From the NCBI GenBank assembly GCA_902563555.1, contig CACEXM010000003.1, forward strand, positions 1-64,000: 64,000 bases of DNA. Reading direction: 5' to 3'. The first letter of the stretch is position 1. Each line of letters opens with the position of its first letter. The DNA comes from an uncultured Pelagibacteraceae bacterium. Its GTDB lineage: Bacteria; Pseudomonadota; Alphaproteobacteria; Pelagibacterales; Pelagibacteraceae. A model generated the notes under the pieces. It did not search any database. It was not told the DNA's origin and worked only from the letters and a program-made list of their open reading frames with translations. The position numbers and the translations under genes were made by a program. Below are positions 1 through 64,000 of this stretch, one piece after another.

Positions 1-1625
1 AAGAAAATGCAAACTTTTCAACTCTTGAAAAAATGCAGCTTGAAACTGTCATTAAAATTGATGGAGAAGTAGTAAGTAGATCAAAAGAAACAATTAATAA
101 GGAAATAAATACAGGTGAAGTGGAGGTAGTTATAAAAAGTTTGAATGTTCTAGGAACTTGTAAAGAATTGCCAATGCCAATTTTCAGTGATCAAGAATAT
201 TCAGAGGAGATAAGATTGAGATATAGATTTTTGGATTTAAGAAGAAAAAAAATTCATGAAAATATTGTTTTAAGATCCAAAGTTATCTCATTTATAAGAA
301 ATGAAATGAATAAACTGGGCTTTCTTGAATATCAAACACCAATTTTAACATCATCAAGTCCAGAGGGAGCTAGAGATTTTCTAGTTCCAAGTAGATTAAA
401 CCCAGGTAAATTTTATGCACTACCACAAGCACCGCAGCAATTTAAACAATTAATAATGATATCCGGTTTTGATAAATATTTTCAAATTGCGCCATGTTTT
501 AGAGACGAAGACGCTAGAGCTGACAGAAGTCCTGGTGAGTTTTACCAATTAGATTTGGAGATGTCATTTGTTGAACAAGAGGATGTCTTCAATATAGTAG
601 AAACTCTATTAGTCAATACCTTTAAAAATTTTTCAAAAAAAAAATTATTAAAAGAAAAATTTCCAAGAATATCTTTTAAAGATTCTATGGTTAGGTATGG
701 AACTGACAAACCAGATTTGAGAAATCCATTAGTTATAAATGATATAACGGAAATTTTTTTAAGAGACGATGTTAAATTTGATATTTTTAAAAAACTTGTA
801 AAATCAGGTTCTAAAGTTAGATGTATTATTACAAAAAATACAAAAGATAAGCCAAGAAGTTTTTTTGATGGAATTGATAGATGGGCAAAAGATCAAGGTG
901 CTTCTGGTTTGGCATATTTTACTTTTGAAATGAATAAAGAAATTACGGGTAAAGGCCCTGTAGGGAAATTTTTTTCTAAAGACTCTCTAAATGAAATAAT
1001 GAAAAAAACAGGTGCTAAAATAGGAGATAGTATTTTCTTAGCATGCGGCAAAGAGAAAGATTTAGAAAATATTACTGCTCTTGCTAGAAATAAAATTGCT
1101 CGTGATCTAAATTTAATAGATGAGAATATTTTTGCATTTTGTTGGATTGTAGACTACCCAATGTATGAAAAGGATATTGAAACGAAAAAAATTAAGTTCA
1201 GTCATAATCCATTTTCAATGCCCCAAGGAGATGTAGATAATCTAAATTTTGATAACCCTTTAGAAATTTTAGCTTATCAGTATGATATAGTTTGCAATGG
1301 TATAGAACTTTCATCAGGTGCTATTAGAAATCATATCCCGGAACTAATGTATAAATTATTTTCAATAGCTGGATATGATAAAGATCATGTTGATGAAAAA
1401 TTTAGTGGAATGATAAATGCACTTAATTATGGCGCTCCACCTCATGGAGGAATTGCTCCTGGTATTGATAGAATAGTGATGCTTTTGGCTAATGAGAAAA
1501 ATATAAGAGAAGTTACAATGTTCCCAATGAACCAAAATGCTCAAGATTTAATGATGAATGCTCCATCAAATGTAAATGAAAATCAACTAAAAGAGTTAAA
1601 TATCTATTTAAAACCAAAAAAATAA
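1..1625 (+). CDS. aspS: Aspartyl-tRNA synthetase, 3' part (5' end outside window)
   Basis: Class II aminoacyl-tRNA synthetase that charges tRNA-Asp in the cytoplasm. The reading frame is open from base 3, upstream of the first Met at 33, so the gene starts before the window and Met33 is internal; most of the N-terminal OB anticodon-binding domain is missing here. Visible are the [11 protein letters not shown] stretch, motif 2 ([10 protein letters not shown] followed by [12 protein letters not shown]) and motif 3 ([12 protein letters not shown]) with the family ending [18 protein letters not shown]. The bacterial-type insertion domain lies between motifs 2 and 3. The stop codon directly abuts the stop of the convergent gene at 1626 with no spacer. 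Confidence 0.97.
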
Positions 1626-2450
1626 TTATTTTTTACCTTTGAGACTTATTTTTACATCAGATATATCTACGAGATTTTTTTTATAGTTATTTCTTACAAA
1701 GCCTTTACTCGTCATATCTTTAACGATTTTTAAAAGTTGATTTTGTTCATCGGGATTTTTCTCATCTATATTAGAATTTTCGTTATTTCCAATTGATGGA
1801 GTGTGAGCTAAATCTTCTCTATTTTGATATGATATAGCTAATTCTCTAAATATGTAATCTAAAATAGAAGAAGCACTTAAAATTCTGTCATTCCCATAAA
1901 CTTTACCAGACGGTTCAAATTTCGTTCCAACGAATGCACTAATAAATTCGTCTAGCGGCACACCATATTGAAGACCTAAAGAAATAGCTATGGCAAAGTT
2001 ATTCATTAAGGCTTTCACTAGCTCACCTTCTTTACTTGTATCTATGAAAATTTCTCCGATTTTACCATCTTCATATTCACCAGTATGTAAATACACTTTA
2101 TGATCACCGATGGTAGCTTTTTGAATATAACCTTTTCTTCTATCTGGCATACTAAATCTTTTGCTATTATTATCTGAGTTATTAGCTGTTTTTTTTATAA
2201 TATTTTCTATTTTTTTCTGACCTAATTCTTTACTGTTTGCAGTAATTTTAATCTCATTTTTTTCTATAATTTTCTTGTTATTGGGATCTAAACTTTTTGT
2301 CTTTCTATTATCAAGTTTGACATCTAATATTTCAAACTCTCCATCATCTCTTTTTTCCAGACTCTTTAGATCTGCTTCGCTTATATTATCTAAACGGTGA
2401 TTTACTTTAAATGTGCATGTATAATATGTTTCAACTAAATATTTTGACAT
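1626..2450 (-). CDS. Stand-alone NrdJb-like protein (C-terminal region of B12-dependent ribonucleotide reductase)
   Basis: A 274-residue protein that resembles only the C-terminal part of class II (adenosylcobalamin-dependent) ribonucleotide reductase, the region called NrdJb where the enzyme is split. Diagnostic stretches are [52 protein letters not shown] and [13 protein letters not shown]. The N-terminal 100 residues are low-complexity Lys/Asn-rich and unlike the family. No catalytic barrel with the radical Cys and no NrdJa partner is present nearby, so it is unlikely to reduce ribonucleotides by itself. It may be a regulatory or remnant domain. It starts divergently from the NDUFA12 gene across a 113-bp AT-rich gap. 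Confidence 0.75.
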
Positions 2451-2563
2451 AATTCCTTAAATTAAAAAATTATTTGATTAACGATACAAAATATTTATAT
2501 ACAAATTCATAATATAGTCTAATTTAATTTATACAATTTTAAATTGAAATAATTTTATTTTTT

Positions 2564-2923
2564 ATGTTGACACTTTTTAAAAAAATTTTTACTTGGTGGA
2601 ATCGTGATACTTTCGGAACAAGATTAAAAACTATTTTTTTTGGAAAATTAATTGGAAAAGACAGTTTTGGAAATAAATATTATGAAGGCAAAGATGGTAA
2701 ACGGTGGGTCATTTATTCAGATGAGATTGATGCCTCCAAAATTCCTGTAGAGTGGTATTCTTGGATGCATTTTACACCAAATAAAATTGAAAAAACTCAT
2801 GATTTGGAGAAATATAAATGGCAAAAACCTCATCAACCTAATTTAACTGGAACTGACTCTGCATATTACCCAAATAAAAATAAAAATGCTGTTGAAAAAA
2901 AATATAAGAGTTGGAAAAATTAA
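2564..2923 (+). CDS. NADH:ubiquinone oxidoreductase NDUFA12-family accessory subunit
   Basis: A 119-residue protein of the NDUFA12/B17.2 family, a supernumerary subunit of respiratory complex I shared by mitochondria and alphaproteobacteria. Typical features are the N-terminal TWWNRDTFGTRLKT, GKDSFGNKYYEGKDGKRWV and the family signature IPVEWYSWMHF followed by a KPHQPNLTGT tail. Length is normal for the bacterial family. It is followed, with a 38-bp overlap, by a DUF2155 gene, a pairing I recall as common in alphaproteobacteria. It probably acts on the matrix-equivalent (cytoplasmic) arm of complex I during assembly. Confidence 0.92.
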   Translation: MLTLFKKIFTWWNRDTFGTRLKTIFFGKLIGKDSFGNKYYEGKDGKRWVIYSDEIDASKIPVEWYSWMHFTPNKIEKTHDLEKYKWQKPHQPNLTGTDSAYYPNKNKNAVEKKYKSWKN

Positions 2924-3293
2924 ATTTAAACTTTTATTTTTAACTCTTTTTTTATCATTAAACTTTTATTTTAGTTTAAATTCTGCAACAGAGCTAGAGG
3001 GTAATTTTACTGAGATTAAAGTATTGGATAAAATCAGTTCAAAAAACAAGCTAGTTAAACTTGAAAATGGAATAGAAATTCAACATAAAGATCTAGCTAT
3101 AAAAAGCATGAAGTGTAAAAATTCAGAGTTTGATGATAATCCAGAGGTAACAGCATATATTCAAGTTAAGGATATGAGCAATAAAAACAAGAATGATGTG
3201 TATGTTTTCAATGGATGGATGTTTTCCTCAAGTCCATCAATAGCTCCATTTGATCATCCTGTTTATGATATTTGGCTTGTAAGATGTTACTAA
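2886..3293 (+). CDS. DUF2155 family secreted protein
   Basis: A 135-residue protein with a hydrophobic N-terminal segment (LLFLTLFLSLNFYFSLNSA) that looks like a signal peptide, then a DUF2155 domain with the hallmark C-terminus FNGWMFSSSPSIAPFDHPVY and a final WLVRC. The conserved Cys (MKCKN) is present. Function is unknown; the family sits beside NDUFA12 in many alphaproteobacteria. The only usable starts (ATG 2886 or TTG 2892) lie inside the NDUFA12 gene, so a 32-38 bp overlap and translational coupling are likely. Its 3' end overlaps the 3' end of convergent accC by 4 bp. Confidence 0.88.
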   Translation: MLLKKNIRVGKIKFKLLFLTLFLSLNFYFSLNSATELEGNFTEIKVLDKISSKNKLVKLENGIEIQHKDLAIKSMKCKNSEFDDNPEVTAYIQVKDMSNKNKNDVYVFNGWMFSSSPSIAPFDHPVYDIWLVRCY

Positions 3294-4627
3294 ACAATTT
3301 TTTCATTATCAAGCCAACTAACATTAAAATTTGAGTTGATAAATTTTTCATGATTAAGAAGTTTTTTATGTAAGGGTATTGTAGTAGTAATTCCATCAAT
3401 TACAAATTCATCAAGAGATCTATTCATTCTTTGTATTGCTTCTATCCTGTTTCTTCCATGACAAATTAATTTACAAATTAAACTGTCATAGTAGGGAGTA
3501 ACTTTATAGCCCTGAAATATTGCACCATCAACTCTAGTTCTAAATCCTGATGGCTGATTACACATACCAATAGTACCTGGTGATGGCTGAAAATTATTAC
3601 TTGGATCCTCTGCATTAATTCTACATTCTATTGCATGGCCTCTTGGAACTATGTCAGACTGTTTTAGTGCGGTTTCCCCTGTGTAAGCTATCCAGATTTG
3701 TTCCTTAATTATATCTATACCAGTTACCATTTCAGTGACAGGATGTTCAACTTGTACTCTTGTATTCATTTCTAAAAAGTAAAATTTTCCATTCTCGTAT
3801 ATAAATTCAACTGTTCCAGCACCCTCATAGCCAATTTTACTTACCATTTTTACTGTTTTTTCAAAAAGATCATTTCTAATTTTATCATTTAAAACTGGAC
3901 TTGGTGTTTCTTCTATTAATTTTTGATGTCTTCTTTGAACAGAACAATCTCGTTCATGTAAATGAACAGTTCTATTTTTCCCAGCTAATATTTGAACTTC
4001 AATATGCCTGGGATTTTGAAAAAATTTTTCAATATATACTTCATCATTACCAAAATATTTTTTTGCCTCTGATCTCGCAGTGGAAAATAATGTATCAAAA
4101 TCTTCTTCTTTGCGAACAATTTTCATTCCTTTACCACCACCACCGCCTGAAGCTTTAATTAAAACTGGAAAACCAATTTTTTTAGATAGTATTTTTGCCT
4201 CTATCATATCTTTAACACCACCTTCTGAACCCTCAATAACTGGTAAGCCATTTTCTTTCGCAATTTTTTTTGCTTGAATTTTATCACCCATCATTTTTAT
4301 AATTTTTGATGATGCGCCTATAAACTTTATTTTATTTTCTTCCAATATTTTAGCAAAGTTTGCATTTTCTGACAAAAAACCATATCCAGGATGAACAGCC
4401 TCAGAGTTTGTCAACTCTATAGCAGAGAGCAAAGCTGGAATATTTAAATAACTATTTGATGGTTGATGTGATCCTATACATACACTTTCATCAGCCAATT
4501 TTACATGCATACTATTTCTGTCAACGTCTGAATGAACTGCAACAGTTGATATCCCCCATTCTTTACAGGCCCTTATCACTCTAACCGCAATTTCCCCTCG
4601 GTTTGCTATTAAAATTTTTTTAAACAT
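3290..4627 (-). CDS. accC: Acetyl-CoA carboxylase, biotin carboxylase subunit
   Basis: ATP-grasp enzyme that carboxylates the biotin on AccB, the first half-reaction of fatty-acid synthesis. It starts with the classic FKKILIANRGEIAVRVIRA, has the Gly-rich ATP loop (IKASGGGGGKGMKIV), EVYIEKFFQNPRHIEVQ, HLHERDCSVQRRHQKLIEE and FLEMNTRVQVEHPVTE. Its 445 residues match the family. It is the last gene of the aroQ-accB-accC operon, with the accB stop and accC start sharing one base. Carboxyltransferase genes accA/accD are not in this window. Confidence 0.97.
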   Translation of the reverse strand: MFKKILIANRGEIAVRVIRACKEWGISTVAVHSDVDRNSMHVKLADESVCIGSHQPSNSYLNIPALLSAIELTNSEAVHPGYGFLSENANFAKILEENKIKFIGASSKIIKMMGDKIQAKKIAKENGLPVIEGSEGGVKDMIEAKILSKKIGFPVLIKASGGGGGKGMKIVRKEEDFDTLFSTARSEAKKYFGNDEVYIEKFFQNPRHIEVQILAGKNRTVHLHERDCSVQRRHQKLIEETPSPVLNDKIRNDLFEKTVKMVSKIGYEGAGTVEFIYENGKFYFLEMNTRVQVEHPVTEMVTGIDIIKEQIWIAYTGETALKQSDIVPRGHAIECRINAEDPSNNFQPSPGTIGMCNQPSGFRTRVDGAIFQGYKVTPYYDSLICKLICHGRNRIEAIQRMNRSLDEFVIDGITTTIPLHKKLLNHEKFINSNFNVSWLDNEKIV

Positions 4628-5061
4628 TATTCTAGTGTGATTAAAACTTGACCAAATTCTACTGGTTGACCATCTGCTACTAAAATTTCTTTTACAATTC
4701 CACTAGAGGTGGATGGTACGTGATTCATTGTTTTCATTGCTTCAACAATCATTACCGTATCGCCTTTTTTAATTTTTTTTCCAACTTCAACAAATTTTTT
4801 TGCTCCAGGTTCAGGTGCATGATATGCAGTTCCAATTATTGGAGATTTAACTTCAATGCCGGAAATTGTATTAGCTGTAACTTTATTATCTGTGTTTGAT
4901 AAGTTATCGATACTCAAGTTTTTCAGAGCTCGATTATTTAAAGTATTATTATTTTTTGATACTTTTATTTTTGTATCTTTATTAGTATATTCTAGCTCTG
5001 TAAGATTAAATTCATCTAAATACTCAGTTAACTCTTTAATTATTTTTTTATCAATTTTCAT
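4627..5061 (-). CDS. accB: Biotin carboxyl carrier protein of acetyl-CoA carboxylase
   Basis: A 144-residue biotinyl carrier protein. The C-terminal domain (about residues 70-144) carries the biotinylation motif VEAMKTMNHV, in which the Lys is the biotin site. The N-terminal helix (KIDKKIIKELTEYLDEFNLTELEY) is typical of BCCP, followed by a short Asn-rich linker. It accepts CO2 from AccC and donates it to the carboxyltransferase. It overlaps the end of aroQ by 11 bp and the start of accC by 1 bp, so the three genes are almost certainly co-transcribed and translationally coupled. Confidence 0.96.
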   Translation of the reverse strand: MKIDKKIIKELTEYLDEFNLTELEYTNKDTKIKVSKNNNTLNNRALKNLSIDNLSNTDNKVTANTISGIEVKSPIIGTAYHAPEPGAKKFVEVGKKIKKGDTVMIVEAMKTMNHVPSTSSGIVKEILVADGQPVEFGQVLITLE

Positions 5062-5497
5062 TTTTTAAAAGTTTTTGCATAGAAATTATGGCTAAAATAT
5101 ATCCATTTGCACCTAAACCAAAAATTCCACCGGTAACTATATCACTTATTAAAGATTTTTGTCTAAATTCCTCTCTCTTATAAATATTCGAAATATGTAC
5201 TTCTATAATTGGTTTTTTAAAAACATCCAAAGCATCTCTAATAGCAATAGAAGTATGAGTAAAAGCAGCAGCATTTATTATAATTCCATCAAATTTATTT
5301 ATAGATTGCTGTATTATATTTACTAATTCTCCCTCAATATTAGAATGAACAAATTTCATATCTAAACCTAATTCATTAGATTTTTTGATACAAATTTCTT
5401 TTAATCCATCGAAAGTTATTGAGCCATATTGTGATTGTTCTCTTTCACCTAATAGATTAAGATTTGGACCATTAATTATAATAATTTTATTATTCAT
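5051..5497 (-). CDS. aroQ: 3-dehydroquinate dehydratase, type II
   Basis: Type II dehydroquinase (148 aa) of the shikimate pathway, converting 3-dehydroquinate to 3-dehydroshikimate. Motifs are IINGPNLNLLGERE with the catalytic-loop Arg, QYG with the active-site Tyr, FVHSNIEGELVN, IINAAAFTHTSIAIRDAL and VEVHISNIYKREEFR with the catalytic His. It leads the aroQ-accB-accC operon, an order common in alphaproteobacteria. Its start lies just 16 bp from the divergent thiS start, leaving almost no room for separate promoters. Confidence 0.97.
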   Translation of the reverse strand: MNNKIIIINGPNLNLLGEREQSQYGSITFDGLKEICIKKSNELGLDMKFVHSNIEGELVNIIQQSINKFDGIIINAAAFTHTSIAIRDALDVFKKPIIEVHISNIYKREEFRQKSLISDIVTGGIFGLGANGYILAIISMQKLLKNEN

Positions 5498-5513
5498 TTA
5501 GCTTTTATATACG

Positions 5514-5732
5514 ATGAAAAAAATAAAAAAAATAAAAATAAAGATAAATGGAAATTTTAGATTAATTAACAGCAATATTAATTTATTAAATCTCTTAAAA
5601 AGTTTAAAAATACCATTTAAAAAAGTTGCAATTGAATTAAATCAAGAAATTATTGATAAAAAAAAACTAAACAAGAAAATTTTAAAAAAAGGTGATAAAA
5701 TTGAGATTGTTCATTTTATTGGAGGTGGTTAA
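5514..5732 (+). CDS. thiS: Sulfur carrier protein ThiS
   Basis: A 72-residue ubiquitin-fold sulfur carrier for thiazole synthesis. The C-terminus HFIGGG has the di-glycine tail that is adenylated and then thiocarboxylated, and [13 protein letters not shown] matches the conserved middle strand. The protein is very Lys-rich, as is usual in this genome. It lies 2 bp upstream of thiG. The adenylyltransferase thiF and the glycine oxidase/tyrosine lyase partner are not in this window. Confidence 0.92.
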
Positions 5733-5734
5733 GA

Positions 5735-6508
5735 TTGAAAAAAGATAAACTCATAATTGCAAATAAAAATTTTAAATCAAGATTGATTGTTGGCACTGGT
5801 AAATACAAAAGTATGACAGAATGTGCTAGAGCTGTAAAAATATCTGGGGCAAGTATCGTAACTGTAGCTGTTAGAAGGGTTAATATAACAGATAAAAAAA
5901 AAGCTTTATTGATGGATTATATTGACCCAAAAAAAATTACTTATTTACCAAATACTGCTGGCTGTTTTAATTCAAAAGACGCTTTAAGAACATTAAGATT
6001 AGCGAGGGAGATTGGAGGTTGGAAATTAGTAAAGCTTGAAGTTTTAGGTGATAAAAAAAATTTGTTTCCTGAAATGATTGAGACACTTAAGTCCACTGAA
6101 GTTTTATCAAAAGAGGGATTTAAAGTTATGGTTTATTGTAATGATGATCCATTAATGGCTAAGAGACTTGAAGATTCTGGGGCATGCGCAATTATGCCTT
6201 TAGCTGCGCCGATTGGCTCTGGTCTTGGAATTCAGAACAAGACAAATATTAGAATAATTAGAAAGCAAACAAAATTACCTTTAATAATTGATGCAGGACT
6301 AGGACAAGCATCTGACGCAACAATTGCAATGGAGCTTGGTTGTGATGGTGTTTTAGTAAATACAGCAATTGCAAAAGCAAAAAAACCCCTAGATATGGCG
6401 TTAGCATTTAAAAATGCTGTAATAGCTGGAAGACAATCATATTTATCTGGCAGAATTCAAAAAAATTTAATGGGCTCAGCATCATCTCCTAAAAAGGGAA
6501 TCATTTAG
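5735..6508 (+). CDS. thiG: Thiazole synthase
   Basis: A 257-residue TIM-barrel enzyme that builds the thiazole phosphate of thiamine from deoxyxylulose phosphate, ThiS-thiocarboxylate and dehydroglycine. Motifs: [101 protein letters not shown]. The start is TTG at 5735, just after the thiS stop; no ATG is available near it. It overlaps the 3' end of the convergent RNase E/G gene by 8 bp. With the riboswitch-linked thiV at 44.6 kb it suggests thiazole synthesis plus import of the pyrimidine half. Confidence 0.96.
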
Positions 6509-8276
6509 CTTTTTTATAGAATCTTTTTTTTTTGTAAGGTTTTTTTTTATAAATTCTTTTATTTTTTAATTGGATTACATTTTCATTTAGTTTTTTAACA
6601 TCTAGATTTTTTAAATTTTCATGATGTTCTATTAATTCCAAAGTTTTTTTTGATTTATTTTTAAAGTCTATTATATACTCTGGTATTATCAAATTATTAT
6701 CAGTTATAATATCTATTTTCATTTTATTTTTTTTCTCAAAATATTTAAGGTCATCAATAAAATTTTCTTTTAAAAAGTTAGAAATTTTTTCACAAACTTT
6801 TAGATCTACATATTTTGCTTTATTCAATACAGTTTTTAATTCTACTAATTTTAAAATTTTTAGGGCAAAAGACTCATCAGTTAAACTAATTTTCCACTTG
6901 ACCGCACTTTCTCTTAATCTTTGTCTAGACATTTCTAATAATCCAAAATTACTTATTCTTCCTATCTGAATTCTTGCTCTATCAGCTCTGCACTTTTCTT
7001 TTAATCTTCTTTCTACTAATTTTCTATTTCCATAGCTGAGCATATCTATAAAATCTATTATTATTAGACCTGACAAATCCCTTATTTTGATTTGTCTAGC
7101 AATTTCTTCTGCCGCTTCAAGATTGGTATCCAAAGCCGTACTTTCTACATTTTTTTGTCTTATTGAGCTTCCAGAATTTATATCAATTGAAACTAACGCC
7201 TCTGTAGGATTTATAACTAAATATCCTCCAGATTTTAGTTTGATTTCTGTTTCAAATATTTGATTTAATTTTTGTTCTATTCCTTCCTCAATAAATAGAG
7301 GATTTTTACCTCTGTATTTCTTTATTTTTTTTACATGTGAAGGCATCATCATTTTCATAAAATTTTGGGCTTTTTTATATCCGTCATTCCCCTCAACAAA
7401 AATATTTTTGGTATTTTCATCATACATATCTCTTAAAGTTCTCTTAATAATTTCACTTTCCTGATGAATTAAAGATGGGGCAATTGAATTTATTGCATTT
7501 TCTTTAATTTGATTCCAAGTGTTAATTAATGTCATTAGGTCATGATCTATTTCATTTTTCGTTTTATTACTTCCAGCGGTTCTTACAATCAGACCCATTT
7601 CTTTTGGAATTTCTATTTCATTGAGAATTGATCTAATTTTTTTTCTGTCTGCTGGATTAAATATTTTTCTTGAGATACCACCACCTTTCGGTGTGTTAGG
7701 CATTAAAACAATATATTTACCAGCTATAGATATGAAAGTACTTAATGCAGCTCCTTTTTGACCTCTTTCATCTTTAATAACTTGAACAAGTATAACTTGA
7801 TTAGGTTTAATAACTTCTTGAATTTTATATTTTTTAAATTTTAATTTGTTATTTATTTTATCTTTTGAATTTTCAGGATTTTGTTTTTCATCTTGATTTT
7901 TTACCTCAATTGGATCATCCAGTTCTAAATTTCCCTCTGCGATACTTTCTTCTTCCTTCTCTTCTACTTTTTTTGATAATTCCTCACGTACTCTCTCTTC
8001 CTCTAATTTTATTAATTCAAGATCGCTTTTTGGAATTTGATAGTAATCTGATTGAATATCGTTGAACGATAAAAAACCGTGTCTCTCTCGTCCAAAATCT
8101 ATAAAGGCAGCTTGTAAGGATGGCTCAATTCTACTCACCTTTCCCAAATAGATGTTGTTTTTTATTAAATTGTTTTTTAAACCTTCGTATTCGTATTCTT
8201 CAATGTTGTCGTTTGATTTGAGTACAACTCTAGTTTCATTTGGATGCGAGGCATCAATGTATAAATTTTTATCCAT
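6501..8276 (-). CDS. rne: Ribonuclease E/G family endoribonuclease
   Basis: A 591-residue endoribonuclease of the RNase E/G family for mRNA decay and rRNA processing. The N-terminal S1 domain ([21 protein letters not shown]) is split by an acidic insert at about residues 85-145. The catalytic DNase-I-like part has [11 protein letters not shown] and [10 protein letters not shown] with the metal-binding Asp residues, then [23 protein letters not shown]. The Zn-link CPxCxG normally found after that motif is missing. The C-terminus is a short basic tail ([14 protein letters not shown]) rather than a long degradosome scaffold, so it is closer to RNase G in size. Whether rne or rng is the better name is uncertain. 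Confidence 0.93.
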
Positions 8277-8358
8277 ATTTTTTGTTTTGATTTTTTGATT
8301 AAATTATTCATTGTAAATTTTGTGTATTTTTATGCCATATCTTTAACAAATTCCTCTA

Positions 8359-8364
8359 TATAAT
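8359..8364 (+). promoter_or_regulatory. Putative -10 box for the PBP1A gene
   Basis: A perfect TATAAT lies 9 bp before the ATG at 8374, in the 97-bp gap between the divergent RNase E/G and PBP1A genes. A good -35 match is not visible. If used, transcription would begin at or almost at the start codon, giving a leaderless or near-leaderless mRNA, which fits the absence of a clear Shine-Dalgarno sequence there. Confidence 0.35.
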
Positions 8365-8373
8365 GGAATCAAA

Positions 8374-10710
8374 ATGAGTAGAGTTTTAAAAAAGATATTT
8401 ATTGGAATTATTGGAATTTCTTTAATTTTATTTATATTTATTATTAGCGTTTTGTGGAATTTCTCAAACAATATTCCTGATTATAAGTTTTTAAAGAATT
8501 ATAAACCACCTGTTTCTAGCAAAGTATATTCAGGAGACGGAGAACTAGTTTCAGATTTTTCAAAGGAAAAAAGAATATTTGTTCCATATAGCTCAATCCC
8601 GCAAAATGTTATTAATGCTTTTTTATCAGCTGAGGATAAAAATTTTTTTTCTCACCCAGGGGTAGATGCAAAGGGTGTTCTAAGAGCAATTTTTAATAAT
8701 ATTAACAATATTATGACATCAAAGAGACTCGAAGGTGCATCAACAATTACTCAACAAGTAGCAAAAAATTTTTTATTAACCAATGAAGTAAGTATAAATA
8801 GAAAAATTAAGGAAGCAATTTTAGCTTTTAGAATTGAAAGAGCACTTTCCAAAGAAAGAATACTTGAATTATATTTAAACCAAATTTATTTAGGAAGCGG
8901 CGCATATGGAGTTGCCGCAGCAAGTTTGGAATACTTCGATAAATCAATTAAAGAATTGAATTATATTGAAGCGGCTATGCTCGCGGCATTACCTAAAGCA
9001 CCAAGCAAATATAACCCTTACCGAAATACTGAATTAGCTAAATTTAGACGAGATTTAGTGTTAAAAAATTTATTTGAGAATAACTTTATTAATTTCACTG
9101 AATATAAAGATTTTAAGTCTCAAAAAATTGAGTTGAATAAACCTAAAAAAGTTTTTTTGGAGGATGCACAATATTATATCGAGGATGTAAGAAAAAAAGT
9201 AATTGAGACACTTTCATATGAAAAAGTGTATAAGCAGGGATTTAACATAAATACACCTATAAACTTAAAGCTTCAAAAAATTGCAACTAAATCTTTAAGA
9301 GAAGGTTTAATTGATTATGACAGAAGAAAAGGCTGGAGAGGACCGATAAATAATAAAAAATTAAATAATAAATGGTCCGAAAATCTCGATGAGTACGAAA
9401 TAGAAAAATCCATAAACTGGAAAATAGCTATAGTGAAAAAAATAGATAAATTTTCTGTAGAGATAGAAACTAGAGATAAAAAAAAAGGTGTAATTAATTA
9501 TAAAGATATAACTTGGACAAAAAAAGAATTCGATAATCTATTTAAAATAGGTGACATCATTTATGTAAAACAAATTTCAAACAAAAATTTTAGTTTGCAG
9601 CAAATTCCGAAAATAAACGGAGGTATTGTAGTGATGGATCCCTTCACAGGTAGAGTTATGGCCATATCTGGAGGTTTTAGTTTTAAAAGTAGTGAGTTTA
9701 ATAGAGCTTCACAAGCGTTAAGGCAACCTGGGTCTGCATTTAAACCTTTTGTTTACGCTCTCGCCTTAGAGAATAATTATACCCCATCATCATTAGTTTT
9801 AGATGCGCCATTAGTTTTAGAGCAAGGCTCAGATTTAAAAATGTGGAAGCCAGAAAATTATGGAAAAAAATTTTACGGACCATCAACTCTAAGGGTTGGA
9901 TTAGAGAAATCTAGAAACTTAATGACAGTTAGAATTGCTCAAAAATTAGGTGTAAAAAATTTGACTAAATTTTCTAAGGATCTTGGTATTTATGATAATC
10001 CAGATGAATTGATATCTATTTCACTTGGTTCTGCAGAAACAACATTATTAAAATTAACTTCTGCTTATTCCGCTTTTATTAATGGAGGTAAATTAGTTAG
10101 TCCTATTTTGATCGATCGTATCCAAGATAGCGAAGGAAATACAATTTTAAATAATGAAAAAAGAAAATGTAGTAACTGTCAAAAGATTTCATTTACAGGA
10201 AGTGAATATCCAAATATTAATAATCCTTATAAGCAAGTTTTTTCATCTCAAACAGCTTATCAAGTTACCTCTTTATTAGAGGGTGTTATTAAAAGAGGAA
10301 CAGGAAAAAAACTAAAAGATTTAAATTTAAATTTAGCAGGTAAGACTGGTACAACTAATGAAAATACAGATACTTGGTTTATTGGTTTCACATCAAATTT
10401 GGTAATTGGAGTTTATGTTGGCATGGATAATCCTCAGCCATTAGGTAAGTTTGAGACGGGCTCAAAAACTGCATTACCGATATTCAAAAAATTTGTTAGA
10501 GAGGCAGTAAAAAAATCTGATGCAAGACCTTTTAAAGTATCCAAAGGAATCACTATGATGGTAATTGATCCTTTAACCGGTCAAAAAGCTAAATTTTCAT
10601 CGACAAAAACAATCTTAGAGGCGTACAAAAGTAAAAATGTTGTTGAGGGTAAAATTTTATACTCAAATAATGATAGATATGGAATTAATAATATATTAAG
10701 ATTTTACTAA
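8374..10710 (+). CDS. mrcA: Penicillin-binding protein 1A (bifunctional peptidoglycan synthase)
   Basis: A 778-residue class A PBP. An N-terminal membrane anchor (about residues 8-29) is followed by a glycosyltransferase-51 domain (AEDKNFFSHPGVD, ASTITQQVAKNFLL, RALSKERILELYLNQIYLG) and a transpeptidase domain with the active-site QPGSAFKPF (SxxK), the SxN-type motif in LEKSRNLMT, and the AGKTGTT box. An OB-like insert lies between them. It polymerises and crosslinks peptidoglycan in the periplasm. Its stop codon TAA shares its last base with the prfB start. Confidence 0.96.
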   Translation: MSRVLKKIFIGIIGISLILFIFIISVLWNFSNNIPDYKFLKNYKPPVSSKVYSGDGELVSDFSKEKRIFVPYSSIPQNVINAFLSAEDKNFFSHPGVDAKGVLRAIFNNINNIMTSKRLEGASTITQQVAKNFLLTNEVSINRKIKEAILAFRIERALSKERILELYLNQIYLGSGAYGVAAASLEYFDKSIKELNYIEAAMLAALPKAPSKYNPYRNTELAKFRRDLVLKNLFENNFINFTEYKDFKSQKIELNKPKKVFLEDAQYYIEDVRKKVIETLSYEKVYKQGFNINTPINLKLQKIATKSLREGLIDYDRRKGWRGPINNKKLNNKWSENLDEYEIEKSINWKIAIVKKIDKFSVEIETRDKKKGVINYKDITWTKKEFDNLFKIGDIIYVKQISNKNFSLQQIPKINGGIVVMDPFTGRVMAISGGFSFKSSEFNRASQALRQPGSAFKPFVYALALENNYTPSSLVLDAPLVLEQGSDLKMWKPENYGKKFYGPSTLRVGLEKSRNLMTVRIAQKLGVKNLTKFSKDLGIYDNPDELISISLGSAETTLLKLTSAYSAFINGGKLVSPILIDRIQDSEGNTILNNEKRKCSNCQKISFTGSEYPNINNPYKQVFSSQTAYQVTSLLEGVIKRGTGKKLKDLNLNLAGKTGTTNENTDTWFIGFTSNLVIGVYVGMDNPQPLGKFETGSKTALPIFKKFVREAVKKSDARPFKVSKGITMMVIDPLTGQKAKFSSTKTILEAYKSKNVVEGKILYSNNDRYGINNILRFY

Positions 10711-11802
10711 TGGATCCTAAATATTTAGATTTTAAAAAAGAGATAGAAAAAATTAATCAAAGAGTTAAGGAGTATCTTTGAAAAAAATGATATTTATTTA
10801 AAATTAGAAAATCATAACAAAAAAATAATTAATGCAGATTTTTGGCAAGATAAGTCAAATTCTCAAAAAATTATAAGCGAAAAAAAATTATATGAGGATT
10901 TGATTCATTCTCATGAAGAGTCTATTAAAAATCTAAAAGATTTTGAGGAATTAAACAATCTTGCTATTGAGGAAGGAAATATAAATATTCAAGATGAGGT
11001 ATTAAAAAATATTAAAGATCTGAGAGAAGTTGTAAAAAAAAATGAGATTAAGTGTTTTTTATCTAATGAAGCTGATTCTTTAAATTGTTATATTGAGATT
11101 CATGCAGGTGCTGGTGGAACTGAAAGTCAAGATTGGGCTGAGATGCTAAGAAGAATGTATTTAAAGTGGTCAGCTCAAAAAAAATTTAAATCAAATTTGA
11201 TTAGTGAGCACAAAGGTGATGAAGCAGGGATTAAATCATCTACTATAAAAATAGAGGGTGAATATTCTTTTGGATGGTTAAAAAAAGAGTCAGGAATTCA
11301 TAGATTAGTGCGCATATCACCATTTGACTCTAGTGCAAGAAGACATACTAGTTTTGCAAGTGTTTGGGTTTATCCGGTGGTTGATGAGAATATTAAAATT
11401 GAAATTATAGATAAAGATTTGAGAATTGATACTTATCGCTCAAGTGGAGCTGGAGGCCAACATGTTAATACCACTGATAGTGCGGTAAGAATCACTCATT
11501 TACCAACAAAAATTGTTGTTCAATGTCAAAATGAGAGATCACAACATAAAAATAAAGAGACCTGTATGAATATGTTAAGAGCAAGGCTTTATGACTTCGA
11601 AATGAAAAAAAAAGAGAAAGAAAGTCAAAATTTTGAATCCTCTAAATCAGAAATTGGTTGGGGCCATCAAATTAGATCTTATATTTTACAACCTTACAGA
11701 CTTGTTAAAGATAATAGATCAAATCACGAAAGTTCAAATCCAGACAAAGTATTAGATGGTGAAATAGATGAATTTCTAGAGCAATCTTTGTATCGAAATT
11801 AA
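10710..11802 (+). CDS. prfB: Peptide chain release factor 2 (programmed +1 frameshift)
   Basis: RF2 terminates translation at UGA and UAA. Frame 1 runs from ATG 10710 for 23 codons to an in-frame TGA at 10779-10781. The upstream AAGGAG, then TAT CTT TGA, is the classical autoregulatory RF2 slippage site. After a +1 shift on CTT, reading resumes with GAA at 10780 and continues to TAA 11800-11802, giving 363 residues, the usual RF2 length. The downstream part has the SPF codon-recognition motif (RISPFDSSARRHTSF) and the catalytic GGQ (SSGAGGQHVN). It overlaps the PBP1A stop by one base and the next gene's start by one base. Translation ignoring the shift would give a falsely truncated protein. 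Confidence 0.97.
10770..10782 (+). promoter_or_regulatory. RF2 programmed frameshift signal
   Basis: An internal Shine-Dalgarno-like AAGGAG sits three bases before CTT TGA. The UGA is read slowly when RF2 is scarce, so the ribosome slips +1 and makes full-length RF2. The base after TGA is A instead of the C usual in E. coli, which may change the efficiency. Confidence 0.93.
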
Positions 11803-13982
11803 TGAAAATAATTTTTAGATCTACATTTATATTTTTAATATTTTTCATTTTTTTTATTGCTTATTTAAGTTTGGTAGGGATAAAAACTGAAAGATTTAAT
11901 GATCAAGTAAAGAATAAGTTAAATACTATAAACAAGTATCTCGATATTGAATTAAATGAAATAAGTATAAAGCTAAATCCAATCAAATTAAAAATTCAAG
12001 CAAAAACTTTAGGATCAAGAATAATAAGTAATAATCAAGTATTAGAAATTGAAAGTATCAAATCTGATATTTCTTTGATTTCACTTTTGAAAGATCAGTT
12101 TATAATTCAAAAACTCGTGATTTCTACAAAATCAATTGAAATTAAAAATTTAGTTTCATTTTCAAAAAATTTTTATAATAGCCCAAAGTTTTCAATTCTT
12201 GAAAAGTTAGTAAAAACAAAAGGATTTCTAATTGCAAATTTAAAGATCGAGTTCGATAAAAATGGAAATGTTAAAGATAATTATAGTGCTAAAGGCTATG
12301 TTAATAATACACAATTAAATTTTCTAGATGACTTTGAAATAGATAAATTAAATTTTGTTTTTAATATCGAAAAAAAAGAATTTAAATTAGAAGATATAAA
12401 GTTTTCGTTAAATGAAATCGACTTTGTTTCAAAAAAAATTGATATCAAAAAAAATGATGAGGAATACTTTGTAAAGGGAGTTTTGAACAACTCGATAGTT
12501 GAACTAAGTAGTAGAAACTTAAAATTATTAAATCTTTTTTCAAATTTAGAACTTAGTAAAATAAGATTTCGCTCTAGCAACAAATTTTCTTTTAATCTTG
12601 GAAAAAGTCTAAAAATTAAAAAGAAATATTTGCAATCAGATTTACAGTTTGAAGAAATTAGATTGCCAAATGATTTTAATCTTAAGGATATTTTTCCTGA
12701 AATAAATGATGAAATTTTAATTAAAAATAACGATGTTAAGATAAAACTTGAAAAAAATAATTGGGAAATTGACGGCGATGGAAAAATTTTATTACAAAAG
12801 AATGAAGACAGAATTTCTTATAAAATTATGACGAAAGATCAATTAATTAGATTTAATGGATCAGTAGAAATAGGCAAAAACCCTTTTATTATAAATTTAT
12901 TAAATTTCCAAAAGAACCAAAATGCTAAAACAAAAATATCATTTAAAGGATTAAAAGATTTAAAAGACAGGTGGTCTTTAGAATATATTAAATTAGTTGA
13001 AAGTGAAAATAAAATTATAGCTAAAAATATAAACCTTAATAATGATTTAAAAATTAGACACCTTGATTTCATTCAGGCAGACTATTTAGATGGGCAAGGT
13101 CAAAAAAATATACTTAATTTATCAAGAGATAAAAAAATTTATACTTTATCAGGTGATATTTTTAATGCAGACAGGTTAATAGAAAACATTTTGATGAGTG
13201 ATGAAGAAAAGATTCTTTCGAATGATAATTTTGAATTAATCTTAAATATTAATAAAGTTCGGTTAGATAATGAATTTAATCTAAAAAATCTATCCGGAAA
13301 TTTAAAGTTTAAAAACCAAAAAGTATTTGAAGCCAACCTCACTGGACATTTCTCTAGTCAAAAAAAAATAAAATTTACAATAAAAACCACCGATAATGAA
13401 TCAATAACAACATTTTTTATAGATTATGCTAAACCTATAGTTAAAAGGTACAAATTCATCAAAGGCTTTGATGGTGGGGTTTTAGATTTTTATAGCACAA
13501 AAAAAGGTGATATTTCTAACTCTACACTTAAAATTTATGACTTTAATTTAAAAGAATTGCCTACTTTAACGAAATTACTTACTTTAGCTTCTCTTCAAGG
13601 TATTGCAGATATTCTATCTGGTGAGGGAATAAGATTTGATGAATTTGAGATGAATTTTCAAAAACAAAATAAATTAATGACTATTAAAGAGGTTTATGCA
13701 ATTGGACCAGCAATCTCTATTTTAATGGATGGATATGTTGAAAAAGATAAATTGATAAGTCTAAGAGGTACCTTAGTTCCAGCTACGACAATAAATAAAG
13801 TAATAGGCTCTATTCCTTTGGTGGGGAAGATATTAGTTGGAAAAAAAACTGGGGAAGGAGTTTTTGGTGTAAGTTTTAAGATTAAAGGTCCTCCAAAAAA
13901 ACTTGAGACAACAGTAAACCCTATAAAAACGTTAACTCCTAGATTTATTACAAGAACTTTAGAGAAAATTAAAAAAAATTAG
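11802..13982 (+). CDS. AsmA/YhdP-like envelope protein
   Basis: A 726-residue protein with an N-terminal membrane anchor (FIFLIFFIFFIAYLSLVGI) and a long beta-rich region of repeated short strands typical of AsmA-like/DUF3971 proteins. The C-terminal end carries the AsmA_2/YhdP signature: ILSGEGIRFDEFEMNF, KEVYAIGPAISILMDGYVE, LRGTLVPATTINKVIGSIPL and GKKTGEGVFGVSFKIKGPP. Such proteins are thought to form periplasm-spanning grooves that move phospholipid to the outer membrane. ATG 11802 overlaps the prfB stop, and its stop overlaps the 3' end of convergent tyrS by 4 bp. The specific role here is inferred. Confidence 0.82.
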   Translation: MKIIFRSTFIFLIFFIFFIAYLSLVGIKTERFNDQVKNKLNTINKYLDIELNEISIKLNPIKLKIQAKTLGSRIISNNQVLEIESIKSDISLISLLKDQFIIQKLVISTKSIEIKNLVSFSKNFYNSPKFSILEKLVKTKGFLIANLKIEFDKNGNVKDNYSAKGYVNNTQLNFLDDFEIDKLNFVFNIEKKEFKLEDIKFSLNEIDFVSKKIDIKKNDEEYFVKGVLNNSIVELSSRNLKLLNLFSNLELSKIRFRSSNKFSFNLGKSLKIKKKYLQSDLQFEEIRLPNDFNLKDIFPEINDEILIKNNDVKIKLEKNNWEIDGDGKILLQKNEDRISYKIMTKDQLIRFNGSVEIGKNPFIINLLNFQKNQNAKTKISFKGLKDLKDRWSLEYIKLVESENKIIAKNINLNNDLKIRHLDFIQADYLDGQGQKNILNLSRDKKIYTLSGDIFNADRLIENILMSDEEKILSNDNFELILNINKVRLDNEFNLKNLSGNLKFKNQKVFEANLTGHFSSQKKIKFTIKTTDNESITTFFIDYAKPIVKRYKFIKGFDGGVLDFYSTKKGDISNSTLKIYDFNLKELPTLTKLLTLASLQGIADILSGEGIRFDEFEMNFQKQNKLMTIKEVYAIGPAISILMDGYVEKDKLISLRGTLVPATTINKVIGSIPLVGKILVGKKTGEGVFGVSFKIKGPPKKLETTVNPIKTLTPRFITRTLEKIKKN

Positions 13983-15208
13983 ATTAATTGAATTCTTATA
14001 TGTCTTTTTTTTCCAATTGATAGTTTAAGGTAATTATCATTAAAAATTTTATCTGTAATTTGAAATTTTTCATTTTCAATAATTTGATTGTTTATTTTGA
14101 CTGCTTTTCCTTTAATCAATCTCCTTACTTCACTTTTAGATTTTTCAAATTTTGCCAAAACAACTAGATCAATAATGTTCATATTTTTATATAATTTTGT
14201 TTTACTCAATCTAATTGATGGAAGACTCGATCCTGAAGAATTATCTGAAAATGTCTCTTTTGCAATTTTCTCAGCTTTTAATGCCTCATTTTTTCCATGA
14301 AGCATCTCAGTTGTTTTATTTGCAAGCAAAATTTTTAACTGATTTATATTTTGGTCATCTAAATTTTCAAATTCTTTACTTTCAATATCGGTGAAAAATT
14401 TTAAGAATTTTTTTACATCTCGATCGTCTGTATTTCGCCAAAATTGCCAATAGTCGTATGATGAAAGAAATTTTTTATCAAGCCAAATTGCACCATCAGC
14501 AGTTTTTCCCATCTTAGCTCCACTGGCTAAAGTAATTAATGGCGTGGTTAAACCAAAAGCCTCTTTATCAGAATGTTTTTTGATTAAATCAACACCATTT
14601 ATAATATTCCCCCATTGGTCTGATCCACCTATTTGCAATAAGCAGTTTTCTTTATTGTTTAATTCTAAAAAATCGTATGCCTGAAGTATCATATAGTTAA
14701 ACTCCATGTAACTTAGTGATTGTTCTCTTTCCAAACGTGTTTTTACACTCTCAAAAGATAACATTTTATTTATAGTGAAATGTTTACCGATTTTTCTTAA
14801 AAAATTGATATAGTTGAGATTTTTTAACCATTTGTAATTATCTAAAAATATTGGTTTTGTTTTTTTGTTTTTTTTATCTAAAAATTTTTCTAATATTTTT
14901 TTAATATTTTTTGAATTTTTTAAAATTTCTTTTTCAGAAAGCAATTTACGAGTTTTATCTTTTCCGGATGGGTCCCCAATTCTTGTGGTGCCTCCTCCTA
15001 ATAACACTATCGGTCTATGGCCGTGCTTTTGAAGAAGTCTTAAACACATTATTTGGAGTAAACTGCCCACGTGAAGACTTTCAGCAGTGCAATCAAAACC
15101 TATATATGCTGATATCTTTTTTTTATCTAATAATTCTGATAGCTCATTTTCATTGGTGCATTGATAAAAAAAACCTCTTTCTTTAAATTCTTTTAAAAAA
15201 TTATTCAT
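13979..15208 (-). CDS. tyrS: Tyrosyl-tRNA synthetase
   Basis: Class I synthetase (409 aa) charging tRNA-Tyr. The N-terminal Rossmann core has AYIGFDCTAESLHVGSLLQI with an HIGH-like HVGS, the tyrosine-binding QAYDF and QIGGSDQWGNI, and a KMSKS-equivalent KMGKT. The C-terminal S4 RNA-binding domain (LAKFEKSKSEVRRLIKGKAV) is complete. Length is normal. The gene is monocistronic and lies 47 bp from the divergent anmK start. Confidence 0.97.
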   Translation of the reverse strand: MNNFLKEFKERGFFYQCTNENELSELLDKKKISAYIGFDCTAESLHVGSLLQIMCLRLLQKHGHRPIVLLGGGTTRIGDPSGKDKTRKLLSEKEILKNSKNIKKILEKFLDKKNKKTKPIFLDNYKWLKNLNYINFLRKIGKHFTINKMLSFESVKTRLEREQSLSYMEFNYMILQAYDFLELNNKENCLLQIGGSDQWGNIINGVDLIKKHSDKEAFGLTTPLITLASGAKMGKTADGAIWLDKKFLSSYDYWQFWRNTDDRDVKKFLKFFTDIESKEFENLDDQNINQLKILLANKTTEMLHGKNEALKAEKIAKETFSDNSSGSSLPSIRLSKTKLYKNMNIIDLVVLAKFEKSKSEVRRLIKGKAVKINNQIIENEKFQITDKIFNDNYLKLSIGKKRHIRIQLI

Positions 15209-15255
15209 AAGCTTATAGTCTTACAATATACAAATTTTTTTAAAAAAAAATAAGA

Positions 15256-16419
15256 ATGGGTAAGATATATACAGCATTAGGATTAATGAGCGGAACTTCA
15301 ATGGATGGGGTGGATGCCTCTGTTATAAAGTCTGATGGTGAGAGGGTATATTCACCCGTATTAGATAGATATTTTGAGTATGGAGACAATATAAGACAAA
15401 AAATAATAAATATTAGGGCAAAAATTATAGTTCCAGATCACTTAATTGAGCATGAAGGTGAAATTAAGGATATTGAAAGAGAAATTACTATTTTTCATGC
15501 CAATGTGGTTAATGAAATTTTAAATAATAATAAAATAGACGTAGATTTACTAGGCTTTCATGGACAAACGATATATCACGATAGTAAAGAAAGAATTTCC
15601 AAACAACTAGGAGATGGAAAACTACTGTCTCAGTTAACAAAAAAAAAGGTTATTTATAATTTTAGACAAAATGATTTAAAAAATGGAGGTCAAGGTGCTC
15701 CGTTAACACCGATTTTTCATAACTTAATTGCAAATAAATATTTAAAAGAAAAATTGGATAAATCTTACTCCATTAATGTATTAAATATTGGAGGAATTTC
15801 AAACATTACACAAACGGTTAAATGGGATGAATTAGATAAAAAAAAGAATTATATAAAAGCATGTGATATAGCTCCAGGAAATTGTTTAATAGATGAGTGG
15901 GTTAGAAAAAAATCAAAAAAGAAATATGATATTGATGGATTACTTGCAGGCATTGGCAAAACGGACGAATTAATTTTAAATCAAGCTTTAGAAAATTTTA
16001 ATATTGATCCACCATATGAGGATTCATTGGATATTAAAGACTTTGATGTATCGTTTGTAAAGGGTTTATCTTTAGAAGATGGAACATCAACTTTAGCAGA
16101 TTTCACGTCATCACAAATTTCAAAAGCTCTCAATTATTTTAAAGACCCAGAGAAAAATACAATATTTTTAGTTTGTGGTGGAGGTAGAAAAAATAAATAT
16201 TTAATGAATTTAATTTCAAAATCAGTTGATATTATTAAAGATTTGAAAAAAACGAATTTCTGCCCTATTGAGGAGCATGGGATCGATGGTGACTTTGTAG
16301 AGTCTCAAGCTTTTGGTTATCTTGCAATTAGGTCATTTTTAAATTTACCTATTTCTTTTCCTAGCACAACTAGATGTAAAAATCCTGTAACTGGAGGAGT
16401 AATGGTTAAGAACTTTTAA
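15256..16419 (+). CDS. anmK: Anhydro-N-acetylmuramic acid kinase
   Basis: A 387-residue ASKHA-fold kinase that hydrolyses the anhydro ring and phosphorylates anhMurNAc, recycling peptidoglycan. Motifs: ALGLMSGTSMDGVDAS at the N-terminus, DLLGFHGQTIYHD, RQNDLKNGGQGAPLTPIFH, VLNIGGISNIT, CDIAPGNCLIDEW, and VCGGGRKNKYLMN. It fits with PBP1A nearby as part of wall metabolism. It overlaps the 3' end of the following minus-strand hydrolase gene by 4 bp. Confidence 0.95.
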   Translation: MGKIYTALGLMSGTSMDGVDASVIKSDGERVYSPVLDRYFEYGDNIRQKIINIRAKIIVPDHLIEHEGEIKDIEREITIFHANVVNEILNNNKIDVDLLGFHGQTIYHDSKERISKQLGDGKLLSQLTKKKVIYNFRQNDLKNGGQGAPLTPIFHNLIANKYLKEKLDKSYSINVLNIGGISNITQTVKWDELDKKKNYIKACDIAPGNCLIDEWVRKKSKKKYDIDGLLAGIGKTDELILNQALENFNIDPPYEDSLDIKDFDVSFVKGLSLEDGTSTLADFTSSQISKALNYFKDPEKNTIFLVCGGGRKNKYLMNLISKSVDIIKDLKKTNFCPIEEHGIDGDFVESQAFGYLAIRSFLNLPISFPSTTRCKNPVTGGVMVKNF

Positions 16420-17072
16420 TATAAAGCTGTTTCTTTTTTAATATACTTATCTAAAATTTTTACAAGGTTTGACTCATTTTTTGAAAAAAAATGATTTGCA
16501 TCTTGAACAGTTTGAAACTCAACTTTAATTCCTTTTTGATCACTTAGTCTTTTATTTAAATCATTTAAGTATTCTGCTGGAACTAATTCATCTTTTTTGC
16601 CGTAAACTATTAATCCAGAGGTAGGACAAGGTGAAAGAAAAGAAAAATCATAAACATTTGGTTGAGGTGATATTGCAATGAATCTATTAATCTCAGGACG
16701 TCTCATTAAGAGTTGCATTGCAATTAATGATCCAAAAGAAAATCCAGAAATCCAACATTGTGAATTATCAAAATTTTCTCTTTCCAACCAATCTAATGCT
16801 GCAGCTGCATCTGCAAGCTCTCCTTGTCCGTTGTCAAATTCTCCATCACTTTTTCCGACACCTCTAAAATTTACTCGGCATACTGAAAAATTATTATCCA
16901 TAAAGGAGTGAAATGTTTCTACAACAACTTTATTGTTCATTGTTCCTCCATACTGAGGATGTGGTTGTAATATTAGAGCTATAGGTGAAGTACTTTTTTT
17001 ACTTTTAAAATATTTAGCCTCGAGTCTTCCAGCTGGACCAGGAATAAAAATTTCTAAAATTTTATTATCCAT
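16416..17072 (-). CDS. Alpha/beta hydrolase (COG2945-like)
   Basis: A 218-residue cytoplasmic alpha/beta-hydrolase with the nucleophile elbow GFSFG (ISGFSFGSLIAMQ), an oxyanion region (LILQPHPQYGGTMNNKVV), an RGVGKSDGEFDNG segment, a candidate acid in GKKDELVPAEY and a catalytic His in ANHFFSKNE. The family includes small esterase or dienelactone-hydrolase-like enzymes of unknown substrate. It is divergent from iscR with a 134-bp promoter gap. The substrate cannot be read from sequence. Confidence 0.85.
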   Translation of the reverse strand: MDNKILEIFIPGPAGRLEAKYFKSKKSTSPIALILQPHPQYGGTMNNKVVVETFHSFMDNNFSVCRVNFRGVGKSDGEFDNGQGELADAAAALDWLERENFDNSQCWISGFSFGSLIAMQLLMRRPEINRFIAISPQPNVYDFSFLSPCPTSGLIVYGKKDELVPAEYLNDLNKRLSDQKGIKVEFQTVQDANHFFSKNESNLVKILDKYIKKETALY

Positions 17073-17154
17073 AATTGTTATTGATAACTATTCTCAAAAA
17101 AAAATTAGACATATCACATGTGCGTGACAAAATGTTATTTTTTTTTGTAGCTAG

Positions 17155-17179
17155 ATACTTGACTAATTTAGTCAGGTTT
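17155..17179 (+). promoter_or_regulatory. IscR type-1 operator overlapping the iscR-suf promoter
   Basis: A 25-bp site fitting the E. coli type-1 IscR consensus at nearly every position, with half-sites ATACTTGACT and AGTCAGG around AATTT. TTGACT (17159-17164) can serve as the -35 box and TATATA (17181-17186) as the -10 box with a 16-bp spacer, so bound IscR would block RNA polymerase. This predicts autoregulation of the entire iscR-suf operon by [2Fe-2S]-IscR. Confidence 0.75.
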
Positions 17180-17206
17180 ATATATATCCCTGGAAAATAA
17201 GGATTT

Positions 17207-17632
17207 ATGAAACTGACATCCAAAGGCAGATATGCGGTAATGGCTTTAGCGGACCTAGCGAGATTTAATAATATTAATCCAGTTTCTCTTAGAGACATAT
17301 CATTAAGACAAGGTATTTCCCTTGATTACTTAGAGCAAATTTTTTCTAAACTAAGGAAAAAAGAAATAGTGCAAAGTGTAAGGGGAAATCAGGGTGGCTA
17401 TGTTTTGAACAAAAAAGCTAATGAAATAAAACTCACTAATATTTTTGATGCAGTTGACGAGAAAGTAAAAACTGTTCAATGTAAAAAAGAGTCAAAAAAA
17501 GGTTGTAACGGCAAACCTATTAAATGTTTAACTCATAATTTGTGGGACGAACTTGAAAACCATATTAATGAATTTTTTGAGAAAAAAAGTTTAGAAGATT
17601 TAATAAAAGAGAATACTGAGAGAAGAGTTTAA
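17207..17632 (+). CDS. iscR: Rrf2-family Fe-S regulator IscR
   Basis: A 141-residue Rrf2 winged-helix repressor: [39 protein letters not shown] (recognition region) and [11 protein letters not shown] (wing). Three cysteines, CKKESKKGC then NGKPIKC, with a nearby LTHNLW His, match the [2Fe-2S] ligands of IscR. The start ATG follows a TAAGGAT Shine-Dalgarno sequence. It heads the suf operon (1 bp between its stop and sufB) and has a type-1 IscR box over its promoter, so it should sense Fe-S status and repress itself and suf. Confidence 0.93.
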
Positions 17633-17633
17633 A

Positions 17634-19076
17634 ATGGATACTAGAGAAAAAGATATAGAAAAGTTAAAAGATTATAAATACGGTTTTACTACTGATATTG
17701 AAAATATCAAAGCTCCAAAAGGTTTGAATGAAGATGTAATAAAGTTTATTTCTAACATTAAAAAAGAACCAAAATGGATGTTGGATTTTAGGTTAAAAGC
17801 TTATGAGCGATTAAAGCATTTAAAAGAACCTAATTGGCAAAAACCAAAATATCCAAAAATTGATTATCAGGATTTATATTATTACTCAGCACCAAAAAGC
17901 ATGAAGAATAAACCAAAAAGTTTAGACGAGCTTGATCCTAAACTTTTAGAAACATATAAAAAACTTGGAATTCCACTTCAAGAGCAAGCAAGACTAAATG
18001 GAATTGCTGTAGACGCTGTATTTGACTCTGTCTCAGTTGCTACTACTTTTAAAGGTGAATTGACTAAACATGGAATAATTTTTTGTTCAATGTCAGAGGC
18101 AATTCAGAAACATCCTGATCTAGTAAAAAAATATTTAGGTACTGTAATACCAATTACTGATCATTTCTTTGCTACCCTAAATTCTGCTGTTTTCACAGAT
18201 GGGTCATTTGTTTATATTCCTGAGGGTGTTAAGTGCCCTATGGAACTATCGACTTATTTCAGAATTAATGCATCAGAGACAGGACAGTTTGAAAGAACAT
18301 TAATCATTGCTGATAAAGGTAGTTACGTCAGTTATCTTGAGGGATGTACCGCTCCAATGAGGGATGAAAATCAATTACATGCAGCAAATGTAGAATTGAT
18401 TGCTTTAGATGATGCAGAAATAAAATATTCAACTGTTCAAAATTGGTATCCTGGAGATGAAAATGGTAAAGGAGGGATTTATAATTTTGTCACTAAAAGA
18501 GGATTATGTAAGGGAAAAAATTCTAAGATTTCTTGGACGCAAGTTGAAACAGGTTCTGCTATAACTTGGAAATATCCAAGCTGTATATTAAAAGGTGATA
18601 ATTCAATTGGTGAATTTTATTCTATAGCAATTACAAATAACCATCAGAAAGCAGACACTGGAACAAAGATGATTCATTTAGGAAAAAATACTAAGAGTAA
18701 AATTATCTCAAAAGGTATAAGTGCTGGATTTTCTGACATGACTTACAGGGGTTTGGTAGATATTAATTCAAAAGCCAAAAACTCTAGCAATTATACCCAG
18801 TGTGACTCCTTATTAATGGGAAATAAATGTGGTGCACACACAGTCCCATATATTAAAAATAAAAATTTTGATTCTAATATTGCACACGAAGCTACAACAT
18901 CAAAAATAAGTGAAGAACAATTACATTATTGCCAACAAAGAGGTCTTAATCCTGAGGAAGCTGTAGGATTAATTGTTAATGGTTTTTGTAAGGAAGTACT
19001 ACAACAATTACCAATGGAGTTTGCAGTGGAAGCTCAGAAGCTTGTAGGTATTAGCTTAGAGGGGAGTGTTGGTTGA
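17634..19076 (+). CDS. sufB: Fe-S cluster scaffold component SufB
   Basis: A 480-residue subunit of the SufBC2D scaffold that assembles Fe-S clusters. Conserved stretches include [36 protein letters not shown]-like core, [53 protein letters not shown] and [18 protein letters not shown]. The cysteine in the YTQCDSL strand corresponds to the sulfur-accepting site. It starts 1 bp after iscR and overlaps sufC by 4 bp. Confidence 0.97.
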
Positions 19077-19810
19077 TGCTTAAAATAAACAATTTAAATG
19101 CTAATGTTGAGAATAAATCCATATTAAATGGGTTTTCTTTAGATATAAATCCTGGCGAAGTTCATGCAATTATGGGTCCTAACGGGTCAGGAAAAAGCAC
19201 ATTATCTAATATTCTATCAGGAAAAAAAGGGTACGAGGTATCAGGTGAAATTTTATTTGAAAATAAAAATTTGTTTGATCTTGAGACAGAAGAAAGAGCG
19301 CATAAAGGAATATTTTTAGCTTTTCAATACCCTTTAGAAATTCCAGGAGTAAATACAAATATATTTTTAAAAACATCACTGAACGCAATTAGAAAAGCAC
19401 GTGGAGAAAAAGAATTAGATGCGATTGAATTTTTAAAGCTTGTTAAACAAAAAGCTAAAGAATTAAAATTTGATGAGGAAAAACTTAACAGACAATTAAA
19501 TGTTGGATTTTCAGGTGGAGAAAAAAAGAAAAATGAAATTTTACAAATGTCTATGTTGGCTCCAAAATTATCTATTTTAGATGAGACAGACTCTGGTTTA
19601 GACATAGATGCTTTAAAAATAGTAGCTGATGGAGTTAATACTTTAAGAAACAAAAATAATTCTTTTTTAATAATTACTCACTATCAAAGGTTACTAGATT
19701 ACATAAAACCTGACTTTGTTCATGTCTTAATGAATGGAAAAATAATTAGATCTGGTGGCCCAGAATTAGCAATAGAACTTGAAAAAAAAGGTTATGAAAG
19801 TTTTAATTAA
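19073..19810 (+). CDS. sufC: Fe-S assembly ATPase SufC
   Basis: A 245-residue ABC-type ATPase of the SufBCD complex. Walker A is [11 protein letters not shown], the signature is [13 protein letters not shown], Walker B is [16 protein letters not shown], and the switch His lies in [16 protein letters not shown] binding reshapes SufB-SufD during cluster assembly. The start overlaps sufB by 4 bp and sufD follows directly with no gap. Confidence 0.97.
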
Positions 19811-21058
19811 ATGAGCGAGCAATTACAGTCAGATTTTGATAAACTAGTAAAAACTTCAAAATTTTCTAGTGAAGAAATTAAGATTAAAAAAAATTTTTTG
19901 AATAATTTTATTAAAAAAGGTTTTCCAAATAGAAAGCAAGAAGATTGGAAGTTTTTAGATATTAGTCGGATTATTAAAAAGAATATTAGCGATTTAAGTT
20001 TTTTCAATGATTATTCACAATCAAATAAAATTGATCCATCTGTTTTAGTTGATGGTTTGGAGCATAACAAGATTATATTTATAAATGGAAAAATTGAAAA
20101 AATTGATTTTAACTTTGAAGACCAAAATAAAATTGAAATAATTGATGAAACTAAAAAAGATATATCATTTGAATATGAAAATTCATTAATTGATTTGAAT
20201 AGTGTATTTATCGATAAAATTTTTAAAATTTTAATTAAAAAAAATTATTCTCTAAAGAAACCTTTGATAATTTATCATTTAACAAACGATAAAATAAAGT
20301 CCACTAATATCAATTTGAGACTAGATTTTGAATTAGGTGAAAATAGTTGTTTAAAACTGATTGATTATTTTATTAACACCGCAGCGAAAAACTTTATTAA
20401 TATTTTTTATAACTTCAATTTAGAAAAAGACTCAATCCTAAAAAACTATAAAATTGATAAATATAGAAATAATAATTTAAAATACTCTTTTAACAATATT
20501 GAACAGGATAGTAACAGTGTTTCAGAAACATTTATATTATCTGCTGGTTCAGATTATTTTAAAAATGAGATTAATTGTAATTTAAATGGTGAGTATTCAT
20601 CAGCATTCATTAATGGTATTTTTTCCTTAAAGGAAAATCAACAACACGAAATTAGAACTACAATCAATCATTTAGTAGAAAACACAAAAAGTTATCAGCT
20701 TATAAAAAGTGTTCTTGGAAAAAATTCGAAATCTGCATATCAAGGAAGAATATTTGTAAATTCAAAAGCTCAAAAAACTGATGGATATCAATTGAGTAAA
20801 GCAATACTGCTCGATGAAACATCAGAGTTTAATGCAAAGCCAGAATTAGAAATTTATGCTGATGATGTAAAATGTTCTCACGGATCAGCATCTGGTAGCT
20901 TAGATGAAAATTCAATTTTTTACTTAATGTCTCGTGGTTTGAATTATCAACAGTCAAAAGAACTTTTGATTAATGGTTTTTTAATCGATGTTGTTGAAAA
21001 GATTACAGACGCAGAAATAAAAAACTTAATTACCAATATTATTGGATTAAAACAATGA
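19811..21058 (+). CDS. sufD: Fe-S cluster assembly protein SufD
   Basis: A 415-residue partner of SufB. The N-terminal helical part (FPNRKQEDWKFLDIS) and C-terminal beta-helix core (AKQ-like SKAQKTDGYQLSKAILL, AKPELEIYADDVKCSHGSASG, FYLMSRGLNYQQSKELLINGF) are recognisable; the His in CSHGS is the conserved cluster-assembly residue. The middle is poorly conserved and Lys/Asn-rich, as is usual for SufD in this group. It overlaps sufS by 4 bp. Confidence 0.94.
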   Translation: MSEQLQSDFDKLVKTSKFSSEEIKIKKNFLNNFIKKGFPNRKQEDWKFLDISRIIKKNISDLSFFNDYSQSNKIDPSVLVDGLEHNKIIFINGKIEKIDFNFEDQNKIEIIDETKKDISFEYENSLIDLNSVFIDKIFKILIKKNYSLKKPLIIYHLTNDKIKSTNINLRLDFELGENSCLKLIDYFINTAAKNFINIFYNFNLEKDSILKNYKIDKYRNNNLKYSFNNIEQDSNSVSETFILSAGSDYFKNEINCNLNGEYSSAFINGIFSLKENQQHEIRTTINHLVENTKSYQLIKSVLGKNSKSAYQGRIFVNSKAQKTDGYQLSKAILLDETSEFNAKPELEIYADDVKCSHGSASGSLDENSIFYLMSRGLNYQQSKELLINGFLIDVVEKITDAEIKNLITNIIGLKQ

Positions 21059-22272
21059 ACATAAATAACATTAGAAAAGAGTTTCCAATTTTTGATGAAA
21101 AAATTCAGAATAATGATTTAGTTTACCTAGACAGCGCTAACTCATCTCAAAAACCTAAGGTAGTTCTAGATAGAATAAATGATTTCTATTCTAAACAGTT
21201 TTCAAATGTGGGCAGAAGCATACATTATTTAGCTGTTGCAGCCACTAATTTATATGAAAATACAAGAACTTCTGTACAAAAATACATAAATGCCAAAGAT
21301 AAAAATGAAATTGTATTTACTAAAGGTGCTACAGAAGCTTTAAATTTGGTCGCCAATACTTTAGGTCAAGCGATCTTGGAGCCAAATGACGAAATTTTAA
21401 TTACAGAGCTAGAACATCACTCAAATTATGTTCCATGGCATTTTTTAAGAAAATCCAAAAATATAAAAATAAAGTTTGCAGAAATAAATGAAGACGGAGA
21501 TATACCGATTGAAAATATAGAAAAAGAAATTACAGATAAAACTAAAGTAATAGCAATAACTCATTTATCCAATGTCACTGGTGCAGTTCTACCAATCAAA
21601 GAGATAACTCAATTAGCACACTCAAAGGGCATAGTTGTTGTAGTAGATGGATGTCAGGGAGGACCTCATTTAAAATTAGATATGCAAGACCTGGGTTGCG
21701 ATTTTTACGCAATATCATGTCATAAAATGTATGGCCCAACAGGACTTGGAGTTTTGTATGGAAAAAAGAAATGGTTAGAACAACTTCCACCATACCAAGG
21801 AGGTGGAGGAATGATAAATGAAGTTAAAAAAGATAGAATTTCTTATGGTGAGCTTCCAAATAAGTATGAAGCTGGAACAATGGCTACAGCTCAAGTCATC
21901 GCGTTTGATCAATCAATAAAATTTTTAGAAAGTATTGGAATTGATAATGTTATCAAACATGAAAAAGAATTAATAGAATACGGCCAAGAAATTTTAAAAA
22001 AAAATAATTCTGTGAAGCTAATTGGAAATCCAAAAGAGCGAGGTGGAGTTCTATCTTTTACTGTAGAAGGGGTGCATCCGCATGACATTGCAACTATTCT
22101 AGATGAAACTGGAGTTGCTATTAGAGCGGGTCACCATTGTTGTCAAATACTTCATGACAAACTAGGTATACCCGCAAGTGCGCGAGCATCATTAGGGGTT
22201 TATAATACCAAAGATGATTTAGATAAACTAAATGAAGGTATTAATAATTGTAAAAAAATTTTTGATTTATAA
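21055..22272 (+). CDS. sufS: Cysteine desulfurase SufS
   Basis: A 405-residue PLP-dependent group II cysteine desulfurase that takes sulfur from cysteine for cluster assembly. Motifs: VYLDSANSSQKPKVVL, FTKGATEALNLVA, ITELEHHSNYVPW, the PLP-Lys in AISCHKMYGPTGLGVLYG, GGGMI, and the catalytic-Cys loop VAIRAGHHCCQILHDKLGI. Its partner here is the adjacent SufU. It overlaps sufD and sufU by 4 and 1 bp. Confidence 0.96.
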   Translation: MNINNIRKEFPIFDEKIQNNDLVYLDSANSSQKPKVVLDRINDFYSKQFSNVGRSIHYLAVAATNLYENTRTSVQKYINAKDKNEIVFTKGATEALNLVANTLGQAILEPNDEILITELEHHSNYVPWHFLRKSKNIKIKFAEINEDGDIPIENIEKEITDKTKVIAITHLSNVTGAVLPIKEITQLAHSKGIVVVVDGCQGGPHLKLDMQDLGCDFYAISCHKMYGPTGLGVLYGKKKWLEQLPPYQGGGGMINEVKKDRISYGELPNKYEAGTMATAQVIAFDQSIKFLESIGIDNVIKHEKELIEYGQEILKKNNSVKLIGNPKERGGVLSFTVEGVHPHDIATILDETGVAIRAGHHCCQILHDKLGIPASARASLGVYNTKDDLDKLNEGINNCKKIFDL

Positions 22273-22736
22273 TGAACTTAAAAGAATTATATCAAGAAAT
22301 AATTTTAGAGCATGGAAAGAACCCTCGAAATTTAAGAAAAACGGAAAATTTTAATAAAGATGCAAAAGGTAATAATCCATTATGTGGAGATAATGTACAT
22401 GTATATCTTAAATTAAATGACCAAAGAAAAGTTGAGGATATTTCTTTCGAAGGAAGCGGATGTGCAATATCAATGGCATCAGCTTCTATAATGACTGATT
22501 TGATTAAAGGTAAAAGTGATAATGAAGCTAAAGAAATAATAGAGGATTTTTTAGGAATGATTAAAGAAAATCCTGAACTTAAAAATAATATTTTAAAAGA
22601 GGACGACAAAACAAAATTGATGTGTTTATCAGGTGTTAAACAATATCCAATGAGAGTTAAATGTGCTACCTTATCATGGCACACTTTGGTATCTGCAATG
22701 GAAAATGATGGGAAAGAAATAACCACAGAAAATTAA
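22272..22736 (+). CDS. sufU: SufU-type sulfur transfer/scaffold protein
   Basis: A 154-residue IscU-fold protein. The ligand set matches SufU: NPLCGDNVHVY, EGSGCAISMASASIM and LMCLSGVKQYPMRVKCATLSW, with the roughly 20-residue insertion before the third Cys that separates SufU from IscU. In Firmicutes SufU is a Zn-dependent sulfur acceptor of SufS; the same role is inferred here. It lies between sufS and sufT, with a 2-bp gap to the latter. Confidence 0.93.
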   Translation: MNLKELYQEIILEHGKNPRNLRKTENFNKDAKGNNPLCGDNVHVYLKLNDQRKVEDISFEGSGCAISMASASIMTDLIKGKSDNEAKEIIEDFLGMIKENPELKNNILKEDDKTKLMCLSGVKQYPMRVKCATLSWHTLVSAMENDGKEITTEN

Positions 22737-22738
22737 TT

Positions 22739-23035
22739 ATGGAAGTAAAAAATAAAATAATTGAGGAAATTAAAAAAATTTATGATCCTGAATTACCAGT
22801 GAACATATATGAACTTGGTTTAATTTATGATATACAAGTAAATGGTCGTAAAGCTGAAATTAAGATGACATTAACTACACCTAATTGTCCTGTTGCAGAA
22901 AGTTTACCAAAAGAAGTAAAAGAGGGTGCGATGCAAGTAGAGGGAATAGATGATGTAAATCTTGAATTGGTTTGGGATCCTCCTTGGAATAAAGATATGA
23001 TGTCAGACGCAGCGAAACTGGAGTTAAACCTATAA
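22739..23035 (+). CDS. sufT: SufT / MIP18-family (DUF59) Fe-S maturation protein
   Basis: A 98-residue DUF59/MIP18 protein, with the conserved IYDPELPVNIYELGLIYDI and TTPNCPVAESLP stretches including the functional Cys. SufT proteins assist delivery of Fe-S clusters to target proteins. The gene sits inside the suf operon, shares one base with the following gene, and there is no sign of an N-terminal extension. Confidence 0.92.
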   Translation: MEVKNKIIEEIKKIYDPELPVNIYELGLIYDIQVNGRKAEIKMTLTTPNCPVAESLPKEVKEGAMQVEGIDDVNLELVWDPPWNKDMMSDAAKLELNL

Positions 23036-23367
23036 TGAACCCTATTATTAAATTAAGTGATAATGCAGCTTTAAGGATTAAAGAAATAATGTCTAACGCT
23101 GAAAAAAATGCAATAGGTGTAAGAGTTTCTGTAAAATCAGGTGGTTGTGCAGGTATGTCATACGTAATGGAATATTCAAGAGAGGTGAATCCTAATGATG
23201 AGTTGATTGAAGATAAAGGAGTAAAAGTTTACGTTGATTCGGCGGCAGTTATGTATCTTTTAGGCACTGAGATGGATTATAAAAAAGAGGATTTCTCATC
23301 ATCATTTGTCTTCAATAATCCCAATGAAACCGAACGTTGTGGCTGTGGTGAGTCTTTTAAAGTATAG
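23035..23367 (+). CDS. sufA: A-type Fe-S carrier protein (SufA/ErpA-like)
   Basis: A 110-residue HesB/IscA-fold carrier with three conserved cysteines: the first in SGGCAGMSYVMEY and the last two in the terminal CGCGESF. It probably receives clusters from SufBCD and passes them to apoproteins. It is the last gene of the operon. Whether it acts as SufA or ErpA cannot be decided from sequence alone. Confidence 0.92.
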   Translation: MNPIIKLSDNAALRIKEIMSNAEKNAIGVRVSVKSGGCAGMSYVMEYSREVNPNDELIEDKGVKVYVDSAAVMYLLGTEMDYKKEDFSSSFVFNNPNETERCGCGESFKV

Positions 23368-23423
23368 TCCCATTTTAAACATATCAGAGTTGCAATAAAT
23401 GCATAGATTGATAATATCTATCT

Positions 23424-23594
23424 ATGAACGTTTTTGAAATCAGAAATTTGCAAAACAGCGAGGACAGAAAAGAAAAGAGAAAAACTTTTTTAAGATCTCT
23501 TATAAAGTCTGTTGATACTGGAGCAAATGGAACACTTGATTACATTGTTAAAAAAGGTTCTGGCAAAAACAAAATTGCTAAAACTAGACAATAA
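23424..23594 (+). CDS. Small hypothetical protein, 56 aa
   Basis: An open frame of 56 codons (MNVFEIRNLQNSEDRKEKRK at the N-terminus, ending KIAKTRQ) fills most of the 229-bp gap between sufA and glnA. Composition is basic and polar, without a membrane segment. A TATCTATCT-rich leader precedes it but no strong Shine-Dalgarno is visible. I do not recognise the family. It is supported only by good frame, length and position in a genome with little spare DNA. Confidence 0.5.
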   Translation: MNVFEIRNLQNSEDRKEKRKTFLRSLIKSVDTGANGTLDYIVKKGSGKNKIAKTRQ

Positions 23595-23596
23595 AA

Positions 23597-25003
23597 TTAA
23601 CAACTGTAATACATCTCAAACTCTATAGGATGAGGTGTGTGCTCAAAATTGTGTATTTCCTCAAACTTTAAGGCAATGTAAGCATCTATTTGATCATCAG
23701 TAAATACATTACCTTGTTTTAAGAAATCTCTATCTTTATCAAGACTTTCCATTGCTTCTCTTAAAGATCCACAAACAGTTGGAATTTTCTTAACTTCATC
23801 TTCTGATAAAGCGTAAAGATCTTTATCAAATGATTTACCTGGATCAATTTTATTCTTAATTCCATCTAATCCAGCCATTAACATTGAAGCGAATGTTAAA
23901 TATGGATTACCAGCAGCATCACCAAATCTAATTTCACATCTAGCTGCTTTTTTACTTAAAGTGATAGGAATTCTGCAAGATGCTGATCTGTTTCTTGCTG
24001 AATAAGCTAATAAAACTGGAGCTTCAAATCCTGGAATTAGTCTTTTGTAACTATTCGTTGTAGCATTTGAAAAAGCATTTATAGCTTTTGCATGTTTTAA
24101 AATTCCACCTATGTAGTGTAAAGCTGTATCCGATAAACCAGCATATTTATCACCAGAAAATAATGCAGTATCACCTTTCCAAATCGATTGGTGAACGTGC
24201 ATTCCTGATCCATTATCACCTTTGACAGGCTTTGGCATAAACGTAGCTGTCTTACCAAATGAGTGAGAAACCATGTGAACAGCATATTTGTAAAGTTGTA
24301 AGTTATCTGCTTGATCTACAAGAGTACCAAAATACATTCCAAGTTCATGTTGACTAGGTGCAACTTCGTGGTGGTGTTTTTCAACTTTAATCCCCATTTC
24401 TTTCATTGCTTTTAAATATTCACTTCTCATATCCTGTTCACTATCAACAGGAGGAACTGGGAAATAACCGCCTTTAATTCCTGGTCTGTGACCCATGTTT
24501 CCATTTTCGTATTCTTTGCCTGAATTGTAAGGACCTTCCTTACTATCTATTTTAAATCCAGTTTCATTCATGTCATTTTTAAATCTTACATCGTCGAATA
24601 CAAAAAATTCAGCTTCAGGACCAAAAAACGCTTTATCTCCAATTCCTGAACTTTTTAGGTATGCCTCAGCTTTTTTAGCTGTTCCTCTCGGATCTCTTTC
24701 GTAAGGATCTTTTTTAATTGCATCTAAAACATCGCAAAAAAGGTTTAAAGTGTTATGAGATGTAAATGGATCAACAATTGCTCTAGAATTATCTGGTTTT
24801 AGGATCATGTCAGACTCATTAATTGCTTTCCAACCTGCTATAGATGAACCATCAAAAAAAATTCCATCTTTCAACATATCCTCATCAACCATCTTAGCAT
24901 CCATGGTCACGTGTTGAAGTTTTCCTCTTGGATCAGTGAATCTTAAATCCACGTATTCAATTTCTTTGTCTTTTATAACTTTTAGTACATTGCTTGAACT
25001 CAT
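23597..25003 (-). CDS. glnA: Glutamine synthetase, type I
   Basis: A 468-residue dodecameric GSI that makes glutamine from glutamate and ammonia. Motifs: [62 protein letters not shown] and [14 protein letters not shown], in which the Tyr matches the adenylylation site of enterobacterial GS. ATG 25003 follows a good ACGGAGGCT Shine-Dalgarno sequence. No glnB lies next to it, unlike most alphaproteobacteria, and no recognisable NtrC/sigma-54 promoter is seen in the upstream 130 bp. Confidence 0.97.
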
Positions 25004-25142
25004 TTATAGCCTCCGTAATTCTGTGGGTTGTGATATCAAATAAAGATTGATAAATAATCCTCTTTTACTTAATAACACCTATGCATTTTTAACATAAGTG
25101 TATAATGAAATTAGATAAATAACTAACAATTAGAAGTTGAAA

Positions 25143-25622
25143 ATGACTGCAAAGGATAAAGAGCCTGTTAAAAGAGTTGAGAGGATAATAAAGGAATTTG
25201 ACGAGAATTTAAACGTAAGTCTCTTAAAAACATCAGCAAGAACAGCCTTAGAGGCAGCCACTTCCTTAAATTGCGATGTTGGAGCAATCGTCAAAAGCTT
25301 ACTTTTCAAGACAGACAATAAGTATGCTTTATTCTTGGTAGCCGGAGATAAAAAGGCTTCTTTAAAAAAGATAAAAAAAAATATCAAATTTTCTGATGTT
25401 TCAATGGCTTCTGCTGATGAAGTAAAAAATATAACCGGATATACTATTGGAGGTGTTTCTCCAGTATGTCATAAAAACAATGTTGATATTTACATTGATA
25501 ACTCATTGGAAAGATTCGACTTTTTGTTTGCTGCAGCTGGACATCCTAATTGCATATTCAAAATAAGCTTTTTAGATTTAAAAAAAATTACAAAGGGTGT
25601 AATTGAAGATATAATAGAATGA
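25143..25622 (+). CDS. YbaK/ProX-type aminoacyl-tRNA deacylase
   Basis: A YbaK/EbsC-fold protein (159 aa from ATG 25143; a TTG at 25137 is the longer alternative). The family removes wrongly attached amino acids from tRNA in trans. Characteristic are the conserved Lys in CDVGAIVKSLLFKT, GDKKASLKKIKK, ITGYTIGGVSPVCHKNN (GxxxGG-P loop) and AAGHPNCIFKIS. The exact tRNA substrate (Cys-tRNA-Pro, Ala-tRNA-Pro or other) is unknown. It overlaps the following permease by 4 bp. Confidence 0.87.
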   Translation: MTAKDKEPVKRVERIIKEFDENLNVSLLKTSARTALEAATSLNCDVGAIVKSLLFKTDNKYALFLVAGDKKASLKKIKKNIKFSDVSMASADEVKNITGYTIGGVSPVCHKNNVDIYIDNSLERFDFLFAAAGHPNCIFKISFLDLKKITKGVIEDIIE

Positions 25623-26518
25623 AACAACCAAGTTTATTTGATTATCTTTTACTAATTTTTTTAGCACTAATTTGGGCATCTGCTTTTTTTAATATCAAAA
25701 TCGCGACTTATTCATTCGGACCTATTACAATTGCATTTTTGAGAGTTTTTTTTGGAGCCATACCTGTTCTAATGCTTTGTTATTACAAAAAAATAAAATT
25801 AGAAGCATTTTCCAAAGACTGGCACTGGTTTGCTATGATTGGTTTTATAAATTTAGTTGCACCTTTTTATTTAATAGCTTATGGGGTGCAGTCTGTTCAA
25901 AGTAATTTAGCAGCAATATTAATGTCAACAACACCATTAAGCTCTACAGTGCTAGGTCATTTTTATACTAAAAATGAAAAATTTAATTTTGTAAAAACAA
26001 TTGGCATTTTAATAGGTTTTTCTGGAATACTATATCTATTCTCTGACAATATTTTGATTAATGAAAATAATATTCTATCTGCATTATTAATTCTCCTAGG
26101 TTCAACTTGTTATGTAATAGGTGGCGTTTTAACTCTTAGAATTAGTAAGAAAAAAAATGAAAATGTGACTGGTTCAATATTAATTTGGGCTGTGATAATT
26201 TTGATACCAATTGTAAGTTTTGCAGAACAACCATGGAATATAAATCCTAGATTAGACTCTACAATATCAGTAATGTATTTAGGTTTAGTCTCGACAGGAA
26301 TAGCATGGCTATTAAGATTTAAAATTTTAGTGAAAAATGGATTAATCTTCCAATCACAAGTTTCTTATTTAATCCCAATTTTTGGAACAATTTTAAGTTA
26401 TATATTTTTAAAAGAGCTTATTACTTTTAAAGTTTTAATCTCCTTGATCGCAGTTTCAGTTGGAATTTATTTTGTAAGAAAAGCAGATAATAACTCCAGT
26501 AAAATCAATGCTGATTAA
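25619..26518 (+). CDS. EamA/DMT-superfamily permease
   Basis: A 299-residue inner-membrane protein with ten predicted hydrophobic segments in two EamA repeats (first repeat starting [21 protein letters not shown], second near [20 protein letters not shown]). The family exports or exchanges amino acids, nucleotides and other metabolites; the substrate is not predictable. It overlaps the deacylase gene, so the two are probably co-transcribed. Confidence 0.88.
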
Positions 26519-26592
26519 CACAATTTGAAGTTGTAAATCTTATTGAACCATTTACAACATTGCCAAAAAGGTCTTTAATTATACTTATAAAA

Positions 26593-28311
26593 ATGGCTAA
26601 GAAAAAAAGGAAAAAAGCTGTAACTAAAAAAAGAAAGAAAACAAAAAAGTCGATTAAAAAAAGAAAGAAACTTAAATCAAGACGACACAAGAAACTTTCT
26701 TCAGTAAAAAAACCTAAAAAAAATCTTAAGTCAAAATTAAATAAACGTAAAAAAAAAGGAGCAAAAATGAGTGCAGAAGCGATGAAAGTGTCATCTGTAT
26801 TAGATACCTCTCATTTAAAGGTTAAATTTCCATTTAAGGCTAAATATGGAAACTACATAAATGGAAAATTTGTGGAGCCTAAATCAGGCAAATATTTTGA
26901 TAATGTTAGTCCGATTTCTAATGAGAAAATCTGTTCAGTTGCGCGTTCAAATGAGCAAGACGTTGAAGCGGCATTAGATGCAGCTCACGCAGCTTTCCCT
27001 GAGTGGGGAAAGACAGACATCACTACAAGATCAAACATCTTGTATAAAATTGCTGATGTTTTAGAAAAAAATCTAAACTTATTAGCTGTAGCTGAATGTT
27101 TAGATAATGGAAAACCTATCAGAGAATGTATGGCGGCAGATTTACCTTTGGTTATTGATCATTGGAGATATTTTGCTGGGGTAATTAGAGCGGAAGAAGG
27201 ATCTATCGCTGAAATTGCTAATAACCAATACTCATACAATTTTCATGAACCATTAGGAGTAGTTGGTCAGATAGTTCCGTGGAATTTCCCATTATTAATG
27301 GCAACATGGAAGTTAGCACCAGCACTTGCTGCAGGAAACTGTTCAGTTTTAAAACCAGCTGAACAAACTCCAGCATCAATTATGGTAATGATGGAACTAA
27401 TTGGAGATTTACTGCCTCCAGGAGTAGTTAACATTGTTAGTGGTTTTGGATTAGAAGCTGGTAAACCATTAGCGTCCTCTAAAAGAGTTGCTAAAGTTGC
27501 ATTTACTGGTGAAACAACAACTGGAAGATTGATTATGCAGTATGCTGCACAAAACATCATTCCAATTACTTTGGAATTAGGAGGAAAATCTCCGAATATT
27601 TTCTTTGAAGATGTTATGGAAAAAGATGATGACTTCTTTGATAAATGTATCGAAGGTTTCGTCATGTTCAATCTTAACCAAGGTGAAGTTTGTACTTGTC
27701 CAAGCAGAGCTTTAATACAAGAGTCGATCTATGACAAATTCATGGAAAGAGCTATTGCTAGAACTAAAGCTGTTGTTCAAGATAATCCTTTAAAAATGGA
27801 AACAATGATTGGAGCTCAAGCATCAGTAGAGCAAATGGAGAAGATAAAATCTTATCTAGAGCTTGGTAAAAAAGAGGGTGCTAAAGTTCTGACTGGTGGT
27901 AGCGTTGCTAAATTAAATAGTGGATTGGAAAAAGGAAACTATATCCAACCTACTGTTTTTGAAGCTAAAAACGACATGCGTATATCACAAGAGGAAATCT
28001 TTGGACCTGTTGTATCTGTGATTAAATTTAAAGATGAAGCAGAGGCATTAAAAATTGCTAATGATACTCTTTATGGTTTAGGCGCAGCTGTATGGACCAG
28101 AAATGGAAACATAGCTCATAGAATGGGAAGAGCGATACAAGCAGGGATAGTATGGACTAATTGCTATCATGCTTATCCTGCTCATTCTCCATTTGGTGGC
28201 TACAAACAATCTGGAGTTGGTAGAGAAACTCACAAAATGATGCTTAATCATTACAGACAGAATAAGAACTTACACGTTTCTTATGCTGAGAAAAAATTAG
28301 GCTTCTTTTAA
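26593..28311 (+). CDS. Aldehyde dehydrogenase (ExaC/AldB type) with optional Lys-rich N-terminal extension
   Basis: The enzyme proper is 514 residues from ATG 26767, which has a strong AAAAGGAG Shine-Dalgarno sequence. It is an NAD(P)-dependent aldehyde dehydrogenase: [37 protein letters not shown] (catalytic Glu), [14 protein letters not shown] (catalytic Cys), [13 protein letters not shown]. The CTCPSR context and the adjacent DUF779 gene place it in the ExaC/AldB acetaldehyde-dehydrogenase group. Upstream and fully in frame are 58 codons from ATG 26593 encoding about 29 Lys and 6 Arg, with no stop between. This is either an unusual basic extension or a separate start; the shorter start is better supported. 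Confidence 0.9.
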
Positions 28312-28325
28312 ACAATTAATATATA

Positions 28326-28354
28326 CTGGCCCATGATTCGATATCATGGGCCAG
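28326..28354. other. Perfect 12-bp hairpin between aldehyde dehydrogenase and DUF779 genes
   Basis: CTGGCCCATGAT and its exact inverse complement flank a 5-base loop (28338-28342). It is the most GC-rich short element in its neighbourhood. Neither side is followed by a T-run, so it is not a standard intrinsic terminator. The ATG at 28346 lies within the right arm, which argues for the later start at 28364 for the DUF779 protein. It may stabilise or process the mRNA or bind a protein. Confidence 0.7.
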
Positions 28355-28363
28355 AGAAAAAAT

Positions 28364-28717
28364 ATGAAAGTATCTGCAACACGTTCGGCTTTAAGCTTAT
28401 TATCTGAATTAAAAGAAAAGTATGGTGAAAAATTGATGTTTCACCAATCTGGAGGATGTTGTGATGGAAGTGCGCCTATGTGTTTTCAGGAAGGTGAATT
28501 TCCTTTAGGTGATAATGATATAAAATTAGGTGAAATTGGAGGCGTCCCGTTTTACATGAATGGAGACCAATATGAAAAATGGAAACACACCGATTTAACA
28601 ATAGATGCAGTAAAAGGTATTGGTGGAATGTTTTCACTGGATAATGGCACAGGAAGAAGATTCTTAACAAAATCTGAAATTTGTCTTGTTGTCGATAATG
28701 ATAATCCAAATCATTAA
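28364..28717 (+). CDS. DUF779 protein
   Basis: About 117 residues from ATG 28364 (ATG 28346 would add six residues but lies in the hairpin). The DUF779 hallmark FHQSGGCCDGSAPMCF with three Cys, and LGEIGGVPFYM, are intact. The family is routinely found next to ExaC/AldB-type aldehyde dehydrogenases, as here, and is presumed to help that enzyme, perhaps in metal or redox handling; no biochemical role is established to my knowledge. Confidence 0.88.
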   Translation: MKVSATRSALSLLSELKEKYGEKLMFHQSGGCCDGSAPMCFQEGEFPLGDNDIKLGEIGGVPFYMNGDQYEKWKHTDLTIDAVKGIGGMFSLDNGTGRRFLTKSEICLVVDNDNPNH

Positions 28718-28738
28718 ATAATCTCAAAATTTTTTAAA

Positions 28739-29212
28739 ATGTCTATTTATCTTAGTTCCCAAAAAATAATTAAAGAATGGATTGATTATAATAATCACAT
28801 GAATGTTTCTTACTATCTTTTGATTTTTGATAAATATGGTGCAGATACGTTAAATAATATCTTCAAAATGGGAGAGCACTCAGCAAAAACAACTGGCAAA
28901 AGCACTATGATAGTAGAGTCAAATATTACCTATAATCAAGAGCTTAAAGTTGATGATGAGGTTGACGTTAATTTAGTTTATTTTGATCACGACAAAAAAA
29001 GACTGCAATATAAAATGGAAATGGTTCATAAAGAAAAAAAGTTTCTCGCATCAACAATAGAAGTTCTCGCTTTATATGTTGATTTAAATAGTAGAAAAGT
29101 TTCTGAATTTGAAGATGAAAAAGTAAAAATTATGGATGATTACATCCAAAAATATTCTTCAAAATTTAATAACGAAAATCTTAAATTTTCTTCCAAATTA
29201 AAAAAAAATTAA
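28739..29212 (+). CDS. Hotdog-fold acyl-CoA thioesterase
   Basis: A 157-residue single hotdog-domain protein. The N-terminal EWIDYNNHMNVSYYLLIFDKY matches the 4-hydroxybenzoyl-CoA thioesterase/FcbC-like subgroup, also seen in betainyl-CoA thioesterases of carnitine degradation. ESNITYNQELKVDDEV is the conserved second strand. It hydrolyses an unidentified acyl-CoA in the cytoplasm. It ends at a strong hairpin terminator. Confidence 0.82.
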   Translation: MSIYLSSQKIIKEWIDYNNHMNVSYYLLIFDKYGADTLNNIFKMGEHSAKTTGKSTMIVESNITYNQELKVDDEVDVNLVYFDHDKKRLQYKMEMVHKEKKFLASTIEVLALYVDLNSRKVSEFEDEKVKIMDDYIQKYSSKFNNENLKFSSKLKKN

Positions 29213-29243
29213 TATAACTTCCAGCTCGTAGCTGGAAGTTATA
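29213..29243. terminator. Hairpin terminator between convergent genes
   Basis: A 14-bp perfect stem containing CTTCCAGCT and AGCTGGAAG around a 3-base CGT loop, placed exactly between the thioesterase (+) and GYD (-) genes. A-runs precede it on the plus strand, so transcripts from the minus strand end in a U-rich tail; it can serve both genes. Confidence 0.75.
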
Positions 29244-29251
29244 CCAAAAGA

Positions 29252-29569
29252 TTATTGACCCGGGGCTTTGTAACCAATTTTACTAGCTTTTGTTGTAGCT
29301 TTTGTAAAATCAATTGCCTCAAGCATTGTCAAATTTCTTACAGCTCCAGATGCTTCAACAACCAATTTAATTGCTGCAAAATCATCAAAACTTGGAACGT
29401 CAGTAACAACTACAAAATCATAAGAACCTCTAACGATATCCATGCTATGCATTGTTCCACCCATAGCTTTTGTTAATTGTTCTACAACAGCTTTTCTATC
29501 ACTTGTTGGATCTTTTAAAAAACCCTGAAAAGCTTTTTCAGTGTAATTACCCATTATATATGCTTTCAT
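29252..29569 (-). CDS. GYD-domain protein
   Basis: A 105-residue GYD (ferredoxin-like fold) protein: YIMGNYTEKAFQGFLKDPTSD, MDIVRGSYDFVVVTDVPSFD and the Ala-rich helix AIKLVVEASGAVRNLTMLEA. The family is small, cytoplasmic and of unknown function, possibly forming heme- or ligand-binding dimeric barrels. It has a good AAAGGGGT Shine-Dalgarno sequence before ATG 29569. It stands apart from the ABC-transporter genes upstream of position 29638. Confidence 0.85.
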   Translation of the reverse strand: MKAYIMGNYTEKAFQGFLKDPTSDRKAVVEQLTKAMGGTMHSMDIVRGSYDFVVVTDVPSFDDFAAIKLVVEASGAVRNLTMLEAIDFTKATTKASKIGYKAPGQ

Positions 29570-29637
29570 ATTTTACCCCTTTCTTTATTTAAAAAATATT
29601 ACAGCAAAATTTATGTCTGTAGAAGTGGTATATTTGT

Positions 29638-30432
29638 CTAATTATTTTCTATTCGGTCCATTTCTTTAAGTTCGACTTCTAACTTATCTAATTCCTCACC
29701 ACCTGCCATCATGCTTAAAAGTTTTTCTCTAGATATATCTTTTTTTTGAAATGTCCCCATACTTTTTCCTCGATTTAAAACTGTAAAACTATTTCCAACA
29801 GGATAAGCATGATGAACGTTGTGTGTTATTAAAATTACAGCTAAACCTTGTGATGCTGCTTTAACAATATATTTCAGGACCATTGAAGCTTGATGTACAC
29901 CTAATGCTGATGTTGGTTCATCTAATACCAAAACTTTTGCCCCAAAATAAATTGCTCTAGAAATAGCGAGACATTGTCTTTCACCTCCAGACATCGTACC
30001 GACGGCTTGTGATGGGTCTCTCACATCAATACCTATTTGTCCCATTCTTTCTGCAGCTATAGTGTTTGCTTTTTCAATATCAAAAGTTTTTAAAAAAGGT
30101 AAACCTTTTTGTGGCTCTCTGCCCATAAAAAAATTTCTAGTTACACTCATAAGGGAAACTAATGCTAAATCTTGATAAACAGTACCTATCCCAATATCCA
30201 AAGCATCTCGTGGTGAGTCAAAAACTATTTTTTGATCTTCAAAAATAATTTCACCTTCATCAGGCTTATGAACGCCTGCTAAAGTTTTTATCAAAGTAGA
30301 TTTTCCAGCTCCATTGTCACCAAGTAAGCACATTATTTCGCCTTTTTTAAGTTTCATGGTGACGTCTTTTAAAGCAATTACTTTACCAAAAAATTTACTT
30401 ATATTATTGAATTGAACTAAATATTCAGACAT
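29638..30432 (-). CDS. CUT2-type sugar/polyol ABC transporter, ATP-binding protein
   Basis: A 264-residue single-domain ATPase. Walker [18 protein letters not shown], signature [15 protein letters not shown], Walker [14 protein letters not shown], switch [12 protein letters not shown]. It resembles FrcA-type single-domain ATPases rather than the duplicated RbsA/MglA form. It shares one base with the permease gene and forms a transporter with the next two genes. Linked iol-like genes point to myo-inositol or another cyclitol as substrate. Confidence 0.93.
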
Positions 30433-31559
30433 TACTTAGTCTCCGTAACTTTTTTTCTAATATAATTATTGAATACTACTGCAATTAACATCATTGCGCC
30501 TAAAAAAACCTTAAACCAATCAGTATCCACATCTGTATAAAAAATTCCCATTGATACAGTGCCAAAAATAATAGCGCCCAATGCTGCTCCGATGGCAGAG
30601 CCATAACCTCCAGTCAAAAGACAACCGCCAACCACGGCAGCTGCTATTGCTTCCAATTCTTTTAAAGTTCCTCTCATAGTATCTGCAGAACCTGCATCTA
30701 AAACTTGAATACAAGCAAATATTGTCGATGCTACAGCTGTTCCAATAAATAGACTTATTTTTACTCTTCCAACAGGTACACCAACATTTGTAGCACCAAC
30801 TTTATCTCCACCTGATGCAAATATCCAATTTCCATATCTAGTTTTCATAAGTATCCAAGTCGCAAATAATGTAAGGGCAATAAACCATATTACTGATGGT
30901 GGAATACCTGTAGCTAATGGTGTACCGTCAGTTCTCAGTGCAATTAATTTCATCGATCCTAGCCATTTGAATAACCATTGAAAAGTATCTGTTGCGAACA
31001 ACCAAGCGATTGGATCATCCTCTATTAAAACTCTTAACCCGGGTACTTGAGTTCTTCCTGTAATTAATCTCGTAATAGCCAAAGTTGCCCCTCTTAAAAC
31101 GAACAACATTGCAAGAGTTACTATGAAGGATGGAAGACCAGTTTTTACTACCATTATACCATTGAAATAACCAATTAGTACTGCCATAGCAAAAGCAAAA
31201 ATAATACTCGTCCATAAAGGCCAGCCCCAATAAATTGCAGGTATAGCGATACAGATTCCTGCAAAACCAATCATTGATCCAATTGATAAATCAAACTCTC
31301 CACCGATCATTAACATTGCAGCAGCAATAGCAATAATTCCTAAATTAGCCGAAACATCTAAAAAATTTAATGTCCCATAAGCGCTAAACATTCCAGTGTC
31401 ACCAGCAACTATTCCAAAAAAAATAAAAACTAAAATTGAGCCACCCAAAGCACCAAGCTCTGGTCTGTTTAATAAAACTCTAAGAGGTGAAATTTTTTTA
31501 AGTCTTTCATCTTGTCCACTATCTTTTTTAGATTGAATACTCTCTGATTTTACAGACAT
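30432..31559 (-). CDS. CUT2-type sugar/polyol ABC transporter, permease
   Basis: A 375-residue RbsC/FrcC-like inner-membrane permease with about ten hydrophobic segments. Family marks: [24 protein letters not shown], the [18 protein letters not shown] loop and [21 protein letters not shown] roughly 40-residue Lys/Ser-rich N-terminus precedes the first segment. It is separated from the binding-protein gene by a strong stem-loop that probably lowers its expression relative to that gene. Confidence 0.93.
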
Positions 31560-31590
31560 AAAAAAATTATAATTTAAAGATGATTAAAAA

Positions 31591-31620
31591 AAAGGCCTGA
31601 CTAACATTAGTCAGGCCTTT
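31591..31620 (-). terminator. Intrinsic terminator/attenuator between binding-protein and permease genes
   Basis: A 13-bp perfect stem (AAAGGCCTGACTA and its complement, 4-base loop). On the minus strand it is followed directly by a run of eight or more T, a textbook intrinsic terminator, placed 11 bp after the binding-protein stop and before the permease start. It would let most transcripts end after the abundant binding protein. Confidence 0.88.
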
Positions 31621-31631
31621 AATTCATATTT

Positions 31632-32555
31632 TTATCTATAACCTTGAGCTGCCCATTTAATTACTTTAGACGCATTGTCAGGAGTTACAAACCCAGGTCC
31701 AGTCATTACTACACCTGCTGGCATTGTTCCCCATCTCATATATTGTCCAAAGATAGCTATTGGTAAATATCCTTGTAGATATTGCTGTTGGTCAATTAAA
31801 AACTCTACTTTTCCTGCAGCAGCAGCTTTTAACATATTTGGAGACATATCAAATGTTCCTAATCTTACAGAACCAACTTTTCCAGCTGACTCAAGTGCTT
31901 TCAATGCTGCTTCACCAGACAATCCAGCACCTAAAGTTAGAATAGTGTCATAGCCACCACCTAATTTTGCAGCAACAGCTTTTTGAATTTCTGTTGGGTC
32001 ATTTGAAGTACCTAAAATATCAACAGATCCACCAAAACCTTTTTTGAAACCAGCACATCTTCTGTCAAGTGCAACGTTTCCTACCTCATGGTTAACACAT
32101 AATGCTTTTTTTCCACCAGCGGCTTTCATTTTTTGTCCACCACCTACACCTGCTTCAAACTCAGTTTGTCCAACGTGTGCACTAATTCCTAAAGATGCAT
32201 AATCATCAGATCCAGAGTTCATTGATATTACAGGAATACCAGCAGCAATCGCAGCTTTAACTGATTTTCCTAAAGCAGCAGCATCTGGTAATGTTATCAC
32301 AATACCTTTCGGTTTTTGTGATACAGCATTATCAATTAATTTTGCCATTTCTACCATGTCGAAAGTAGCTGGTGCTGTGTATTTGCAAGACACTCCCATG
32401 TCTTTACATCCAGCATCAACTCCATTTTTAGCAACTGACCAGAAAGGATCATTTGCTTGACCATGAGAAACCACAATTATATCCACAGCTAAAGCAGATA
32501 CAGACATCATTGCCCATGCAGCTAAAGCTAATATAAAGTTTTTTATTGTTTTCAT
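31632..32555 (-). CDS. Periplasmic sugar/polyol-binding protein of CUT2 ABC transporter
   Basis: A 307-residue periplasmic-binding-protein-I-like protein (Peripla_BP_4). A signal peptide covers about residues 1-23 (NFILALAAWAMMSVSALA), then DIIVVSHGQANDPFWSVAKN, VITLPDAAALGKSVKAAIAA, GIPVISMNSGSDDY and FLIDQQQYLQGYLPIAIF. It delivers substrate to the permease; by context a myo-inositol-type ligand (compare IbpA of Caulobacter) is likely but unproven. It follows the iolG-like gene on the same strand across a 101-bp gap in which no strong promoter was identified. Confidence 0.92.
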   Translation of the reverse strand: MKTIKNFILALAAWAMMSVSALAVDIIVVSHGQANDPFWSVAKNGVDAGCKDMGVSCKYTAPATFDMVEMAKLIDNAVSQKPKGIVITLPDAAALGKSVKAAIAAGIPVISMNSGSDDYASLGISAHVGQTEFEAGVGGGQKMKAAGGKKALCVNHEVGNVALDRRCAGFKKGFGGSVDILGTSNDPTEIQKAVAAKLGGGYDTILTLGAGLSGEAALKALESAGKVGSVRLGTFDMSPNMLKAAAAGKVEFLIDQQQYLQGYLPIAIFGQYMRWGTMPAGVVMTGPGFVTPDNASKVIKWAAQGYR

Positions 32556-32656
32556 TATTTTCCTCTAATTAAAGTTAACTTTTAAAAATAAAATCTAATC
32601 AAAATATTATTTGGTTGTAAAGCAGACAGGTTGCATTCTACTTATGGTTGATTCAA

Positions 32657-33658
32657 TTAAAGATTAAGTTTTTCAAACTTTTTTGATTGTAAAGATTTTT
32701 GAGCTGCATTCGCAATTATCAGAGCTTTTCTTCCCTCTTCAAATCCTGCAAGAGGTTGAATTTTCTTTCTTATAAATTTTGCAAAATCCTTTAGTTGATT
32801 TTTATAAGCATCTTTATACCTCTCAATAAAAAAATTAAGCAAAGGAGATTTGTTCGAAGTTGATTGTGCAGAATATAAAGATGTCTCGTTTTGTCTTTTA
32901 TTTTCTGAAATTAACATACCTTTTGATCCAAATAATTCTATTCTTTGATCATAACCGAAACTACAATGTCTGGAATTAGTTATTATGCACTGAACACCAG
33001 CTTTAGATCTAATTATGGTAGATGCTAATTCAAAATCTTTTATTTTATCAAATCTTTTGTCTGATATGTTGCTACCAGAAGCTATTATTTTCGCAGGCTC
33101 ATCATTACCAAGGTAGAATCTGACAAGATCAAAATCATGGATCATCATATCTCTAAAAATACCACCAGATTCTTTTAGATATTTCATAGTTGGTGGGGCA
33201 GGATCACGACTAGTGATAATAATTTTTTCTAATTTACCTATTTTTCCACTTAGTAATTGTTTTCTTAAATTATTGTGTGTTGGATCATAACGTCTATTAA
33301 AACCTAATTGTATTTTTGGATTTAATCTTTTAATTTTTTTTTTGCAGGACTCAATTTTCTTAATACTTAAATCCAGTGGTTTTTCACAAAAGATAATTTT
33401 TTTATTCTTAACACCATCTAAAATAAATTTAATATGTGTTGATGTTGTTGAGGCAATAAAAATAGCTTTTATATCCTTATCTGTATAAGCCAAAGATGGA
33501 TTGTTTATAGCTTTTGTTTTTAATGTTTTTGAATACTTTTTAGATAATTTTTGTTCAATGTCATAAATATATTTAAGATTAAAATCTTTACTACGCATTA
33601 AATTTTTTCCATGCATAATACCAATTCTACCAAGTCCAAATAAAGCTATATCAATCAT
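32657..33658 (-). CDS. iolG: Gfo/Idh/MocA oxidoreductase, inositol 2-dehydrogenase-like
   Basis: A 333-residue NAD(P)-dependent dehydrogenase. N-terminal Rossmann motif ALFGLGRIGIMHGKNL, cofactor-side CEKPLDL with the conserved Lys, QLGFNRRYDPTHNNL, and a catalytic stretch GGIFRDMMIHDFDLVRF (D/H pair) typical of IolG/IdhA. It would oxidise myo-inositol to 2-keto-myo-inositol. Support comes from linkage with iolE- and iolD-like genes and a polyol transporter. It is divergent from iolE with 44 bp between starts. Confidence 0.85.
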   Translation of the reverse strand: MIDIALFGLGRIGIMHGKNLMRSKDFNLKYIYDIEQKLSKKYSKTLKTKAINNPSLAYTDKDIKAIFIASTTSTHIKFILDGVKNKKIIFCEKPLDLSIKKIESCKKKIKRLNPKIQLGFNRRYDPTHNNLRKQLLSGKIGKLEKIIITSRDPAPPTMKYLKESGGIFRDMMIHDFDLVRFYLGNDEPAKIIASGSNISDKRFDKIKDFELASTIIRSKAGVQCIITNSRHCSFGYDQRIELFGSKGMLISENKRQNETSLYSAQSTSNKSPLLNFFIERYKDAYKNQLKDFAKFIRKKIQPLAGFEEGRKALIIANAAQKSLQSKKFEKLNL

Positions 33659-33702
33659 TTAAAATTTGTATTAAAATAATAACTTAACTAAAAAAATTTC
33701 TT

Positions 33703-34605
33703 ATGTCAGTAAAATTAGGAGTTGCACCCATTGCATGGAGTAATGATGACATGCCTGAGTTAGGTGGTGACACCTCATTAGAACAATGTTTAAAAGAAGC
33801 CAATGAAGCAGGCTATATAGGCATAGAGTCTGGTGGAAAATTTCCAAAGAAATCTTCGGAATTAATTCCAAAATTAGATCAATTTAATCTTAAACTTTGC
33901 TCAGGATGGTATGGTGCTAATCTAAGAAAAAATTCTGTTGAGGAAGAAAAAAAATCCATTCAAGAACAACTAGATTTATTTAAAGATTGTGATGCACCTT
34001 GTATAGTTTTTGCAGAAGTTTCTGGCTCTATTCAAGGAAATCCTAATAGAAAATTATCAACTCGGCCTCAAATGGAAAGGGACGAATGGCAGAAGTTTTG
34101 TGAAAAAATTTCTGAACTAGGAAAATATTTAGAGGATGAAGGAATGCCTTTGGCATATCATCATCATATGGGAACAGTAATTGAAACTCAAAAAGATACT
34201 GAAAGACTTATAGAAAATACTCATGAAAGTGTAAAATTAACATTAGATACAGGACACATGTTATTTGCAAAAGGGGACTCAAACTACATATTACAAAATT
34301 ATCATGAAAGAATTTTGCACGTCCATTGTAAAGATATAAGAAAACAAGTTCTTGAAAAATCTTTAAAAGAGGATTTAAGTTTTAGAGGTGCTTTTTTAGA
34401 GGGTGCGTTTACAGTACCAGGAGATGGTTGTATTGATTATCAACCTTTATTTAATGTATTAAAAAATAATAATTATTCAGGATGGTTGGTGGTTGAGGCA
34501 GAGCAGGATCCGGCAAAAGCAAATCCGTTAGAGTATGCGAAAATTGGTTATGATTATCTTGCAGATACATTGAAAAAATCTGAAATTGAAATTTATAAAA
34601 ACTGA
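33703..34605 (+). CDS. iolE: Inosose dehydratase IolE
   Basis: A 300-residue AP-endonuclease-2-fold enzyme that dehydrates 2-keto-myo-inositol. Motifs: VAPIAWSNDDMPELGGDTSLEQCL, GYIGIESGGKFPK, LCSGWYGANLR, MPLAYHHHMGTVIET, LTLDTGHM, ILHVHCKDIR and VPGDGCIDYQPLF, all typical of IolE, with the metal-binding Glu/Asp/His set. Its 3' end abuts the stop of the minus-strand gene at 34606 with no spacer. Confidence 0.94.
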   Translation: MSVKLGVAPIAWSNDDMPELGGDTSLEQCLKEANEAGYIGIESGGKFPKKSSELIPKLDQFNLKLCSGWYGANLRKNSVEEEKKSIQEQLDLFKDCDAPCIVFAEVSGSIQGNPNRKLSTRPQMERDEWQKFCEKISELGKYLEDEGMPLAYHHHMGTVIETQKDTERLIENTHESVKLTLDTGHMLFAKGDSNYILQNYHERILHVHCKDIRKQVLEKSLKEDLSFRGAFLEGAFTVPGDGCIDYQPLFNVLKNNNYSGWLVVEAEQDPAKANPLEYAKIGYDYLADTLKKSEIEIYKN

Positions 34606-35106
34606 TTATCTATAGAGTGAAGTTAGTTCATTATTTCCAGCAGCAACACATGGAGATTTAAAACAAGTACCAACAACCCATTCAGATCCAGGATCAGGTA
34701 AAAAATTTGATGACATCACAAATATAACACCCATCTCAACTGATTGCCCCGCCTTACCTTCTGCTTTAATTCTAGGATCAGGATCAGTTTTTACTTTAGT
34801 ATCCTCTGAAAAAGGATTCTCTATATTAAGATTTTTGTTTATATAATTCACAACTTTAGATGAAGACCATTCGCCATTGCATGGATCACCCCAAACAGTC
34901 AATTTACCTTCATCATTATTCCCGCAATTATTTATTTCTCCATTGATAAAATCGACTACTTTCTTATGATTTTCTTTGACTAAGTTAGCTTTTGCTTCAA
35001 CTGCGGGCCTTGTACTTGCGGTCCAAATCAACATCCCAACCACATATACTAATGATAACAATACTAATGCTTCTAATAGTCCAAAATTTTTGAAATTTAT
35101 TTGCAT
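34606..35106 (-). CDS. Hypothetical single-pass membrane protein, pilin-like N-terminus
   Basis: A 166-residue protein with one N-terminal hydrophobic helix (FGLLEALVLLSLVYVVGMLI) that carries a Glu early in the helix, followed by an amphipathic helix and a Cys-containing polar domain (four Cys in total). This layout resembles type IV (pseudo)pilins, but the GxxxE spacing is not canonical. I do not recognise the family. It sits oddly inside the polyol-catabolism cluster, 2 bp from the hydroxyacid dehydrogenase gene and probably in its operon. Confidence 0.7.
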   Translation of the reverse strand: MQINFKNFGLLEALVLLSLVYVVGMLIWTASTRPAVEAKANLVKENHKKVVDFINGEINNCGNNDEGKLTVWGDPCNGEWSSSKVVNYINKNLNIENPFSEDTKVKTDPDPRIKAEGKAGQSVEMGVIFVMSSNFLPDPGSEWVVGTCFKSPCVAAGNNELTSLYR

Positions 35107-35108
35107 AA

Positions 35109-36074
35109 TTAAAGTTTAATTATTTTTGATTTGTCTAATTTTTTATCAAAAAAATCAATTATATTTTGTATTGTTTCTTTTCCCATTCTTATCATGCATT
35201 CCTCAGTAAATGCAGCGGTATGAGGACTTAAAAAAACTTTATTGTTTTTTAGCAGAGGATTATCCTCTTTAGGCGGTTCTGTTTCAAAAACATCTAAACC
35301 TGCCCCAAATATAAGACTTTCATTTAATGCTTTATCTAAGTCATTCTCATTAATCATTCCACCTCTTGCAGCATTAATAATTATACAATTTTTCCTCATT
35401 GTTTTAATTAAGTCATAATTAATAATATTTTTCGTTTTTTCATTAAGAGGCATATGTAAAGAAATGGCATCCATTGATTTTACTGCTTCTGTAAGATCTT
35501 CAACTTTTTTTCCACCCAATTCCTCAATAATTTCTTTTGAAACAAATGGATCATAAACAAAAACATTCATTTCAAATCCTTTGCATCTTCTAATTAAAGA
35601 TTGACCAATTCTACCAAATCCAGCAATTAAAATATTTTTTTTCCAAAGTTCAATTGTTTTTGGAAGTTTGTTTCTATTAGAAAAATTTCCTGTTTTAACA
35701 GCCTCATCATACATGTTTTTTCTCTTTGATATATTGAGCAACATAAACATAACATGTTCTGCCACCGCAACAGCATTTGCTGTAGCCGTAATTGCCAAGG
35801 TGATATTTTTTTCTTTAGAAGACTTGAGATCAATATTGTCATACCCAACGCCATGGCGAGATATAATCTTAAGTTTTTTTGATATATTGATTAATTCGTT
35901 AGATAAATTTGCTGTTCTAATTGATAGACCATCACACTCCAAAATTTTTTGTTTAATATCTTTGTCATCTATATTTTCAATAATCTCATAATCATAATTT
36001 GGGTTATTCTTTATAAGATCTATCCCCGCTTTATGAATAGATTGAATTATCAAAATTTTTTTTTTATATGACAC
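35109..36074 (-). CDS. D-isomer-specific 2-hydroxyacid dehydrogenase
   Basis: A 321-residue NAD-dependent oxidoreductase of the D-3-phosphoglycerate-dehydrogenase/glyoxylate-reductase family. The NAD fold shows ILIAGFGRIGQSLIRRC, and the catalytic residues lie in IINAARGGMINENDL (Arg), VFETEPP (Glu) and LSPHTAAFTEECMIRM (His). No ACT domain is present, so serine synthesis is unlikely. It follows the HpcH/HpaI aldolase by 6 bp and could reduce or oxidise a 2-keto/2-hydroxy acid made in that pathway. The exact substrate is unknown. Confidence 0.9.
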   Translation of the reverse strand: MSYKKKILIIQSIHKAGIDLIKNNPNYDYEIIENIDDKDIKQKILECDGLSIRTANLSNELINISKKLKIISRHGVGYDNIDLKSSKEKNITLAITATANAVAVAEHVMFMLLNISKRKNMYDEAVKTGNFSNRNKLPKTIELWKKNILIAGFGRIGQSLIRRCKGFEMNVFVYDPFVSKEIIEELGGKKVEDLTEAVKSMDAISLHMPLNEKTKNIINYDLIKTMRKNCIIINAARGGMINENDLDKALNESLIFGAGLDVFETEPPKEDNPLLKNNKVFLSPHTAAFTEECMIRMGKETIQNIIDFFDKKLDKSKIIKL

Positions 36075-36080
36075 TTAAAT

Positions 36081-36872
36081 TTAGTAAGCTTTAGAGTCTT
36101 CTTTTGATTTGATTGATTTTAATTTAGATACAGCGTCTTTTGCACCCGCACTCATATACCTTTGATCGGATCCAATGGTTACTAAATTAAATCCTAAATT
36201 AAGCATTTTTTTAGCATACTCTGGGCTCGCATTATGAATACCTGCAAAGATGTTGTTTTTTTTTGCATGTTCTAAGATATTCAAAATCTCTTTATATGTC
36301 CCTGAATTTTCAGGTTTATCAAATGAAGGTTTTTCACCCAAGGCTAAACTTAAATCTGCAGGTCCAATATAAATTCCATCTAAGCCCGGTGTTATCATAA
36401 TCTCATCTAGTTTATCTATTGCCTCTTTAGTCTCTATCATTGCTAGTTTTAAAATTTCATTATTCGCATGATCTCCATAATCACTTCCACCATATATTAA
36501 ACCTCTAATTGGGCCATAACTTCTATAACCTTTCGGTGGATATAAGCATGCTTGAACAAATCTTTCAGCTTCAGATTTATTACTCACCATTGGGCAAATT
36601 ACTCCATAGCATCCGGCATCTAGAATTTTCATGATCTGCCCAGGTTCATTCCAATTCACTCTTGCAAGTGGGGTTACATCAGTAGTTGATATAGCTTGCA
36701 ACATCTGTAATGCAGAAGGGTAATCTATAACACCATGTTGCATATCAATCGTAATAGAGTCCCACCCCTGATTTGACATTACCTCTGCAGAAAAAGAACT
36801 AGGAATTTGTAGCCATCCATTAATTATTGGCTCACCTTCTCTCATCATCTTTTTTATTTTATTTAGTTTCAT
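36081..36872 (-). CDS. HpcH/HpaI-family class II aldolase
   Basis: A 263-residue TIM-barrel aldolase that splits or forms 2-keto-4-hydroxy acids using pyruvate and a divalent metal. Motifs: GWLQIPSSFSAEVMSNQGWD, ITIDMQHGVIDY (catalytic His), PLARVNWNEPGQIMKILDAG, GYRSYGPIRG, AMIETKEAI (metal Glu), GLDGIYIGPADLSLALG (metal Asp). It is 1 bp from the upstream SSADH-like gene. In this cluster it might replace the iolJ aldolase step, releasing pyruvate and an aldehyde for the neighbouring dehydrogenase; this is inference. Confidence 0.91.
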   Translation of the reverse strand: MKLNKIKKMMREGEPIINGWLQIPSSFSAEVMSNQGWDSITIDMQHGVIDYPSALQMLQAISTTDVTPLARVNWNEPGQIMKILDAGCYGVICPMVSNKSEAERFVQACLYPPKGYRSYGPIRGLIYGGSDYGDHANNEILKLAMIETKEAIDKLDEIMITPGLDGIYIGPADLSLALGEKPSFDKPENSGTYKEILNILEHAKKNNIFAGIHNASPEYAKKMLNLGFNLVTIGSDQRYMSAGAKDAVSKLKSIKSKEDSKAY

Positions 36873-36873
36873 T

Positions 36874-38316
36874 TTAAGATTTTAAACCAAGGTGAGTGTA
36901 CTTTATATTTAGATAATCTTTAATAGCCATTGAACCACCTTCACGTCCATATCCAGTTTGTTTAATTCCTCCAAAAGGAGCCTCGGCTATTGCAACTGCA
37001 GGAGTATTTACTGCAACAGTACCAGTTTCCATTAATTCTGAAGCCTTGTGTGCTTTATCCATAGAATTTGTATAAATATAACTACATAATCCTAAATCAT
37101 TATTATTAGCTCTCTCAACCACTTCATCAAAAGTTTTAAATGACAACATTGGAACCAATGGACCAAATGGTTCTTGTTTCATTATTGTAAAATTGTCCTT
37201 TACATTGTCAAAAACTGTTGGCTCATAAAAATATCCTTTGTTAAAACCTTGAGGTCTTTTTCCACCCAATAAAACTTTTGCTCCTTCCTTTTTAGTTGTT
37301 TCAACTAATTCTTCGATTTCTCCTAATCTTTTTGCAGTTGTTAAAGGACCTAATTGAACTCCTTCATCTAAACCATTTCCAATTTTTAATTTTTTTGTTC
37401 TTTCAATAAACGCATTAATGAACTCGTCTTTTTTATTTTCTTGGATATAAAATCTGTTAGGTGAAATACAAACTTGACCATTATTTCTAAATTTTGCAGT
37501 AATTGCCATATCTGCAACTTTATTAATATCAACATCATCAAAAACTATAAAAGGTGAGTGTCCACTAAGCTCCATTGTGACTCTTTGAACTTTGTCAGCA
37601 GCCTTTTTTAAGATTAATTTACCAACTCTTGTTGATCCAGTAATTGAAACCTTTTTAATAATATCAGACTCTAACAACTCATTTGAAATACTTTCAGGAT
37701 CTCCTGATAATAAGTTTACAACTCCAGGAGGGACTCCCGCTTCTTTACAAATATCTACTAACTCCATTACTGTTCCTGGAGTAATTACATCAGGCTTACA
37801 AATTACTGAACACCCAGCAGCTAACGCTGTTGAAATTTTTCTTGCTGCTAGAATTAAAGGAAAATTCCATGGCACTAAAGCTGCTACAACTCCAACTGGC
37901 TGATAATAAACATGAACTCTGGTATCTGGAAATCGACTTTCGACTGTTTGTCCATAAATTCTTTTTGTTTCTTCAGCATTCCACTCAAAAATATCAGCAG
38001 CTCCACCAGTTTCGCCAATTCCCTCTGCTAAAGGTTTTCCAACTTCAATCGTTAACCATTTTGCTAAAACATCTTGTTTTTTTCTTAAAAGATCAGCAAT
38101 TTTTCTAATAATATATGATCTCTGCCAAGGTAAAGTGTTTTTCCAAACTTCCAAACCTTTCTCTGCAGATTTAAGAGCTTTTTGAACATCTGCTGAAGAC
38201 GCTTTAGACGCTTGGCCAATAATTTCTTCCGTAGCAGGATTTATAACATCGTAAGTTTCTTTTTTTTCCGCTTGTTGCCACTTACCATCAATGAACTGCC
38301 CAAATTTACTATACAT
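36874..38316 (-). CDS. Aldehyde dehydrogenase, succinate-semialdehyde-dehydrogenase-like
   Basis: A 480-residue NAD(P)-dependent aldehyde dehydrogenase from ATG 38316 (FGQFIDGKWQQAEKKETYDV). The frame stays open to 38427, but that part overlaps the divergent iolD start and does not look like the family, so the shorter start is preferred. Key stretches: VAALVPWNFPLILAARKIS, VTMELSGHSPFIVFDDVDI (Glu), FRNNGQVCISPNRF (Cys), EPFGPLVPMLSF. It lacks methylmalonate-semialdehyde-dehydrogenase features and is GabD-like. It leads an operon with the aldolase and hydroxyacid dehydrogenase. Confidence 0.91.
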   Translation of the reverse strand: MYSKFGQFIDGKWQQAEKKETYDVINPATEEIIGQASKASSADVQKALKSAEKGLEVWKNTLPWQRSYIIRKIADLLRKKQDVLAKWLTIEVGKPLAEGIGETGGAADIFEWNAEETKRIYGQTVESRFPDTRVHVYYQPVGVVAALVPWNFPLILAARKISTALAAGCSVICKPDVITPGTVMELVDICKEAGVPPGVVNLLSGDPESISNELLESDIIKKVSITGSTRVGKLILKKAADKVQRVTMELSGHSPFIVFDDVDINKVADMAITAKFRNNGQVCISPNRFYIQENKKDEFINAFIERTKKLKIGNGLDEGVQLGPLTTAKRLGEIEELVETTKKEGAKVLLGGKRPQGFNKGYFYEPTVFDNVKDNFTIMKQEPFGPLVPMLSFKTFDEVVERANNNDLGLCSYIYTNSMDKAHKASELMETGTVAVNTPAVAIAEAPFGGIKQTGYGREGGSMAIKDYLNIKYTHLGLKS

Positions 38317-38370
38317 AATTTTTATTTTATGGTTAATTAAGCGAAATTTTAAGAGAATATATCTACAATT

Positions 38371-40215
38371 ATGAAAAAAATAAAGCTTACATGTGCTCAT
38401 GCAATTGTAAAGTTCCTGACTTCTCAAAAAATTCTTATCGATGGTAAAAAAGAACCTTTATTCGCTGGTGCTTTTGGAATATTTGGTCATGGTAATGTAG
38501 CTTGTTTAGGACAAGCTTTAGAGGAAAATAAAGATAAACTTCCAACTTATAGAGGTCATCATGAGCAAAACATGGCTTTAACAGGAATTGCTTACGCTAG
38601 AGCAAAAAGAAGAAAACAAGTATTTGTAGCAACAAGTTCTGTAGGCCCTGGTTCTACAAATATGGTAACAGCTGCAGCAGTTGCGATGAGTAATAGACTG
38701 CCAATTTTATTTCTTCCAGGTGATACTTACGCAAACAGGATGCCTGATCCAGTTTTACAACAAGTAGAACATTTTAATAATCCAGGAATTACTCAAAATG
38801 ATGCTTTTAAACCAGTTACAAAATATTTTGATAGAATAACCAGACCAGAACAAATTTTACAAACATTTCCTCAAGCTGTACAAGTTTTATTAGATCCAGC
38901 TGATTGTGGTCCAGTATGCATATCTTTATGTCAGGATATACAAGGAGAAATTTTTGATTATCCTGAGGATTTTTTTAAAGAAAAAATCCATAATATACGA
39001 AGACCAAGACCTGATGATTTTCAAATTAAAGAGGCAGCTGAAAAAATCAAAAAATCAAAAAATCCAATCATAATTTCTGGTGGAGGTGTTTTTTACTCAG
39101 ATGCAATGGAGGAACTTTCTACTTTTGCAGTTAAACACAATATACCTGTAACACAAACTGTAATGGGTTATTCTTCTATGAAAAGAGATCATTCTCATTT
39201 TTTAGGACCTATTGGAGGTTTAGGAGGAAAAGCAGCAAACAACTTTGCAAAGAAAACTGATTTAGCGATTGCTATTGGAACTAAGTTAGGAGATTTTACA
39301 ACTGGGTCATGGTCCAATTTTGAAAATCCAAATTTTTCATTAGTATCAATTAACGTTGCAAGATTTGATGCTAGTAAGCATATGGCACAATCAATTATTG
39401 GAGATGCAAAAGTTTCTCTAAATGAACTATCACAAGCTCTGGGTGATTGGAAAGCATCCGAGGAATGGCATAAAAAATCTAGAGATGAACTTAAATCTTG
39501 GAATGAATATGTTGATAAAGAAAGTGGACCGACTAATCAAAAACTCCCAAGTTATGCTCATGCAGTTGGTGCAATTTATAGAAACTCTGACCCAAGTGAT
39601 ATCGCTGTCACCGCAGCCGGAGGTTTGGTAGGTGAAGTTGTTCAAATTTGGAGACCAAGAGAGCTTAATACTCATGAAACAGAGTGGGGCTTTAGTTGTA
39701 TGAGTTATGAAATTTCTGGAGCTTTAGGAATTAAAATGGCCAACCCAAACAAAGAAGTTATCACATTTGTAGGTGATGGATCGTATTTACTTTATAATTC
39801 AGATATATATTCATCTGTAATAACTAATAATAAACTAATTGTAATTGTTTGTGATAATGGTGGTCACGCTGTCATTAATAGACTTCAATTATTTAAAGGT
39901 GGAAAAGAATTTAATTGTTTGTTTGAGAGTTCAAATGTTTCCAATTTGGTAAAAGTAAATTTTGCAAAACATGCAGAAAGTATGGGGGCAAAGTCTGAAG
40001 AGGTAAGCTCTATCAGTGAATTAGAGGAAGCTTTCAAAAGAGCTAAGAAATCAAAAGTGACTTACGTTATTTCAATCAAAACTCATTCGTATCAATGGCT
40101 TGAAGGATCAGCTTATTGGGAAAGTCCAACTTTAGAAATTCCCAAAACTAAAGAAAACGAAAAAGCTCTAAAATTACACAAAGAAGGTAAAGCAAAACAA
40201 AGACAGGGAGTATAA
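38371..40215 (+). CDS. iolD: 3D-(3,5/4)-trihydroxycyclohexane-1,2-dione hydrolase
   Basis: A 614-residue ThDP-dependent enzyme that opens the cyclohexanedione ring made by IolE, giving 5-deoxyglucuronate. Motifs: LTCAHAIVKFLTSQKI, FGIFGHGNVACLGQAL, YRGHHEQNMALTGIAYA (catalytic Glu region), SSVGPGSTNMVTAAA, the IolD-type LPGDTYANRMPDPVLQQVE, and the ThDP motif EVITFVGDGSYLLYNSDIYS. Thiamine dependence links it to the thiS/thiG and thiV genes in this window. It leads the plus-strand operon iolD - Gfo/Idh/MocA - ROK - FAH. Confidence 0.95.
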   Translation: MKKIKLTCAHAIVKFLTSQKILIDGKKEPLFAGAFGIFGHGNVACLGQALEENKDKLPTYRGHHEQNMALTGIAYARAKRRKQVFVATSSVGPGSTNMVTAAAVAMSNRLPILFLPGDTYANRMPDPVLQQVEHFNNPGITQNDAFKPVTKYFDRITRPEQILQTFPQAVQVLLDPADCGPVCISLCQDIQGEIFDYPEDFFKEKIHNIRRPRPDDFQIKEAAEKIKKSKNPIIISGGGVFYSDAMEELSTFAVKHNIPVTQTVMGYSSMKRDHSHFLGPIGGLGGKAANNFAKKTDLAIAIGTKLGDFTTGSWSNFENPNFSLVSINVARFDASKHMAQSIIGDAKVSLNELSQALGDWKASEEWHKKSRDELKSWNEYVDKESGPTNQKLPSYAHAVGAIYRNSDPSDIAVTAAGGLVGEVVQIWRPRELNTHETEWGFSCMSYEISGALGIKMANPNKEVITFVGDGSYLLYNSDIYSSVITNNKLIVIVCDNGGHAVINRLQLFKGGKEFNCLFESSNVSNLVKVNFAKHAESMGAKSEEVSSISELEEAFKRAKKSKVTYVISIKTHSYQWLEGSAYWESPTLEIPKTKENEKALKLHKEGKAKQRQGV

Positions 40216-40220
40216 CCCTA

Positions 40221-41381
40221 ATGAGTAAAGTATTTAAAGTTGGCTTAATTGGTTGTGGTCATATCGCAGAAACATATTTCAGAGCTCACAAATATTTCAA
40301 AAATTTTAAAATCATTAAATGCGCAGATGTTAAAGAAAAAGCAGCAAAGAAATGTGCTAAAATTTATAAAATTAAATCAGTTTCGGTAAATAACTTACTC
40401 AAAGATAAACAGGTTGAAATAATATTAAATCTAACCCCTCCAAAAGTTCATTATCAAATTGCAAAAAAGTCTTTGTTAAATGGAAAACATGTATACTCAG
40501 AAAAACCACTAGCAATAAATTTAAAAGACGGAAAAGAATTACTTAAGCTCTCAAAAAAAAAAAAATTATACTTAGGAAATGCTCCAGATACTTTTCTTGG
40601 AGGAGGCAATCAAAAATCGAAGGAATTATTAGAAGGTAAAAGTATCGGTAAAGTAAATTTAGGTAATGCGATTTTTGCTTTTCCAGGGGTTCAATCTTAT
40701 CATCCTGACCCAGAACCATGGTTTGCAAAAAAAGAAGGTGGTCCAGTAATTGATATGGGACCTTATTACCTCACAGCATTAGTAAATTTATTGGGTCCAG
40801 CAAAAGAGGTAAAAGCAGCAAGTTTAATGAAAGGTTCACGATTTAGAACAATTGGTATTGGTCCTAAAAAGGGAAAAAGAATTAAGGTAGAATGTCCAAC
40901 GACATATTTTACAACAATCATATTTGAAAATGGAAGCATAATCAGACTCACTTTATCTTTTGATGTTATAGCTCATCAAAGAAATCATATTGAACTTTAT
41001 GGAACCAAAGGTTCAATGATTGTACCAGATCCTAATATGTTCGGTGGTTCAGTTTATGTATGTAAAAAATTAGGAAGCCCATGGAAAGAATTTAAAACAA
41101 ATAAAATGCCACTAGGAAAAATTAATATTAGATCGCAAAGTTCTAGAGCAAATGAGTCACCTACTAATGCTAATTACAGAGGAGTTGGTCTTGCAGAAAT
41201 GGCTTATTGTATTGATAAAAAAAAGATACATAGATGCAATGGAGAAGTATCTTTGCATGTTCTTGACTTGATACAATCAACTATGCAATCTGCTAAAACA
41301 AATAAACCAATTAGACTTAGTACAACATGCAAAATTCCAAAACTTTTTATTAATAAAGAAATAAATAAATTAATGAGATAG
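40221..41381 (+). CDS. Gfo/Idh/MocA-family oxidoreductase
   Basis: A 386-residue NAD(P)-dependent dehydrogenase with an N-terminal Rossmann motif (KVGLIGCGHIAETYFRAH), VYSEKPLAINLKDGKEL with the cofactor Lys, and a catalytic region EGGPVIDMGPYYLTALVNLLGP in which the D-x-G/Y pattern replaces the D-x3-H seen in IolG. It is longer than the iolG-like protein at 32657 and distinct from it, perhaps acting on another inositol isomer, an inosose or a sugar acid. It lies 5 bp after iolD and 3 bp before the ROK gene. Confidence 0.9.
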   Translation: MSKVFKVGLIGCGHIAETYFRAHKYFKNFKIIKCADVKEKAAKKCAKIYKIKSVSVNNLLKDKQVEIILNLTPPKVHYQIAKKSLLNGKHVYSEKPLAINLKDGKELLKLSKKKKLYLGNAPDTFLGGGNQKSKELLEGKSIGKVNLGNAIFAFPGVQSYHPDPEPWFAKKEGGPVIDMGPYYLTALVNLLGPAKEVKAASLMKGSRFRTIGIGPKKGKRIKVECPTTYFTTIIFENGSIIRLTLSFDVIAHQRNHIELYGTKGSMIVPDPNMFGGSVYVCKKLGSPWKEFKTNKMPLGKINIRSQSSRANESPTNANYRGVGLAEMAYCIDKKKIHRCNGEVSLHVLDLIQSTMQSAKTNKPIRLSTTCKIPKLFINKEINKLMR

Positions 41382-41384
41382 AAT

Positions 41385-42287
41385 ATGCAGATTGGTATTG
41401 ATCTTGGGGCAAGTAAAATAGAGTATGTGTTATTAGATGATGTTGGCAATGAGCATCATAGAGAAAGAACCGAAGTTCCAAAAAATTACAAAGATACATT
41501 ATCAATAATAAAAAAAATAGTTATCGAACTTGAGCGTAAAGCAGGAAAAGAATTACCAGTGGGTGTATGTCATCCAGGGATTCATTCTATTCAAACAGGA
41601 CTAGTTAAAAATGCACCCAATTCTTTTTGGATAAATGGCAAACCTTTACAAAGAGATTTACGGAGTGAGATTGGCAAAGAAATTTATTGTGAAAATGATG
41701 CTAACTGTTTTGCTTTATCAGAAGCAATAGATGGTTCTGGAAAACATTATAAAATAGTTTTTGGGGTAATTCTTGGATCTGGTGTTGGAGGTGGTTTAGT
41801 TATAGATAAACGAATTGTCAATGGACCTAATGGGATTACTGGAGAATGGGGGCACAATCAAATACCGAGCGCTTGTATTGAAGGTGTTCAAATAAAAAAA
41901 ACGAATTTAAGAGCTGGGGAAATAGAAAACTTTGTTGCGGGTATAGGTATTTCTAAAGCGTTCAAAAATGAGTTTAAAAAGGATTTATCTGCCCAAAAGA
42001 TATTTGAGATGCATAGAAAACTTGATTTAGATGCAGAAAAATTAATTGATAAATATAAAGATCAACTCGCAATGTCTTTAGCCACTGTTGTTAATATAAT
42101 TGATCCAGATGTGTTTGTTTTCGGGGGTGGGGTATCTAATGAAATAAATTTTTTAGATGAAATTAAACAAAAAATGAAAAAATTTGTTGCAGGGGGTGAA
42201 TTTGAGGGGACTTTTTTAAAACCTAAATTTGGTGATGCAAGCGGTGTAAGGGGTGCAGCACGTTTAGCAAGAACCACAAATTATTGA
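41385..42287 (+). CDS. ROK-family sugar kinase-like protein lacking the zinc cysteines
   Basis: A 300-residue ASKHA-fold protein: N-terminal phosphate loop IGIDLGASKIEYVLL (DLGAS for the usual DIGGT), VGVCHPGIHS, catalytic YCENDANCFALSEA, GVILGSGVGGGLVID and C-terminal DPDVFVFGGGVS. The region GITGEWGHNQIPSACIEG keeps the Zn-ligand His, but the usual CxCGxxGC is absent. It sits in the cyclitol operon where canonical clusters have the IolC kinase, so it may phosphorylate a keto-deoxy acid or a free sugar; loss of zinc ligands makes the activity uncertain. Confidence 0.88.
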   Translation: MQIGIDLGASKIEYVLLDDVGNEHHRERTEVPKNYKDTLSIIKKIVIELERKAGKELPVGVCHPGIHSIQTGLVKNAPNSFWINGKPLQRDLRSEIGKEIYCENDANCFALSEAIDGSGKHYKIVFGVILGSGVGGGLVIDKRIVNGPNGITGEWGHNQIPSACIEGVQIKKTNLRAGEIENFVAGIGISKAFKNEFKKDLSAQKIFEMHRKLDLDAEKLIDKYKDQLAMSLATVVNIIDPDVFVFGGGVSNEINFLDEIKQKMKKFVAGGEFEGTFLKPKFGDASGVRGAARLARTTNY

Positions 42288-42347
42288 CTAGTGAAGAAAA
42301 TTCATTTACTACAAATGAGCTAATTATTAAAGTCTAGGAAGTGAAAT

Positions 42348-43196
42348 ATGAAATTGTGTAGAATAGGTAGTGTTGGAGAAGAAAAACCAGCAATCATAGA
42401 TAGTGAAAACAATTACCGAGATTTGTCATCAATAATTAATGATTTTAACCCTGACACATTGAATTTTGATACATTGGAGAAAATAAAAAAAACGGATATT
42501 TCAAGTTTACCAAAGCTTGATTCAAGTTCTAGAATAGGTGCATGCGTCTCTAATCCATCAAAATTTATTGGTATTGGTTTGAATTTCAAAGATCATGCTG
42601 AAGAACAAAATTTACCAATTCCAAAAGAGCCAATTATTTTCTCAAAGTTTACAAGTTGTATCACAGGACCAAATGATCCAATAGTTGTACCAAAAGGATC
42701 TAATCATACTGACTGGGAAGTTGAAATTGGTTTTGTGATAGGAAAAAAAGCTATCAATGTCAGTGTTGAAAACGCCTTAGATCATGTTCTAGGCTTTTTT
42801 CTTGTAAATGATGTGAGTGAAAGAGATTTCCAAAAAAATAGAGGTTTAACTTGGGATAAAGGAAAAGGTTTTGATACATTTGGTCCGATAGGCCCATTCG
42901 TAGTTACTAAAGATGAATTACCAGACTATCAAAATTTAGATATGTTTTTAGATGTCAATGGGAAAAGGATGCAAACCGGAAATACAAGTAAAATGATTTT
43001 TAATATCAAAAATTTAGTTTCTTACATGAGCTCATGTATGAGCTTACATCCTGGTGACATTTGTTGCACGGGAACTCCACCTGGTGTTGGTGAAAATATG
43101 AAACCACCTGTTTTCTTAAAAGGCGGTGAAGAAGTCGTTTTGGGAATAGACAAGCTAGGTCAACAAAAACATAAAGTCATTCCTTATAAAGATTAA
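42348..43196 (+). CDS. FAH-family hydrolase, 2,4-diketo-3-deoxy-sugar-acid type
   Basis: A 282-residue fumarylacetoacetate-hydrolase-fold enzyme. Motifs: KFIGIGLNFKDHAEEQNLPI, PIIFSKFTSCITGPNDPIVV, DWEVEIGFVIGKKA (metal Glu), VNDVSERDFQKNRGLTWDKG and GDICCTGTPPGVG. The RGLTWDKGKGFDTFGPIGPF segment is typical of the subgroup that cleaves 2,4-diketo-3-deoxy-L-fuconate/rhamnonate to pyruvate and a hydroxyacid. It follows the ROK gene by 60 bp with a GGAAG Shine-Dalgarno. It suggests a non-phosphorylated sugar-acid route next to the iol genes. Confidence 0.9.
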   Translation: MKLCRIGSVGEEKPAIIDSENNYRDLSSIINDFNPDTLNFDTLEKIKKTDISSLPKLDSSSRIGACVSNPSKFIGIGLNFKDHAEEQNLPIPKEPIIFSKFTSCITGPNDPIVVPKGSNHTDWEVEIGFVIGKKAINVSVENALDHVLGFFLVNDVSERDFQKNRGLTWDKGKGFDTFGPIGPFVVTKDELPDYQNLDMFLDVNGKRMQTGNTSKMIFNIKNLVSYMSSCMSLHPGDICCTGTPPGVGENMKPPVFLKGGEEVVLGIDKLGQQKHKVIPYKD

Positions 43197-43208
43197 TACA
43201 ATTAAATA

Positions 43209-43913
43209 ATGGAACTATTTATTGCTTTAGGCGCTGGATTGATAAGTTTTTTATCCCCATGCGTTTTACCACTTATTCCTGGATATATTTCTTACATATC
43301 TGGAAGTTCAATTAATGAATTAATTGAAAAAAAAAATGTAAATTTATTTCCTATTATTTTATTCACAGTTGGATTTTCAATCGTATTTATCTTTTTTGGC
43401 GCAGCATCTACATTACTCGGACAAGTTCTTTTACAAAATTCTTATGAGTTAAGAATAATAGCAGGAGTGATAATTATTATTCTATCGCTTCACATAATTG
43501 GAATTATAAATATAAAATTCTTGAATTATGAAAAAAGAGTACAAACTAATATAAAAAAAAATTTTTTTAGTCCAATATTAATTGGTATGGCTTTTGCTTT
43601 TGGATGGACCCCTTGTATTGGTCCAATACTTGGATCAATATTAGTTTTAGCGTCAACAGAAGAAAGTTTAAAACAAGGTATCTTACTTTTGGCTTTTTAT
43701 TCTATTGGATTGGCAGTTCCGTTCATTTTATCTGGATATTTGATACAGAAATTTTTAATATTTTCAAAAAATTTTAAAAAAAATATTAATAAAGTGTCAA
43801 AAATAGGTGGATCGATTCTACTTATCACTGGTATTTTAATGATTACAAATCAATTACAAGCTTTTGGTTATTATTTATTAAAAATATTTCCTTTTTTACA
43901 AAATTTTGGATAA
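43209..43913 (+). CDS. ccdA: Cytochrome c biogenesis protein CcdA
   Basis: A 234-residue inner-membrane thiol transporter with six hydrophobic segments. The two redox Cys are seen in SFLSPCVLPLIPGYISYISG and FGWTPCIGPILGSIL. It passes electrons from cytoplasmic thioredoxin to periplasmic thiol proteins for heme attachment to cytochrome c. Length matches the short CcdA form. It begins 12 bp after the FAH gene and ends 7 bp before azoR, so it probably shares that transcript. Confidence 0.95.
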   Translation: MELFIALGAGLISFLSPCVLPLIPGYISYISGSSINELIEKKNVNLFPIILFTVGFSIVFIFFGAASTLLGQVLLQNSYELRIIAGVIIIILSLHIIGIINIKFLNYEKRVQTNIKKNFFSPILIGMAFAFGWTPCIGPILGSILVLASTEESLKQGILLLAFYSIGLAVPFILSGYLIQKFLIFSKNFKKNINKVSKIGGSILLITGILMITNQLQAFGYYLLKIFPFLQNFG

Positions 43914-43920
43914 TTAAGTT

Positions 43921-44505
43921 ATGAAAATTTATCAAATAGACTCAAGCGCCAGAAAAGAGGGATCAACTTCAAGAGCTCTAGCTAAAAAGTTATTAGATAA
44001 AATTAAAAGTCCAGAGGATGAGATAATTTATAGAGATTTAAATGAAGAAATGGTTTTCGTCTCAGGGTTAACAGAGTCAGGGATGAATATTGAAAAAAAA
44101 GATCAAACTGATCATCATAGAAAAATGTTTGAGTTATCAGATCAACTGGTTAAAGAGCTTAAAGAAAGTGATATCATTATAATTTCAGCTCCAATTTATA
44201 ATTACGGACCCCCAGCTACATTAAAAGCGTGGTCAGATTTAGCTGCAAGAGTTGGTGAAACTTTTAAATTTAAGCCAAATGGAAGAAGAGAGGGTTTATT
44301 AAAAAATAAAAAAGCTTATTTAGTTATTACATCTGGTGGAACTAAATTAAATAGTAAAGAGGATTTTTTAACACCTTGGTTGAAATTTATATTAAATTTT
44401 TTTGGTATTGATAAAATAGAGACAATCAATGCTGATCAAATGGCTCTAAATTATGAAAAATCAATAAAGGATGCTGAAAAACAAATTGATAATATAATTT
44501 TGTAA
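43921..44505 (+). CDS. azoR: FMN-dependent NADH:quinone reductase (azoreductase)
   Basis: A 194-residue flavodoxin-fold oxidoreductase of the AzoR family. It starts YQIDSSARKEGSTSRALAKK (phosphate loop for FMN) and has IIISAPIYNYGPPATLKAW with the PMYNF-equivalent flavin loop, plus VITSGGTKLN. It reduces quinones and azo compounds by two electrons, probably in detoxification. It ends about 100 bp before the riboswitch-controlled thiV gene. Confidence 0.93.
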   Translation: MKIYQIDSSARKEGSTSRALAKKLLDKIKSPEDEIIYRDLNEEMVFVSGLTESGMNIEKKDQTDHHRKMFELSDQLVKELKESDIIIISAPIYNYGPPATLKAWSDLAARVGETFKFKPNGRREGLLKNKKAYLVITSGGTKLNSKEDFLTPWLKFILNFFGIDKIETINADQMALNYEKSIKDAEKQIDNIIL

Positions 44506-44533
44506 AATTTTAATTTCGTATATATTGTAATTG

Positions 44534-44600
44534 AATTAAGGGGTGTCTACACAGACTGAGATTAAACCCTAAGAACCTGTCCGGTAATTCAGAAAGGGAA
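44534..44600 (+). promoter_or_regulatory. TPP (thi-box) riboswitch
   Basis: The conserved thi-box blocks appear in order: GGGGTG, CTGAGATTAAACCCT, GAACCTGT, CCGGTAATTC and AGAAAGGGAAA. The aptamer is compact and ends one base before the thiV ATG at 44602. Its 3' AAAGGGA doubles as the only Shine-Dalgarno sequence, so TPP binding should block ribosome access directly, without a separate expression platform or terminator. Confidence 0.93.
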
Positions 44601-44601
44601 A

Positions 44602-46050
44602 ATGGATAAGTATTTTATAAGCCAATCAACTTCATTAGCTCTAGTAATTTGCACTTGCTTATTTTTCACTTTTTTTGGAGTTTACTATTCGAGGAAATTC
44701 CAAGATTTGAGCAATTATTTAACTGCAAACCGTAGTGTTGGATTATTTTCTCTTACTACAAGCTTGACTGCATCTGCATTAGGAGCATGGATTTTGTTTG
44801 GACCAGTATCTGCATCAACCTGGGGAGGGATCGGATCAATTATAGGATACTCTTTAGGAACAGCATTTCCAATGTTCTTTCTCATGTTTTTGGGAAAAAA
44901 AATTAGAAAAGAATTTCCAAAAGGATCAACTTTAGTTGAATTTTTAAGAAAAAAATTTGGACAGAGTTTATTTAAACTAATTTTGTTAATGATGATTTTT
45001 TATATGTTTATATTTTTATGCGCAGAAGTAACCGCTATTTCTGTTTTAATAAATTATATTTCAGGAACTCCATTATGGTTGACTGCCTCTATAGTATTAT
45101 TAGCAACATTAACCTATACTCTTTATGGTGGTTTAAGAGCCTCACTTTTTACAGACAATATTCAAATGATCTTAGTTATAGTTCTTTTAATTATTTCTTT
45201 TTTTATAATTAAAAATTTAAATTTGGATCAATTTTCATTTAAATTCATAGGTGAAAAAAATCCTCATTTAATTAGCGCATCTTATATTCCAGGTTATACT
45301 GCAGGATTAACTTTTTTTATTGCTGTAGCTGCTACAAATTTGTTTCATCAAGGTAATTGGCAACGAGTTTATGCCGCTAAGAATTTTGTAACTTTAAAGA
45401 AAAGTTTAATCTTCTCTTTTTTTCTTATTATTCCAATAGTTTTTTATACGGGTTTTGTTGGAATGGTTGCTTTTTCTATTGATCCAGTTTCTAGACCTGA
45501 TCTTGGTTTTTTTTCACTTTTACTTAAAAATAACTCTACCATGTTAACTTTAATAGTAATAATTCTTGGGCTTGCTTTAACGATTTCAACGGTTGATACA
45601 TTGGTCAATGCAATCTCAAGCTTAATTGTAGTTGATGGTAAAGCAGTAATTGGGTTTAAAAAGAGAAAGAAAATAGACTATCTTAAATTTTCAAAATACG
45701 TAATTTTACTTTTATCTTTGGTCTCTTTTTTTATAGCATCTAAAGGATTTGATATTTTGTATCTTTTTTTATTGGCAGATTTATTTTGTTGTGCATTTGT
45801 TTTTACAATCTTTAATAGTTTTTTTGATAAGAGAATTAATGAAAAAACAGCATATTTTTCAATTATAATAGGGCTAATTGGTGGCTTACTATTGTTTCCA
45901 TCACCAGATTTTTCTAAAAGTTTATTAGTTGGTTTTCTTTTATCAAAGGAGCTATTTACACCCTTTATTAATCAATCATTGTTGTTTGTATCATTTCTGA
46001 TAGCTACCTTTTTACCTCTAGTAGTTTTAAAGTTAACAAAGTTTAGATAA
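44602..46050 (+). CDS. thiV: Sodium:solute symporter ThiV, putative thiamine-pyrimidine (HMP) transporter
   Basis: A 482-residue SSS-family symporter with about 13 hydrophobic helices (ANRSVGLFSLTTSLTASALGAW, YTLYGGLRASLFTDNIQM, FHQGNWQRVYAAKN, ISTVDTLVNAISSLIVVDG). Family membership alone does not give the substrate, but the TPP riboswitch immediately upstream marks a thiamine-related role. In SAR11 the riboswitch-linked symporter is called thiV and is thought to import the pyrimidine precursor HMP, since these bacteria lack thiC. Paired with thiS-thiG, this matches pyrimidine import plus thiazole synthesis. Confidence 0.9.
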   Translation: MDKYFISQSTSLALVICTCLFFTFFGVYYSRKFQDLSNYLTANRSVGLFSLTTSLTASALGAWILFGPVSASTWGGIGSIIGYSLGTAFPMFFLMFLGKKIRKEFPKGSTLVEFLRKKFGQSLFKLILLMMIFYMFIFLCAEVTAISVLINYISGTPLWLTASIVLLATLTYTLYGGLRASLFTDNIQMILVIVLLIISFFIIKNLNLDQFSFKFIGEKNPHLISASYIPGYTAGLTFFIAVAATNLFHQGNWQRVYAAKNFVTLKKSLIFSFFLIIPIVFYTGFVGMVAFSIDPVSRPDLGFFSLLLKNNSTMLTLIVIILGLALTISTVDTLVNAISSLIVVDGKAVIGFKKRKKIDYLKFSKYVILLLSLVSFFIASKGFDILYLFLLADLFCCAFVFTIFNSFFDKRINEKTAYFSIIIGLIGGLLLFPSPDFSKSLLVGFLLSKELFTPFINQSLLFVSFLIATFLPLVVLKLTKFR

Positions 46051-46094
46051 TACAAGATTGTATAAGTTAAATTAATCGCTATATAACACTTCAA

Positions 46095-47030
46095 ATGCTT
46101 GAAAAACAAATCGAAATTAAAAATCTCTCCAAGGTTTATGATAATGGCTTCAAGGCTTTAAATGATATTAATTTACAAATTAATAAAGGAGAAATTTTTG
46201 CAATGTTAGGCCCAAATGGAGCCGGCAAAACATCTTTAATAAGTATAATTTGTGGTATTGTAAAACCAACTTCTGGAAAAATTACTGTCGAAAATTTTGA
46301 TATAATTAAAGACTATAGGGAAACTAGATCAAGAATTGGATTAGTTCCACAGGAGCTAACACTAGAACAATTCGAGACAGTTTTTAATAATGTTTCATAT
46401 TCAAGAGGTTTATATGGAAAAAAACCTGATCCAAAACATATAGAAAAAGTTTTAAGACAATTAACATTGTGGGACAAGAAAGATTTAAAACTTCGTCAGC
46501 TATCTGGTGGAATGAAAAGAAGAGTTTTAATTGCAAAAGCATTATCACATGAACCTCAAATTTTATTTTTAGATGAGCCAACAGCAGGCGTAGATGTTGA
46601 GTTAAGACAAGAAATGTGGAAAGTCGTTAAATCTTTAAGAGAGACAGGTGTTACTATAATTCTTACAACTCATTATATAGAGGAAGCTGAGGCGATTGCG
46701 GATCGTGTGGGTGTAATTAATCAAGGAGAAATTATAATTGTAGAGGAAAAAAATGAATTATTAAAAAAAATGGGACAAAAAACATTAACAGTTGAATTAC
46801 AAGAGGAAATAAAAAATATTCCAGTTTCCTTAAAGAAATATAGATTGGAAATTGGAAATAATAGAATGTCTCTTGACTACACTTATAATCTCAGTGAAAA
46901 ACAAACAGGTATTACTAATCTTTTACAAGATATTAGGGATTCTGGTTTGAAATTGAAAGATTTAAAGACTGAGCAGAGCAATCTAGAAAAAATATTTGTA
47001 ACATTGGTAAGGGAAAATAATGAAAATTAA
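46095..47030 (+). CDS. ABC-2 type exporter, ATP-binding protein
   Basis: A 311-residue ATPase of the YadG/CcmA-like group. Walker A GPNGAGKTSLISIICGI, signature RQLSGGMKRRVLIAKAL, Walker B ILFLDEPTAGVD, switch LTTHYIEEAEAIADRV, and a C-terminal roughly 80-residue extension. It overlaps the following permease by 11 bp. The exported substrate is unknown. Confidence 0.93.
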   Translation: MLEKQIEIKNLSKVYDNGFKALNDINLQINKGEIFAMLGPNGAGKTSLISIICGIVKPTSGKITVENFDIIKDYRETRSRIGLVPQELTLEQFETVFNNVSYSRGLYGKKPDPKHIEKVLRQLTLWDKKDLKLRQLSGGMKRRVLIAKALSHEPQILFLDEPTAGVDVELRQEMWKVVKSLRETGVTIILTTHYIEEAEAIADRVGVINQGEIIIVEEKNELLKKMGQKTLTVELQEEIKNIPVSLKKYRLEIGNNRMSLDYTYNLSEKQTGITNLLQDIRDSGLKLKDLKTEQSNLEKIFVTLVRENNEN

Positions 47031-47787
47031 TTTTTATGGCTTTAAAGCAATTTATTTTCATGAAATGGATCGTTTTAGGCGAACACTAGGTCAGTCACTT
47101 TTATCTCCTGTTATATCTACCTCATTATATTTCATTGTATTTGGTTCAGTTATAGGAGGATACGTTCAAAAAATCGATGGAATTAGTTATGGATCGTATA
47201 TTGTACCTGGACTCTTAATGTTAACCCTATTGACACAATCAATAAGTAATACCTCTTTTGGTATTTTTTTTCCTAAATTTAATGGAACTATTTATGAAAT
47301 TTTGGCTGCCCCAATTTCAACTTTTGAAATCGTGTTAGCTTTTGTAAGTGCGGGTGCCACAAAAACCTTAATAGTTGGAACTGTAATATTCATGACCTCT
47401 TCATTTTTTGTTGATGTTGAGGTTCAATTCCCATTGTTAATGGTTTTTTTACTAATTTTAGTCTCTTTTACTTTTGCCTTATTTGGATTTTTAATTGGAA
47501 TTTTGAGTAAAGATTTTGAACAGATGTCTATAGTGCCATCATTAGTGATAACACCTATGGTGTTTTTAGGTGGAAGTCTTTATTCTTTGGATATGCTGCC
47601 AGAATTTTGGCAAATGATTACTTATTTTAATCCAGTAGTTTATTTAATAAATGGTCTTAGATATTCCTTTTACGGTATTTCAGATTTTAATATTTTGATC
47701 AGTGTTGGATTGATGGTTTTATTTCTAATAATTTGTGTGTTTGCTGTCTCAATATTACTCAAGAAGGGTTATAACATTAAGTCATAA
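47020..47787 (+). CDS. ABC-2 type exporter, permease (YadH-like)
   Basis: A 255-residue ABC-2 membrane protein with six hydrophobic segments. Features: FHEMDRFRRTLGQSLLSPVIST amphipathic entry helix, YIVPGLLMLTLLTQSISNTSFGIF, and TPMVFLGGSLYSLDMLPEFWQ, typical of YadH/NodJ-like permeases. It works with the ATPase encoded just upstream. A stem-loop follows the gene. Confidence 0.92.
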   Translation: MKINFYGFKAIYFHEMDRFRRTLGQSLLSPVISTSLYFIVFGSVIGGYVQKIDGISYGSYIVPGLLMLTLLTQSISNTSFGIFFPKFNGTIYEILAAPISTFEIVLAFVSAGATKTLIVGTVIFMTSSFFVDVEVQFPLLMVFLLILVSFTFALFGFLIGILSKDFEQMSIVPSLVITPMVFLGGSLYSLDMLPEFWQMITYFNPVVYLINGLRYSFYGISDFNILISVGLMVLFLIICVFAVSILLKKGYNIKS

Positions 47788-47809
47788 CTGACCCATCACT
47801 GGGCCAGTT
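47786..47809. terminator. Stem-loop between convergent ABC-2 permease and aceA genes
   Basis: AACTGACCCA and TGGGCCAGTT pair over 10 bp with one A-C mismatch and a 4-base loop. It starts at the permease stop codon. There is no T-run on either side, so termination strength is uncertain; its placement between convergent genes supports a 3'-end function. Confidence 0.5.
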
Positions 47810-47838
47810 AAAACTAATTTATAAGAGGAATTTATTTA

Positions 47839-49113
47839 TTAGAATTGCTCAGACTCTGTTGAGCCGTCCATAGCATTAGTAGCACTTTTTCCGCTACTAA
47901 TTGTATTTGATACAGCGTCAAAGTAAGAAGTACCGACTTCTCTTTGATGTTTTACACTGGTGTACCCATCTTTTTCACGAGCGAATTCTTGTTGTTGAAT
48001 TTTAGAATAAGCGGTCATTCCTTCTTTTTTATATTTTTCTGCTAATTCAAATATAGCTATATTTTGAGTATGAAATCCTGCTAGAGTAATAAACTGGAAT
48101 TTATATCCCATTTTACTTATTTCAGTTTGAAAAGTTGCTATCTCGCTATCTGATAAATGTTTTTTCCAATTAAAAGAGGGTGAACAATTATAAGCTAACA
48201 GTTTTCCAGGAAATTTTTCATGGATAGCATCTGCAAATTTTTTCGCCTCTTTAAGGTTAGGAGTTGCAGTTTCACACCATATTAAATCTGAATAAGGTGC
48301 ATACGCCAATCCTCTAGAGATCGCTTGATCAATTCCCGCTTTTACATAATAAAAGCCCTCTGGTGATCTTTCTCCAGTTAAGAAAGGTTTATCATTGTCG
48401 TCAAAATCGTTAGTAATAAGTTTTGCGGCATTAGCATCAGTTCTAGCTAAAATTATTAATGGAACATCTGCTATATCAGCAGCTAACCTTGCGGCTTTTA
48501 AATTTTTAATCATTGTACCTGTTGGTACAAGAACTTTACCACCCATGTGACCACATTTTTTTTCACTGGCAAGTTGATCCTCAAAATGTACACCCGCAGC
48601 CCCAGCTTTGATAAATTTTTTTGCTAGTTCAAATACATTTAATGGTCCACCAAAACCTGCCTCACCATCAGCAATAATTGGAAGCATATAATCGGTTCTT
48701 TTTTCTTTCTTCATATCACCATCATTGATTTCCATATGTTGAATTTGGTCTGCTCTAATTAAAGCATTGTTCATAGATTCAACTAATTTTGGTGCACTGT
48801 CATAAGGATATAAAGATTGATCTGGATACATTTCACCAGCAGTATTTGCATCAGCTGCTACCTGCCATCCACTTAAATAGATTGCTTTAAGTCCAGCTTT
48901 TGCATGTTGAACTGCATGATTTCCTGATAAAGATCCTAAAGTGTTAACATATGGCTCTGAATTTAAAAGATTCCATAATTTAACAGATTGTTGTTTACAC
49001 AATGAATATTCAATTTTAATCGAACCTCGTAACCTCTCTACATCCTTAGGTGTATAATCCCTTTTTATTCCAGCAAATCTTTTTAGGTCGTATGATATAT
49101 TCTCTGCACTCAT
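47839..49113 (-). CDS. aceA: Isocitrate lyase
   Basis: A 424-residue enzyme of the glyoxylate shunt, splitting isocitrate into glyoxylate and succinate. Motifs: [30 protein letters not shown]-type N-terminus, [38 protein letters not shown] (catalytic KKCGH), [13 protein letters not shown], and [12 protein letters not shown]. It is the short bacterial form. A ScfR/RamB-like regulator is transcribed divergently, with tandem TTTACAAAA repeats between them that are likely operators. Malate synthase is not in this window. Confidence 0.97.
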
Positions 49114-49162
49114 TTACTCTCTTTCTAAATTAGACCGTGAAAATGAGATTTTAAAAATTAAA

Positions 49163-49324
49163 CTAGTTTGACTCTCTTGGAGTCTCAACTAAATCTTGCA
49201 TTCCACTTGAACCCCAATCACAATGATCGTCTCTCATGTAGGTACCTCTTCTACTATGCTGAGCTAAGTCCTCATGACTAATGATTTGAGCCTCATTTTC
49301 GTAGTTTTTTAATTTTTCGTCCAT
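49163..49324 (-). CDS. Small hypothetical protein, about 53 aa, upstream of aceA
   Basis: A 53-codon frame read by hand (ends uncertain by about 1 base). It starts MDEKLKNYENEAQIISHEDL and continues AQHSRRGTYMRDDHCDWGSS, then an acidic tail ending PRESN. The ATG lies just downstream of the tandem repeats and the frame runs toward aceA, so it is probably the first gene of the aceA transcript. One Cys sits in DDHCDW. I do not recognise the family. It accounts for most of the 322-bp gap between aceA and its regulator. Confidence 0.55.
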   Translation of the reverse strand: MDEKLKNYENEAQIISHEDLAQHSRRGTYMRDDHCDWGSSGMQDLVETPRESN

Positions 49325-49337
49325 GTAAATCTTATAA

Positions 49338-49364
49338 TTTACAAAATTTACAAAATCTACAAAA
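49338..49364. repeat. Three tandem 9-bp repeats, probable operator
   Basis: TTTACAAAA occurs twice in direct tandem (49338-49346, 49347-49355), followed by a one-mismatch copy TCTACAAAA (49356-49364). The array lies 14 bp upstream of the small ORF before aceA. The 9-bp period and the position in a divergent regulator/target gap suggest binding by the adjacent ScfR-like regulator. Confidence 0.7.
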
Positions 49365-49397
49365 AAGCTTAAAAAGGTTGTAAATTATGGAAAAATA

Positions 49398-49428
49398 TTG
49401 TAAATATAAATTTACAAAATTTACAAAT
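49398..49428. promoter_or_regulatory. Inverted repeat plus tandem TTTACAAAA copies before the scfR-like gene
   Basis: TTGTAAAT (49398-49405) and ATTTACAA (49410-49417) form a perfect inverted repeat with a 4-bp spacer, and TTTACAAAA/TTTACAAAT run in tandem at 49411-49428, just 8 bp before ATG 49436. It shares its core with the other array at 49338, consistent with autoregulation and control of aceA by one protein. Confidence 0.65.
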
Positions 49429-49435
49429 AGAAAAT

Positions 49436-50869
49436 ATGAGTCAATTAAATTTAAAAATAGGCCCAAAAATAAAGGCTTTTAGAAGACAGCTTGGTTTACA
49501 GGCCAATAAGCTTGCAGAGGAATTAAATATTTCACCAAGTTATTTAAATCTTATTGAAGGAGGCAAAAGAAAGATAGATGGAGATTTATTATTAAAGATT
49601 TGTGATAAATTGAATATAGAACTTTCACAATTAACTTCAAAAATTGATGTAAATTTAGAGAACAATTTATCAGAAATTTTAGATGATAAGTTATTTGAAG
49701 ACCTAGATATTTTAGGTCCCGAGGTAAAAGATTTAGTTAGTACAAATCCAAAAATTGGAAAAGCAATTGTTCGGCTGGGTGATATTCTGAAGAAAAAGGA
49801 TCATGAATTAGTTAATAAAATAGAAAAAATTTCTGGTAAAATTGTCGATAATAGAAAAAATTCTTTTCCAGGTGAAGTAATTTCAGATTTTTTACAAGAA
49901 AATAAGAATTATTTTCCAAAATTAGAAGATTTTGCAAATCAAGTTTTTGAGAAAGTACAAAAAAATAATAGAACTAGATATGTTGCTCTTTGTGATTATT
50001 TAAAATCAGAATATGGAATTATAGTTAAAGACGTAATTCCTGAGGAAGAAAAACCTTTTTCTAAAATTTTTAAAAAAAATAAAAAAGAACTTTTGTTAAG
50101 TGATTATAGTTCGTTAGAAACAAAAAAACTTCATGCTGCTGCTCAAATTGCGCAAGAGGGTGCAAGTAAATATATTGAAGATTATTTATCTAAATTTTCT
50201 TTTCCTTCTGAGGAGTCTAAGAAGCTTTCCAAAGTAGCATTACTGAATTATTGTGGAGCAGCAATCTTAATGCCGTATAAACTTTTTCACTCTGAATGTA
50301 AAAAACTCAAATATGATTTAGAATTACTCCAAAATACCTTTGCAACATCTTTTGAACAAGTTGCGCATAGAGTAACTTGTTTACAAGATCCAAAGTTACC
50401 TGGAATTCCATTTCATTTTTTGAGAGTTGACATGGCTGGAAATATTTCAAAAAGATTTTCATTATCAGGTATTGAAATTCCAAGATATGGAGGGGCATGT
50501 CCTAGATGGAACGTGTATTCAGCATTTACTAGACCGGGGGTTATCCAAAGTGCTGTAAGCAAAATGACTAATGGAGAAAAGTATGTTTGTATAGCTAGAA
50601 CAGTCGAGAAGGGTATTGGACGATTTGGTAGGACTAAAAGTATTTTATCAATAGGATTAGGATGTGAAGCAAAATATGCAAAAGACTTTATTTATACAGA
50701 AAATTTAAATATGAGTGATAAATCAACAGAGATACCTATTGGTGTGTCATGTAGAACCTGTGATAGATTAGACTGTTCTCAAAGAGCTTTTCCACCATTA
50801 CACAAAAAATTTGATGTTGATATTAATGCAAGAGGTGTCTCTATTTACGTCAGTGATAAAAAAGATTAA
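49436..50869 (+). CDS. ScfR/RamB-like XRE regulator with IrrE-like and DUF2083 domains
   Basis: A 477-residue transcription factor. Residues about 8-65 form an XRE helix-turn-helix (IKAFRRQLGLQANKLAEELN, SYLNLIEGGKRKID). The middle has an ImmA/IrrE-like (peptidase M78) region (ILMPYKLFHSECKKL, FEQVAHRVTCL), and the C-terminal DUF2083 part contains CRTCDRLDCSQRAFPPLHKK with clustered Cys. Such short-chain-fatty-acid regulators control glyoxylate, acetate and propionate genes in actinobacteria and alphaproteobacteria. Its divergence from aceA across shared repeats supports that role here; the effector is unknown. Confidence 0.9.
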   Translation: MSQLNLKIGPKIKAFRRQLGLQANKLAEELNISPSYLNLIEGGKRKIDGDLLLKICDKLNIELSQLTSKIDVNLENNLSEILDDKLFEDLDILGPEVKDLVSTNPKIGKAIVRLGDILKKKDHELVNKIEKISGKIVDNRKNSFPGEVISDFLQENKNYFPKLEDFANQVFEKVQKNNRTRYVALCDYLKSEYGIIVKDVIPEEEKPFSKIFKKNKKELLLSDYSSLETKKLHAAAQIAQEGASKYIEDYLSKFSFPSEESKKLSKVALLNYCGAAILMPYKLFHSECKKLKYDLELLQNTFATSFEQVAHRVTCLQDPKLPGIPFHFLRVDMAGNISKRFSLSGIEIPRYGGACPRWNVYSAFTRPGVIQSAVSKMTNGEKYVCIARTVEKGIGRFGRTKSILSIGLGCEAKYAKDFIYTENLNMSDKSTEIPIGVSCRTCDRLDCSQRAFPPLHKKFDVDINARGVSIYVSDKKD

Positions 50870-50871
50870 AA

Positions 50872-51036
50872 ATGATAAAATTTATTATTCCAGCAGTTAT
50901 TGTTTTTTTAGTAGTGTTATTTTGGGAAAAAATACAGGAATTTTTTTATGAGAGGTTTAATATAAGATTAAACTATATTGTAGTAGTTATTTTTGTAATA
51001 ATTTTAACTGTTGTAATAGCTTTATTATATTTTTAA
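50872..51036 (+). CDS. Small membrane protein, 54 aa
   Basis: An open frame of 54 codons starting 2 bp after the regulator stop. It has two hydrophobic stretches (FIIPAVIVFLVVLFW and IVVVIFVIILTVVIALLYF) separated by a charged loop (EKIQEFFYERFNIR), so a two-helix inner-membrane hairpin is predicted. Close spacing suggests co-translation with the ScfR-like gene. I do not recognise the family. Confidence 0.6.
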   Translation: MIKFIIPAVIVFLVVLFWEKIQEFFYERFNIRLNYIVVVIFVIILTVVIALLYF

Positions 51037-51074
51037 TTTAATGGACTTAAAAACTTAAATTATAATATTAAATT

Positions 51075-51704
51075 ATGAGAGAAATGTTTAAAAATGTTAG
51101 GGATAAATTAGCCTCGAAGTATTTGGAAAATAATTTCTCAAAAAATAATAAAAAATTTAAACCAAGAATAAAAGCTCGCTTAAGAAAAAATAAACAGCTC
51201 TTAAGTAAAAATTTTAGTAATTTTTTTGATTGGATCAAGGGGGCGGAATTAATTGAATTAGATCAATGTAATACAAAAGAAGACCCGGTAAGGCCTGAAT
51301 TAGATAATGATTTTAGAACAAGTTATGGGAGAAAAATTTATGGAGTGAAATACAAAAATGAAATTCATGCTGTAATGTGTTTTGCTTTTACAAACAAAGT
51401 ACCCAAAGATGTTGTTCAGTTAGATAAATTTAGTCACGATGCTTTTTTACAAAGTACCCAAAGAGGTCAAAATGTTGGACAGATTGCGATTGCATATACC
51501 GTTTGGTCTAAGAAAAAGGGTGGAGGAAAATTAATTGTTAAAGAGGTTTTTAAAAAGATTAAGAAATCTAATCATTTAAACAGATTAGTCACATTGTCGC
51601 CTTTGACCGAAATGGCAACAAAATTTCATACAAGAAATGGTGCAAAATTATTACAAGTTAATGAAACAACTCAAAACTTTGAGTATACTGTTTATAAAAA
51701 ATGA
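51075..51704 (+). CDS. GNAT-like acyltransferase, hypothetical
   Basis: A 209-residue protein with a strongly basic N-terminus (FKPRIKARLRKNKQLL) and a later part resembling a GNAT fold: YGVKYKNEIHAVMCFAF, a QRGQNVGQIAIAYTVWSKKK stretch in place of the CoA loop, and LVTLSPLTEMATKFHTRNGA near the end. The canonical R/QxxGxG/A loop is only partly recognisable, so assignment is tentative. It overlaps the following rseP-like gene by 4 bp. Confidence 0.6.
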   Translation: MREMFKNVRDKLASKYLENNFSKNNKKFKPRIKARLRKNKQLLSKNFSNFFDWIKGAELIELDQCNTKEDPVRPELDNDFRTSYGRKIYGVKYKNEIHAVMCFAFTNKVPKDVVQLDKFSHDAFLQSTQRGQNVGQIAIAYTVWSKKKGGGKLIVKEVFKKIKKSNHLNRLVTLSPLTEMATKFHTRNGAKLLQVNETTQNFEYTVYKK

Positions 51705-52825
51705 TTTCATTTCTCACAGGTTATCTTATTCCATTTTTAATTTTGATAATGATTGTCGTATTTATACATGAGTATGGACATTATTATTTTGCAAAGAGGT
51801 ATAAAGTGGGTGTCACTGATTTTTCAATTGGATTTGGTAAAGAAATATTTGGATGGAATGATAAATCTGGCACACGTTGGAAAATATGTTGGATACCTCT
51901 TGGAGGTTATGTTAAATTTTTTGGAGATCGCAATGTATTTTCACAAGCAGATCAAGAAAAATTAATTAAACAATATAATGATGTTGATAGAGAGAAGTTA
52001 TTTGTTTTAAAACCTTTATATCAAAGAGTATTGATAGTTTTTGGGGGACCATTAGCTAATTTTATTTTAGCTTTAGTCATCTTTTTTTCAATTTATACTT
52101 TTGTCGGAAAAGATTTTACCCCTGCTGTTATTAATGAAGTACAAAAAGATAGCCCTGCAATGATTGGTGGTCTCAAACAAGATGACATTATTCTAGAAAT
52201 TGATGGCAATGAGGTTCAAAGTATTATGGATGTATCCAAATATATAACAATGTCCTCAGCTGATATTATAGATTTTAAGGTCAAAAGATTTTCTGATGAA
52301 ATCATACTTAAAGTAAAACCAAACACCGTTCTTGGTGAAGATAATCTTGGCAATAAAATACAAAAAAGAATGGTTGGCATTAAATTAGGTGCATACAACA
52401 ATGAAATTAATCATGTAAAGTTAGGGCCTGTTAAAGCTCTATATCACGCAGCTAATGAGGTTATTTACGTTAGCACTGCATCTTTAAAATATATAGGTAG
52501 CATGATAATTGGAAAAGCTGATACGTCACAATTAGGCGGACCAATAAGAATTGCAAAAATATCGGGTCAAGTTGCAGAATTTGGGGTTTTGGCTTTTATA
52601 AGCATGATGGCCTATATATCTATAAGTCTTGGTCTAGTAAATTTATTCCCAATACCAATGTTAGATGGAGGTCACTTGATGTTTTACACATTTGAGAAAA
52701 TTTTAGGAAGACCTTTGTCGCAAAAAACTCAAGAGGGTTTTTTTCGAATCGGAATTTTTTTACTTTTAACATTAATGTTTTTCACAACATTTAATGATTT
52801 AAAGGATCTAGGCGTATTACAGTAG
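51701..52825 (+). CDS. rseP: Site-2 intramembrane metalloprotease RseP
   Basis: A 374-residue RIP protease. The zinc motif HEYGH lies in the first transmembrane helix (VFIHEYGHYYFAKRYKVGV), a PDZ domain covers about residues 145-220 (VQKDSPAMIGGLKQDDIILE), and the second active-site motif is NLFPIPMLDGGHLMFY. It cleaves membrane-bound anti-sigma factors or signal-peptide remnants. The usual dxr/bamA neighbours are absent here; instead it lies between a GNAT-like gene and hupB. Confidence 0.94.
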   Translation: MISFLTGYLIPFLILIMIVVFIHEYGHYYFAKRYKVGVTDFSIGFGKEIFGWNDKSGTRWKICWIPLGGYVKFFGDRNVFSQADQEKLIKQYNDVDREKLFVLKPLYQRVLIVFGGPLANFILALVIFFSIYTFVGKDFTPAVINEVQKDSPAMIGGLKQDDIILEIDGNEVQSIMDVSKYITMSSADIIDFKVKRFSDEIILKVKPNTVLGEDNLGNKIQKRMVGIKLGAYNNEINHVKLGPVKALYHAANEVIYVSTASLKYIGSMIIGKADTSQLGGPIRIAKISGQVAEFGVLAFISMMAYISISLGLVNLFPIPMLDGGHLMFYTFEKILGRPLSQKTQEGFFRIGIFLLLTLMFFTTFNDLKDLGVLQ

Positions 52826-52976
52826 AATTTGTTTAAGTTTTAAAAAAGCCAGTAAAATCAACGTTTTTTTACTATACTAGATATTGTGTATAAGTATTTT
52901 ATTTACACTAAAAAAAGTCTTGATTTATCTAGGTTTTTGATAAAGATAGCAAACAACCTAATAAACCGGAGCTAAA

Positions 52977-53252
52977 ATGAACAAAAAACAATTAGTGGTC
53001 AAGCTTTCAGGGGCTTTAAACTTGAGCAAAGCTGATGCTGAAAGAACTTTTGACACAATTACCAACACTATTTTGGACGCTTTAAAAGCTGACGATTCAG
53101 TTAAAATTGCTGGATTTGGTACATATAAAGTGGCTAAGAGAAAAGCTAGGGTTGGAAGAAACCCAAGAACTGGTGAGCAAATTCAAATTGCTGCATCACA
53201 GAAGGTCAAATTCTTACCTGCAAAAGCTTTAAAAGAAGTTTTCAATAAATAA
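52977..53252 (+). CDS. hupB: HU-family DNA-binding protein
   Basis: A 91-residue nucleoid protein. It has MNKKQLVVKLSGALNLSKAD, the dimer core FGTYKVAKRKARVGRNPRTG with the DNA-intercalating Pro in RNPRTGEQI, and KFLPAKALKEVFNK. It bends and compacts DNA. It is preceded by a 151-bp AT-rich leader with a CCGGAGCT Shine-Dalgarno sequence and followed by a strong stem-loop, so it is probably an independent, highly expressed gene. Confidence 0.96.
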   Translation: MNKKQLVVKLSGALNLSKADAERTFDTITNTILDALKADDSVKIAGFGTYKVAKRKARVGRNPRTGEQIQIAASQKVKFLPAKALKEVFNK

Positions 53253-53260
53253 AGGTCTTT

Positions 53261-53292
53261 ACAGCCTTAACATAATTGTGTGTTAAGGCTGT
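53261..53292 (+). terminator. Stem-loop after hupB
   Basis: A perfect 12-bp stem (ACAGCCTTAACA and its complement) with an 8-base loop begins 8 bp after the hupB stop. It lacks a T-run, so it may act as an mRNA 3'-stabilising hairpin or a weak terminator before the amtB promoter. Confidence 0.65.
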
Positions 53293-53297
53293 TACTG

Positions 53298-53314
53298 TAT
53301 GCAAATTCTGCATA
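53298..53314. promoter_or_regulatory. Inverted repeat in the amtB promoter region
   Basis: TATGCA and TGCATA are separated by 5 bp about 75 bp before the amtB start. It does not fit the NtrC consensus, and no sigma-54 promoter (GG-N10-GC) was found. A related ATGCAT core lies upstream of glnA at 25081-25086. Possible operator, weak evidence. Confidence 0.3.
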
Positions 53315-53387
53315 TCAAATTCTCATAATCAACGTTAGTTTTTCGTATTTTTAAAAATATAAGAACTCTCTTAACAGGGAGGTCTTA

Positions 53388-54686
53388 ATGACTAAATTAT
53401 TAAAAAAAATAAGTGTGCCACTTGTTAGTTTAATTTTTTTATTAAACATGAGTAGTGCAGGATATGCAGAATCAACTGTTTCTGCAGAAGTAGGGTTTAT
53501 TTTTAATACTCTACTATTTTTAATGTGTGGATTCCTGGTCTTTTTTATGGCTTGTGGATTTGCAATGTTAGAGTCAGGTATGGTTACATCAAAAAGTGTA
53601 TCTGTAATCTGTGCAAAAAATATAGGTTTAGTATCCATTGGAGCAATAATGTTCTGGTTGGTTGGATATAACCTAGCATATGGTATCCCAGAAGGAGGAT
53701 ACATTGGAAAATTCATTCCATGGAGCGACGCTAGTAAGATCGATACTGGTTACGCAGATGGATCAGATTGGTATTTCCAAATGGTATTTTGTGTAACAAC
53801 AGTTTCAATTGTTTCTGGAACAATGGCTGAAAGAATTAAATTATGGCCATTCTTCTTGTTTGCAGCAATTTTAGCTGGTGTTATTTATCCAATTGTAATG
53901 GGTTGGCAGTGGGGAGGCGGCTGGTTAGCTAAAGCTGGTTTCTCAGACTTTGCTGGTTCAACATTAGTTCACTCAACAGGTGGAGCAGCTGCTTTAGCCG
54001 GTGCAATACTTATTGGGCCTAGATTAGGTAGATTTACTAAGTCTGGAGCTCCGGCACCACTTAAACCTTTTGCAGCATCGTCAATTCCATTAGTTACACT
54101 AGGTGTATTCATCCTATGGTTAGGTTGGTTTGGATTTAATGGTGGTTCACAATTAGCAATTGGAACTGCCCCTGATGCAATTGCTGTGTCAAAAATATTT
54201 ATAAACACTCTATTAGCTGGTGCAGGTGGTGTAATGGCCGCTGCAGCTGTCACTAGATTATCTGGTAAAACAGACGTAGTGCAAATGCTTAATGGATGTA
54301 TTGGTGGTCTAGTTGCTATCACTGCAGAGCCATTAATGCCTTCGCCGTTTGCTTCAATTTTAATTGGTGCAGTAGGAGGTATAATAGTTGTTTATGGTAC
54401 GAAGATGTTGTTTGCTTTAAAAATCGATGACGTAGTCGGAGCAATTCCTGCTCACATGTTTGCAGGTATTTGGGGAACTTTAATAGTTCCAGCTACAAAC
54501 TCAGGTGCGAATTTTGGTACTCAGTTACTAGGCGTAATTTCAATAAATGCATTTGTATTTGTTGCTGCGTTTATAGTTTGGTCATTGATGAAAGCTACAA
54601 TGGGTATCAGATTGAGTAAAGAAGCTGAACTAAAAGGAACTGACGTGTCAGAGACTGGAGTTATAGCTTACTCAATTAGAGACTAA
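53388..54686 (+). CDS. amtB: Ammonium transporter AmtB
   Basis: A 432-residue inner-membrane ammonium channel with an N-terminal signal-like segment and about 11 helices. Features: FLMCGFLVFFMACGFAMLES, the first conductance His in FAGSTLVHSTGGAAALAG, the second in GAIPAHMFAGIWGTL, and WLGWFGFNGGSQLA. ATG 53388 has a GGGAGG Shine-Dalgarno sequence. No glnK/glnB is adjacent, unlike the glnK-amtB pair of most proteobacteria. Two hairpins follow the gene. Confidence 0.96.
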   Translation: MTKLLKKISVPLVSLIFLLNMSSAGYAESTVSAEVGFIFNTLLFLMCGFLVFFMACGFAMLESGMVTSKSVSVICAKNIGLVSIGAIMFWLVGYNLAYGIPEGGYIGKFIPWSDASKIDTGYADGSDWYFQMVFCVTTVSIVSGTMAERIKLWPFFLFAAILAGVIYPIVMGWQWGGGWLAKAGFSDFAGSTLVHSTGGAAALAGAILIGPRLGRFTKSGAPAPLKPFAASSIPLVTLGVFILWLGWFGFNGGSQLAIGTAPDAIAVSKIFINTLLAGAGGVMAAAAVTRLSGKTDVVQMLNGCIGGLVAITAEPLMPSPFASILIGAVGGIIVVYGTKMLFALKIDDVVGAIPAHMFAGIWGTLIVPATNSGANFGTQLLGVISINAFVFVAAFIVWSLMKATMGIRLSKEAELKGTDVSETGVIAYSIRD

Positions 54687-54700
54687 TTGCTTGCAATATT

Positions 54701-54748
54701 AAGGAACTCTTCGCTCTCTGTAAAAAATTACTCATCGGAGAGTTCCTT
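54701..54748 (+). terminator. Stem-loop after amtB
   Basis: AAGGAACTCT pairs perfectly with AGAGTTCCTT across a 28-base loop, starting 15 bp after the amtB stop; it is followed by T-rich but interrupted sequence. It is probably an mRNA 3' structure or first, weak terminator upstream of the strong one at 54782. Confidence 0.5.
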
Positions 54749-54781
54749 TAAAACTTTTCTCTCTAGTTAGTTAAAAAAAAT

Positions 54782-54807
54782 AAAAGCCCCCTCCCTCGGG
54801 GGCTTTT
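54782..54807. terminator. Bidirectional intrinsic terminator
   Basis: A 10-bp stem (AAAAGCCCCC and GGGGGCTTTT, 6-base loop) with a T-run immediately after it on the plus strand and an A-run before it that gives a U-tail on the minus strand. It ends amtB transcripts and, on the other strand, those of the GT9 gene that stops at 54815. Confidence 0.93.
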
Positions 54808-54814
54808 TTTTTGA

Positions 54815-55798
54815 TCACAAATTTTTGAGAATATGATTAAAAACTTCGGTTGGTTTAAGGTTTTTCATTCCCGTTCTATCTCTATTTCTTTTAAAGTTAT
54901 AATTCTTTGGAATTATTGCGTTAATGTTACTATATTTAAGTTCACTTATTGGATCATTTGCAATTAAGCCGAATGATTTTACTCCCAGTGCAGCTGAAAG
55001 ATTTAGCGGACCTGAATTGTTACCAACAAAAAACTTTGAATTTTTTATTGCAAGCATCACTCCATCTAAATTTTTGTTTGAACAATTTACAAAATAATCT
55101 TTTTTTGAAATATTAATTATTCTTTCAGCTATATGAGATTTATCTGGTCCACAAATTAGGTAAATATAATCAAATAATTTTTTTTCATACAAAAGCTCTG
55201 AAAGTTCGACAAAATCCTCTTCGTACCACATTTTGTAATTCTCAAAGGAGTCCACTCCAAAAGAAATTTTATTTCCAGGAAAAAGTAAGTCTGAATTAGC
55301 TGTTTTAAGTCTTTCATCGTCAACATCAATTTTTGGATAAACATCAGTCAGCTTTATTGAATTTATTTTTAGAAGTTTTTGAGATTGTTCTGAATAACTT
55401 AAATTCCAATCATTTTCATTAAGATAATTTTTAGAAGTAATCCATTTTTTCTGATTTTTTATGCCTGGGGCAATTATATTTTGAATACCAGATAATTTTG
55501 CAGCAATTGCAGGTTTGTTTACTTTATCTAAAATATATACATAGTCATATTTTTCTGTATCAAATATTTTCTTTAGTTTAAAAACATCTAACCAATAAAA
55601 TATACCCTTTCTAAAATCATTGTAAAAAATTTGATTTATATGTTTTAGGTCTTTAAGTATATTTTGGGCTTGAGTTTTTTCTCTGACAATTAAATCTATA
55701 TTTCTTTGATGATGTTGACTGATAGCTTTTATGTAGGGTAATTGCCAGATTAAATCACCTAATTTATGATGGGTGTAAACGATACAAATTTTATTCAT
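54815..55798 (-). CDS. Glycosyltransferase family 9 (heptosyltransferase-like)
   Basis: A 327-residue GT-B fold protein of the lipopolysaccharide heptosyltransferase family: N-terminal YTHHKLGDLIWQLPYIKAIS (a G-D-L-I motif), YVYILDKVNKPAIAAKLSGI, and the donor site YLICGPDKSHIAERI and FVGNNSGPLNLSAALGVKSFG. The usual heptosyltransferase core is present, but acceptor and donor are unknown. It is a single gene, between a shared terminator and a 47-bp divergent gap to the rhodanese gene. Confidence 0.88.
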   Translation of the reverse strand: MNKICIVYTHHKLGDLIWQLPYIKAISQHHQRNIDLIVREKTQAQNILKDLKHINQIFYNDFRKGIFYWLDVFKLKKIFDTEKYDYVYILDKVNKPAIAAKLSGIQNIIAPGIKNQKKWITSKNYLNENDWNLSYSEQSQKLLKINSIKLTDVYPKIDVDDERLKTANSDLLFPGNKISFGVDSFENYKMWYEEDFVELSELLYEKKLFDYIYLICGPDKSHIAERIINISKKDYFVNCSNKNLDGVMLAIKNSKFFVGNNSGPLNLSAALGVKSFGLIANDPISELKYSNINAIIPKNYNFKRNRDRTGMKNLKPTEVFNHILKNL

Positions 55799-55845
55799 TT
55801 TTATTTATGTGATTTCAAAAAAAACTATATAATAAATTTAGTTTT

Positions 55846-56229
55846 ATGAATATAAAATCGTCAAAAACCCTAGTCACAGAGGCTTTAAGTGAAATTAAAA
55901 CAATTTCATCAGATGAAGCGTTATCAATGATGAATGAAGATAAGTGTAATCTGATTGATATTAGAGATATAAGAGAACTTGAAAGAGATGGGCGAGTTGA
56001 AAATTCAAATCATATACCACGAGGAATGTTAGAATTTTGGTTAGATCCTGATAGTCCATATTTTAAAGATGGTAAATTAGATTTGAATAAAGAGATGGTT
56101 CTTTTCTGTGCTGGCGGTATGAGATCAGCATTGGCTGCAAAAACTCTTAAAGATATGGGGTTTGAAAAAGTTTCTCACATTGATGGTGGGTTTGGAGCTA
56201 TTAGAAATAGTAAATTTAAGATTGTTTAA
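55846..56229 (+). CDS. Rhodanese-domain protein
   Basis: A 127-residue single-domain rhodanese. Features: EALSMMNEDKCNLIDIRDIR, IPRGMLEFWLDPDSPYF and the active-site loop LFCAGGMRSALAAKTL with the catalytic Cys. Such proteins carry sulfane sulfur in the cytoplasm. It overlaps the convergent isomerase gene by 4 bp at the 3' end. Confidence 0.92.
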   Translation: MNIKSSKTLVTEALSEIKTISSDEALSMMNEDKCNLIDIRDIRELERDGRVENSNHIPRGMLEFWLDPDSPYFKDGKLDLNKEMVLFCAGGMRSALAAKTLKDMGFEKVSHIDGGFGAIRNSKFKIV

Positions 56230-56810
56230 GAAATACACTCTTCTAAAGCATATTCAAGTCTGTCTTGTCCCCAAAAAAGTTTGTTGTTGACTATAAAAGT
56301 TGGAGCACCAAATACATCATTTTGAAAAGCTTTGTCAGTTAAACTTTTTAATTCATCTTTTACTTTCTGATTGCTTATGTCCTCAAAAAATTTTTTTTTA
56401 TCAATTTTACAATTATCTAAAATTTCATTTACGTTAGCTTCTATTGATATATCTATGTTATTTTTCCAATAGGCATCAAAACAAATATCGAAGTATTCAC
56501 TTTTTTTATTTGCATCGATTGTAATAAATCCTCTCATTAAATAAAGAGTATTAATTGGAAATTTTTCATTCCACTTAAAAGATATATTATTTTTGTTAGC
56601 TATGATTTCGCAATCATTCCTCATATTTTTCATTTTTCGTTCATTAAAAGCAGGAGCGGTTATGTTACCTAACTTGTGTAAACCACCCAGCAAAATAGGT
56701 TTATAATTAAAATCGATCTCATTTTTATTTTGCATCGATTTAATTTTTTTATAGGCAATGTAAGAATATGGACTAATAAAATCGAAGTAAAAATCGATTA
56801 TTTTACTCAT
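56226..56810 (-). CDS. DsbA-family 2-hydroxychromene-2-carboxylate isomerase-like protein
   Basis: A 194-residue thioredoxin-fold protein of the HCCA isomerase/DsbA-like family: DFYFDFISPYSYIAYKKIK (Ser replaces the CxxC of DsbA, as expected for kappa-GST-like isomerases), PILLGGLHKLGN, and FGAPTFIVNNKLFWGQDRL with the cis-Pro loop. It is probably glutathione-dependent. The natural substrate is unknown. It overlaps the ABA4-like gene upstream by 8 bp. Confidence 0.88.
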   Translation of the reverse strand: MSKIIDFYFDFISPYSYIAYKKIKSMQNKNEIDFNYKPILLGGLHKLGNITAPAFNERKMKNMRNDCEIIANKNNISFKWNEKFPINTLYLMRGFITIDANKKSEYFDICFDAYWKNNIDISIEANVNEILDNCKIDKKKFFEDISNQKVKDELKSLTDKAFQNDVFGAPTFIVNNKLFWGQDRLEYALEECIS

Positions 56811-57276
56811 ATAGGTTAATACTTTTTGCGTAAAATATTCTAATAAGCCAATAAATTAAGATGCCTAAAGGACCAATTAAATAAGTAATTATTAATGGGA
56901 TACCAACAAGAACCTTATTGATAAAAAACTTTTGCGAGTCTCTTACAATCCAGCCACCAACAAATAAATTAATTGATACAAAGTGTATCCAAAATAACAT
57001 TAAAAAAATATTACTTGAAAACAAACCTGATAAATTATTAATACTTAGATACAATTCAAAATTACTATCGAAATCATAAGCACTTAAATAAGCTTTATAA
57101 AGTACAAATATGTAAGCACTTCCTAATAATATGATTGGTAAAATAGATGTAACAAAATATTTTCTAAAGTTTGATTGTGGAAGAAATATTAATACTAACC
57201 AAAAAGGTAAAACTCCTAAATTCACCCAGAAGTAGAGAATTTCAATTGTAAAGTAGGTATAAATTTGTTCGATCAT
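56803..57276 (-). CDS. ABA4-like (DUF4281) membrane protein
   Basis: A 157-residue membrane protein with four hydrophobic segments, opening with NLGVLPFWLVLIFLPQSNFR and ending near YLIGPLGILIYWLIR, as in the ABA4-like family (neoxanthin synthase of plants and bacterial homologues). The conserved FVGGWIVRDSQ is present. The bacterial function is not established; a carotenoid role is possible. Its start lies 28 bp from the divergent recX start. Confidence 0.83.
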   Translation of the reverse strand: MIEQIYTYFTIEILYFWVNLGVLPFWLVLIFLPQSNFRKYFVTSILPIILLGSAYIFVLYKAYLSAYDFDSNFELYLSINNLSGLFSSNIFLMLFWIHFVSINLFVGGWIVRDSQKFFINKVLVGIPLIITYLIGPLGILIYWLIRIFYAKSINLYE

Positions 57277-57304
57277 TTTAAATTATATTATATTAGATCT
57301 TACA

Positions 57305-57868
57305 ATGATTCCTATAAGAAATAAGAGAAAAACATTACAGGTGACTGTAGATGAAATGAGAAATTTTGCTTTAACATATGTTGAAAAATATGCTCCATCT
57401 AAACAACAATTAAGAACATATTTATTAAAAAAATATCTCAAATTATCTGTTCCAAATGTAAAAAAACAAGATGTGACAAGGTTAATTGATATTATTTTAT
57501 CTGATCTAGAAAAAAATAAATTTATCAATGATAAATTTTATTCTGAAAGTAAAGCCAAAAGTATGATCCGAAGGGGAAGTTCGATTAACAAAATTAGAAA
57601 TTACTTAATTGGCAAGGGTGTTAATAGTGAATTTATAAAGGATACAGTTAATAAAATTAATGAAGATAATTCAGATCAAGATTTTTTTTCAGCAATTAAA
57701 ATTTGTAAAAAGAAAAGAATTGGACCAGCTAGAATTGACGATAATAGACCACTTTTTTATAAAAAGGATATCTCTTTATTGGCAAGAAATGGTTTCGACT
57801 TTGAGACATCAAAAAAAGTTATGGAATTAAAAAAAGATGATTATTTAAAAATAATAAAACTACTTTGA
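57305..57868 (+). CDS. recX: Regulatory protein RecX
   Basis: A 187-residue all-helical protein that binds RecA filaments and limits recombination. Repeats of the three-helix RecX motif are seen: FALTYVEKYAPSKQQLRTYLL, IDIILSDLEKNKFINDKFYS, SMIRRGSSINKIRNYLIGKG, and NGFDFETSKKVMELKKDDY near the end. recA is not adjacent. Its 3' end overlaps the stop region of the small minus-strand gene at 57860. Confidence 0.88.
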   Translation: MIPIRNKRKTLQVTVDEMRNFALTYVEKYAPSKQQLRTYLLKKYLKLSVPNVKKQDVTRLIDIILSDLEKNKFINDKFYSESKAKSMIRRGSSINKIRNYLIGKGVNSEFIKDTVNKINEDNSDQDFFSAIKICKKKRIGPARIDDNRPLFYKKDISLLARNGFDFETSKKVMELKKDDYLKIIKLL

Positions 57869-58003
57869 TTTTTTTTTCTTTTCTTCTTCAACTAATCGAT
57901 TGATTTTATTTCTTATATAATTTTTGACATATACAAATACCAATAAGCCACAAATAGAAACCGATACAATAATTATAAGTATTATTCTTAATTGTTCATC
58001 CAT
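57860..58003 (-). CDS. Small single-pass membrane protein, 47 aa
   Basis: A 47-codon frame starting MDEQLR, with one hydrophobic helix (IILIIIVSVSICGLLVFVYV) and a basic C-terminal tail (EEEKKKKSK). Found by direct translation of the gap between recX and cysQ. It starts 1 bp before the cysQ stop, so it probably belongs to the DUF3553-cysQ transcript. Function is unknown. Confidence 0.6.
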   Translation of the reverse strand: MDEQLRIILIIIVSVSICGLLVFVYVKNYIRNKINRLVEEEKKKKSK

Positions 58004-58004
58004 A

Positions 58005-58775
58005 CTAGATACTTTTATTTTTTAAGATTAAACTTGGATTTTTAAAATTTTTCTTTCCATATTTAATTTCTTTGCCTTCAAAATCTGAAACTATTCCTCC
58101 AGCATGTTGTAAAATTGCATGACCAGCCGCTATATCCCATTCACAAGCTCTAGGCTCAGCCACATATCCATCATATTCGCCAGTGGCGATGACACAAAAT
58201 TTAAGAGAACTTTTCATTCTTACATATTTTTTTACATTAAATTTTTTATGTAATTTTGCTATTTCAGGTTTAATGTTGTTTGAATAAGATACAAATTTTA
58301 CGTCATTTTTATCAAAATTTTTAGAACAATTTAAGTTCTTGGTTACACCATTTGTAAACTCATAGGCATTATTTGGACCATAAGAATAAAACATTCTTTT
58401 TTTTGAGGGGGCATAAATTAATCCAGCTGCTGGATTTTTGTTAATTATTAATCCAGCATTAATTGTAAATTCCTCTAGATTATTTATGTAGTCGTAGGTG
58501 CCATCTATAGGGTCAATTAGCCAAAAGTTTTCAAGATTTTTTATTGATTTATTATCAGAGTTCTCTTCTGAAATGATGGGAAGTTCAGGTGTTAATTCTT
58601 TAATTTTTTGAGTAACAATTTTATTAACTTCTAAATCTCCATTACTAACAGGGGTATTATCAGCTTTAATTTTTTTTATAAGTCCTTGTTTTCTTAAATC
58701 TAAAGAAATTTTTCCTGCGTGAATAAATGTATCGATTAAATTTTTGACAATCTCTTTTAAATTTAAATTATTCAT
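58005..58775 (-). CDS. cysQ: 3'(2'),5'-bisphosphate nucleotidase CysQ / inositol-monophosphatase-family protein
   Basis: A 256-residue Mg-dependent phosphatase. Metal site motifs: PIISEENSDN (E-E), FWLIDPIDGTYDYINNLEEF (DPIDGT) and RACEWDIAAGHAILQHAGG. The opening IKADNTPVSNGDLEVNKIV is CysQ-like. It would remove the 3' phosphate of PAP from sulfur metabolism; inositol monophosphatase activity is an alternative worth noting given the iol genes. It overlaps the DUF3553 gene by 8 bp. Confidence 0.86.
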   Translation of the reverse strand: MNNLNLKEIVKNLIDTFIHAGKISLDLRKQGLIKKIKADNTPVSNGDLEVNKIVTQKIKELTPELPIISEENSDNKSIKNLENFWLIDPIDGTYDYINNLEEFTINAGLIINKNPAAGLIYAPSKKRMFYSYGPNNAYEFTNGVTKNLNCSKNFDKNDVKFVSYSNNIKPEIAKLHKKFNVKKYVRMKSSLKFCVIATGEYDGYVAEPRACEWDIAAGHAILQHAGGIVSDFEGKEIKYGKKNFKNPSLILKNKSI

Positions 58776-58938
58776 TGATCTTTAATAATTCTATATTTTT
58801 AGTATTTATTACTTTTTTTCCGACATTTTCAAAATTAACTGTTACTTTTTCTTTTATAATTGATTGAACTTGACCAATACCCCAGTTTTTATTAGAGGGA
58901 TTTATAACTTTGTCTCCTGGTTCAAAATCTAATATCAT
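58768..58938 (-). CDS. DUF3553 protein, 56 aa
   Basis: A 56-codon frame clearly matching DUF3553: [40 protein letters not shown] and a short tail. The fold is a small SH3/CarD-like barrel that may bind nucleic acid or protein. Its stop overlaps the cysQ start (ATGAATAA), suggesting translational coupling. It is short enough to be missed by ordinary ORF length cut-offs. Confidence 0.88.
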
Positions 58939-58979
58939 TTAATTTAACTTATATTAGAAATAAGTATAAATACCATCAA

Positions 58980-60098
58980 ATGAATAAAAAATTAAATTCA
59001 ATAGGATTAAACAAGAAACCATCAGACACAAAAGTAGTTGTTGCAATGTCTGGGGGTGTAGATTCATCTACTGTCGCAGGCATGATGAAAAAAGGAGGAT
59101 ATGACGTTATTGGCATTACTTTAAAGCTTTATGACGATGCAAAGCAGGTCGCAGAGTCAAAGCAATGTTGTTCTGGTCAAGATATTATGGATGCAAAAAG
59201 AGTTGCTCAAAAATTAGATATAGAACATAAAATTTTATATTATCAAAATAAGTTTAAGCAAGGAGTTATAGATAATTTTGTTGATAGTTACTTAAAAGGT
59301 GAAACTCCAATACCTTGTGTTCAATGTAATCAAACAGTAAAATTTAAGGATTTATTTGAAGTTTCTAAAGATTTAAATGCTGATGCTTTAATCACTGGGC
59401 ATTATGTGAAAAGTGTTACTTCAAATAATAATACAAATATGTACAGAGCTATCGACAAAAATAGAGATCAAAGTTATTTTCTTTTCAATACTACTAGAGA
59501 ACAACTTGATTATTTAAGATTTCCATTAGGTGGTCTTCATAAAAATGAAACACGTGAAATTGCTAAAAAACTAGATCTTAATGTTGCAGATAAACCAGAC
59601 AGCCAGGATATATGTTTTGTACCTGGTGGAGATTATGCATCAGTAATTCAAAAATTCAGACCAGACTCATTTAAAAAAGGAAACATAAAAGATCTCAAAG
59701 GTAATGTCATTGGTGTTCACGATGGTATTATAAATTTTACCATTGGTCAAAGAAAAGGAATAAAAGTTTCTGACAAAGAAGCTTTATACGTTATTAAAAT
59801 TAATTCTGAAAAAAATGAAATAATTGTTGGACAAAAAGAATATTTAGGAAAGAAAGATATTTTATTAAAAAATGTTAATTTATTAGCAAATGAACAAGAA
59901 TTTAAATCCAGTATTTTTGTAAAAGTTAGATCTACTGGTAAATTGCTTGAAGCAAAAGTTAATCTAACCGATCAAAATGGTGCGAATGTAAATCTAAAAG
60001 ACCCTGAGGATGGGATATCACCAGGCCAGGCATGTGTTTTCTATAATAGAGATGCTCTAGGTTATAAAGTGTTAGGTGGCGGTTGGATAAAGGAATAA
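58980..60098 (+). CDS. mnmA: tRNA-specific 2-thiouridylase MnmA
   Basis: A 372-residue enzyme that thiolates U34 of tRNA for Lys, Glu and Gln. It has the PP-loop [18 protein letters not shown], the catalytic Cys pair in [12 protein letters not shown] and [20 protein letters not shown], and C-terminal beta-barrel motifs ([21 protein letters not shown]). Length is normal. It is separated from the upstream DUF3553 gene by a 41-bp divergent gap. Confidence 0.97.
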
Positions 60099-60099
60099 G

Positions 60100-60183
60100 C
60101 TACTTTTTCTTATTTTTTTTTCTAGCTCTTCTTTTTTTTGACCCCATTTTTCTTCGGCCTCTATGTTTCTTTGGGTAACTCAT
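60100..60183 (-). CDS. 27-residue highly basic microprotein
   Basis: A frame of 27 codons on the minus strand, MSYPKKHRGRRKMGSKKRRA then RKKNKKK, with a clean AAAAGGA Shine-Dalgarno sequence 6-7 bp before the ATG. About two thirds of residues are Lys or Arg. Size and composition recall small ribosome-associated or nucleic-acid-binding peptides, but I do not recognise a family. It fills most of the gap between mnmA and the metC-like gene. Confidence 0.6.
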   Translation of the reverse strand: MSYPKKHRGRRKMGSKKRRARKKNKKK

Positions 60184-60256
60184 CAAATCCTTTTCATTAA
60201 TTTATTGAATTTCTGGTATGGATATAGCATTGTCCTTTAATCATATCAATTTTTTT

Positions 60257-61432
60257 ATGGGTAAATCTTTTAAGACATTTTTAAAACATACCGCAAAAGA
60301 TTTTCACAACCAATCAGTAAATCCACCAGTAGTCAGAGCATCGACAATTATTTTTAAGTCGATGCAACATATAAGAAAGACACAAGTTAAAGCCCAAAAA
60401 AAACCTACTGGTGGTCACTTTGATTATGGGAGACAAGGAACATCTACGACTTATATATTACAAAGAATATTGACTAAGCTAGAGGAAAGCTATCATGTCT
60501 TCACAACTCCAACAGGTTTTGGATCAGTGTTCTTAGCTATATTTAGTGTTGTTAGGCCTGGAGATGAAATGTTAGTTGCAGACCCTGTTTACAGTCCTAC
60601 AAGAATTCTTACAGAAAACTATTTAAAAGAATTTAATGTAAGGACTGTTTTTTATAATCCTCATGATTTGAAAACATTAGAGAACAATATAACGAAAAAA
60701 ACAAAATTAATTTTTGTAGAAAATCCAGGAAGTAATACTTTTGATTTTCAAGATTTAGGCAAAATCATTTCAATCGCAAAAAAACATAAAATATTTACTG
60801 CGATCGATAATACCTGGGGAACTCCATATTACTTGAAACCAATGAAATTAGGTTTTGATATGTCAATAGTCTCTGCAACTAAATATTATTCTGGTCATTC
60901 TGATGTGATGGGAGGCAGTTTGGCAGTAAACAAAAAAGTTTTTAATAAAGTAAAAGTAGCAGAAAAAATCACAGGTTTAAGACTTGGTCCAGATGATGCT
61001 TATCTAATTACAAGAGGTTTGAGAACTCTTGATGTGAGATTAGATAGACATAGTGAGAATGCAAAAAAAATAGCAGCTTTTTTATCAAAAAATAAAAAAA
61101 TTCATTTACTCTATCCATTTAAGAAAAATTCACAAAATTATAGAATGTGGAAAAAATATTATTCAGGTGCGTCTGGTTTGATGGGTTTAAAAATAAAATC
61201 AAGTAGTGCTAACTCGGTCAAAAAATTCGTAAATTCTCTTAAATTATTTGGTTATGGATACAGCTGGGGTGGATTTGAAAGTTTGGTATTACATCAAGAA
61301 TTTAGAGAAACAGGAAAAAGAAAATATATGAATTTGTCAAAAGATGAACACTTAGTCCGATTACATATAGGACTAGAAGACCCTGAAGACTTAATTCAGG
61401 ATATCAAACAAGCGTTAAGATATTTAAGATGA
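60257..61432 (+). CDS. metC: Cystathionine beta-lyase-like PLP enzyme
   Basis: A Cys/Met-metabolism PLP enzyme (391 aa from ATG 60257; ATG 60218 would add 13 residues unlike the family). Motifs: HTAKDFHNQSVNPPVVRAST, FDYGRQGTSTTYILQRIL, TPTGFGSVFLAIF, IDNTWGTPYYLKP and the PLP Lys in VSATKYYSGHSDVMGG, then SWGGFESLVL. The pattern fits MetC (cystathionine to homocysteine) more than MetB. It overlaps the MFS gene by 4 bp. Confidence 0.92.
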   Translation: MGKSFKTFLKHTAKDFHNQSVNPPVVRASTIIFKSMQHIRKTQVKAQKKPTGGHFDYGRQGTSTTYILQRILTKLEESYHVFTTPTGFGSVFLAIFSVVRPGDEMLVADPVYSPTRILTENYLKEFNVRTVFYNPHDLKTLENNITKKTKLIFVENPGSNTFDFQDLGKIISIAKKHKIFTAIDNTWGTPYYLKPMKLGFDMSIVSATKYYSGHSDVMGGSLAVNKKVFNKVKVAEKITGLRLGPDDAYLITRGLRTLDVRLDRHSENAKKIAAFLSKNKKIHLLYPFKKNSQNYRMWKKYYSGASGLMGLKIKSSSANSVKKFVNSLKLFGYGYSWGGFESLVLHQEFRETGKRKYMNLSKDEHLVRLHIGLEDPEDLIQDIKQALRYLR

Positions 61433-62649
61433 TTTCTGAAAAATTTTTCCAATCTAAAACTGCAATTATAACTTTGATAGCTGCCTGTTTCGTTGTCTTA
61501 ATTTCTTTGGGAGTAAGGCAAACTTTCGGACTATTTTTCATAGATTTTAACGAAAGTTTAAAAATCAGTAATACTGCGTTTGGTTTTGCCATAGGAATGC
61601 AAATGCTTATGTGGGGTATCACAGGTCCTATTTTTGGGGCAATTGCAGATAAATATGGCGGACATATAGCTATAATTACAGCATTCATTTTTTATACATT
61701 AGGTATTTATCTTTTATACACTGGGCCTAACACTGGAATATTTTTTCAAATTCATATGGGTTTATTAATTGGAATTGGACTTGGTGGTACAGCAATCAGT
61801 ATTCCAATGTCAATTGTTGGAAAACATTTTCCATTATCAACAAGAACAATTGCTATGAGTTTTGTAACTGCAATAGGATCATTTGGTTATTTTCTTTCAC
61901 CAATTTTTACAAATTATTCATTAAATGAGTTTGGATGGAATTATACATTATATCTCTTCAGTTTATTTTTATTATCAGGATTGGTTGCGGCATATTTTGT
62001 AAGATCTCCATCAGATTCAGAAAAAGTTGAAAAAACTTCTGACCAATCATTTAAAGAAGCTCTTTCAGAAGCGTTTAAAAATAAGAGTTATATTTTACTC
62101 GTATCAGGATTTTTTGTTTGTGGTTTTCATATAACTTTAGTTGGAACTCATGTTCCAAAGTATGTAGTTGATAGAGGATTAGAGGACTGGACAGCCGCAG
62201 CAATATTATCCTTAATCGGTGTTTTTAATATTTTCGGTTCATTATTAAGTGGTTATCTTTCAGCAAAGATTAGCAAAAAAATTATACTAAGTGCGATCTA
62301 TTTTTTGAGAGGTATTTCAATTACACTATTTATATTCCTTCCTGCAAGCAACATTAATGCATTTTTATTTGGAGCAAGTTTTGGTTTCTTATGGCTTTCC
62401 ACAGTTCCAGCTACAAGTGGAATAGTAGCTCATTTATTTGGTACTAAATATTTGGGACTTTTATACGGCATTGTATTTTTAAGTCATCAAATCGGATCTT
62501 TTTTTGGAGCTTATCTAGGTGGATTATTTCATGATACATATGGGTCATATGATTACGCGTGGTATTTAGCAATTGCTTTATCCATATTTGCCGCAATAAT
62601 ACATTTACCAATTAAGGAAGAACCAGTTTTAAGATTAAAAACAGAATAA
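61429..62649 (+). CDS. MFS transporter (monocarboxylate/OxlT-like)
   Basis: A 406-residue major facilitator with 12 hydrophobic helices: VVLISLGVRQTFGLFFIDF, GMQMLMWGITGPIFGAIADK (MFS A-like motif with DKYGG), GLGGTAISIPMSIVGKHF, and a repeat in the second half (FLWLSTVPATSGIVAHLF). The pattern resembles monocarboxylate/oxalate-formate antiporters. Substrate is unknown. The gene overlaps the metC-like gene by 4 bp. Confidence 0.9.
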   Translation: MISEKFFQSKTAIITLIAACFVVLISLGVRQTFGLFFIDFNESLKISNTAFGFAIGMQMLMWGITGPIFGAIADKYGGHIAIITAFIFYTLGIYLLYTGPNTGIFFQIHMGLLIGIGLGGTAISIPMSIVGKHFPLSTRTIAMSFVTAIGSFGYFLSPIFTNYSLNEFGWNYTLYLFSLFLLSGLVAAYFVRSPSDSEKVEKTSDQSFKEALSEAFKNKSYILLVSGFFVCGFHITLVGTHVPKYVVDRGLEDWTAAAILSLIGVFNIFGSLLSGYLSAKISKKIILSAIYFLRGISITLFIFLPASNINAFLFGASFGFLWLSTVPATSGIVAHLFGTKYLGLLYGIVFLSHQIGSFFGAYLGGLFHDTYGSYDYAWYLAIALSIFAAIIHLPIKEEPVLRLKTE

Positions 62650-62650
62650 A

Positions 62651-63802
62651 TTGAGCAAATCAAATCAATTAACAAAACTAGACCAATCGGGGAAACCTTA
62701 TATTATATACAAGTCTCAAACGGGATTTGATCTTTACACAAATTTTTCAAAAAAAATTGTTTTAAATGAGAAAAATATTCAAAGTTTTTTGAGGAAGAAA
62801 AATAAAAAAAAAATAAAAAATACTGATCTTTATATTGGTTTTTTTGGCTACGAACTTTTAAATAATCTAATTAATATAAAATTACCTAGACAAAAAGATT
62901 TAAATTTTCCAAAAGGTATTTTTTATAAACCAGAAAAAAAAATTAAATTAAGTAATAACCTTAATTATTTTGAAAGAGATTTTGAGTCTGGAAGTTTTAA
63001 AATAAATATAAATAAAAAAAGCTATACAAAAATATTCAATAAATTCAAAAAAAAAATTAAAAGAGGTGAAACCTATCAAATTAAAATTTGCACCAAATAC
63101 AAAACTAAATCTAAAATAGATCCATTAGATTTTTTTTCAAGGTTGTCTAAGACAAATTTAGCTCCAGAAGCTTTCATGATTAAAGACAACAACTACTCAA
63201 TAGTTAGTTGCTCACCCGAAAATCTAATTACAAAAAAAGGCTCAGAAATATCTACAAAACCAATTGCCGGAACAGTAAAAAAAACTAAAAATCTTAATAA
63301 GTCAAAAGCACTAAATTATTTTAGAAAAAACCTCAAAGAAACCAAAGAACATAACATGATTGTAGATATGGAAAGAAATGATCTGTCAAGAATTTGTGAG
63401 ATTGGCACTGTAAGACTATCAAAGCAAAAAATCGTTGAGGAATATAAAGATTTATATCATTACGTAAGTCTAATTAAAGGAAAATTAAGAAAAAATATCA
63501 ATAACGTGAATATAATTAAAGCGATGATGCCGGGCGGTTCAGTTATTGGATGTCCTAAGATAAACACCCTTAATCTTTTAAATAATCAAGAAAAAGAAAA
63601 TAGAAATATTTATACAGGTAGCTTTGGTTATATAAAATTTAATGGTGATATGAGATTTAATATTATTATTAGATCAATTTTAAATTTTAAAAATATGTCA
63701 GAGATATCTGTCGCGTCAGGTGTCGTGGTTGATAGTAATGCCAACCATGAATTTTATGAAAATTTTTTAAAAGCCAAAGCGCTAATTGATTTGTTTAAAT
63801 GA
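62651..63802 (+). CDS. pabB: Aminodeoxychorismate synthase component I
   Basis: A 383-residue chorismate-binding enzyme that, with PabA, makes 4-amino-4-deoxychorismate for folate. Motifs: GETYQIKICTKYKTK, SPENLITKKGSEISTKPIAG, NMIVDMERNDLSRICEIG, MMPGGSVIGCPKINTL and GSFGYIKFNGDMRFNIIIR. The start is a TTG at 62651 right after the MFS stop; there is no ATG alternative nearby. Anthranilate synthase is less likely because of the short N-terminal region. It overlaps pabA by 4 bp. Confidence 0.9.
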   Translation: MSKSNQLTKLDQSGKPYIIYKSQTGFDLYTNFSKKIVLNEKNIQSFLRKKNKKKIKNTDLYIGFFGYELLNNLINIKLPRQKDLNFPKGIFYKPEKKIKLSNNLNYFERDFESGSFKININKKSYTKIFNKFKKKIKRGETYQIKICTKYKTKSKIDPLDFFSRLSKTNLAPEAFMIKDNNYSIVSCSPENLITKKGSEISTKPIAGTVKKTKNLNKSKALNYFRKNLKETKEHNMIVDMERNDLSRICEIGTVRLSKQKIVEEYKDLYHYVSLIKGKLRKNINNVNIIKAMMPGGSVIGCPKINTLNLLNNQEKENRNIYTGSFGYIKFNGDMRFNIIIRSILNFKNMSEISVASGVVVDSNANHEFYENFLKAKALIDLFK

Positions 63803-64000
63803 TATATGTGATAGATCATAACGACTCATTTACTCACAATGTGGTTCACCAATTTGCTTTATTTGATAAAGTTGAATGTGATAACTATAATGAGATTAGT
63901 GAAAAAAAAATCCAACAAGCTTCAACAATAGTTTTTTCACCAGGACCAGGTAGTCCAAAAGATTATCCAGTAACTTCTAAAATTTATAAAAGATTTAAGG
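63799..64000 (+). CDS. pabA: Aminodeoxychorismate synthase glutamine amidotransferase, 5' part
   Basis: An open frame of 67 codons cut by the window end. It starts MIYVIDHNDSFTHNVVHQFA, and FSPGPGSPKDYPVT is the class I glutamine amidotransferase N-terminal motif. The catalytic Cys/His lie beyond the window. The ATG overlaps the pabB stop (ATGA), so both subunits are translationally coupled. TrpG is an alternative name, but linkage to pabB favours pabA. Confidence 0.9.
   Translation, partial: MIYVIDHNDSFTHNVVHQFALFDKVECDNYNEISEKKIQQASTIVFSPGPGSPKDYPVTSKIYKRFK

Follow-up and report, generated by a model that had tools for sequence, protein, structure and literature searches.

The window, by which we mean the whole 64,000-nt stretch of contig CACEXM010000003.1 analysed here, comes from an uncultured Pelagibacteraceae bacterium whose genome assembly is 78% complete. 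Pfam and NCBIfam searches found each gene named in the original prediction at its place in the window, and the recurrence of these genes was counted over 20 sampled iolD loci of the order, within the fetched stretches. On the reverse strand lie a single-domain ABC ATPase (29638..30432; PF00005; best NCBIfam model YtfR, below cut-off) and a CUT2 permease (30432..31559; best model GguB, below cut-off), each in 10/20 loci and hence accessory, followed by a periplasmic substrate-binding protein of the Peripla_BP_4 family (31632..32555), which scores 316 bits against the rhizopine-binding model NF052284 (cut-off 420). Among solved structures 4ru1, which we take to be a myo-inositol complex, is nearest to this binding protein in sequence as well as in fold (Z 33.7, rmsd 2.9, 283 aligned residues, 34% identity); the binding protein is also 39-41% identical to those adjoining the operon at five other loci. 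From these sequences, the transporter is probably of the CUT2 cyclitol type.

Three genes of the standard inositol route pass their curated NCBI cut-offs, iolG (inositol 2-dehydrogenase; 32657..33658, reverse; TIGR04380, 11/20 loci) only just, with 356 bits against 355, whereas iolE (inosose dehydratase; 33703..34605, forward; TIGR04379, 410 bits against 290, 18/20 loci) and iolD (trihydroxycyclohexane-1,2-dione acylhydrolase; 38371..40215, forward; TIGR04377, 807 against 715, 20/20 loci) do so by wider margins. Between the latter two, all on the reverse strand, are a 166-aa protein that has a hydrophobic stretch at its N-terminus and no Pfam match (34606..35106), which accompanies the CUT2 cassette in the same ten of the 20 loci; a D-2-hydroxyacid dehydrogenase of the PGDH/glyoxylate-reductase type (2HADH; 35109..36074; PF02826/PF00389; TIGR01327 268 bits, below cut-off; 18/20); an HpcH/HpaI class II aldolase nearest to the hydroxyketoacid-aldolase type (36081..36872; PF03328, 111 bits; 19/20); and an SSADH-like, NAD(P)-dependent aldehyde dehydrogenase (ALDH; 36874..38316; TIGR01780 484 bits against a cut-off of 646; 20/20). 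The ALDH probably starts at 38316, since the alignment to a homologue begins there and the longest-ORF start, at 38427, would overlap iolD. Behind iolD, on the forward strand, come a second Gfo/Idh/MocA oxidoreductase (Gfo2; 40221..41381; PF01408/PF22725; 20/20), a fructokinase-like ROK-family sugar kinase (41385..42287; PF00480; PRK09557 281 bits against 443; 8/20) and an FAA_hydrolase (FAH) family protein (42348..43196), whose nearest model is that of 2,4-didehydro-3-deoxy-L-rhamnonate hydrolase (NF053535, 392 bits against 500; 4/20). The presence of ALDH, iolD and Gfo2 in all 20 loci and of the aldolase in 19 argues for a gene set beyond chance, in which 2HADH, the aldolase and ALDH are core, Gfo2 is core in this order, and the ROK and FAH genes are accessory.

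Canonical genes and co-occurrence across the order

None of iolB, iolC, iolJ or iolA occurs among the ORFs of at least 100 aa in the stretch, as had been claimed from the letters. Genome-wide, IolB (TIGR04378) has no match in the organism's own genome, and the KduI/IolB family (PF04962) has none in 41 genomes, this one among them, nor in 68 genomes of the order that are positive for iolD, while the controls (B. subtilis, Caulobacter, C. glutamicum) were positive every time. IolC (TIGR04382) does not pass its cut-off of 300 in any of the same 68, where the best score, 110 bits, belongs to PfkB paralogues, and glycerate kinase (PF13660) was found in 0/47 genomes of the order. IolA/MmsA (MMSDH, TIGR01722) is a different case: no match at E <= 1e-150 was obtained in the organism's own, 78%-complete genome, but 63/68 relatives carry one at that limit and over the cut-off, so that the predicted lack of iolA holds for the locus and not for the lineage. 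An intact iolA elsewhere had been named as evidence against a variant route; its presence in these relatives does not refute one, since the variant, too, would be expected to yield malonic semialdehyde.

The proposed check of co-occurrence across the order, which probably ranks among the most common bacterial orders of the ocean, bears the association out. iolD is present in 160/397 sampled genomes (~40%), together with this HpcH aldolase in 153 and without it in 7; the aldolase occurs alone in 9 and neither gene in 228 (Fisher p 2e-88, uncorrected for kinship).

The same operon in distant genomes and on plasmids

The ALDH-HpcH-2HADH string, divergent from iolD, is found in the window, at loci L065/L097, in other Alphaproteobacteria and on plasmids, its order being kept in distant genomes whose proteins are 33-55% identical to those here (33-38% for 2HADH). 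Among 28 iolD-bearing loci found through the aldolase, 2HADH is present in 28, ALDH in 23 and iolE in 21. In 14 plasmid regions picked for viewing by the analyst, iolE, iolD, ALDH, HpcH and 2HADH are all present in 8, two of them gammaproteobacterial, while ROK and FAH were found in none; given also their 8/20 and 4/20 recurrence in the order, these two are not supported as parts of the predicted pathway. Neither a sugar-acid dehydratase nor a kinase is among the gene families recurring in at least 10 of 29 alternative-operon loci. In R. daejeonense a pyruvate carboxylase gene lies within the operon, a hint at pyruvate.

The operon of this order also has features of its own. Its HpcH falls outside the iol-linked HpcH clade, and Gfo2, placed behind iolD, is no ortholog of the Gfo of other operons (27% identity at best). 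The Gfo70-type oxidoreductase that follows 2HADH elsewhere has no counterpart in the window, its best matches there being Gfo2 (25%) and iolG (23%). The PRK06198-type SDR that lies beside iolE in other operons has no match above 40 bits in the window, and among the 20 sampled loci it appears only at L045 (43%, near iolG/iolE) and, weakly, at L033 (28%).

The aldolase and the oxidoreductases

The closest solved relative of the aldolase, in sequence as in fold, is SwHKA (188 bits, compared to 139 and 115 for HpaI and GarL, which are pyruvate enzymes), a hydroxyketoacid aldolase (EC 4.1.2.52; PDB 6r62, 7o5i) of Sphingomonas (Rhizorhabdus) wittichii RW1, as described in the available part of PMC10099721, whose structure was solved with hydroxypyruvate. 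The AF2 model (pLDDT 89) matches 6r62 with Z 32.9 and 36% identity over the model, although the fold scores for SwHKA and HpaI differ by only 1.4. In SwHKA numbering, the catalytic His and Arg (H44, R69) and the metal-binding Glu and Asp (E145, D171) are conserved, and all eight site residues (these four with Q43, P92, S116 and M143) are identical in 74/74 homologs; around the metal site, Gln43, Ser116 and Met143 are shared by all 74, the window included, where GarL/YfaU have E, G and Q. At position 210, where SwHKA has the aromatic Phe210 instead of the conserved Leu, the window and 73/74 homologs carry His. This histidine might have hinted at hydroxypyruvate, but it recurs in non-iol homologs whose neighbours are MR/MLE dehydratases or genes for glucarate (L158, L163, L167), and so is a trait of the subfamily. 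Unlike this aldolase, SwHKA has no iol genes around it, its neighbours being SDR, alpha/beta-hydrolase and cupin genes.

The ALDH has E. coli GabD (3jz4, 415 bits) as closest solved relative and keeps the GQ.C motif in 20/20 loci. In all 20, too, Gfo2 shows D..Y where iolG has D..H. C1-oxidising members of the Gfo/Idh/MocA family often carry Tyr at that position.

Discussion

A variant route after IolD had been predicted, and what stands of it is the lack of IolB matches and of IolC over its cut-off in the genomes tested, and a core of HpcH, ALDH, 2HADH and Gfo2, with no support for ROK and FAH as parts. The second half of the inositol route seems here to be carried out by a different, so far uncharacterised enzyme set. 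Our preferred reading, held tentatively and with slightly less than even confidence, is that the locus belongs to an alternative inositol operon with a kinase-free, oxidative lower pathway that would cut a C6 compound into two C3 compounds. It draws on gene content, on the absence of IolB and IolC from the genomes tested, on co-occurrence, on gene order in distant genomes and on the active-site residues of the aldolase; substrates, order of steps and the assignment of oxidoreductases to them are all inferred.

In the standard route, IolG, IolE and IolD yield 5-deoxyglucuronate, and the same would happen here. This product would then be oxidised without phosphorylation, in place of the isomerase, the kinase and the DHAP-forming aldolase (IolB, IolC, IolJ): ALDH might convert its C1 to give the diacid 5-deoxyglucarate, Gfo2 or 2HADH might turn the C2 hydroxyl into a ketone, and the HpcH metal aldolase could cut between C3 and C4, releasing hydroxypyruvate and malonic semialdehyde. 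The former may be reduced by 2HADH or transaminated, and the latter may reach acetyl-CoA via the unlinked MmsA. We favour hydroxypyruvate and malonic semialdehyde as the likely C3 products, and the lack of a sugar-acid dehydratase shared by the operons points to hydroxypyruvate, with pyruvate as the second candidate. No MmsA turned up in 5 of the 29 other alternative-operon genomes (four Komagataeibacter and G762), where malonic semialdehyde would therefore need another outlet. Further observations that speak against the preferred reading are the lack of glycerate kinase in 0/47 genomes of the order, the loci without ALDH (5/28, and L070), the IolB over cut-off in 17/29 genomes with the operon, the separate grouping of this order's HpcH, the non-orthologous Gfo2, the SDR without a match in the window and the pyruvate carboxylase gene of R. 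daejeonense.

Known systems resemble this one in parts. With the canonical myo-inositol pathway of B. subtilis and Caulobacter (IolG/E/D/B/C/J/A) the locus shares IolG, IolE and IolD over cut-offs, the probable CUT2 cyclitol transporter and, in 63/68 relatives, MmsA/IolA; the canonical pathway, however, has IolB and IolC, whereas here IolB and an IolC over cut-off are each at 0/68 and the genes linked to iolD are those for HpcH, ALDH, 2HADH and Gfo2. The inositol pathway of Thermotoga maritima, which is without IolD, likewise leaves the canonical route after inosose, whereas iolE and iolD are both genuine in the present case. D-glucarate/galactarate catabolism (GarD/GudD, GarL, GarR, GarK) follows a similar logic, from a diacid through an HpcH-family aldolase to C3 products and a reductase, but no sugar-acid dehydratase is among the recurrent genes here, and GarL differs from this aldolase at residues 43, 116, 143 and 210. 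The lower pathway of homoprotocatechuate likewise joins an aldolase of the HpaI type to a succinic semialdehyde dehydrogenase; its context is aromatic degradation, while the present genes are linked to iolD/iolE and score below the HpaI and SSADH cut-offs.

Some alternatives keep the operon and change its chemistry. The diacid could be dehydrated by an enolase-superfamily or IlvD-type enzyme encoded elsewhere, so that 5-deoxyglucarate would pass through 4-hydroxy-2-oxoadipate to pyruvate and malonic semialdehyde, pyruvate being the product originally predicted. An MR/MLE dehydratase (RhmD-like; PRK15440 220 bits against a cut-off of 393) does lie ~10 kb or less from iolD in 8/20 loci, HpcH genes of the same subfamily stand directly behind MR/MLE genes on Agrobacterium and Mesorhizobium plasmids, and the R. 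daejeonense pyruvate carboxylase fits as well. We nevertheless consider this unlikely, as no such dehydratase recurs across the alternative-operon loci, the MR/MLE type, which was searched for, has no relative in the 64-kb window, and the aldolase is by bit score closer to SwHKA, even if its Z gap to HpaI is small. Somewhat less doubtful, though still improbable, is the same pathway with other assignments, in which Gfo2 would be an aldose 1-dehydrogenase giving a lactone, 2HADH would make the 2-oxo acid and ALDH would oxidise malonic semialdehyde. The SSADH-like character of ALDH agrees with this, as does its distribution, since it is absent from five of the 28 loci (L129, L131, L132, L133, L135), in genomes bearing MmsA, and is retained in the four Komagataeibacter without MmsA; L070, which also has no ALDH, carries next to the operon SDR-like genes and one resembling fuconolactonase (182 bits, cut-off 400), and the D..Y of Gfo2 is of the kind seen in C1-oxidising enzymes. 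On the other hand, both an ALDH at the locus and an MmsA match are lacking in G762, the genome of L070, and the non-orthologous Gfo of other operons mostly has D..H.

Other alternatives concern the substrate or the route itself. The operon might serve another inositol stereoisomer or derivative (scyllo- or chiro-inositol, inosamine/rhizopine), the ring-opened product being a stereoisomer of 5-deoxyglucuronate unusable by the canonical enzymes. IolB over the cut-off in 17/29 other alternative-operon genomes would suit this, as would, in Paracoccus alcaliphilus, the iolC of the operon region, three genes away from iolE, in Acidiphilium the second iolE and the several Gfo genes that surround the operon, and the closeness of the binding protein to the rhizopine model; the solved relative 4ru1, presumably with myo-inositol, tells against it, and so does the absence of an IolB match from the 68 iolD-positive genomes and from 7/29 others (none was found in the culturable Acetobacter and Komagataeibacter with the operon), where the operon would thus be the sole inositol route. 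It is a real possibility that we lean against, and it is compatible with the preferred reading rather than exclusive of it. Least probable seems a canonical route run by unrelated enzymes, with a ROK or PfkB paralogue for IolC, another isomerase for IolB, an ordinary class II aldolase for IolJ and MmsA as IolA, while HpcH, ALDH and 2HADH would serve something else. The ROK gene in 8/20 loci, a ribokinase-like PfkB near iolD in 10/20, the 110 bits reached by PfkB paralogues and the frequency of MmsA can be cited for it; yet a KduI/IolB match is absent from 68/68 genomes, the ROK gene is absent from 12/20 fetched stretches and from the plasmid regions viewed, and HpcH and ALDH almost always accompany iolD, in the same order in distant genomes.

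Implications

In its full form the preferred reading goes further, and is rather unlikely as a whole: a phosphorylation-free inositol pathway in ~40% of the sampled genomes of the order and on plasmids elsewhere, in which 5-deoxyglucuronate would undergo two oxidations before a hydroxyketoacid aldolase cuts it into hydroxypyruvate and malonic semialdehyde. If true, it would spare ATP, feed serine/glycine metabolism and give a natural role to the SwHKA-type aldolase, whose natural substrate we found stated nowhere. PMC12636525 labels as frcABC (fructose) an ABC cassette for sugars in coastal SAR11 genomes, and if this is the transporter of the present locus, the alternative operon may account for it.

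Genome surveys score inositol use by iolBCDE, and, as far as the accessible part of PMC9430895 goes, a 2022 survey demanded that no more than one of the four be missing, which by definition excludes clusters with iolD and iolE only, except where a neighbouring PfkB gene passing the 1e-10 limit was counted as iolC. The locus supplies concrete candidate enzymes, an SwHKA-type aldolase and a set of dehydrogenases, that are also present in culturable Acetobacter and Komagataeibacter. Were the alternative lower pathway real, inositol may be used by some of the SAR11-like and acetic-acid bacteria to which such scoring denies it.

Gene content of the island and its conservation in the order

The island at 29638-43196 lies in a window of 29.9% G+C, whose source genome (934 kb in 25 contigs, 78% complete) belongs to an order, presumably the SAR11-like Pelagibacterales, in which its relatives measure 0.5-1.5 Mb. 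By Pfam and NCBIfam its ORFs encode a CUT2 ABC transporter, IolG, IolE, a 2-hydroxyacid dehydrogenase (2HADH), an HpcH/HpaI aldolase (HpcH), an SSADH-like aldehyde dehydrogenase (ALDH), IolD, a second Gfo/Idh/MocA enzyme (Gfo2), a ROK kinase and an FAH hydrolase; IolE and IolD score well above the curated NCBIfam cut-offs and IolG barely so. Between iolE and the 2HADH gene, at 34606-35106, a 166-amino acid protein with a hydrophobic N-terminal stretch has no Pfam match.

The original prediction, that the aldolase and its neighbours belong with the inositol genes, is borne out for the aldolase by co-occurrence across the order. iolD is present in 160 of 397 genomes and the window's HpcH (E <= 1e-60) in 162, the two occurring together in 153, iolD alone in 7, HpcH alone in 9 and neither in 228 (p = 2e-88, kinship being ignored). 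Among 20 fetched loci, iolD, ALDH and Gfo2 are each found in all 20, HpcH in 19, iolE and 2HADH in 18 each, iolG in 11, and the transporter and the 166-amino acid protein in the same 10; 8 loci have an MR/MLE dehydratase and 10 have a ribose-type ABC/RbsD/ribokinase cassette. These counts come from stretches of about 20 kb each, so genes farther off are scored as missing. The ROK and FAH proteins, likewise proposed as members of the pathway, occur in only 8/20 and 4/20 loci respectively and are therefore better regarded as accessory.

The iolD locus of the order resembles a cassette exchange site in 11 loci (L033, L038-L040, L042-L047, L050), the ribose-type set lying behind Gfo2 in all of them except L045, and ketopantoate-reductase, DUF1907 and dioxygenase genes near HpcH in all except L043 and L044.

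Absence of the canonical isomerase and kinase

The proposed absence of iolB and iolC holds across the genomes tested, that of iolA at the locus but not in most relatives. IolB was found neither in the window's own genome (78% complete) nor in any of the order's 68 iolD-positive genomes tested, of which 67 are at least 90% complete, and the KduI Pfam, which is wider than IolB, is absent from 41 of 41 genomes. No IolC scores above cut-off in the same 68, where the top PfkB paralogue, at 110 bits, falls short of the 300 required. The genomes tested therefore have neither the isomerase nor the kinase. IolA (MMSDH), of which the incomplete own genome has no match at E <= 1e-150, is above cut-off in 63 of the 68 relatives, so that the malonic-semialdehyde step is at hand in most genomes.

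The same gene set outside the order

Of 385 genomes drawn from across the class, 56 have iolD, and in 22 of 54 of these (G000 and G042 left out) IolB had no match even at 1e-10. Forty iolD loci were fetched outside the order, and in two of them (L065 and L070) a 2HADH-HpcH(-ALDH)-iolG array is divergent from iolD. Scanning the species-genome collection with the HpcH of these two gave 54 loci (L097 being the same contig as L065), of which 26 have no iolD in the stretch and 28 do. The iolD-bearing 28 carry 2HADH in every case, a Gfo (Gfo70) in 27, ALDH in 23 and iolE in 21, and their hosts include Acetobacter, Komagataeibacter, Ruegeria, Gemmobacter, Loktanella, Boseongicola, Devosia and Oricola. 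ORF clustering of the 28 plus L070 adds a MurR/RpiR regulator (20/29) and a PRK06198-type SDR (19/29); the only further families in at least 10 loci are an ABC ATPase (13) and iolG (10).

Searches of plasmids with HpcH as query gave matches to 52 and 42 records. Among the matches listed, 14 regions were chosen by hand, of which eight hold iolE, iolD, ALDH, HpcH and 2HADH by similarity, one (Shinella) holds all of these except iolD, and five have no iol link. Hosts of the eight are Rhizobium leguminosarum, R. daejeonense, Paracoccus alcaliphilus, Acidiphilium multivorum, Jiella, Qingshengfaniella and the gammaproteobacteria Pantoea sp. At-9b and Klebsiella aerogenes. Their genes carry the product names iolE, iolD, NAD-dependent succinate-semialdehyde dehydrogenase, aldolase/citrate lyase family protein, hydroxyacid dehydrogenase and Gfo/Idh/MocA oxidoreductase, and the order ALDH, HpcH, 2HADH, divergent from iolD, is the same in the window as on the plasmids. 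The plasmids of Acidiphilium (L157), Jiella (L161), K. aerogenes (L164) and R. daejeonense (L168) are typed as conjugative, and the operon of the last includes a pyruvate carboxylase gene (10003-13437 of L168) between Gfo and the RpiR regulator.

Other iolD loci differ in their surroundings. In L057, L058 and L059, from 1.4-1.6 Mb genomes of two other alphaproteobacterial families, iolD is 68-70% identical to the window's and 2HADH lies divergent beside it, with no HpcH in the stretch and weak IolB-like matches elsewhere in the genomes; in L059 there are, in addition, FAH-like (51%) and Gfo2-like (52%) genes close by. Twenty-one alphaproteobacterial loci (L068, L069, L071-L075, L077-L089, L094), some very short, have no HpcH set in the stretch, and their genomes have no IolB match at 1e-10. 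Six iolD loci without adjoining HpcH (five of these, L080, L082, L083, L086 and L087, and also L095, whose genome has just a broken weak IolB match) were inspected ORF by ORF, ORF calling being poor where such loci are GC-rich.

Among the open-access papers listed by the literature searches, judged by title and abstract opening, none was seen to describe this operon, subscription papers falling mostly outside that scope; on that basis the upper half of the pathway is canonical and the lower half new. The word inositol does not occur in PMC12636525, PMC7318151 and PMC10030771, and the cluster definition of the main inositol-cluster survey (PMC9430895) would leave out most such operons.

The enzymes and their relatives

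The closest solved relative of HpcH is the hydroxyketoacid aldolase of Sphingomonas wittichii, SwHKA (188 bits; HpaI 139, GarL 115). The AlphaFold model of the window's HpcH (pLDDT 89) has as top fold match the SwHKA-hydroxypyruvate complex 6r62 (Z 32.9, rmsd 2.4, 247 residues aligned, 36% identity), HpaI being lower by a Z of only 1.4. Nine SwHKA residues are named in PMC10099721 (Q43, H44, R69, P92, S116, M143, E145, D171 and F210). All of these but F210 are identical in 74 of 74 HpcH homologs (20 of the order, 20 orphans and 34 labelled as iol-operon-linked, five of which, L111, L117, L120, L122 and L123, have no iolD in the locus); at position 210, 73 homologs have His and one has Gln. GarL and YfaU, unlike this group, have E43, G116, Q143 and L210.

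The HpcH tree gave no proof of a single operon ancestor: in it the HpcH of the order form a separate clade, closer to non-iol homologs from Phenylobacterium than to the iol-linked clade (SH-aLRT support only, long branches). In the IolD tree the order and the alternative-operon loci fall on the same side of a supported branch, and so do 19 further loci whose contexts vary and some of whose genomes have weak IolB matches.

ALDH is nearest to E. coli GabD among solved relatives (415 bits) and 2HADH to a PGDH. Among solved structures Gfo2 has only distant relatives (best 53 bits), and it bears a D..Y motif in 20/20 loci where iolG has D..H; we rejected its orthology with the Gfo of the other operons, as it is at most 27% identical to Gfo70 and the motif differs in most. 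The binding protein is nearest to 4ru1 both by sequence and by fold (Z 33.7, next entry 31.0), whose ligand we take to be myo-inositol, and is 39-41% identical to binding proteins adjoining the operon in five other loci (L114, L116, L118, L132, L133).

A possible route and its alternatives

The gene set quite probably represents an alternative lower pathway for inositol or an inositol isomer. 5-Deoxyglucuronate is OHC-CHOH-CHOH-CHOH-CH2-COOH, and HpcH-type aldolases require a 2-oxo-4-hydroxy acid. The shortest way with the conserved enzymes would be to convert C1 into the acid and C2 into the ketone by oxidation, whereupon aldolase cleavage would give hydroxypyruvate and malonic semialdehyde, a scheme that would require neither a kinase nor a dehydratase other than IolE. 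The two oxidations could be divided among ALDH, Gfo2 and 2HADH in more than one way, and loci without ALDH point to some exchange of roles. This exact scheme we put forward tentatively, its chances being somewhat short of even.

The pathway may instead form pyruvate, for which a dehydratase would be required. The MR/MLE dehydratase, which in 8 of the order's 20 loci lies no more than about 10 kb away from iolD, speaks for this, as does the pyruvate carboxylase gene in one operon, that of R. daejeonense; among the recurrent families of the operon (at least 10/29 loci by ORF clustering) there is no sugar-acid dehydratase or kinase. His210 was rejected as a signature of hydroxypyruvate, since three homologs without iol linkage also carry it and two of the three adjoin MR/MLE dehydratases, so it does not discriminate between a pyruvate and a hydroxypyruvate donor. 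In these two (L158 and L163) the same-subfamily HpcH lies directly behind the dehydratase genes, with amino-acid-type ABC transporters and no iol genes, and probably serves a different pathway.

If the route to hydroxypyruvate is correct, its exit through glycerate and the PF13660 kinase seems unlikely in the order, where that kinase is found in 0 of 47 genomes; outside it, 27 of 29 alternative-operon genomes have it. Transamination to serine, or some other kinase, could serve instead.

In the 29 alternative-operon genomes outside the order IolB is above cut-off in 17, weakly matched in 5 and without a match in 7 (four Komagataeibacter, two Acetobacter and G762), and MMSDH is above cut-off in 23, the four Komagataeibacter and G762 giving no match at 1e-100. 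The alternative set is thus on its own in the order and in those acetic-acid bacteria, and elsewhere, where it often coexists with the canonical route, it may serve another stereoisomer or another condition.
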